From assembly GCA_022072415.1 (NCBI GenBank), contig JAJVHW010000151.1:1-38107 (forward strand): 38,107 bases of DNA, in the 5' to 3' direction. The DNA is from Planctomycetota bacterium. Lineage in GTDB: Bacteria > Planctomycetota > JAJSAM01 > JAJVHW01. Below are positions 1 through 38,107 of this stretch, one piece after another. The translations under genes and the position numbers were made by a program. Numbering within the stretch: position 1 is the first letter of the stretch; each line of letters starts with the position of its first letter. A model generated the notes under the pieces. That model did not search any database. It was not told where the DNA came from and worked only from the letters and a program-made list of their open reading frames with translations.

Positions 1-3360
<3,360 letters not shown>

Positions 3361-3381
<21 letters not shown>

Positions 3382-4005
3382 GATCGCCGCCGCGGCGGCG
3401 CCCGGATCGTCGGCGGCGAGCACCCCTGCGCACACCGCGATCCGCCGGAACCCCGCCGCGGCGACGAGGCCCGCGTTCTCCGGGGTGATCCCGCCGATCG
3501 CGAAGGCGGGGACGCCCGCCGCCTCCGCCGCGGCCGCGAGCGGCGCAAGGGCCGCGGGCCCCGACACCGGGACGTCCCGGCCCTTCGTCCGGGTCGCGAA
3601 CACTGCGCCGACGCCCACGTAGTCCGCCCGGTCGGCGAGCGCGCGGCGGAGTTCGTCTGCGTCGTGCGTGGAGACGCCGACCAGGACGCCCGCGGCGAGC
3701 GTGGCCCGGGCCGACGGGACGGCCTCGTCGTCCTGCCCCAGATGGACGCCGTCCGCCCCCTCGTCCCGCGCGACCGCGACGCGGTCGTTGACCACGAACA
3801 GCGCGCCGCTCCGCTCGCAGAGCGCGCGCAGCCGCCGCGCCGACCGGAGCACGTCCCCGTCGCCCGCCGACTTCTCGCGGAGCTGGACCATGTCCACGCC
3901 GCCCGCGAGGGCCGCCGCCACAGCCTCCTCGAGCGGACGCCGCGCGACGGACGCCGTCGCCAGCAGGCAGAGCCTCGAAGCGCGGAGCCGCGCCGACCGG
4001 TCCAT
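3361..4005 (-). CDS. thiE: Thiamine-phosphate synthase ThiE
   Basis: VDMVQLREKSAGDGD, LFVVNDRVAVARDEGADGVHLGQDD, VGVSTHDADELRRA, ADYVGVGAVFATRTK, PAFAIGGITPENA are diagnostic TMP synthase motifs. Convergent 21-nt overlap with the preceding gene. Confidence 0.95.
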
Positions 4006-4012
4006 CGCGGCG

Positions 4013-4018
4013 ATGCTA
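4013..4018 (-). promoter_or_regulatory. putative -10 element TAGCAT, 7 nt before thiE ATG
   Basis: Minus strand TAGCATcgccgcgATG; the TAG of the hexamer is also the stop codon of the upstream sulfatase gene. Confidence 0.4.
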
Positions 4019-6025
4019 CCGCGGCGCCGGGAGGAGGCCGGCGACGTCCGTCTGCCGCTGCGCCCCGGACTCCAGGAACTCCGCCGCGCCGCCGAACCAC
4101 GCGGCGGCCTCCTCGACCATCGCCGGGTCCGGCGCCGCCTCCCGGACGACCTTCCGTCCGCCCTGCGAGATCCGGTCCATCTGCGCGTCGCGGTGCAGCC
4201 CGAGCGTCAGCAGGCGCTCCCCGTCGTAGAGCCCCACGTTCAGGTAGTTGCACAGCAGCGCGCGGCGCGGGGGGCGGCGCAGCACGTCGGCGCCGAAGAA
4301 TCGGCTCTCGTAGTCCCAGTTCAGGATGCCGAGCAGGGTCGGCACGAGATCGATCTGGCTGCAGAGCTCGTCGCACCGCCCCGGCGGGACGAGCTTCGGC
4401 GCGAAGATCAGCGCAGGGATGTGGAAGCGGTCCACGGGGAGCTCCGACTTCCCGCGGGAGGAACTGCAGTGGTCCGCGACGACCACGAACACCGTGTCGT
4501 CGAACCACGGACGCTTCGCCGCCTCGTCGAGGAACGCGCCGATCGCGTGGTCGGTGTACCGGACCGCGCCGTCGCGCCCGGTGCCGCTCGGCACGTCGAT
4601 CCTGCCGTCGGGGTACGTGAACGGGAGGTGGTTCGACGTGGTCATCACGAAGTGGAAGAACCTGTCGCCGGCGGCGGCCGTGCGGTCGCACTCGCGCAGC
4701 GTGCGGCGGAACAGGTCCTCGTCGCACACGCCCCAGACGTTCGAGAAGGAGACCTCCGACGACTCGAGATCGCTCCGGTCCACGACGTCGAAGCCGTTCC
4801 CGGAGAAGAACTCGTTCATGTTGTCGAAGTAGCCGTAGCCGCCGTAGAGGAACTTCGTGACGTAGCCGCGGGCGCGGAACAGCGGCCCCGTCGCGTAGAA
4901 GCCGGCGCAGTCCGCGCGCTTCGGAACGGCGCATCCCGGAGTCGGCGGGATCGAGAGCGTCAGCGCCTCGAGTCCGCGCACCGTGCGCGTCCCGGTCGCG
5001 TAGAGACGCGTGAAGAGGAGGCTCCTCTTCGCGAGCCCGTCGAGCCGGGGCGTGCACGACGGCCCGGACTCCCGGTGCTGCGCGCGGAACTCGTCCATGA
5101 ACCACGCGGAGAGGCTCTCGACGCAGACGATCACGACGTTCGGGCGGATCTCCCCGCCTTCGCCGCGCACGCGGCGGGTGACCCCGACGCCGCCGGGAGG
5201 GGCGCCGAGCCGCTCGCGGAGAATGGCCGCCGCGCGCCCCTCCGGGAGGGTGACGTAGTTCTCGTCCCACGGGAGCCGGCTGTTCCGGAGCGCCGCGAAG
5301 AACGAGTGGACGCCGTTCCGCGCGATCTGCGCCGCGAACCGGTTCCCCGCGACGTCGGCGGCGGAGTCCGAGACGGTCCATCCGAGAGCCGCGGCCAGCG
5401 CCGCGTGCGCGGCGACGTCGCGGAAGCGGCGCCCGGGCGGCGCGTCCCCTCCCATGGCCCGCGCGAGGGGGAGGCGGACGAGGGCGAAGACCGCGGCCGC
5501 CGGCACCGCAACAGCCGGGAGGATCCACTGGAGCGGATAGCTCTCCCGGATGTTCCCGACCACCTCCTTCGAGTAGACGAGGTAGTCCACCGCGACGAAG
5601 TTGAACCGCGAGCCGAACTCGTCGAAGAAGAACCACTCGATCACGCCGCCGAACAGGGTGACGTACGCCCAGGCGGCGCACGCGGCGATCGCTCCGCCGC
5701 GGATCCACCGCGACCTCCACGCGCGCGACGGGAGCAGGGCGGCCGCGGCGGCGCAGGGGAGCGTCAGGTACACGGCGGCGACCAGGTCGAAGCCGAGGCC
5801 GAGCCCGACGACCGCCGCCGCGCCGGGGAGCGAGACCTCGGCCTCCCGCCAGAAGGCGCCGAGCAGCGCGAGCCGGAGCGCGGTCGAGGCGCCGGCGTAG
5901 CAGGCGGCGCCGACGAGGAGCGGGCCGAGGCGGGAGCGCGTCACGAGGGCGTCGATCCGGCCCCCGAGGCGGCCCCCGAAGTGGCCCCCGGAGCGCGGCG
6001 CGTGTCCGGCCGTGGAATCGGGCAT
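4016..6025 (-). CDS. LTA synthase-like sulfatase / phosphoglycerol transferase family membrane protein
   Basis: N-terminal polytopic region, then VVIVCVESLSAWFM...CTPRLDGLAKRSLLFTRLYATGTRTVRGLEALTLSIPPTPG...FHFVMTTSNHLPFTYPDG...FVVVADHCSSSRGK...HIPALIFAP, typical of the alkaline phosphatase/LtaS superfamily. Confidence 0.85.
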   Translation of the reverse strand: MPDSTAGHAPRSGGHFGGRLGGRIDALVTRSRLGPLLVGAACYAGASTALRLALLGAFWREAEVSLPGAAAVVGLGLGFDLVAAVYLTLPCAAAAALLPSRAWRSRWIRGGAIAACAAWAYVTLFGGVIEWFFFDEFGSRFNFVAVDYLVYSKEVVGNIRESYPLQWILPAVAVPAAAVFALVRLPLARAMGGDAPPGRRFRDVAAHAALAAALGWTVSDSAADVAGNRFAAQIARNGVHSFFAALRNSRLPWDENYVTLPEGRAAAILRERLGAPPGGVGVTRRVRGEGGEIRPNVVIVCVESLSAWFMDEFRAQHRESGPSCTPRLDGLAKRSLLFTRLYATGTRTVRGLEALTLSIPPTPGCAVPKRADCAGFYATGPLFRARGYVTKFLYGGYGYFDNMNEFFSGNGFDVVDRSDLESSEVSFSNVWGVCDEDLFRRTLRECDRTAAAGDRFFHFVMTTSNHLPFTYPDGRIDVPSGTGRDGAVRYTDHAIGAFLDEAAKRPWFDDTVFVVVADHCSSSRGKSELPVDRFHIPALIFAPKLVPPGRCDELCSQIDLVPTLLGILNWDYESRFFGADVLRRPPRRALLCNYLNVGLYDGERLLTLGLHRDAQMDRISQGGRKVVREAAPDPAMVEEAAAWFGGAAEFLESGAQRQTDVAGLLPAPR

Positions 6026-6128
6026 GCGCCCGAGCCTCGCTGCGGGCCCCCGGACGACCGGGCGAAAGGCGGGCGCGCCCGCGCCCTGTCCGGATTCCGA
6101 TGACGTCCCCGCAATCCGCAGGAGCGAG

Positions 6129-6134
6129 TACCAT
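6129..6134 (+). promoter_or_regulatory. putative -10 element TACCAT, 7 nt before ATG at 6142
   Basis: gagTACCATgcgccccATGCCGCGA; no Shine-Dalgarno. Confidence 0.35.
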
Positions 6135-6141
6135 GCGCCCC

Positions 6142-7077
6142 ATGCCGCGAACCCCCGCCGTCCGGTCCGTCCCTGCCGCGCTGCTCGCCGTTGCGGGGAC
6201 CGCCTTCGCGCTGACCGCCTCCGCCCTGACCGCGCGGGCGGACGAAGTGCTCCTGGTCAACGGCGGCAAGCTCGAGGGCAAGGCCCGCACGGTCGGGTCC
6301 GAGGTCGTGATCGACACCGGCAGCGGCGAGATCCGCCTCGCGAAGGACGAGGTGAAGCAGATCGTCCCCGGGAAGACGCGGAAGGACCTCTACGCGGAGA
6401 AGTCCGCCGCGCTCGACGCCGCCGGGACCGCGAAGGACCCTGCGAAGCGCATGGAGCTCGCGGACTGGTGCCGCGACCAGAAGCTCGCGGACCTCGAGAA
6501 GAAGGAACTCCGCACCGTCCTCGTCCTCGATCCCGACCACGAGGGCGCCCGTGCCCGCCTCGGCTACGTCCGGAGCGACGGCCGCTGGATGACGGAGGAC
6601 GAGTACCGCCTCTCCCGCGGCTTCGTGAAGGTCGGGACCGAGTGGATCGCGAAGGAGGAGCTCGAGCGCCGCCGCGCGATCGCGGAGGCCGAGAGGGCGC
6701 AGAAGGAGCACGTGAAGACCATCCGCGACTGCATCGCGAAGATGCAGTCCCCGCTCCGGAAGCCCCGCGCCGAGGGGAAGCTCGCGCTGATCCGCTACGC
6801 CGAGAAGATCGGCGACACCGGGCTCGCCGACTTCGCGGGCAAGGTCGCGGCCTTCTACAACGAGTCCTGGCGGCAGGTGAAGGCCGAGCAGGACGCCGCC
6901 ACGGCCACCGTGACCGTGCGCGCCACGAAGTCCGAGCTGAAGCGCCCGATCCCGACCGTTTCGACCAGCCTCGGCGCGTTCTCCACCCCCGTGACGATCC
7001 AGCTCCCCGAGCTGTCGATCATGTCCGTGAACTCGACCGTCCGCGTCCCGATCAAGATCGAGCTCGACGAAGAGTGA
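6142..7077 (+). CDS. Hypothetical secreted/periplasmic protein
   Basis: Signal-peptide-like MPRTPAVRSVPAALLAVAGTAFALTASALTARADE, then VLLVNGGKLEGKARTVGSEVVIDTGSGEIRLAKDEVKQI beta-type repeat and a charged helical region. ORF track start is 6100; 6133 or 6142 preferred. Confidence 0.6.
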   Translation: MPRTPAVRSVPAALLAVAGTAFALTASALTARADEVLLVNGGKLEGKARTVGSEVVIDTGSGEIRLAKDEVKQIVPGKTRKDLYAEKSAALDAAGTAKDPAKRMELADWCRDQKLADLEKKELRTVLVLDPDHEGARARLGYVRSDGRWMTEDEYRLSRGFVKVGTEWIAKEELERRRAIAEAERAQKEHVKTIRDCIAKMQSPLRKPRAEGKLALIRYAEKIGDTGLADFAGKVAAFYNESWRQVKAEQDAATATVTVRATKSELKRPIPTVSTSLGAFSTPVTIQLPELSIMSVNSTVRVPIKIELDEE

Positions 7078-7085
7078 CCGGACGA

Positions 7086-7106
7086 GCCCTGCCAGCGTGG
7101 CAGGGC
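7086..7106. promoter_or_regulatory. Perfect inverted repeat GCCCTGCCA-gcg-TGGCAGGGC between 6142..7077 and groES
   Basis: 9-bp perfect arms, 3-nt loop; a related imperfect copy follows at 7121-7148. Could be operator or terminator. Confidence 0.5.
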
Positions 7107-7120
7107 GGCGTGCGCCGCGG

Positions 7121-7148
7121 GCCCTGCCGGACAGCTTGGCAGAAGGGC
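7121..7148. promoter_or_regulatory. Second, imperfect inverted repeat GCCCTGCC...GGCAGaaGGGC upstream of groES
   Basis: Shares AGC(G/T)TGGCAG and GCCCTGCC with the 7086-7106 palindrome. Confidence 0.4.
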
Positions 7149-7368
7149 TCCGCGAGCCCACGGACGCCTCAAGGCGTTGGATGAAAACGGGTTGCGTCGT
7201 CGACGGGGCGCCGTCGGCCTTTGGTCCCCCCGTTGCGAATCCCCTCCCGAGGCCGGGTCATGCCCGGACCTTGCCGCGCCTTGGGACAAACGGCGCGGCG
7301 ACGCACGATCGGGTGCCGCGGGCGCGGCAACGACCCGTCGATGCACCGACCTTCAGGAGAGGACCCAG

Positions 7369-7662
7369 ATGGCCAAGATCAAGCCGATCAACGACAAGGT
7401 GCTGGTCAAGCGCCTCGAGGCGGAGAGCAAGACGAAGGGCGGGATCGTCCTTCCGGACACGGCGAAGGAGAAGCCCAAGGAGGGCAAGGTCGTCGCCGTG
7501 GGCAACGGCAAGCTCCTGAAGAGCGGGGAGCGCAGCAAGTTCCAGGTCAAGGCGGGCGACCGCGTGATCTTCAGCCCCTACGCCGGCAGCGAGGTCAAGG
7601 TGGACGGCGACGAGTACATCCTCATCAACGAGGACGACATCCTCGCGACCGTCGAGAACTGA
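7369..7662 (+). CDS. groES: Co-chaperonin GroES
   Basis: [48 protein letters not shown]...[37 protein letters not shown]; upstream aggagag SD. Confidence 0.97.
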
Positions 7663-7719
7663 CGGCCCGCGCCGCACGCCGATCCGCACCCCCAAACGAA
7701 CGAACCGGAGACACGACCC

Positions 7720-9390
7720 ATGACCGCGAAGCGCATCGCATACAACCAGGAGGCGCGTGAGGCCACGCGCCGCGGCGTCCGGCAGCTCGCCCGCGCCGTG
7801 AAGGTGACCCTCGGCCCCCGCGGCCGGAACGTCCTCATCGAGAAGTCCTTCGGCGCCCCGACGGTGACCAAGGACGGCGCCACCGTGGCGAAGGAGGTCG
7901 AGCTCTCCGACCGCTACGAGAACATCGGCGCGGTGATGGTGCGCGAGGTCGCGTCGAAGACGGCCGACGTGGCCGGCGACGGCACGACGACCGCCGTGGT
8001 CCTCGCGGAGGCGATCTACGAGGAGGGCCTGAAGAACGTCGCGGCCGGCGCGTCGCCGCTCGGCATCAAGCGCGGCATCGAGCTCGCGGTCGAGACGATC
8101 GTGGCGCAGCTCGAGAAGGACTCCGTCAAGATCGACGCGAAGGACAAGCAGGAGATCGAGCAGGTCGCGTCCATCGCCGCGAACAACGACCGGGAGATCG
8201 GCGGGAAGATCGCCGAGGCGATGACGAAGGTCGGCAAGGACGGCGTCGTCACCGTCGAGGAAGGCAAGGGCATCACCACCGAGGTGGAGTGGAAGGAGGG
8301 CATGCAGTTCGACAAGGGCTGGCTCTCGCCCCACTTCGTGAACAAGCCCGAGTCGATGGAGTGCGTCTACGAGAACTGCCTCGTGCTCGTGCACGAGAAG
8401 AAGATCTCGAACGTCAAGGACATGCTCCCGCTCCTCGAGCAGGTGGCGAAGGCCGGGAAGCCGCTGCTCGTCATCGCGGAGGAGGTCGAGGGCGAGGCGC
8501 TCGCGACGCTCGTCGTGAACCGCCTGCGCGGCACGCTCGACGTCGTCGCGGTGAAGGCGCCGGGCTTCGGCGACCGCCGGAAGGCCATGCTCCAGGACAT
8601 CGCGGTCCTGACGGGCGGCGAGGCGATCTTCGAGGACCTCGGCGTGCAGCTCGAGAACGTCACCGTGGCGAACCTCGGCCGCGCGAAGAAGGTGATCGTG
8701 GACAAGGACAACACCACGATCGTCGAGGGCGCGGGCAAGCCGGCCGACATCAAGGGCCGGGTCGAGCAGATCCGCCGCGAGCTGGCCGAGACGAAGTCCG
8801 ACTACGACCGCGAGAAGCTCCAGGAGCGCCTCGCGAAGCTCGCGGGCGGCGTGGCCCAGATCAACGTGGGCGCGGCGACCGAGGTCGAGATGAAGGAGCG
8901 GAAGATGCGCGTCGAGGACGCGCGCGACGCGACCCGCGCGGCGCTCGAGGAGGGCATCCTCCCCGGCGGCGGCGTGGCGCTCCTCAACTGCCAGAAGTGC
9001 CTCGACTCGCTCAAGTCCGAGGTGGCCGACGTGAAGGTCGGCGTGGACATCGTCCGCCGCGCCCTCGAGGCGCCGATCCGCCAGATCGCGCAGAACGCGG
9101 GCACCGACGGGTCCATCGTGGTGGACAAGGTGCGCAGCCAGAAGTCCCGCACGTGGGGCTTCAACGCCGCGACCGAGGAGTACGAGGACCTCGTCAAGGC
9201 CGGCGTGATCGACCCGCGGAAGGTCGTCCGCGCCGCGCTGCAGAACGCGGCCAGCGTCGCCACGCTGCTCCTCACCACCGAGGCGGTCATCACCGAGATC
9301 CCGGAGAAGAAGAAGCCGGGCGGCGGCGGCGGGCCGGGAGGCATGGGCGGCGGCATGGGCGGCATGGGGGACATGGGCGGCGACTTCTAG
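7720..9390 (+). CDS. groEL: Chaperonin GroEL
   Basis: [86 protein letters not shown], Gly/Met-rich C-terminal tail. Confidence 0.98.
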
Positions 9391-9420
9391 CCCGCTTCCT
9401 CCCTCGGCCTCGCGACCCTG

Positions 9421-9450
9421 AAGGGCGGACCGGATCTCCGGTCCGCCCTT
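9421..9450 (+). terminator. Strong hairpin downstream of groEL, candidate terminator
   Basis: AAGGGCGGACCGGA-TC-TCCGGTCCGCCCTT, a 14-bp perfect inverted repeat about 30 nt after the groEL stop; no long U tract. Confidence 0.65.
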
Positions 9451-9555
9451 CCGATTCCGGGGCCGGGGTTCCGGCGGATCGCGCGCACCGCAGGTTCCGC
9501 CTCCGCGCTACGATCCGCGGCTCGGCGCCCCGCCGAACCGCACCCGGAGGACGCG

Positions 9556-12500
9556 ATGGAACTCGGCCCCTACCGACTGGACCGCGAGCTCGGCTCGGGC
9601 GGCATGGGGAAGGTCTGGTCCGCGTCGGTGGTCGGCGACGCCCCCGGTCTCCGGCGCGGCGACGTCGTGGCGCTGAAGATCGTCCATCCGCACCTCCTCG
9701 AGTCGCCGCAGTTCCTCCAGCGGTTCCTCCGCGAGGCGCAGATCGGGCAGGCCGTCGTCCACGAGAACGTCGTGCGCACATTCGACTGCGCGAGCGTCGA
9801 ACACGACGGGAAGCGCGTGGACTTCCTGACGATGGAGTACGTCGAGGGGCGCACGCTGCGCGAACTGCTCGAGGAGCTCGAGCGGGTGCCGGAGGAGCTC
9901 TGCCGCCACATCGGCCGCGAGGTGGCGAAGGGTCTCGCCGCGATCCACGCCGCCGGCGTGATCCACCGCGACATGAAGCCGGAGAACGTGCTCATCACGA
10001 AGGACCACGTGGTGAAGGTCATGGATCTCGGCGTCGCCCGCCTCGTGGACGACGCGGCGCGCCTCTCGCAGACCGGTTCGTTCGTCGGGTCGATCCACTA
10101 CGCCGCGCCGGAGTGCTTCACCGACGGCGGGAAGAGCGTGGACGGCCGCGCGGACCTGCACGCGCTCGGTCTCGTCCTCTACGAGCTCGCCTGCGGCGTG
10201 AACCCGTACTTCGCAGACGCGATCGCGCAGATCCTCCGGAAGGTGCTGCACGAGGAGCCGCGCCGCCTGGGCGATGCGAACCCGCAGCTCTCCCCGTTCT
10301 ACGAGGAGGCGGTCCACTGCCTCCTCGCGAAGGACCCGGGCGCGCGCTTCCCCGACGCCGCGTCGCTGGCGGAGGCGCTCGAACGGGGCGAGGAGTCGGT
10401 CTGGTGGACGGCGCGGGCCCGTGCGCTCGTCGAGGCCACGCGGAAACCCCTGCGGAGGATCCGCGTCCCCCGCGAGACGGCGGTCTACGGCCGCGAGGCC
10501 GACCTCGCGACGCTGCGCGGACTCTGGGAGAAGGTGCGCGGCGGCGACGCGCAGATCGTGCTCGTCGAGGGCGAGGCGGGGATCGGCAAGAGCCGCGTCG
10601 TGGACGAGCTCGTCGGGCGGCTCCAGCGCGACGGCGAGGATCTGAACTTCCTCTTCGGGAGCTACCCGCCCGGCGGCGCGGCGACGGCCATCGGCGCCTT
10701 CGCGACCGCGTTCCGCGAGCAGTTCGGGGAGGCGGGGCTCGAGGACGCGGTCCGCGGGCGGCTCGGCGCGGCGGCGACGCTCGCGCCCGCGTTCGCCGCG
10801 CTGCTGACGGGCGCACCGCCTCCGCCCGGGTCGGAGCCCCTCGCCCGCGATTCGATCCAGTCGTGCTTCGTCGCGGCCGCCCGGAGCCTCGCGGCCGACC
10901 GCCCGACGGTGCTGCTGATCGACGACCTCCACTTCGCGCCGGACGAGGCGCGCGCGCTGTTCGCGGCGCTCGCGCTCGCGGCGCCGGGGCACCGGATCCT
11001 CCTGGTCGGCACGGCGCGCCCCGGCGTGGACGAGCGCTGGCTCGCCTCGATCCGCTCGTTGCAGAACGCGCACCGCATGCCGCTGGCGCGGCTCGGGCCG
11101 AAGGACCTCGCGGAGCTCCTCGCCGACTCGTTCAAGTCGGAGCACCTCGCGGCGCAGCTCGGCCATCGCATCGCCGTCAAGTCCGACGGGAATCCGTTCT
11201 TCGCGTTCGAGATCATCCGCGGGCTCCGGGAGAACCATCTCATCGCGCTCCGCGCCGACGGCACGTGGGCGTCCACGCAGGCGATCGCGGAGATCAGCAT
11301 CCCGTCCACCGTGATGGACCTCGTGAACGCCCGCGTCGCCGGGCTCGACGAGGCGGAGCGGAACCTGCTCGACGTCGCGTCGTGCCTCGGATTCGAGTTC
11401 GACGCCTCGCTCGCCGGCGCCGCGCTCGGGATCGGCCGGATCCCCGCGCTCCAGACGTTCGCTCGCGTGGAGAAGCGCGACCGGCTCGTCCGTGCGTCGG
11501 GACGGAACTTCATCTTCGACCATCACCAGGTGCAGGAGGCGCTCTACGGCGCGCTCCCCGAGATGCTCCGCGAGGAGTACCACGCGGCCCTGGGCGAGGC
11601 GATCGAGGCGCGCACGGGCGCCGCCTCGAAGGACGTCTCGCAGCTCGACGGAGCGCTCGCCGCCGACCTGTGCGGCCACTTCCTCTCCGGCGCGCAGGGC
11701 GATCGCGCCCGTCGCTACCTGGACGCCGCATTCACGCACTTCGAGCGCACGTTCGCGAACGAGGCCGCTGTGAAGCTGGCGGAGCGCGCGCTCGCCGTGC
11801 CGGACCTGCTCGCCGGGGCGGAGCGCGCGCGGCTCCTCGTGCGGATGACCGGACGCCTCGACCTGCTGGGGCGCCGCGCCGCGCAGCGTGCGGCGGCGGA
11901 GGAGGCGCTCGCGCTCTTTCGTTCCCTCGGTGACCGGAAGGGCGAGGCGGCCGCCCTCCTCGCCCTGGGCGGGGCGCTGCTCCTCGAAAGCCGGATCGAG
12001 GAGGCCCGGCGGTGCGCGGAGGACGCGCTCGCCATCTCCCGCGCGGAGGGCGACCCGCTCGGCGAGAGCTCGGCTCTGCAGAGCCTCGGGAGCGCCGTCC
12101 AGGCGATGGGCTATCCGGCGGAGGCGGTTCCGCATTACGAGCGCGCGCTCGTCCTCTGCCGCGAAACGGGGAACCGCCGCGGCGAGGCCGTGACGCTCGG
12201 CTCCCTCGGCATCGCCGTGCACACGCTCGGCCGCTTCGACGACGCCCGCGGCTACCACGAGGCGCACCTCTCGATCAGCCGCGAGATCGGCTACCGGCGC
12301 GGAGAGGCTCCCGCCACGGGGAATCTCGGCAACGCGTGGCACTCGCTCGGACGCCTCGCGGAGGCGCGCGACTGCTATGAACGGCACCTCGCGATCGCGC
12401 GCGAGGTCGGCATCCGCCGGGGCGAGGGCATCTCCACGGGGAACCTCGGGTCGATCGCGCTGATGGAAGGACGGCTCGACGACGCGGAGTCGAACGCCTC

Positions 12501-13056
12501 GCGGTTCCTCGAGATCAGCCGCGAAGTGGCCTACCGCGTGGGGGAGGCGTCCGCGCTCGCGACCCTCGCCGATGTCCGGTCCGCCCGCGGAGACGACGAC
12601 GGCGCGCTCGCGCTGCTGCGCGAGTCGCTGGACCTGCTCGCGAAGTCGGGGGCGAAGGGCGCGGCCGCGGGCGTCAGGATCTCGATCGCGTCGATCCTCG
12701 TCGACCGGCGCGATGCCGACGCCGCGCGCGCCCTGCTCGACGCGGCGCTCGCGCAGGGGATCGCGTCGGGGAGCCCCGACCTCGAGACGATGGCGCTCTG
12801 CCACCTCGCGCTCCTCCCCGGCGGCGACGGCGCGCGCGCCGAGGAGCGGACGCTCGTCCACGAGCCGCGGCTCGCGATGCACGAGCGGATGCGGGCCCGG
12901 TTCCTGCTCTGGCGGGCGGGCCGCGGCGACGCGCACCTGGCCGAGGCGAAGCGGCTCCTCGACGCGTCTCTCGCGGGCCGCCCCGAGGAAGTCCGCGCGT
13001 CCACGCTCGCACGTTTCCCGCTCTGCCGCGACATCGCGGCGGCGTCCGCCGCGTGA
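9556..13056 (+). CDS. Serine/threonine protein kinase fused to an AAA/STAND-type ATPase and C-terminal TPR array
   Basis: Kinase: YRLDRELGSGGMGKVW, VALKIVHP, VIHRDMKPENVLITKD, VKVMDLGVARL, IHYAAPE. ATPase: VEGEAGIGKSRVVDEL and TVLLIDDLHFAPDEA. C-terminus: ~40-aa TPR repeats (GEAVTLGSLGIAVHTLGRFDDARGYHEAHL...GEAPATGNLGNAWHSLGRLAEARDCYERHL...). Confidence 0.92.
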   Translation: MELGPYRLDRELGSGGMGKVWSASVVGDAPGLRRGDVVALKIVHPHLLESPQFLQRFLREAQIGQAVVHENVVRTFDCASVEHDGKRVDFLTMEYVEGRTLRELLEELERVPEELCRHIGREVAKGLAAIHAAGVIHRDMKPENVLITKDHVVKVMDLGVARLVDDAARLSQTGSFVGSIHYAAPECFTDGGKSVDGRADLHALGLVLYELACGVNPYFADAIAQILRKVLHEEPRRLGDANPQLSPFYEEAVHCLLAKDPGARFPDAASLAEALERGEESVWWTARARALVEATRKPLRRIRVPRETAVYGREADLATLRGLWEKVRGGDAQIVLVEGEAGIGKSRVVDELVGRLQRDGEDLNFLFGSYPPGGAATAIGAFATAFREQFGEAGLEDAVRGRLGAAATLAPAFAALLTGAPPPPGSEPLARDSIQSCFVAAARSLAADRPTVLLIDDLHFAPDEARALFAALALAAPGHRILLVGTARPGVDERWLASIRSLQNAHRMPLARLGPKDLAELLADSFKSEHLAAQLGHRIAVKSDGNPFFAFEIIRGLRENHLIALRADGTWASTQAIAEISIPSTVMDLVNARVAGLDEAERNLLDVASCLGFEFDASLAGAALGIGRIPALQTFARVEKRDRLVRASGRNFIFDHHQVQEALYGALPEMLREEYHAALGEAIEARTGAASKDVSQLDGALAADLCGHFLSGAQGDRARRYLDAAFTHFERTFANEAAVKLAERALAVPDLLAGAERARLLVRMTGRLDLLGRRAAQRAAAEEALALFRSLGDRKGEAAALLALGGALLLESRIEEARRCAEDALAISRAEGDPLGESSALQSLGSAVQAMGYPAEAVPHYERALVLCRETGNRRGEAVTLGSLGIAVHTLGRFDDARGYHEAHLSISREIGYRRGEAPATGNLGNAWHSLGRLAEARDCYERHLAIAREVGIRRGEGISTGNLGSIALMEGRLDDAESNASRFLEISREVAYRVGEASALATLADVRSARGDDDGALALLRESLDLLAKSGAKGAAAGVRISIASILVDRRDADAARALLDAALAQGIASGSPDLETMALCHLALLPGGDGARAEERTLVHEPRLAMHERMRARFLLWRAGRGDAHLAEAKRLLDASLAGRPEEVRASTLARFPLCRDIAAASAA

Positions 13057-13166
13057 TCGCTCCGCGCCTCGGCGAGTTGGGCCGACGCACCTCGGGCCGA
13101 TAGGCTGGCCCCTCCGGGTCCGCACCCCCGCGACGAAGTCCGCCGCGCCGGGCCGCGCGCCCCCCC

Positions 13167-14336
13167 ATGGAGCCCCGCATGAGACACGGACCGATCGCCG
13201 TCTGCCGAGCAGCGGCCGTCACCCTTGCCGCACTCGCCGCGGGCGTGCCCGCCGGCGCGCAGGAGATGCCGCCCGCCGCGGTCCGTACCGACGCGGTGCG
13301 GAAGGAGACGGTCACCGAGCGCCGCCGCGTCTCCGGGAACGTGCGCGCCGCGGAGCGCACCGCCGTCGCGGGCCGCGAGGCCGGGATCGTCCTCGAGGCG
13401 CCGGCGCGCGAGGGGCAGCACGTGAAGGCGGGCGACCTGCTCGCGCGCATCGACGGAGAGCGGATCGCCCTCGAGCTCGCGGTGATCGAGTCCCAGCGCG
13501 GGATGGTCACGACGACCGTGGAACTCCGCCGCGCGGAGCGCGAGCGGGCGCAGACCGACCTCGACCGCATGGAACGCGCGGTGAAGAGCGACGCGGCCGC
13601 GGCGCGGGACCTCGACGACGCGCGCGCCGCGCTGAAGGAGGCCTCCTCCAGGATCGCCGCGGCCGAGGCGGAGTTCGCCGTGCTCGACGCACGCGCCGCG
13701 ACGCTCCGCCGCCGGGCAGACGACTGCACCGTGCGCGCGCCGTTCGACGGGATCGTGACGATGCGCCGCGTGTCGCCGGGGGCGTGGCTCGACGCGGGCG
13801 GCGCCGTCGCCGACCTGATGTCCGAGACGTGCGAGGCGTGGATCGACGTGCCGCAGCGGGACCTCGCCTCCCTGTCGCCGGGCCGCGGAGAGATCCGCCT
13901 CTCCGCCGACGCGACGGGCGCCGCCGCGAAGTCGCTCTCCTCGTGGCGGGTCCTCCCCGACGTGGACCCACGGGCGCGCACGTTCTCCGTCGTCGCGCCC
14001 CTCGACGCCTCGTGGGGCTTCACGTCCGGCATGTCCCTCACGGCGTGGGTGCCGACCGCCGAGTCCGCCGCGCACCTCACCGTGTCCGAGGACGCGCTCC
14101 TCCGCGGCGAGACCGGGCCGTTCGTCTACGTCGCGATGCCCGGCGCGGCCGGCGCGCCGCACACGGCGGTGCGGGTGCCCGTGGAGATCCTCTTCCACGC
14201 CGGCGGCCGCGCGGTCGTCCGGTCCGACCGGCTCGCCGAGGGCGCGCTCGCGATCGTCGAGGGCAACGAGCGGCTCTTCCCGACGGCGCCCGTGTCCCCC
14301 GTCGCCGCGCCCGAGGGCGCCGGGAAGCCGCGATGA
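13167..14336 (+). CDS. RND efflux periplasmic adaptor (membrane fusion) protein, HlyD/AcrA family
   Basis: Signal peptide; VSGNVRAAERTAVAGREAGIVLEAPAREGQHVKAGDLLARID; coiled coil; TVRAPFDGIVTMRRVSPGAWLDAGGAVADLM. The start may be 13179. Confidence 0.88.
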   Translation: MEPRMRHGPIAVCRAAAVTLAALAAGVPAGAQEMPPAAVRTDAVRKETVTERRRVSGNVRAAERTAVAGREAGIVLEAPAREGQHVKAGDLLARIDGERIALELAVIESQRGMVTTTVELRRAERERAQTDLDRMERAVKSDAAAARDLDDARAALKEASSRIAAAEAEFAVLDARAATLRRRADDCTVRAPFDGIVTMRRVSPGAWLDAGGAVADLMSETCEAWIDVPQRDLASLSPGRGEIRLSADATGAAAKSLSSWRVLPDVDPRARTFSVVAPLDASWGFTSGMSLTAWVPTAESAAHLTVSEDALLRGETGPFVYVAMPGAAGAPHTAVRVPVEILFHAGGRAVVRSDRLAEGALAIVEGNERLFPTAPVSPVAAPEGAGKPR

Positions 14337-17300
14337 ACTGGATCGAAGCGTCGATCCGCCGTCCGGTCACGGTGCTCGTGGGGGTCATCCTCACGCTGCT
14401 CGCCGGACTCCTCGCCGTGCAGCGCCTCCCGATCCAGCTCACGCCGAACGTGGAGGACACGATCATCGCGGTCTCCACGCGGTGGGAGGGCGCGAGCCCC
14501 CTCGAGATCGAGCAGGAGATCGTGGACCGGCAGGAGGAGGCGCTGCAGGGGCTCGCCGGTCTCCGCAACGTGACGAGCACGTCGCAGCAGGGCGTCGGGA
14601 ACCTCCGCCTCGAGTTCGCCGTGGGGACGCCGAAGGAGTCGGCGCTCCGCGAAGTGTCCGACAAGCTCCGCGAGGTGCCCGAGTACCCCGAAGGCGCGGA
14701 CGAGCCCGTCGTCGAGGCCTCCGATCCGGAGAACCGCGACTACATCGCGTGGTTCGTGCTGTCGTGCGCCGATCCGTCGGTGGACGTGCGGACGCTCCAG
14801 GACTTCGTCGAGGACCGCGTGAAGCCCATGCTGGAGCGCGTGCCCGGCCTCGCCGAGGTGAACGTGATCGGCGGCCGCGAGCGCGAGGTGCAGGTGCGCT
14901 TCGACCCCGCGCGTCTCGCGGAGCGCGGGGTCACCGTCCCGCAGATGCTCGCCTCGCTCCGCAGCGCGAACCGCAACGCGTCGGCCGGGCGGCTCGCGGC
15001 GGGGAAGTCCGACGTGCGCGTGCGCATGGAGGGGCGGTTCTCGCGTCCGGAGGAGGTCGCCGAGACTGTGCTCGCGGACACGCCGTCGGGCGTGGTCCGC
15101 GTGCGCGACGTGGCGGAGGTCGTCGAGACGTACAAGGAGCCGATCTCGTTCGTGCGGTCCCGCGGCGTGCCCGTCGTCGCGCTGAACGCGCAGAACGAGG
15201 TCGGGAGCAACGTGATCGAGGTGATGGGGCGCCTGAAGAGCGCCGTCGCCGCGGTGAACGCGCCGGGCGGCGTGCTCGAGGGCGAGGCGCGGCGCCGCGG
15301 CCTCGCGGGCGGGCTGTCGCTCGTGCAGGTCTACGACCAGACGACGTACATCCACGACGCGCTCGACCTCGTCACGGAGAACATCTGGGTCGGAGGGCTA
15401 CTCGCCGTCTCCGTGCTCTTCCTCTTCCTGCGGTCCCTCCGCACGTCGGCGATCATCGGGATCTCGATCCCGCTCTCGGTGATCGGCGCCGTCGTGTTCA
15501 TGCTCGCGATGGGGCGCACGGTGAACGTGATCAGCCTCGCGGGGATGGCGTTCGCGGTGGGCATGGTCGTGGACAACGCGATCGTCGTGCTCGAGAACGC
15601 GTACCGGCACATGGAGATGGGGAAGCCGCCCATGCGGGCGACCGTGGACGGCACGAAGGAGGTCTACGGCGCGGTCGTCGCGTCCACGCTGACGACGCTC
15701 GTCGTGTTCGTGCCGATCCTGCTCATCCAGGAGGAGGCGGGGCAGCTCTTCCGCGACATCGCGCTGGCGATCTGCGCCGCGGTGGGGCTGTCGCTCGTGG
15801 TCTCCGTGACCGTGGTGCCGATGCTGATCGCGCGGGTCCGCCGGAAGGAAGGGGGGAGCGTGCTCTCGCGGCTGCTCGCGCCGCTCGCGCGGCCGTTCGC
15901 GGGGGTCGCGCCGGGGGTCGCGGGTCTCGTCTTCCGCCTGTCCGGAAGCTGGATCGCGCGACTCGCGGTCGTCTCGTTCTTCACCGTGGCGTCGGTCTGG
16001 GGCACGGCCGCGCTGCTCCCGCCGTCCGACTACCTCCCGCAGGGGAACCGGAACCTCGTCTTCGGCCTCCTCGTCCCGCCGCCGGGATACAGCCTCGCGC
16101 AGCAGGAGGCGCTCGCCGACCGCATCGAGACCGTGGTCCGCCCCGCGTGGGAGGTCGCGGCCCTCCCGGCGGGATCGGAGGAGCGCCGGAGGGCCGAGGA
16201 CGCGCTGCCGCTCCTGAAGACGTTCGACTTCGCGCGCGGCGGACCCGGCCCCGACATCCGCCCGCCCGCGCTGGAGAACTACTTCCTCGTCTCGTTCGAC
16301 GGGCTGATGTTCCACGGCGGCATCTCCGACGATCCGTCGCGCGTCGTGGACATGCTCCCGCTCTTCGCGGCGGCCACGCAGGGACCACAGGCGCCGGGCA
16401 CGCTCGCATTCGCGTTCCAAGTGCCGCTCTTCCGCCTCGGCGGACGCACCGGCTCCGCGGTGAAGGTGAACTTCGAGGGCGACGACCTCGACGAGGTGAC
16501 CCGCGCCGCGCTCGTCGCGTACGGCGACCTCCTCCGGAAGTTCCCGCCGTACTCGATCCAGCCGGACCCGGGCAACTTCAACCTCCCGACGCCGGAGCTC
16601 CGGATCGTCCCGGAGCTCGAACGCATCGCGGAGTCCGGGTTCACGCGGCAGGACGTGGGTTCGATGGTGCAGGCGTTCGGCGACGGCGCGCTCGCCGGCG
16701 AGTACCGCGTCGGCGGCCAGTCGGTGGACCTGAAGGTCGTCGCGAAGGACGCGCTGGAGCCGGGGGCGCTCGGACGCCTCGGCGACCAGCCGGTCGCGAC
16801 GCCGCACGGCGCGGTGGTCCCGCTCTCGGCGCTCGCGCACCTCGTGCGCGTCAACGCCGCGCCCCAGATCAACCGGTCCGCGCGGCGTCGCGCGGTGACC
16901 CTCCAGTTCACGCCTCCGCCCGGCATGCCGCTCGAGGCGGCGGTGACGGAGATCCGCGCGATCCTCGACGCGCGCCGCGCCGACGGCTCGATCCCGCCCG
17001 GCGTGGACACCACGTACACCGGCTCCGCGAGCAAGCTCCAGGCCGTGCGCGCGGCGATGCTCGGCGACGGGACGCTCCAGGGCACGCTCGTGTCGTCGCT
17101 CGCGCTCGCGCTGATCGTCGTCTACCTGCTCATGTGCGTCCTCTTCCAGAGCTGGCTCCAGCCGTTCGTCATCCTCTTCAGCGTGCCGCTCGCCACGCTC
17201 GGCGGGTTCGCCGCGCTCCGCCTCGTCCACGCGTGGAGCCTCTCCGACCGCTACATGCCCGTGCAGAACCTCGACGTGCTCACGATGCTCGGGTTCGTGA

Positions 17301-17665
17301 TCCTGATCGGCATCGTCGTGAACAACGCGATCCTGCTCGTGCACCAGGCGGTGAACTTCATGCGCGGCACGGCCGACGAGGGTCCGGGCCGCGCGCTGCC
17401 GCCGCGCGAGGCGATCGCGGAGAGCGTGAAGACGCGCCTCCGCCCGATCCTGATGACGACGCTCACGTCGCTCCTCGGGATGCTGCCGCTCGTGCTCGCG
17501 CCGGGCTCCGGCTCGGAGCTCTACCGGGGGCTCGGCGCAGTGGTGCTCGGCGGACTCCTCGTCTCGACGGTCTTCACGCTGATCCTCGTCCCGCTGCTCT
17601 TCAGCATGGTGTGCGACATCCAGCGGAAGCTCGGGATCGACCCGGCGGGACGCGCGGCGGAGTGA
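14333..17665 (+). CDS. RND efflux pump inner-membrane transporter (AcrB/HAE1-type)
   Basis: MNWIEASIRRPVTVLVGVILTLLAGLLAVQRLPIQLTPNVEDTIIAVSTRWEGASPLEIEQEIVDRQEEAL; GMAFAVGMVVDNAIVVLENAYRHMEMG; second half with GFVILIGIVVNNAILLVHQ and GSGSELYRGLGAVVLGGLLVSTVFTLILVPLLF. ATGA overlap with the adaptor gene. Confidence 0.96.
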   Translation: MNWIEASIRRPVTVLVGVILTLLAGLLAVQRLPIQLTPNVEDTIIAVSTRWEGASPLEIEQEIVDRQEEALQGLAGLRNVTSTSQQGVGNLRLEFAVGTPKESALREVSDKLREVPEYPEGADEPVVEASDPENRDYIAWFVLSCADPSVDVRTLQDFVEDRVKPMLERVPGLAEVNVIGGREREVQVRFDPARLAERGVTVPQMLASLRSANRNASAGRLAAGKSDVRVRMEGRFSRPEEVAETVLADTPSGVVRVRDVAEVVETYKEPISFVRSRGVPVVALNAQNEVGSNVIEVMGRLKSAVAAVNAPGGVLEGEARRRGLAGGLSLVQVYDQTTYIHDALDLVTENIWVGGLLAVSVLFLFLRSLRTSAIIGISIPLSVIGAVVFMLAMGRTVNVISLAGMAFAVGMVVDNAIVVLENAYRHMEMGKPPMRATVDGTKEVYGAVVASTLTTLVVFVPILLIQEEAGQLFRDIALAICAAVGLSLVVSVTVVPMLIARVRRKEGGSVLSRLLAPLARPFAGVAPGVAGLVFRLSGSWIARLAVVSFFTVASVWGTAALLPPSDYLPQGNRNLVFGLLVPPPGYSLAQQEALADRIETVVRPAWEVAALPAGSEERRRAEDALPLLKTFDFARGGPGPDIRPPALENYFLVSFDGLMFHGGISDDPSRVVDMLPLFAAATQGPQAPGTLAFAFQVPLFRLGGRTGSAVKVNFEGDDLDEVTRAALVAYGDLLRKFPPYSIQPDPGNFNLPTPELRIVPELERIAESGFTRQDVGSMVQAFGDGALAGEYRVGGQSVDLKVVAKDALEPGALGRLGDQPVATPHGAVVPLSALAHLVRVNAAPQINRSARRRAVTLQFTPPPGMPLEAAVTEIRAILDARRADGSIPPGVDTTYTGSASKLQAVRAAMLGDGTLQGTLVSSLALALIVVYLLMCVLFQSWLQPFVILFSVPLATLGGFAALRLVHAWSLSDRYMPVQNLDVLTMLGFVILIGIVVNNAILLVHQAVNFMRGTADEGPGRALPPREAIAESVKTRLRPILMTTLTSLLGMLPLVLAPGSGSELYRGLGAVVLGGLLVSTVFTLILVPLLFSMVCDIQRKLGIDPAGRAAE

Positions 17666-17721
17666 GTCCGATGGATCGCGCGGGCTCGCGGCGGGGTAAC
17701 ATCCGAACTCGGAGGTGAGGC

Positions 17722-18738
17722 ATGAAGATCCGGGGACTGACCGCCGTGGTTCTGGCGCTGGCCGCGTGCGGGACGAGCGGTGGCGAGCAGGGACGCGACG
17801 ACCTCACGGAACCGACGGCGTGGAAGGGGCGGGCCGTGCGGGCGGCGCGCGAGGTCGAGGGAGCGCCCTGCGGTGCGTACGCGGACGACATCGCCGCGCT
17901 CGACCTTGCGGTGGCGGGGTTCGACGACGCCTTGCAGGAGCTCGACTCCCTGCACGACGCGAGTTCCGCGGCCGACTCGACCCTCGCCCGGTTCCCGGAG
18001 CTCCTCGACGAGGTGACGGCCCGGCGGACCGCGCTCGAGGTGATCGTCGCGCGGGTGAACGCGGATCCGACCTACTCGCTCGTGGCGCAGGCGATCCTCC
18101 ACGGCGGCGTGGTCGCCGATCCGGACGTGAACGTGGCGGAGCCCGAGGTCACGCGGATGGTGAACTGGGTGCGCGAACTCGATGCCGCAGCGGACGCGTA
18201 CGAGGCCGCGTTCGACGCCGCCGCCGCGGTCGAACCGTGGTTCGAGCGGTCGCGCAACTGGCTCGACGACGAACTGGTCATCATGGGGCGGGCCGCGTCG
18301 ATGGTGAGCGACCGGCTCGCGTTCGACCTGCTCCAGACGGTCCGCGTGCTGATCGACGCCGCCGGCGCCGGACACCGGATCGTCGTGAAGCACGACCGGC
18401 TTCTCGTGACGTCGCCCGCGTGGAGCGGAGTCACGGTCGCGGCGAACGCAGCGGCGGCCGAGGCCGCGGAGGACGCGGCGATCGAGGCGATCCGCCTCCG
18501 CGGGGAGCGGGTCGAGGCCGAGGCGTCCCGGATCCTCTGCGACTGCGCGAACTCGTGGCGCGCGTCGCTCCCGCGGGCCCCCGGGGCCATCGCGAGCGGG
18601 ATCAAGACGCGCATCGCGCAGGCCGAGGCGGCGCGGTCGAGACTCCGCCGCCCCGAGCGCTGGCCGGCCGACATCCGGTCGGTCTGCAAGCCGGTCCAGC
18701 CGGAGAGCGGGGCGATTCCGACGCCCGGAATCAGGTGA
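17722..18738 (+). CDS. Hypothetical lipoprotein
   Basis: MKIRGLTAVVLALAACGTSGGEQ (lipobox LAAC); helical Ala/Asp-rich body; upstream SD ggaggtgag. Confidence 0.65.
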   Translation: MKIRGLTAVVLALAACGTSGGEQGRDDLTEPTAWKGRAVRAAREVEGAPCGAYADDIAALDLAVAGFDDALQELDSLHDASSAADSTLARFPELLDEVTARRTALEVIVARVNADPTYSLVAQAILHGGVVADPDVNVAEPEVTRMVNWVRELDAAADAYEAAFDAAAAVEPWFERSRNWLDDELVIMGRAASMVSDRLAFDLLQTVRVLIDAAGAGHRIVVKHDRLLVTSPAWSGVTVAANAAAAEAAEDAAIEAIRLRGERVEAEASRILCDCANSWRASLPRAPGAIASGIKTRIAQAEAARSRLRRPERWPADIRSVCKPVQPESGAIPTPGIR

Positions 18739-20110
18739 GGTCCCGCGTCTCCCGCGGGGATCCGGTCGCGGAGACTCGCGCCGTGACGTGCATCGCGGCG
18801 GCGAGGAGCAGCCACGGCTCCAGCGGATAGCGGTTCCGGGCCGACGTCGCGAGCGCGCACCACACGGCGAGGTGCGCGAGGAGCGACCATCTCCACCAGC
18901 GGAACGCCGCGTCGCGCCGGAGCGTCGCGGCCAGCGCGAACACGCCGAGCCCGAGCAGCGCGAGGCTCTGCGCCCAGGCGAGGGACTCGAGCACGCGGGA
19001 CGCGCCCCTGGCGAGGCCCTCCGGAGCGCCGCGGGCCGCGTGCCATCCGAACCCCTGCGGGCGGCCGAGCCAGAGATGCCATGCCTTCTTCGGAGCGTTC
19101 GCCGCCGCCTCGCCCGGGTGCTCCCGGATCCACGCGAGCGCGGCGTCGGCGGCGGCGCCGCCGGTCGGGTCCTCGGCGTACATCTCGCGCACCCTCGCGA
19201 CGACGGGCGGCGACGCGTTCCCGTATCCGTTCACCTCGATCGGGTTGTTCCCGAAGTAGAGGATGAGCCCGCTCTGGACGCTCGTGCGGAGCGTGCCCGG
19301 ATAGCCGTCGCGGAGCGAGTGGTTGACGGCGAAGGGCACGGCGCACGCGGCCGCCGCGACGGCCGAGAGGACCGCCGCGCGGACCCGCTGCGGCCTCCAG
19401 CACGCGAACCACGCCGCGAAGCCGGCCGGCAGCAGCACGACGAGTTCGGTGCGCGTGATGCCGACCCACCCCAGCAGGAATCCGAACGCGAGGGCTCCGC
19501 GGAGCCCGGCCTCGCCGCGGCGCACGCGCTCGAACGCGGCGGACGCGGCGACGACGAGCATCGTCGCGAACGTCTCCGTGTACGGGATCACCGCGAACAC
19601 GGCGTGGGGGAGGAGCGCCGCGTACGCGAGCGCGGCGAGGCGCGCCTCGCCGTCGCGGCGGAGGGCGCGTCCGAGCGAGAGGATCGCGAGCCCGCAGACC
19701 GCCGCGCAGGCGATGCCGAACACGCGGGCCGACGCGAGGCCCGCCGTCCCGGTCACGAGGTACCAGCCCGCAAGCGCGAGCGACATCCCCTGCGGCCGGT
19801 AGAAGAGCGTCCCCGCGGCGTTCCGCTCGGCGTTCCGCGGATGACCGTCGCGGAGGATCGCCTCCGCCTTGGTGACGTACTCCTCCACGTCGTGGGAGAA
19901 GTGCGGTTCGAACGACGCCATGAGCGCCGCGCGCACGGACACGATCGCGACGACCACGAGGATCGCCGCCCTCCACCGGCTCCACCCGGCCGCGGCGTCG
20001 CGCCACGACGCGATGCGTGACCGGACGGGCGCGAGGGACAGCGCCGCCGCGAACGCCGCGGCGGCCGCCGCGTGCGGCGCGAATGCGAGCAGTTCCGCGG
20101 GCCAGTCCAT
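18731..20110 (-). CDS. Polytopic membrane protein, GT-C/ArnT-PMT-like glycosyltransferase candidate
   Basis: Multiple hydrophobic segments; N-terminal loop FEPHFSHDVEEYVTKAEAILRDGHPRNAERNAAGTLFYRPQGMSLALAGWYLVTG resembles the GT-C extracytoplasmic loop arrangement. Confidence 0.65.
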   Translation of the reverse strand: MDWPAELLAFAPHAAAAAAFAAALSLAPVRSRIASWRDAAAGWSRWRAAILVVVAIVSVRAALMASFEPHFSHDVEEYVTKAEAILRDGHPRNAERNAAGTLFYRPQGMSLALAGWYLVTGTAGLASARVFGIACAAVCGLAILSLGRALRRDGEARLAALAYAALLPHAVFAVIPYTETFATMLVVAASAAFERVRRGEAGLRGALAFGFLLGWVGITRTELVVLLPAGFAAWFACWRPQRVRAAVLSAVAAAACAVPFAVNHSLRDGYPGTLRTSVQSGLILYFGNNPIEVNGYGNASPPVVARVREMYAEDPTGGAAADAALAWIREHPGEAAANAPKKAWHLWLGRPQGFGWHAARGAPEGLARGASRVLESLAWAQSLALLGLGVFALAATLRRDAAFRWWRWSLLAHLAVWCALATSARNRYPLEPWLLLAAAMHVTARVSATGSPRETRDLT

Positions 20111-20174
20111 GTCGCTCGGCCGAAGGTATCCCCAGCGCCCCCGTCCCGTCGTGCGATGCCGGGCCTCCCTTCAA

Positions 20175-20180
20175 TACCAT
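20175..20180 (+). promoter_or_regulatory. putative -10 element TACCAT, 6 nt before GTG at 20187
   Basis: tcaaTACCATcccccgGTGCGACCC; no Shine-Dalgarno. Confidence 0.4.
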
Positions 20181-20186
20181 CCCCCG

Positions 20187-22328
20187 GTGCGACCCGACGG
20201 GCTCCGCCGGCACCTACCCGCGCTGCTGCTCATGGCGGCGCTCGCGGCGGCGCCGTTCGGAGGCGCCCTCGTGCGAGGCGAGGCGCCCTTCTTCCTCGAC
20301 CTCTCCGACCACTGGTACCCGTTCCGCCTCCATGCGTGGAAGGCGCGGCAGGAGGGTGAGCTCGCGCACTGGTGGGGGAACGTGTTCTGCGGGATGCCGT
20401 TCCTCGCGCAGGCCGAGGCGGCGCTCTCGTACCCGCTCCACTGGGTGACGGACCTGATCCATCCCGCGAAGACGCTCCTCCCGCAGATCCTGCTGCACCG
20501 GTTCCTGCTCGGCGCGGTGATGTACGCCGCGCTGATCGCACGCGGGCACTCGCGGCTCGCTGCGTCGCTCGGCGGCGGGCTGCTCCTCCTCTCGGGGATC
20601 ACGACCACCTGCTTCTCGCAGATGGCCGTGCTGCGCACGCTCGCGTGGCTCCCGCTGCTCGTCCTCGCGTCGGCGCGGTTCCGCGAGCGGCGACTCGGCT
20701 CGGGGGCGGCGTGGACGGCGCTCGCGGTCGGGCTCGGCGTCGTGTCCGGCTATCCGCCGTTCCTCCAGCGCGCGGCGGTGTTCTTCCCGGTGCTCCTCGT
20801 GCTCGATCCGGGGATGCCGCGGACGCTCGCCGACTGGAACGACCGCCTGCGGACGCTGTGCGCGGCGGGCGCGGGTGCGGCGCTCGGCGCCGGGCTCGGC
20901 GCCGCGCAGCTCCTTCCGACGCTGCACGCCACGTCGCTCTCGCAGCGGCAACTCGGGCTGGATCCCGATCTGCTCCAGTGGCTCCGTGCGGAGCCGTCGC
21001 ACCTGTGGATGATGCTCTCGCCGCGGCTCGCCACGGACAACGGCGTCGTGAAGCAGGGGTTCGCGTACCTCGGCGCGCTGCCGGTCGCGCTCGGCGCGGT
21101 GGCGGTCGCGGCCCGGCGGCCCGGGGCCGCCGCGTTCGCTGCGGTCGCGCTGCTGTCGGTGGTCGCGTCGCTCGGCACGCAGACGCCCCTCGGACATGCG
21201 CTCGATCTCGTGCCGCTCGCGTCGTCGTTCCGGAACCCGTCGCAGTACCTCGTCGGATGGGTGCTCTACGTGCCCGTGCTGGCGGCGATGGGGATGGACG
21301 CGCTGCGCGGCGGCCAGGCCGGGCCGCGCGTCGTGTTCGCGTCGTCCGCGTCGGTTGCAGGGCTCCTCGTCGTCGCAGCGCTCGTGCCGACCGCCGCCAC
21401 CGGGCGCGAACTCGTCCAGGCCGGGATCGCGTTCGGAGGACTCGTCGCGCTCGCATGCCGTGCGGCGGCACCGGCGTCGCTGAGCGCGGCGGCGACCGTG
21501 ATCGTCGCCGCCGCGGCGCTGCTCGACGCGGGATCGCTGGGCTTCGGCTATCCCACGGCGAAGGGCCGGCTCCGCCCGACCGCCGACCTCCTGCGTCCCG
21601 ACGCGCCGTTCGCCGCGGTCGCGGAGCACCACAGGGCCTCCGGCGACGCGTGGCCGCCGCGGGCGATCACGTCCGACGCGGTCTTCAACTGGGAGAATCA
21701 CGGGGAGGTCGCCGACGTGGGGAACGTGCGCGGACTCTCCGCGCTCGCGCCCCTCGCCACGATGGACCTCGCCCGCATCCTCGAGAAGGGCGCGCCGTTC
21801 CCGCGCGTCCCGCCGAAGGAGCCTCTCTACGCCTACGGTCCCACGCGCTCGCTGAACCATCGCCTCTTCCCGCTGTTCGGCGCGCGGTACGCCGTGGGAT
21901 GGACGGACGCGCCGGGCGCGGGCTGGACCCGCGTGGCCGACGGCGTGTGGGACCGCGGCGCGACGCCGCAGGCATGGGTGTCCCGCGTCCCCGCGATCGA
22001 CGACTCGTTCATGCCGCCCGCGGAGCGGATCGTCGATGCCGTCCCGTCCGCGATCCCCGTGAACGGAGCGACGATGACGGGGAGCGCCGGCGGCGTGCTC
22101 GTCTGGAGCCAGTCGTTCGACCCCGGATGGGCGTGCACGGTCAACGGGACAGCGCGCGACGTGCGGATCGCCAACCACGCGTTCATGGCGGTGGACGTGC
22201 CGGACGCCGCGTGGACCGCCGAGTGGAGATACACCGCGCCCGGATGGCGGGCGGGCGCGGCGATCTCGCTTGCGTCGCTCGCCGCTCTGATCGTGCTGGC
22301 GTTCCGCTCGCGGAGGATGGACCCGTGA
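20187..22328 (+). CDS. YfhO-like bacterial membrane protein
   Basis: LLMAALAAAPFGGALVRGEAPFFLDLSDHWYPFRLHAWKARQEGELAHWWGNVFCGMPFLAQAEAALSYPLHWVTDLI; many TMs; C-terminal beta-domain WSQSFDPGWACTVNGTARDVRIANHAFMAVDVPDAAWTAEWRYTAPGWRAGAAISL, typical of the YfhO family. Confidence 0.75.
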   Translation: MRPDGLRRHLPALLLMAALAAAPFGGALVRGEAPFFLDLSDHWYPFRLHAWKARQEGELAHWWGNVFCGMPFLAQAEAALSYPLHWVTDLIHPAKTLLPQILLHRFLLGAVMYAALIARGHSRLAASLGGGLLLLSGITTTCFSQMAVLRTLAWLPLLVLASARFRERRLGSGAAWTALAVGLGVVSGYPPFLQRAAVFFPVLLVLDPGMPRTLADWNDRLRTLCAAGAGAALGAGLGAAQLLPTLHATSLSQRQLGLDPDLLQWLRAEPSHLWMMLSPRLATDNGVVKQGFAYLGALPVALGAVAVAARRPGAAAFAAVALLSVVASLGTQTPLGHALDLVPLASSFRNPSQYLVGWVLYVPVLAAMGMDALRGGQAGPRVVFASSASVAGLLVVAALVPTAATGRELVQAGIAFGGLVALACRAAAPASLSAAATVIVAAAALLDAGSLGFGYPTAKGRLRPTADLLRPDAPFAAVAEHHRASGDAWPPRAITSDAVFNWENHGEVADVGNVRGLSALAPLATMDLARILEKGAPFPRVPPKEPLYAYGPTRSLNHRLFPLFGARYAVGWTDAPGAGWTRVADGVWDRGATPQAWVSRVPAIDDSFMPPAERIVDAVPSAIPVNGATMTGSAGGVLVWSQSFDPGWACTVNGTARDVRIANHAFMAVDVPDAAWTAEWRYTAPGWRAGAAISLASLAALIVLAFRSRRMDP

Positions 22329-23851
22329 GCGCCTTGCGCCCGCCGCGCGTCCTCGGCGCCGCGTCGCTCGCGGTGCTCGCCGTCGCGGTCACGTGGCACT
22401 GCCTTCCGTTCCCGTGGCCGACGAACCGGTTCGACGCGGGGATCGCGCTCTGCGCGGCGGACCTCATCGCCGACGGGAGGAGCCCGTACACGGACTTCCA
22501 GACGCTCTACACGCCCGGCGGCTACTACCTGAAGCGCTGGGCGTTCGCCGCGTTCGGGCGCACGTTCGACGTCCACTCGTACCTCGACTTCACGGTGATG
22601 GGCGTGCAGGCGTGGATGGCCTGGCACTGCGCCGCGCGGCTCGGCGGCTCGGCGGTTCGCGCCCTCCTCGCGCTCGCGGCGGGACTCGCGTTCAGCTACC
22701 CGTATCCGTCGGTCGCGCTGGCGCTGCTCGCGGTCACGTGCGCGGTGCGTCCTCCGGACTGGCCGCCGATCGTGCGCGCCGTCGCCGCGGGCGGCGTCGC
22801 GGGGCTCGCGGGCTGGTTTCGTCAGGACTTCGGCGCCGTCGCGGCGGTGTCGGCCGCGGTCGCCGTGGCGCTCTCTGCGGACGGCGCGTCGCGGTCATCT
22901 CGCTTCCGCGCGTTCGCGGCGTGCGGGGCGTCGGCCGCGGGCGTGCTCGGCCTGCTCCTCCTGCCCGCCCTGATCGAGTCGCCGCGGCGCGTGTGGGAGG
23001 GGCTCGTCGTGAACCCGATGTCCACGGTCGCCCATCGGGACACGGGGCACGGTTCGATCGGCGTGCTGCTCGACAGCGTGCCGCTGCTCTCCGTGGCGCT
23101 GCTCGGCGTCGCGGCGCTCGTCGTCTGCCTGTCGGCCGGATGGGCGGCGCGGCGACGTGCCGCGCCCGGGATCTTTCCGCCCGGCGGGAGCGCGGCGGGG
23201 CTCGCGGGACTCGCGGTGATGGTCCTCTGGTCGCTCCGGTACCTCGTCCTTCGCACGGAGCCGCACCACGCGGTGCCGATCGCGCTCGTGGCCGCGGTCG
23301 CCGCATCTGCGGCGTTCGCGAGGTCCCGCGCGGCCACCTTCGCGCTGACGGCCGTCGCGACGGCCGCGATCGCGGTCAGCGGGATTCCGTCGGCCGCGGC
23401 GCGCGCGAAGCACATGCTCGGCCGGCGCGAGGTCCCGATCGAGCGCCTCGGTCCCGACTGGCCCGGCACGTCGACGCTCTGGCTGCCGAAGCAGGAGGCC
23501 GACGACTACCGGCGGATGCTCGGCTTCCTTCGCGCGTCGGACGGCGGGCCGATCCTCTCCGCCTGCGCGCGTCATGACCGCATCCACGACCAGGACCTGC
23601 TCCTCTACTTCCTCCTCGGGCGCGTGCCGCCGGCCTACGACTACCACTTCGACCCCGGAGTGACGACCCGCCGCGACGTGCAGGAGGGGATCGTCGCCGA
23701 CGCCGAGCGCGCGGGCGTCGGCACGGTCGTCCTCTTCGACAGCCGGGACGCCGCGCCGCCGGAGGCGACGCCGATGCCCCTCGACCGCTGGCTCTCGCAG
23801 GGCTGGCGCACGGCGGGACGCTATGGACGCTACGAAGTCCGCGTCCGCTGA
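22325..23851 (+). CDS. Integral membrane protein, putative glycosyltransferase-like (GT-C)
   Basis: GTGA overlap with the upstream YfhO-like gene; VSALRPPRVLGAASLAVLAVAVTWHCLPFPWPTNRFDAGIALCAADLIADGRSPYTDFQTLYTPGGYYLKRWAFAAFG; multiple TMs. Confidence 0.65.
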   Translation: MSALRPPRVLGAASLAVLAVAVTWHCLPFPWPTNRFDAGIALCAADLIADGRSPYTDFQTLYTPGGYYLKRWAFAAFGRTFDVHSYLDFTVMGVQAWMAWHCAARLGGSAVRALLALAAGLAFSYPYPSVALALLAVTCAVRPPDWPPIVRAVAAGGVAGLAGWFRQDFGAVAAVSAAVAVALSADGASRSSRFRAFAACGASAAGVLGLLLLPALIESPRRVWEGLVVNPMSTVAHRDTGHGSIGVLLDSVPLLSVALLGVAALVVCLSAGWAARRRAAPGIFPPGGSAAGLAGLAVMVLWSLRYLVLRTEPHHAVPIALVAAVAASAAFARSRAATFALTAVATAAIAVSGIPSAAARAKHMLGRREVPIERLGPDWPGTSTLWLPKQEADDYRRMLGFLRASDGGPILSACARHDRIHDQDLLLYFLLGRVPPAYDYHFDPGVTTRRDVQEGIVADAERAGVGTVVLFDSRDAAPPEATPMPLDRWLSQGWRTAGRYGRYEVRVR

Positions 23852-23856
23852 GAGGA

Positions 23857-24942
23857 TCAGTCCTTGTCGACGATCTGCTTCAGCATCCGCTCAAGGCGCG
23901 CGTCGTCCTTCGGGCCGAGGGTGCGGAGCGTCTTCACGAGCAGGCGGGCGGTCTTCATGTCGCCGAGCTTGTCCTTGGCCGTGAACGCGGCCTGGACGAG
24001 CGCCGGGACGTAGTAGTCCGCGTCCCGCAGAGTCCCGGTCTTCGCGAGCGTCACGGCGGACTCTACGAACGGAGCGTTCCGCGATCCGCTCTCGTCGTCC
24101 TTTGCGGCCTGCATGTCGGTGAGGAGCGCCATCTCGAGGAGGCCGCGCCGGTTGTCCGCGTCGAGCGCCCGCGCGGCGCGGATCTCGGCGTCGCCCGCCG
24201 CGCGCGACGCGAAGAGCGCCCGGAGCGCGCGGGACTGGAGTCCGGCCGCGTCCTGCGGGTCCGCCTGCGACGCCTGCGCCGCGATGGCCGCGATCCTGCG
24301 CCCCGGCCCCGCGTTCCAGCGCTTCCGGCGGACGGGGCTCTCGTCCTTCCGCTCGAGGAAGTCCACCGCGCGCGCGATCACCGTGCTCCGCGCCTCCGGC
24401 GTCCCGGCCGCGGCGAGGTCGCGCTCCATCGCGGCCGCGTCGTCGCGCGTGCGCTTTCCGAAGCGCTCGAGCTTCGCGAGCTGATCGACCCACTTCGCGG
24501 CGCCGCCGGGCTCGTAGCCCGTCATCGCGAGGACGTCGCCCTCGGGGGCGAAGAGGAGGACGGTCGGGTACTCCGTGACGCCCTGGGACTTCGCGATCTC
24601 GGCGTTCCGCGCCGGGTTCGGGACGCGGGCCTTCGCCTCGTCTCCGTTGGGGAAGTCGAGGCGGCAGAGCACGTACGACGTCGCCGCCGCCGCGAACTCG
24701 GGCTTCGAGAGGACCTCGGCGTCGAGTTGCGCGCACCAGTGGCACCAGTCGGTGCCCGTGAACTCCACGAGGAGCGTCTTCCCCGCCTGCCGCGCCGCCG
24801 CGAGCGCCTGGTCGAAGTCAGGGAACCACGCGGGCGCGGCCGGAGCCTCCTGGGCCGAAGCCGCCGGAACGGCGCCGCCCGCGACCGGAGCGAGGCAGAG
24901 GACCGAGGCGAGCAGCAGCGTCGGGATGTGGGGCGGGCGCAC
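23857..24942 (-). CDS. Secreted thioredoxin-fold protein (CHWC motif)
   Basis: Signal peptide MRPPHIPTLLLASVLCLAPVAGGAVPAASAQE; KTLLVEFTGTDWCHWCAQLDAEVLSKPEF; ~110 aa thioredoxin-like domain then a helical C-terminal domain. Confidence 0.8.
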   Translation of the reverse strand: MRPPHIPTLLLASVLCLAPVAGGAVPAASAQEAPAAPAWFPDFDQALAAARQAGKTLLVEFTGTDWCHWCAQLDAEVLSKPEFAAAATSYVLCRLDFPNGDEAKARVPNPARNAEIAKSQGVTEYPTVLLFAPEGDVLAMTGYEPGGAAKWVDQLAKLERFGKRTRDDAAAMERDLAAAGTPEARSTVIARAVDFLERKDESPVRRKRWNAGPGRRIAAIAAQASQADPQDAAGLQSRALRALFASRAAGDAEIRAARALDADNRRGLLEMALLTDMQAAKDDESGSRNAPFVESAVTLAKTGTLRDADYYVPALVQAAFTAKDKLGDMKTARLLVKTLRTLGPKDDARLERMLKQIVDKD

Positions 24943-25035
24943 GGGGACCTCCTGCGGAATCGAAGGGGCGGGTCGAGCGGGGATGGTACCTCCCCGCAGC
25001 GGCCCGCCCCTCGTGAGGAAGCCGGAGACGTCCGG

Positions 25036-26175
25036 CTACTTGGGCGCGTCGGGGGCCTTGGGGGCCTCGGGCGGCTTCGGAGCCTCGGGAGCCTCGGGCG
25101 CCTCCGTGTCGAGGAGCTGCTTCAGGAACGCGTCGAGGCGCGGGTTGTCCTTCGGGCCCTTGTCGCGGAGCGCCTGCGCCAGCGTGCGCGCCGACGCGTC
25201 GTCGCCGAGCACCTGCTTCGCCATGCCCGCCGCGTTGGCGAGGGCGCCGACGTACACCTCGGGGTCCTTGAAGTTCCCGATCTTCGCGAACGCCACCGCG
25301 GACTGGATGAACGGAGCCATCTTCTCGCCGGACTCGTCCATCATCGCGGCCTGCATGTCGTGGGCGAGGACCAGCTCGAGCAGACCCTGGTCGTTCTTCG
25401 GGTCGAGCGCGCGGCCCGCCTCGACGACCTTCTCGTCGGCGAGACCGGCGCCGAGGAGCGCCTTCACCGCGCGGAGCTGGAGACCCTTCTCGTTCTTCGG
25501 GTCCGCGGTCATCGCGTGCGCCGCGACGGCGGCGATGCGCTTCCCGGGGCCCGCCGGCGAACCGAGCTTCTCGAGGATGTCGAGCGCGCGTCCGACGACC
25601 GCGCCCTGCTCCTCCGGCTTCGCCGCGGCGTACTCCGCCTCGAGCTTCGAGGCGGCGGCGATGGCCTCCTTGCCGGCCGTGCGGATCTTCGCGAGGTGCT
25701 CGACGTACGGCTTCGCGCCGCCGGGCTGGTAGCCCGTCTGCGCGATCACGTCGCCGTCGGCGGTGAGCAGGAGGATCGTCGGGAAGCCCTGGATGCCGTG
25801 CTTCTGCGAGAGCTCCTGGTTCCGCGCCGGGTTCGGCACCTTCGCCTTTGCGGCCTCGCCGTTCGGGAAGTCGAGCGCGCAGAGCACGTAGTCCTTCGGC
25901 GCCTCGGCCTTGAACTCGGCCTGCTCGAACACCTCCTTGTGGAGGCGGATGCACCAGCCGCACCAGTCGGAGCCCGTGAAGTCCACGAGCAGGTCCTTCT
26001 TCTGCGCCTTCGCGGCCTCGACCGCCTTGTCGTAGTCTGCGAACCACTCCACTTCGCCCGCGACCTGACCGTCGCCGGCGTACGCTGCGTCGCCGGGTCC
26101 GAACGGGCGGGCGGCGACGAACGCCGCCGCGCCGAGCGCGACCACGCCGATCGCAAGGGTGCCGAGGATGCGCAT
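25036..26175 (-). CDS. Secreted thioredoxin-fold protein (CGWC motif), paralog of 23857..24942
   Basis: KDLLVDFTGSDWCGWCIRLHKEVFEQAEF, LDFPNGEAAKAKVPNPARNQEL shared with the neighbour; C-terminal tail APEAPEAPKPPEAPKAPDAPK. Confidence 0.82.
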   Translation of the reverse strand: MRILGTLAIGVVALGAAAFVAARPFGPGDAAYAGDGQVAGEVEWFADYDKAVEAAKAQKKDLLVDFTGSDWCGWCIRLHKEVFEQAEFKAEAPKDYVLCALDFPNGEAAKAKVPNPARNQELSQKHGIQGFPTILLLTADGDVIAQTGYQPGGAKPYVEHLAKIRTAGKEAIAAASKLEAEYAAAKPEEQGAVVGRALDILEKLGSPAGPGKRIAAVAAHAMTADPKNEKGLQLRAVKALLGAGLADEKVVEAGRALDPKNDQGLLELVLAHDMQAAMMDESGEKMAPFIQSAVAFAKIGNFKDPEVYVGALANAAGMAKQVLGDDASARTLAQALRDKGPKDNPRLDAFLKQLLDTEAPEAPEAPKPPEAPKAPDAPK

Positions 26176-26378
26176 GGAACCTCCTTCGGGGCCGCGCGGC
26201 GCTGCGCCGGTCCGGCCCGGGACAGCCCGTCAGGCCACCACAGGGCGGACCGCCGGGGAAGCTTTCGACGTTCCGACACCCCGGGAACGCCGTGCCATTC
26301 CGGATTTCCGGCCGCACGCGGGCGGGGTGTCCGCACGAGGGGACATCCCGCCGCGGTAGAAGCTCCCCGGGACCCGAA

Positions 26379-27248
26379 ATGAACGACGACGTGACCCGCC
26401 TCCTCGCCGCCGCGCCGCCCCATCCGCGGCGGATCGTCTGCCTCACGGAGGAGACGACGGAGACGCTCCACCGGATCGGCGCGATGGACCTCGTGGTCGG
26501 CGTGTCGGGGTACACGGTCCGGCCCCCGGAGGCGCGGCGGAAGCCGCGGGTGAGCGCCTTCCTCACGGCGAAGTACGACGAGATCCTCGCGCTCCGCCCG
26601 GACCTCGTGGTCGGGTTCTCCGATCTGCAGGCGCCGCTCGCGGCCGAACTCGTGAAGCGGGGCGTGCCCGTGGTCGTCTTCAACCAGCGGAGCGTGGCCG
26701 AGATCCTCCAGACGATCCGCGTGACCGGAGCGATCGTGGGGCGCGGCGCCGACGCGGATGCGCTGGCCGCGCAACTCGCGGAGGGCGTCCGCGCCGCCGC
26801 GGAGCGGGCCGCCTCGCTGCCGCGGCGGCCGCGGGTGTTCCTCGAGGAGTGGCACGACCCGCTGATCTCGGGAATCCGATGGGTGTCGGAGCTCGCCGGC
26901 GTCGCGGGCGCCGACGACGTCTTCCCCGAACTGCGCGCGGAACAGGGCGCGAAGGGACGAATCGTCGATCCTCGGGAGGTCGCGCGGCGGGACCCCGAAC
27001 TCGTGATCGCGTCGTGGTGCGGGCGCAAGGCGAGCCGCGACGTGATCCGCGCGCGCGCGGGCTGGGAGCGCGTCGCCGCGGTGCGCGACGACCAGCTCTA
27101 CGAGATCAAGAGCACGTACATCCTCCAGCCGGGGCCGGCGGCGCTGACCGACGGACTCGCGCAGCTCGGCCGCATCGTGGCCGCGGCCGCGCGCGGCGAG
27201 CGGCTTCCGCCCCGTCGCGCCGGGGACCTTCGCCGCGCCGACGGGTGA
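26379..27248 (+). CDS. ABC-type substrate-binding-fold protein, BtuF/cobalamin-binding-like, no evident signal peptide
   Basis: PRRIVCLTEETTETLHRIGAMDLVVGVSGYTVRPPEARRKPRVSAFLTAKYDEILALRPDLVVGFSDLQ...GVPVVVFNQRSVAEILQTIRVTGAIVGR matches the periplasmic-binding-protein type III pattern. Confidence 0.75.
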   Translation: MNDDVTRLLAAAPPHPRRIVCLTEETTETLHRIGAMDLVVGVSGYTVRPPEARRKPRVSAFLTAKYDEILALRPDLVVGFSDLQAPLAAELVKRGVPVVVFNQRSVAEILQTIRVTGAIVGRGADADALAAQLAEGVRAAAERAASLPRRPRVFLEEWHDPLISGIRWVSELAGVAGADDVFPELRAEQGAKGRIVDPREVARRDPELVIASWCGRKASRDVIRARAGWERVAAVRDDQLYEIKSTYILQPGPAALTDGLAQLGRIVAAAARGERLPPRRAGDLRRADG

Positions 27249-27302
27249 CCCTCGTCACCCCGCGCCGCGCCGCGGGGCTCTAGGCTTCCATCTGCCGGAC
27301 GG

Positions 27303-27319
27303 GGCCCGATCTTCGGGCC
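27303..27319 (+). promoter_or_regulatory. Hairpin in the 5' leader of the CBS gene
   Basis: GGCCCGA-tct-TCGGGCC, upstream of SD ggagg and ATG 27342. Confidence 0.35.
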
Positions 27320-27341
27320 GCCGACGGCGAGGAGGTGCGCC

Positions 27342-27875
27342 GTGTCCAGCCCCGCAAGCCGTCCGACGCTCGAAGGCCCGCCGCTCCCGCGCTGGGTCCA
27401 GCTCTCCGCGGGCGACATCATGCAGACGCGCGTGCTGTCCGTCGCCGACACGTCGCCGCTCTCCGAGGTCGAGCGCGTGCTCTGCGAGAACCGCATCTCC
27501 GGCTGTCCGGTGGTGGACCAGTCCGGGCGGATCGTCGGCGTCGTGTCGCTCCGCGACCTCGTCGAGCGGTACGTCGAGGACCCCGACGCGCGGCCGAAGC
27601 ACGGGCGCTCGTTCTACGAGATGCCGTCGGAGGAGATCACCGACCCCGACGACGACGCGTACGAGCCGACGGAGGAGCCGCCGGAGTCGGAGGAGATCGC
27701 GCGGGACGTGATGACGTCGGAGATCTACCACGTCACCGTGGACGCCACGCTCCCGGACGTCGCGCGGAAGATGGTGTCGCACAAGATCCACCGCGTGCTC
27801 GTGACGAGCCCGAAGGACGGCCGGATCGTCGGCATCGTCACGACGATGGGCGTGCTCGCGGCGCTCGCGTCGTAG
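27342..27875 (+). CDS. CBS domain pair protein with acidic linker
   Basis: DIMQTRVLSVADTSPLSEVERVLCENRISGCPVVDQSGRIVGVVSLRDL ... DVMTSEIYHVTVDATLPDVARKMVSHKIHRVLVTSPKDGRIVGIVTTMGVLAAL. Confidence 0.88.
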   Translation: MSSPASRPTLEGPPLPRWVQLSAGDIMQTRVLSVADTSPLSEVERVLCENRISGCPVVDQSGRIVGVVSLRDLVERYVEDPDARPKHGRSFYEMPSEEITDPDDDAYEPTEEPPESEEIARDVMTSEIYHVTVDATLPDVARKMVSHKIHRVLVTSPKDGRIVGIVTTMGVLAALAS

Positions 27876-28006
27876 GGCAGGGGCACGCCGGAGAGCGCCC
27901 GGAGCACCGGCCTCAGGCAGGTCGTCCACGCCGTCAGGCGGCAGACGATCCGAGGATCGGAACACGTGCGCGTCGCGGCGGCGCGCGACGAGGCCGCCTC
28001 GTCCCG

Positions 28007-29980
28007 CTACCTCCGCGCGATCAGCGTCTGCGCCGACCTCCGGAACACGTCCGCCTCCGCGCGGCGGACGGCCAGGTTCACGTCGGCCGCGGCGAGTCCG
28101 CACGCGCGGCCGATGTCCCGCAGCGCGGCGCGCTCCGACGGCTCGACGGCTCCGTCGCTCGCGGCCATCTCGGCGGCGAGGCGCATCCACTGCGCCTCCT
28201 CGCCCGGGAGCGGACGCGGCGCGGCGCCGCCGGCGGCGGGGACCACCGGATCGAACAGCAGACGGTCCGCGTGGTCCGGCCGCACGCCCGCCTTGGTCGC
28301 CACGGCGTGCAGCGCGATGCGCTCGTTCTCCGTGACGCGCCCGTCGGACCGCGCCACCGACGCGAGCCACTCGAGCACGTCCGTCCGGGTCGGCGGCCGG
28401 TCCGGCTCGGGCGTCGGCGCCGGCGCCGGTCCGGCGTCCGGCGGCGGGAGTTTCGCGCACCACGCCGCGGCCCCGGACACCCAGGAGCCGTTCCAGTCGG
28501 CGAGGACCCACCGGTTCTGCGGACCGAACGCGACGCCGCAGGACCCGCACGCGGACTCGCCGAGCGCCGTCTCCGGCGCGCCGCACCGAGGGCAGTGCGC
28601 GGAGTCGAACCCTCCGCCGGTGCGCGGAGACTTCGGCGTCTCGCGCATCGCCACGAGCAGCGACGTCTGCGTCGGAATCCGTCCCGTGCGTCGCGGCGGG
28701 CCCGAGCCTCGCGCCTCGAACCACATGCCCTGCCACCGCACCTGGAAGAGCGCGAAGTCGAACCCGTCGCGCCGGGCGACGCGCGCCAGCGAGACGCTCC
28801 CGACCGCGCACTCGCCGGGCCAGCGCCGCACGCCCGATTCGCCGGCCTCCCGCGCCGACCACGTCTCCGCCGCGTGCGCGGGCTCCGGTAGGGAGTGCCC
28901 GGCGAGCGAACTCCGTGATCCCAGCCGGAGCGCCGCCGCGTGGCGCCAGAACAGGACGGCCGCGCGGTCCTCGAGACCCTGCGCGGAGATCGACGGATCG
29001 GTCGCCGCGAGCGCGTCCACGGCGCGCGCCACGCCGGTCAGCGCGCGCGTCCGTTCGAACGCCTGCGTGATCTCGACGAGCACCCAGTCGTGCTCGCCGC
29101 TCCGGAGCAGCGCGCCGCACGCGGCGCACTTCGCCCACTGCGACCGACCGATCGGGGCGGCGCAGTTCGGGCAGTTGCCCTCGATGAGCCCCGCGGCCCC
29201 GGTCTTCGTGCGCGCGCCGCGGCGACGCGCGAACGTCCACGACTCGGCGAACGGGACCACGTCGCGGTTCCCGCCCGCGAAGCTGCCGTCGCGGAGCGAC
29301 ACGCGGTAGTCGCGCGCCCGCGCCGCAATCCGCACGGTGAGGCACTCGACCGCGCCGTCGAGGTCGAACCCCTCGAGCACCGCCGACTGCACCGCGACGT
29401 CCTTCATCTCGTCGCGGTAGCCGAGGCTCCGCTGCTCGGCGATCTGGATGGCGAACCGCTCCGCGACGCCGTCGGAGCAGAACGCGTGGAGCTTCGTCAG
29501 GTCGTGGGAGCACCAGCCGTCCTGCACCGCATGGAACGCGGCCCGGGCGCGTGCGAGGAACGACGTCTCGTCGAACGCGGGGTCCGTGCGGAGCATCTCG
29601 CCGAGGGCGATCCTCGAGTGCACGCCGTGCGACCGGGACGCCGCCGCCGACGCCACGAACTTGCGCGTCCCGCGCTCCGTCCGGAACGCGAGCCAGGCGA
29701 GGATGGCGAGCACGGCGAGCGTGAGCGGGATGCCGACGACCGGCGCCTCGACGCAGAGGACGAGGAGGAACCGCACGAGCAGGTAGATCAGGTAGAGGAT
29801 CGCGCCGCCGTCGCCGTCCCCGCCGCTGCCGCCGCCGCCCCCTCCTCCGCCCCAGCCCCCGCCGCCGCCGCCGCGCGCGTACGCGTCGGACGCCGCCGCG
29901 GAGAGCAGGCAGAGGACGAACAGGGCGAGCGTCGCGCCCGCGGCTGCGCGGAGCGCGATCCGAGACGTGCGACCGGTCAC
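28007..29980 (-). CDS. Membrane-anchored TIM44-like / double zinc-ribbon / TerB-like multidomain protein
   Basis: Gly-rich RGGGGGGWGGGGGGGGSGG and TM; FLARARAAFHAVQDGWCSHDLTKLHAFCSDGVAERF (TIM44-like); CPNCAAPIGRSQWAKCAACGALL and CPRCGAPETALGESACGSCG zinc ribbons; LEWLASVARSDGRVTENERIALHAVA and MRLAAEMAASDGAVEPSERAALRDI (TerB-like). GTG start. Confidence 0.7.
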   Translation of the reverse strand: MTGRTSRIALRAAAGATLALFVLCLLSAAASDAYARGGGGGGWGGGGGGGGSGGDGDGGAILYLIYLLVRFLLVLCVEAPVVGIPLTLAVLAILAWLAFRTERGTRKFVASAAASRSHGVHSRIALGEMLRTDPAFDETSFLARARAAFHAVQDGWCSHDLTKLHAFCSDGVAERFAIQIAEQRSLGYRDEMKDVAVQSAVLEGFDLDGAVECLTVRIAARARDYRVSLRDGSFAGGNRDVVPFAESWTFARRRGARTKTGAAGLIEGNCPNCAAPIGRSQWAKCAACGALLRSGEHDWVLVEITQAFERTRALTGVARAVDALAATDPSISAQGLEDRAAVLFWRHAAALRLGSRSSLAGHSLPEPAHAAETWSAREAGESGVRRWPGECAVGSVSLARVARRDGFDFALFQVRWQGMWFEARGSGPPRRTGRIPTQTSLLVAMRETPKSPRTGGGFDSAHCPRCGAPETALGESACGSCGVAFGPQNRWVLADWNGSWVSGAAAWCAKLPPPDAGPAPAPTPEPDRPPTRTDVLEWLASVARSDGRVTENERIALHAVATKAGVRPDHADRLLFDPVVPAAGGAAPRPLPGEEAQWMRLAAEMAASDGAVEPSERAALRDIGRACGLAAADVNLAVRRAEADVFRRSAQTLIARR

Positions 29981-29981
29981 G

Positions 29982-31037
29982 TCAGGCGGACTTCGGCGCC
30001 TGGCCCCCTCGCGGGGTGTCGGGACCGGAGAACGGCGGCTTCGGCGGGGGAGGCAGGTACGAGCCGGCCGCGCCGGAGCCCGAACCGTCGTGTCCGCGCC
30101 CGCCGCCCTCGCGGAAGAGCTCCGCGATCCCGCCGAGGGAGCCCATCACTCCGGCGGAGTCGAGCGGCAGGAAGATCTTCGTCGCCTTGCCGTCGGCCAC
30201 CGACTTCAGCGTCTCCATGTACTGGATCGCGAGGAGCTGGTTGGTCGGGTTCGCGTCGTGGATCGCCTTGAACACAGCGAGCGTCGCCTGCGCCTTGCCC
30301 TCGGCGATCGCGATCTCGCGGTACTTGTTCGCGTCTGCCACGGTGCGGATCGCGTTCGCCTCGCCCTCGGCGCGGAGCGCCTGCGCCTGCCGCTCGCCGG
30401 TGGCCTTCTCGATCTCGGACTGCTTGCGTCCTTCCGCCTCGAGGATCATGGCGCGGCGCTCGCGCTCGGCCTTCATCTGCCGGTGCATCGCCTGCGTGAC
30501 GTCGGCCGGAGGCTCGATGCGCTGGATCTCCACGCGGACGATGCGCGTGCCCCACTTGTCCGTCGCGTCGTCGAGGATCTCGCGGAGCTTCGTGTTGATC
30601 TGGTCGCGCGACGTGAGCGACTCGTCGAGCGCCATGTCGCCGACCAGGTTGCGGAGGTTCGTCTGGGCGAGCTTCGTGGCCGCCGTGTAGAAATCGGCGA
30701 CGTTGTAGATCACCTTCTGCGGGTCGGTCACCTCGTAGTAGACGACCGCGTCCACGGTGACCACCACGTTGTCCTTCGTGATGACCTCCTGTGGCGGCAC
30801 GTCCACCACCTGCTCGCGCATGTCCACCTTGAGCATCTTGTCGAGCCCGGGGACCATGAACGTGATGCCCGGGGCCGCGGTGTCGCGGTACTTGCCCAGG
30901 CGCTCGATGACGCCCTTCTCGAAGGGCCGCACCGTGCGGACGCCCATCGACACGAGCACGATCAGGAAGAGCACGACCACGACGGTGAGGACCACCCCTC
31001 CGTCCACCGCGCCCAGCACCAGCAGGTTTCCGTTCAC
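29982..31037 (-). CDS. SPFH/Band-7 (stomatin/QmcA-like) membrane protein
   Basis: [152 protein letters not shown] start, GTGA overlap with the nfeD-like gene. Confidence 0.95.
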
Positions 31038-31480
31038 GACGTGCCTCCGATCCTGCGCACGATGACCCGCGCGCCTTCCATGCGGACGACCTCGACCTCC
31101 GCGCCCTTGGGGATCTCCGCGCCGTCGTCGGACTGCGCGCGCCACTCCTCGCGTTCGACCTTCACCATCCCGCCCTGCCCGAGGGGGCGCACGGCCGCGG
31201 TGACGAAGCCCCGCTTCCCGTTCAGGCGGTCCCCGGCGAAGCCCTCCGGCCGCGGCGGCGCGACGCGCACGCCGAGCACGCGGAAGCCCGCGAGCGCGAG
31301 CATCCCGAGCCCGCCGAAGACGATCCACTGGAGCGACTCGCCGGCGCCGAGCCAGTTGGCGACGGCCGCGCCCGCGGCTCCGAGCCCGAACGGAAGCAGG
31401 AAGAATCCCGCCGTGAAGACCTCGGCGATGCAGAGCGCGACCGTGAGTCCGATCCAGAGCCAGAACCAGGCGTCGAACAC
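31034..31480 (-). CDS. NfeD-like protein
   Basis: [45 protein letters not shown]...[59 protein letters not shown], typical TM plus NfeD OB-fold. Confidence 0.88.
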
Positions 31481-31536
31481 CGGGGCCTCCCTTGTGAGCC
31501 GGCGAATCTAGCCGCGGCGGGGCGGCGCGTCCCGGT

Positions 31537-32205
31537 TCAACCGTCGGCGGGGGGCGGGGGTTCGGCGGGGGGACGGGAAGGGACGAGAATCCGCCGCATG
31601 CGCACGTGGCGAACGGCCGGGATGGACAGGGGGATCACGAGCATGGCCGCGGCCGGCGCCGCCCGGATTCCGACTGCGATCACTGCAGCCAGGAAAGCGA
31701 TGACGCCGCCCGCAAGCAACGGCCAGATCGGTCCCGGAACGACGCTCCAGAGAGAAGCGATTCCCAGGGAGAGCAGGAGCAGCGCTCCCGCTGCGGCCGC
31801 GGCTCCTGCTGCAGCCCGCGCGGGCGCGACGCCGGGTTCGAACATTCCGTACGCGGTGAGCAGGAGGAGCGGCAGAGCGAGAAGTAGGCTGGACACCGCA
31901 GTCCACCTGCGCGACGCAAGCCACGTACTCTGCGTCCCCGCGGCGTATCCCCCGTCGAACCACACCATCGGACGCAGGCCGAGCCACGGGAAGGGGACCA
32001 CGTGAACCCCCGCCATCCGACCGTCGGCCGTGCGGAACACCGTGGCCGGACGCCCCGGCCGCGCCGGCTCGGGCTCGAGCACGCGCCCGTCCATCGTCAC
32101 GACCACCTCGCGCACCGCGCCGAGCCAGTCCCTCCGCCAGCCGACGACGACATGCGAGTCGGCACCCTCGCCGCCATCCGACAGCGCGACACGTCGGAGG
32201 CTCAC
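31537..32205 (-). CDS. Hypothetical membrane protein
   Basis: GTG start overlapping the mpg stop (GTGA); [43 protein letters not shown]...; four hydrophobic stretches; Pro-rich C-terminus. Confidence 0.6.
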
Positions 32206-32765
32206 CGCGACACGTGCGGGTTTCCCCGCTCCCAGAACCGCCACCGAAGCGACTTCGCCCGAGAGATTCCGATCCGCGGGCCGGACGCGACGCGCGGAGG
32301 CCGCGCCGGGCGTTCGAACGTGAATTCGTCGAGCGCCCGCGCGCCGAGGAGGTCGTCCCCGATCCCGAGCGCCACGAAGAGCTTCGCCGGGCCGCTCGCG
32401 ATCTGCCGCGGGTCCGTCACGCCGCGCCGCCGCGCCATCTCGGCCACGCCCTCGATCGGCTCGAGCGCGCGGAGCAGCACCGCGCCGGGTCCGTTCCGGT
32501 CGGCCGTCACGTTCAGGCATCGGTGCAGGCCGTAGATGCGGTAGATGTAGAGGCGCCCGAACGTCGTGCCCATCATGGCCGCGGTCCGCGGACGCGTGAC
32601 GAAGTGCGACGCAGGGTCCCCCGCGTAGGCCTCCGTCTCGACGATGCGTGCGGCGAGGCGGCCGAAGCGGAGGGTCGCGCCGACGAGATCCCGCGCCACG
32701 GCGACCGCGCCGCGCGCGAAGAACGCGTCGTCGATCGGGTCCGCCGCGGTTCCTGCGCACGCCAT
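32202..32765 (-). CDS. mpg: 3-methyladenine DNA glycosylase (AAG/MPG family)
   Basis: DDAFFARGAVAVARDLVGATLRFGRLAARIVETEAYAGDPASHFVTRPRTAAMMGTTFGRLYIYRIYGLHRCLNVTADRNGPGAVLLRALEPIEG...SGPAKLFVALGI, diagnostic for MPG. Confidence 0.95.
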   Translation of the reverse strand: MACAGTAADPIDDAFFARGAVAVARDLVGATLRFGRLAARIVETEAYAGDPASHFVTRPRTAAMMGTTFGRLYIYRIYGLHRCLNVTADRNGPGAVLLRALEPIEGVAEMARRRGVTDPRQIASGPAKLFVALGIGDDLLGARALDEFTFERPARPPRVASGPRIGISRAKSLRWRFWERGNPHVSR

Positions 32766-32869
32766 GAGCTGAGGAGCATCCTACGAGCGAACCGCGCCCC
32801 CCGGAAGACGCCGCCGCCGCAACGCCGGCCGCTCCGGCCCGCGGTGCCGCGCTGCTCGCAGGGTCCATC

Positions 32870-34864
32870 GTGTTCGTCGCCGCGCTCGCCCTGTTCCGCG
32901 GCCCCGCCTTCGACGGTTCGCGCCTCCCCGCCGACTCCGTGGACACGAACGACGTCTCCTACGTGGGCGTCGTCTTCGAGCAATGGGCCGCCGCCGTCCG
33001 CGAGGGGCGCCTGCCGCTCTGGTTCCCCGAGTTCGACGCCGGCGCGCCGCTCGGCGCGGCGTGGATGTACGGACTCCTCTCGCCGTCGCTCGCGCTCTTC
33101 GCGCTGCTCCCGCTCGGCACCGCCTGGGCGTGGACCGCGGCGATCCACATGGGAATCGGAGCGGCAGGCATGGCCGCCTTCACGGGGCGGCGGTTGCGCG
33201 GAACGGCAGGCGCCGGCGCGGCGGGCGCGATCTCGGCGGGGCTCCTCTACGGGCTCTCGGAGTTCATGGTGGGGCGCACGGCGTGCGGACATCTCAACCT
33301 CGTTCTCCCGATGGCCTACCTCCCGTGGGCGCTCCGCTTCGCCGACGGCGCGGTGCGCGGCGAGCGCCGCGCGATCCCGCTGCTCGGGCTGACGTTCGGC
33401 TTCGGGCTCCTCTCCGGCCATGTGCAGATGTGGACCTACCTCGCGCCGATGCTCGCCGCGTTCGTCGTGTTCGAGTCGCGGACCGGGGCCGACGCCCCGC
33501 GCGCGCTCCTCCGCGGCGCGGCGGGACTCGCGCTCGGATGCGGCGTCGCGGCGGCGCAGGTGCTCCTCACGTTCGGCTACCTCCGCCAGTGCGCGGGCCA
33601 GTTCGCCGACCCCGACGTGCTCCACGCCGTGTCCGTTCCCGCCGGAACGCTCGCGACGAAGCTCCTGCACGGCTGGACGCCGCCGCCCGCCGAAGCGGGC
33701 ACCTCCCTCGACTTCCGCCACGAGCACCGCGGGATCGCCGGCCTCGGCGCGTTCGCGCTCGCAGCGGCCGGGTTCGCGCTGCGCGCGCGGGGACGGTGGT
33801 TCTGGACGTCGGTCGCGTTGATCGGCGCGGTCGCCGCGATGGGGACCCGCAATCCGCTCTCGGCCTTCATCCAGGAGAGCGTCCCTCCGTTCTCGCTGAC
33901 CCGCGCCCCGGGCCGCGCGCTGGTGCTCGTGGCCGTGGCGGTCAGCGTGCTCGCCGCGCACGGCGCGTCGGCGCTCGCCGCGTGGACCGCCGCGCGGCTC
34001 GGCGCGGGGTTCGGATGGGTCGTTCCCGCCGCGGCCGCGCTCCACGCGCTCCTCGTCGGCGCGCCGGTCGTCGGAGACATCTCCGCGACCACGCACACCC
34101 TCGACTGGACCGCGCGACTCCCGGCCGAGGCCGCGGCGCACCGCATCCACGCGGGCGTCGGCGGCGCCGTGTCGGCCTACAACCTCACCAACTTCGAGCG
34201 GTGGGGCTTCCGCACGCTCCGCCCGCCCTGCTACATCCGCCACGAGGGCTACGAGCTCCTCTCTCAGCAGGGCCGCGCCGAGGCCCCGTGGTGGCTCGAT
34301 CTCGGCCTGCAGTTCGTGCCGGAGTGGGGCCCCTTCGACGCCCGCCACGACCGCGTCCCGCCGCCCGACGCGCTCGTCGCGATCGACGTCCGCAAGTTCG
34401 ACACGATGGGCGCCGCCCGCGTCGTCGCCTCCGCCGAGCGCGCCCTCTCCGACGCCGCTGCTCTCGCCCGGATGAACACCGGCGACCGCGCGCTGCTCGT
34501 CCACGACGCTTCCGTGCCCGCGGCCGACCTCGCCCCCGGTCCCGCGTTCGACGCACGCCGCGCCACCGCCGTCCGCCGCACCTTCGCGGGCGGTTCGTTC
34601 GACGTGGACGTCACCGCGCCCGCCGCCTGCTGGCTCCAGGTCAGCGAACGCTGGGACACCGGCTGGCACGCCGAGATTGACGGCGCCCCCGCCCCCGTCC
34701 ACCGCTCGAACCTCGCACTCTTGGCCGTCCGCCTGCCCGCCGGCGCCCGCACCGTCCGCTTCACCTACCGGCCGGGGTGGTTCATCGCCGGCGCGGCGCT
34801 TTCGCTGGCGTCGGCCGCGGCGTGCATCGCGTTGGCGCTGCGATCCCGTGCGCATCCGTCGTGA
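32870..34864 (+). CDS. YfhO-like bacterial membrane protein (second copy)
   Basis: LPADSVDTNDVSYVGVVFEQWAAAVREGRLPLWFPEFDAGAPLGAAWMYGLLSPSLALFALLP; multiple TMs; C-terminal WDTGWHAEIDGAPAPVHRSNLALLAVRLPAGARTVRFTYRPGWFIAGAALSLASAAACIALALRSR parallels 20187..22328. Start uncertain (frame open to 32768). Confidence 0.75.
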   Translation: MFVAALALFRGPAFDGSRLPADSVDTNDVSYVGVVFEQWAAAVREGRLPLWFPEFDAGAPLGAAWMYGLLSPSLALFALLPLGTAWAWTAAIHMGIGAAGMAAFTGRRLRGTAGAGAAGAISAGLLYGLSEFMVGRTACGHLNLVLPMAYLPWALRFADGAVRGERRAIPLLGLTFGFGLLSGHVQMWTYLAPMLAAFVVFESRTGADAPRALLRGAAGLALGCGVAAAQVLLTFGYLRQCAGQFADPDVLHAVSVPAGTLATKLLHGWTPPPAEAGTSLDFRHEHRGIAGLGAFALAAAGFALRARGRWFWTSVALIGAVAAMGTRNPLSAFIQESVPPFSLTRAPGRALVLVAVAVSVLAAHGASALAAWTAARLGAGFGWVVPAAAALHALLVGAPVVGDISATTHTLDWTARLPAEAAAHRIHAGVGGAVSAYNLTNFERWGFRTLRPPCYIRHEGYELLSQQGRAEAPWWLDLGLQFVPEWGPFDARHDRVPPPDALVAIDVRKFDTMGAARVVASAERALSDAAALARMNTGDRALLVHDASVPAADLAPGPAFDARRATAVRRTFAGGSFDVDVTAPAACWLQVSERWDTGWHAEIDGAPAPVHRSNLALLAVRLPAGARTVRFTYRPGWFIAGAALSLASAAACIALALRSRAHPS

Positions 34865-35271
34865 ACAGGAACCCGTCGAAGGCTGCAAAGATCGGGAGCC
34901 GCTCGATCGGGCGCATCCGGCTCACGAGCAGGTCTTGCGCGCTGCTCCCCAAGTCGTCCGACCTCGAAATCGTGCTCCCGATCGGCAAGATTTCAAGGAG
35001 AAGGCTCACACCATGCGGCGCCGTCGCCTTCCCGCCGCTTCGAACGGCAGGACGGGGTGCGCTTCGATCCGCCGACTCCGCGGAACGCGAGTACTCGACG
35101 CGAGCACCGCACGCATCGCGGGGTGAGCTCGGTTCGCCGCCGTGGACGGCGCATCGAACTGCGCGAGTCGACTCCCCGGGGCTGCGAACTGAGCCGGCCT
35201 GGCCCGGACAGCCTGCATGTATCAGGCAGCACTCATGTCGCGGTGGAGTCCCGCCGCAGGCTGCGCTCCGT

Positions 35272-35277
35272 TAGGAT
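35272..35277 (+). promoter_or_regulatory. putative -10 element TAGGAT, 6 nt before ATG at 35284
   Basis: cgtTAGGATccccccATGCCCGGC; no Shine-Dalgarno. Confidence 0.4.
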
Positions 35278-35283
35278 CCCCCC

Positions 35284-37434
35284 ATGCCCGGCTGCGGCTG
35301 CCCGTCCCCGCCGACCCCGCCCCCGCCCGCGGGTCCGCATCCGATGCCGGGCCCGCTGGTGCCGCTCGACGCTGCCGTGCCCGGAGTTGAGGTGCCCGGC
35401 GTCGATCCGCCGAACATCGACATGCCGGTCGTGGGCCGCCCTGTCGAGCCGGATCCTCCGCCGTGCAGCTTCAAGAGCCTCTGCCCCCAGGTGGACGGCG
35501 CCTGCTGCTGCAAGTCGGAGGACGCCGACGAGGGGACGCGCTGCTGCTGTTGCTGCTGCTGCGAGTGCCCGTGCGAGTGCGGAGGCGAAGAGTCCGGCGC
35601 TCCGCTCGAGCCGCCGCCGATCGAGTCCGCGGATCTGGTGTCGGGCGGCGTGGGGTTCGCGCCGGGGCCGGGTGCGGGTCCGGGCGGCGAAGTCCCGGCC
35701 GACACACGCAACCCCTGGGGCGACTCCGCCCCGCTCCCGCCGCGGGCGCCGTCGCAGATCCACTGCCCGCCGGGGAGCAGCTACCGGGAGCAGGTCGGCT
35801 GGAACGCGCAGGGCCAGCCGGTCGGCGGGTGCTGGCCGCCGGCCTGCCCGCTGCCGTCGGGGGTGATCTACCCGGCGGGGACCCAGTGCGTCGGCGAGAC
35901 GCCGGCGGGCTGGCAGTACGTCGAGAGCACGGTGCCGACGGCGCCGCAGGACGCAGCGGCGAGCGTCAGCCAGTCGGGAGCGCCGCAAGGCCCGGCCCGC
36001 GGCGGCGGCTACGCCTGCCCGCCCGGAACCGCCTTCATGGAGCAGATCGGCTGGAACGAGCACGGCCAGCCGGTCGGCGGCTGCTACCCGCCGCCCTGCC
36101 CGCGCCCGGCGGGCGTGATCTACCCGCCGTCGATGGAGGGTCTCTGCGCGCCGGACGCGCCGTCGGGCTGGTCGCCCTACTCCGACGCGCAGGCAACCGG
36201 CCCCGCGCCCGGCGGTCCCGGCGGCGGAGTCGGTGGAAACTACTTCGACGATCCGCGCGAGTGGGTCGGCCGCGACCCCGGCGCGGCGATCGGGACGTCG
36301 AAGTACCCGCTCTCGCCTCCGCCGGACAGCACGTGGCCGGGTGCCCCCAATTATCTCTACATCACGGTTGGGAACCCGCTTCCGAAACAGTCGAGATCAC
36401 CAACGTTCATACCGGAGGCGCCGGTCGGACTTGTCTACTCAGGCGTTTGGGCGGCAGGTCCCAAGTACCCGTCAGGGGTAGATGGTCCGGTGCTGAGCTT
36501 CACGTTTCAGTATTCGCTGCAGGATGACGTAGCTCCCGATGGAACGAAGGTCGAGCCGCCCCCGCCCATCCCAAAGGCGCCCAAGCCCACGCCGCTGCCG
36601 GATGAGGAGCCCTGCGAGGAAGTCTGGCTCGGATTGTTCTTCAACGGTACGCACGCCACATGGAAAGGTGACCATGTAGGCTCTAGCATCTTCAACGCGC
36701 GGGACGAGTATCGACTGCTAGCGCACAAAGCCGGAGCAAAGCCGATAGTTCACTACGAAGGGTTCACTGTCAGCATTCCGGGGTTGGTGTACGATCCCAC
36801 AGACTCGGCGAACTCTTTCGTTGAGTTCGACGCAGTGGTCGAACGGTCCTTCAAGGTCGCCTGTAACGCCATTTGCTCGAATGCTAAGAGACACTGCGAC
36901 AAGTCCAAGCTGCGAATCGACATGTTCGGATGGTCGCGCGGTGCCGTGGCGGCGCTCTGGCTTTCAAACCTCATGAACCGATCGGACTGCTTGTGTCCCA
37001 CCCCTGCAGGGAAGGTCGCCGCCAGCGGGTTTCCGATTCGATACATGGGTCTCCTCGATCCCTGCGACTCGAGCTTGACATTCCCGCAAGATCGCCTAGC
37101 GTTTCTGAAAGGATTCAAGAGCTTCCCACACGATGTCGATAACTTTGATTCGGCGGGATATGGCTGCCCGGCAAACGTGGAGAATGTGTTCGCCGCTTAT
37201 GCAATGAAAGGAGTTCCGGGGGATATCCTGTTCCAGGCTGACAAGGTATTCATCCCAAAGGGTAGCAAGACCAAGGGGTGGCTTTCAGAGAGAGACATGT
37301 CGCACCTTCCAATGACCTACCAGGTGAATGACTATGAGACGACGCATGGGAAGATCGGATACCCCCTGACTGACGCAGGTGCTTGGGAGGACTTGTGGGG
37401 ATTCTTCAAGAGAGTGTCGAGCGCGAAAAAATGA
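35284..37434 (+). CDS. Chimeric Pro/Cys-rich protein with C-terminal DUF2235/Tle1-like alpha/beta-hydrolase domain; candidate toxin/effector
   Basis: N-terminus MPGCGCPSPPTPPPPAGPHPMPG...GACCCKSEDADEGTRCCCCCCCECPCECGGEE; two CPPG...GGC.PP.CP repeats; C-terminal VWLGLFFNGTHATWKGD...KLRIDMFGWSRGAVAALWLSNL (GxSxG), MGLLDPCDSS, DMSHLPMTY as candidate triad positions. Confidence 0.65.
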   Translation: MPGCGCPSPPTPPPPAGPHPMPGPLVPLDAAVPGVEVPGVDPPNIDMPVVGRPVEPDPPPCSFKSLCPQVDGACCCKSEDADEGTRCCCCCCCECPCECGGEESGAPLEPPPIESADLVSGGVGFAPGPGAGPGGEVPADTRNPWGDSAPLPPRAPSQIHCPPGSSYREQVGWNAQGQPVGGCWPPACPLPSGVIYPAGTQCVGETPAGWQYVESTVPTAPQDAAASVSQSGAPQGPARGGGYACPPGTAFMEQIGWNEHGQPVGGCYPPPCPRPAGVIYPPSMEGLCAPDAPSGWSPYSDAQATGPAPGGPGGGVGGNYFDDPREWVGRDPGAAIGTSKYPLSPPPDSTWPGAPNYLYITVGNPLPKQSRSPTFIPEAPVGLVYSGVWAAGPKYPSGVDGPVLSFTFQYSLQDDVAPDGTKVEPPPPIPKAPKPTPLPDEEPCEEVWLGLFFNGTHATWKGDHVGSSIFNARDEYRLLAHKAGAKPIVHYEGFTVSIPGLVYDPTDSANSFVEFDAVVERSFKVACNAICSNAKRHCDKSKLRIDMFGWSRGAVAALWLSNLMNRSDCLCPTPAGKVAASGFPIRYMGLLDPCDSSLTFPQDRLAFLKGFKSFPHDVDNFDSAGYGCPANVENVFAAYAMKGVPGDILFQADKVFIPKGSKTKGWLSERDMSHLPMTYQVNDYETTHGKIGYPLTDAGAWEDLWGFFKRVSSAKK
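35542..35562 (+). repeat. TGC trinucleotide tract encoding seven consecutive cysteines
   Basis: tgc tgc tgt tgc tgc tgc tgc followed by gag tgc ccg tgc gag tgc. Confidence 0.85.
35764..35928 (+). repeat. Four-Cys protein repeat, copy 1
   Basis: CPPGSSYREQVGWNAQGQPVGGCWPPACPLPSGVIYPAGTQCVGETPAGWQYVES. Confidence 0.8.
36016..36183 (+). repeat. Four-Cys protein repeat, copy 2
   Basis: CPPGTAFMEQIGWNEHGQPVGGCYPPPCPRPAGVIYPPSMEGLCAPDAPSGWSPYSD. Confidence 0.8.
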
Positions 37435-37745
37435 TTTCGGAGGACGGTCATCGAGGGAAGTCGAGCTCCGGTTGTCGTTCGCTCGCGTTGGTGCTCACTT
37501 TCGCGCTCGGCGCGATCACGATCGCCGAGTCTATTCGAGTGCGGTTCTCCCCCACAAGCGAGGAAATGGGGCTGGGAGAAGTACTTCGTGCGGCGGTGTT
37601 CGTTGTTCCGGGTCTGCTCGTCGTGATCATTTCTTGTCTTCACATCCTCCTAACTGATCCGAAGTCGCCGCTCTGGTCGAGAGTCCTCTGGAGTTGTTTG
37701 GGGGGCACATCGATTGTTTGCTTGATCATGCTGCTTCTGCACTGA
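37431..37745 (+). CDS. Small predicted membrane protein; candidate immunity protein for the upstream hydrolase
   Basis: ATG at 37431 overlaps the TGA of the upstream gene (ATGA); MISEDGHRGKSSSGCRSLALVLTFALGAITIAESI...GEVLRAAVFVVPGLLVVIISCLHILLTDPKSPLWSRVLWSCLGGTSIVCLIMLLLH, three hydrophobic segments. Confidence 0.6.
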   Translation: MISEDGHRGKSSSGCRSLALVLTFALGAITIAESIRVRFSPTSEEMGLGEVLRAAVFVVPGLLVVIISCLHILLTDPKSPLWSRVLWSCLGGTSIVCLIMLLLH

Positions 37746-37917
37746 GCGACTCCACACGTGCGAGCCGCTTGGATCGTCCTTCGGTACTGACGGGTCCGGC
37801 CCGAAGGCCTCTCAGTCCACCTCAGGCGACCCTGTGTTTGGGAGGTCTTGCGCCCCGTCTTCCACGGGAGACGAGCCATGCATATCCGGCTGTTGACCGT
37901 AGCCCCAAGGGGTTGTG

Positions 37918-38107
37918 CTAGAAGGGCAACGGATCGGCTGGCTCGTCGGCGTAGACCTGCGCGTAGGTGCGCGGCGGGACCCGGAAGGTGTCAAGGTAGT
38001 TGTCGCACGCAGCGCACTCACGCTGCGCTCGTTTCGTTCATCTGCGACGCCGCCGCGGCGGCGCGTTCGGGGTTCAGCGCGACGGTCTCGATCGGTGACC
38101 AGTTGCG
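37918..38107 (-). pseudogene. Possible frameshifted gene 3' end (or sequencing error) at the window edge
   Basis: Minus strand: frame A RNWSPIETVALNPERAAAAASQMNETSAA* (stop at 38018-38020), then frame C ECAACDNYLDTFRVPPRTYAQVYADEPADPLPF* (stop at 37918-37920); both have coding-like high GC3. Confidence 0.35.

What the first reader, a model, noticed from the sequence alone, without database searches (positions are those of the whole stretch)
35284..37745. Candidate polymorphic-toxin-like module: Pro/Cys-armed DUF2235 (Tle1-like) hydrolase with overlapping membrane immunity candidate
The C-terminal ~300 aa carry LFFNGT..., a GWSRG nucleophile elbow in IDMFGWSRGAVAA, a downstream LLDPCDSS and a late His (DMSHLPMTY). 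This is the layout of DUF2235/Tle1 phospholipase-type alpha/beta-hydrolases. The gene ends in a 4-nt ATGA overlap with a ~104-aa multi-TM protein, as expected for a toxin/immunity pair. The N-terminal arm (Pro-rich, Cys-rich, two four-Cys repeats) does not look like known T6SS adaptors such as PAAR, VgrG or Rhs, nor like a Sec signal. If the toxin reading is right, the delivery or anchoring architecture may be undescribed. The toxin role and immunity function are inference.
Basis: partly seen in the sequence, partly recalled or inferred. Interest (0 to 1): 0.85.

Follow-up and report, generated by a model that had tools for sequence, protein, structure and literature searches.

The report
Cysteine-armed lipase-type toxin with immunity gene
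A Planctomycetota bacterium carries a gene that looks like a modular weapon: an unusual proline- and cysteine-rich front half joined to a horizontally acquired, lipase-like toxin half, followed by a small membrane protein that probably protects the producer; the toxin type is known, but the front half and how it gets the toxin out are not.

Summary

The 716-aa ORF (35284..37434) and the 104-aa, 3-TM ORF (37431..37745) overlap by ATGA. Pfam gives no hit for the protein alone. Seven diverged Planctomycetota relatives recover its C-terminus at 1e-19 with it left out. Their joint profile hits Tle1 structures first in the PDB and matches DUF2235 sequences (98%). Two relatives carry the domain directly behind an RHS core.

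Polymorphic-toxin hallmarks: (1) a same-family genome has the same N-arm on an unrelated C-terminus with another membrane gene; (2) GC3 falls from 0.91 to 0.68 at residue 352; (3) the same genome has two displaced toxin tails, one followed by an intact immunity homologue (dN/dS about 0.4).

The arm matches no model and no PAAR, VgrG, Rhs, WXG or Sec signal. It carries a Cys cluster and a GPxGEVPPDxRxP motif that in the same bacterial family often sits at the start of exported proteins. Cys-cluster arms recur on toxins in a second Planctomycetota family, but there homology is not shown. Known kind of toxin, new variant of arm; delivery route open.

The parts
35284..37434 (+). Toxin gene, 716 aa: Pro/Cys-rich N-arm plus Tle1-like hydrolase C-terminus
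   Evidence: ORF; N-arm shared with G001 protein P0003; C-terminal homology
35284..35301 (+). N-terminus MPGCGC, no signal peptide; homologue begins MSGCGC
   Evidence: alignment of P0001 with P0003
35464..35586 (+). Cys cluster CSF..CP..C..CCCK...GTRCCCCCCCECPCECGG
   Evidence: Shared with P0003; 7 Cys in 8 residues; the genes among 183 called that reach 5 Cys in 8 are toxins or their neighbours
35677..35715 (+). GPGGEVPADTRNP motif (GPxGE[VI]xxD[TS]RxP)
   Evidence: 11 places in 5 genomes of the bacterial family, 0 for the reversed pattern; in several it is the mature N-terminus of Sec-exported proteins
35763..35877 (+). 4-Cys repeat, copy 1 (CPPGSSYREQVGW...GGCWPPACP)
   Evidence: self-alignment, 82.6% identical to copy 2
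36015..36129 (+). 4-Cys repeat, copy 2 (CPPGTAFMEQIGW...GGCYPPPCP)
   Evidence: related repeat in P0003
36301..36513 (+). Shared pre-toxin segment KYPL..WPGAPNYLYI..FIPEAPVG..SFTFQY
36337..36340 (+). Composition break (residue 352): GC3 0.915 before, 0.676 after
   Evidence: log-likelihood ratio 33 against at most 9.5 in 500 shuffles
36616..37431 (+). Tle1/DUF2235-like alpha/beta-hydrolase domain (residues 445-716)
36934..36936 (+). Predicted nucleophile S551 (GWSRG)
   Evidence: Invariant in A2; aligned with GFSRG of DUF2235
37057..37059 (+). Predicted catalytic D592 (GLLDPCD)
   Evidence: Invariant in A2; aligned with the DUF2235 Asp
37345..37347 (+). Predicted catalytic H688 (TTHGKIG)
   Evidence: Invariant in A2; aligned with GxHSDVGG His; kept in both displaced tails
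37431..37745 (+). Candidate immunity gene, 104 aa, about 3 TM helices, ATGA overlap
   Evidence: hydropathy; intact 104-aa homologue on G000:C25 (67/104 identical, dN 0.23, dS 0.53)
37876..37981 (-). Remnant of the 3' end of an IS1595-type transposase gene
   Evidence: copies overlap the end of the transposase gene at L047:1348-2298, which is PF12762/PF12760
37982..38107 (.). Second multicopy repeat at the contig end
   Evidence: 100% to G000:C38 start, 95% to C36

Best explanation
This is a polymorphic-toxin/immunity pair of a Planctomycetota bacterium. The N-terminal ~440 residues are a lineage-specific, Pro/Cys-rich arm that traffics or anchors the protein outside the producer's cytoplasm. 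The C-terminal ~270 residues are a Tle1-like lipase with the triad Ser551-Asp592-His688, which would hydrolyse membrane lipids of a rival cell, probably from its periplasm. The overlapping 104-aa, 3-TM protein sits in the producer's membrane and neutralises incoming or escaping toxin. The toxin end and the immunity gene were acquired together, by recombination inside the conserved arm near residue 352; older toxin/immunity ends are displaced and kept as a tandem array elsewhere in the genome. Shown by sequence: domain homology, arm swapping, composition break, displaced copies, selection on the immunity homologue. Inferred: lipid substrate, target compartment, immunity function, exported location. 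Unknown: the delivery machine.
For: Tle1-like domain: left-out profile E 1.4e-19; PDB top three 6sjl, 9j3f, 4o5p; hhalign to DUF2235 set 98.3%, E 2.4e-14; triad aligned. The domain directly follows an RHS core in L023 and L024. Arm swap: G001 P0003 has the same arm with an unrelated C-terminus and its own membrane ORF. Break at residue 352 and low GC3 through the immunity gene; in G001 the GC3 drop lies at about residue 461-480. Displaced tails on C25, one followed by an intact immunity homologue with dN/dS about 0.4. Downstream lipoprotein candidates beside relatives.
Against: No Pfam or NCBIfam model matches P0001. No usable structure model. Only two arm-bearing proteins were found, in 2 of 392 phylum genomes, so the swap rests on one pair. 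No homologue of this immunity gene was seen beside the relatives' toxins. No delivery machine was found in this genome (no VipB/TssC, no phage-type sheath), though it is only 76% complete. Toxicity and protection are untested.
Confidence: 0.83

Rival explanations
1. It is an ordinary T6SS Tle1-type phospholipase effector whose N-arm is a T6SS loading region.
For: Closest solved relatives are Tle1 proteins; same-family G001 has three VipB/TssC matches; Zhang et al. (PMC3482391) infer that Tox-ABhydrolase-1 (DUF2235) is mainly T6SS-delivered.
Against: No TssC found in the window's genome or in G002, G288, G118 or G210; no model hit for PAAR, VgrG or any other family in the arm; no such genes seen in the window neighbourhood.
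Confidence: 0.25
2. It is a surface-anchored lipase for nutrition or envelope remodelling, not a weapon; the small membrane protein is a chaperone or anchor.
For: The GPxGEVPPDxRxP motif is shared with exported non-toxin HEAT-repeat and VWA proteins.
Against: Arm with swapped C-terminus, displaced tail/immunity copies, foreign composition, RHS-toxin position of relatives.
Confidence: 0.1
3. It is a decayed or inactive locus left by horizontal transfer beside IS fragments.
For: IS1595 remnant and repeats directly downstream; displaced tails elsewhere are truncated.
Against: Both ORFs are intact, the triad is complete, and tail and immunity comparisons show dN/dS of 0.34-0.43.
Confidence: 0.06

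Closest known systems
Tle1 phospholipase effectors / Pfam PF09994 (DUF2235, T6SS_Tle1-like_cat); Tox-ABhydrolase-1 of Zhang et al. 2012 (PMC3482391)
   Same: GxSRG elbow, (D/N)GT motif, Asp after the next conserved stretch, late HxxIG/HSDVGG His; toxin role in RHS proteins of the phylum
   Different: Too diverged to match PF09994 by itself; short stand-alone catalytic domain; Cys/Pro arm instead of VgrG/PAAR/Rhs parts
Tli1 immunity proteins
   Same: Encoded next to the toxin, envelope protein
   Different: Tli1a of P. aeruginosa is an outer-membrane lipoprotein (PMC13133936); here a 3-TM protein without lipobox
RHS-type and CDI-type polymorphic toxins with displaced cassettes
   Same: Constant N-part, variable C-part, immunity gene, displaced C-terminal/immunity copies
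   Different: No RHS, filamentous-haemagglutinin or other known trafficking domain in the arm

Membership tests
PF09994 / Tle1-like catalytic domain | Protein scores above the Pfam model cut-off | tested here: not met
   No match at E<=10 for P0001 nor at E<=0.1 for P0004; two of eight relatives match weakly, best 2.5e-6
PF09994 / Tle1-like catalytic domain | Profile-level homology | tested here: met
   PDB Tle1 hits 1.8e-9; hhalign to DUF2235 set 98.3%, E 2.4e-14
PF09994 / Tle1-like catalytic domain | Ser-Asp-His triad in family motifs | tested here: met
   S551, D592, H688 aligned
T6SS Tle1 effector | T6SS genes in the genome | tested here: inconclusive
   No VipB/TssC in G000, which is 76% complete; present in same-family G001
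T6SS Tle1 effector | VgrG/PAAR or adaptor association | tested here: not met
   None in the protein or among the window genes examined
Polymorphic toxin system | Constant N-part on variable C-parts | tested here: met
   P0001 versus P0003; one pair only
Polymorphic toxin system | Adjacent immunity gene and displaced cassettes | tested here: met
   Overlapping gene; C25 array
Polymorphic toxin system | Recognisable trafficking domain | tested here: not met
   Arm without any Pfam, NCBIfam, PHROGs or PADLOC match
Polymorphic toxin system | Toxicity and specific immunity | not testable with these tools
   Needs expression experiments
Tli1 lipoprotein immunity | Lipobox signal | tested here: not met
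   P0002 has TM segments and no lipobox

The most novel reading that the evidence does not exclude
Planctomycetota have an undescribed way of displaying or exporting polymorphic toxins, in which Cys-cluster, Pro/Gly-rich arms (and, in this bacterial family, the GPxGEVPPDxRxP motif) tie toxins into an extracellular, Cys-bearing assembly that includes small discoidin-like (F5/8 type C-like) proteins encoded next to them, under ECF-type sigma factors.
Probability: 0.3. Interest if true: 0.8.

Novelty: new variant of a known kind. Interest (0 to 1): 0.6.

Why it matters
Polymorphic toxins are usually recognised by their trafficking domains. An arm that matches none of them, yet is swapped between toxin ends, points to a delivery or display route in Planctomycetota that annotation pipelines miss: the proteins tested here have no domain hits. 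The arm, the GPxGEVPPDxRxP motif and the neighbouring small beta proteins give concrete handles for finding more toxins and for testing how they leave the cell. If the arm only loads onto a T6SS, it is still a new loading region.

Tried and rejected
Single-sequence AlphaFold2 of the hydrolase (pLDDT 38) and of the G001 C-terminus (pLDDT 34): useless, so no fold search was run. Relatives from the genome search were not handed to the structure tool because its rule does not name that source. Plasmid, phage and viral collections: no relatives of the C-terminus; none of the arm in viral contigs. Homology between the Cys modules of the G000/G001 arm and those of G288 or the C84 protein: tested with an HMM and block shuffles, not significant, so only a shared composition is claimed. 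An early DUF2235 alignment (A3) used a wrong frame for L010 and was replaced by A6. A tblastx of the window end against C84 gave only low-complexity noise. The start at 35344 chosen by the simple gene caller was rejected because MxGCGC at 35284 is conserved.

Full report
Observation. The two ORFs are as described: 716 aa at 35284..37434 and 104 aa at 37431..37745, sharing ATGA. Neither matches a family above cut-off in Pfam, NCBIfam, PHROGs or PADLOC. The window is contig C21 of a 3.86-Mb, 76%-complete genome. A genome placed in the same bacterial family (G001) is a Planctomycetota MAG, JAIOPE010000066.1.

C-terminal domain. A phylum-wide search with residues 435-716 gave weak single hits in 392 genomes. 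Seven of the proteins found share a GxSxG elbow, an Asp after the next conserved hydrophobic stretch and a late His. With the query left out, their HMM scores it 67.5 bits (E 1.4e-19); the best of 2000 shuffles scores 6.5. The eight-sequence profile finds Tle1 structures as the first three PDB hits: 6sjl 1.8e-9, 9j3f 1.4e-4, 4o5p 0.0013; 4o5p is labelled only 'uncharacterized' in the file, and I know it as P. aeruginosa Tle1. hhalign against three DUF2235 proteins gives 98.3% probability, E 2.4e-14. S551, D592 and H688 align with GFSRG, (F/W)D(T/P) and GxHSDVGG. In L023 and L024 the domain directly follows an RHS-associated core domain, the place of RHS toxin tips. Zhang et al. 2012 (PMC3482391) already list DUF2235 as a polymorphic-toxin domain (Tox-ABhydrolase-1), planctomycetes included.

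N-arm. The same-family G001 carries an 871-aa protein (L009:4918-7533) with the same arm: MSGCGC, the Cys cluster, GPAGEIPPDTRAP, the CPPGT repeat and YLYI..FIPEAPVG..SFTFQY. It ends in an unrelated C-terminus and is followed by its own candidate membrane ORF. The arm was found in no other genome of 392 in the phylum sample and, in genome contigs, only in that G001 contig. GC3 of the window gene breaks at residue 352 (0.915 to 0.676; likelihood ratio 33, shuffles at most 9.5) and the immunity gene has 0.66, against 0.94-0.99 for five other window genes. The break lies inside the region shared with G001, whose own GC3 drop is at about residue 461-480. I infer that tails are exchanged by recombination within the conserved arm.

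Displaced cassettes. Contig C25 of the same genome begins with a tandem array. Unit 1 (128-714) has a toxin tail cut at the residue-652 equivalent plus an intact 104-aa immunity homologue with the same ATGA overlap. Unit 2 has the same tail and a different small TM gene. Unit 3 has only a small TM gene distantly resembling that of unit 2. Each is headed by a truncated copy of the start of the metallo-beta-lactamase-fold gene that stands intact at 2778-3623 (PF00753). dN/dS is 0.43 for the immunity pair and 0.34 for the tail. Whether C25 adjoins C21 is unknown. Downstream of the window pair lie a transposase-end remnant (IS1595 type) and a second repeat.

Wider pattern. In genomes G288, G118 and G210, of another family of the phylum, relatives of the hydrolase or other toxin-like genes have arms with dense Cys clusters. 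G288 has one arm type on at least two different ends (A4). Neighbours include small ~110-aa beta proteins, GCGCGG or CCCCCC proteins and sigma-factor genes. The small beta family, related versions of which weakly match F5/8 type C, also occurs in the window's genome (C76, C54) and in G002, and in no other of 40 relatives searched. On C76 it neighbours a 1157-aa protein that carries the GPxGE motif. The Cys modules themselves are not demonstrably homologous between the two bacterial families, so this is a lead, not a result.

The GPxGE[VI]xxD[TS]RxP motif. A degenerate DNA pattern finds it at 11 places in five genomes of the family and never in the reversed control. At several of these it follows a signal peptide (AHGGxYRGPxGEVPPDSREP) in exported HEAT-repeat proteins, and a VWA protein carries it too. 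This suggests, but does not prove, that the toxin arm works outside the cytoplasm.

Delivery. VipB/TssC is present in G001 but was not found in G000, G002, G288, G118 or G210, and no phage-type sheath in any of the six. The window genome is incomplete, so a T6SS cannot be excluded.

Mechanism. The best reading is a polymorphic toxin whose lipase tip attacks rival membranes and whose 3-TM partner gives immunity. Tle1 of P. aeruginosa kills from the periplasm with a Ser-Asp-His triad and is neutralised by an outer-membrane lipoprotein (PMC13133936); here the partner is a multi-TM protein, a difference. Substrate, target and route are inferred.

Noticed in passing
L004:1-3623 (G000 contig C25): Tandem array of displaced toxin tails and small TM genes, each headed by a truncated start of the metallo-beta-lactamase-fold gene; the repeated gene start looks like a recombination point.
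   Followed up: partly
L045:1278-5246 (G000 contig C84): 1322-aa Pro/Ala-rich protein without domain hits, with tandem partial duplicates around it and the same transposase-end repeat nearby; possibly a second polymorphic-toxin locus.
   Followed up: partly
L056:1-12000 (G000 contig C54): Four near-identical 118-123-aa F5/8 type C-like genes alternating with variable genes and two sigma-factor-like genes.
   Followed up: partly
L055:6495-9968 (G000 contig C76): 1157-aa protein with a weak PcRGLX-like lyase match and an internal GPGGEVMPDSRTP motif, next to a small beta-protein gene.
   Followed up: partly
L036:1035-11624 and L037:3133-4251 (G288 contig C132): Three genes with one conserved N-arm ending in a CCxCCC cluster; two carry the hydrolase, one a different end; tail-collar-like and repeated small beta proteins between them.
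   Followed up: partly
L057:7199-8736 (G002 contig C9): Small beta protein followed by a Pro/Gly/Cys-rich 235-aa gene and a 146-aa TM gene: same layout as a toxin/immunity pair.
   Followed up: no
L060, L061, L064, L066 (exported HEAT-repeat proteins), L065 (VWA protein): AHGGxYRGPxGEVPPDSREP, following the signal peptide in the HEAT-repeat proteins, looks like a family-wide tag of exported proteins.
   Followed up: partly
L058:1447-1596 (G001 contig C26): 150-bp remnant of the toxin arm (77% identical), outside any intact toxin gene.
   Followed up: partly
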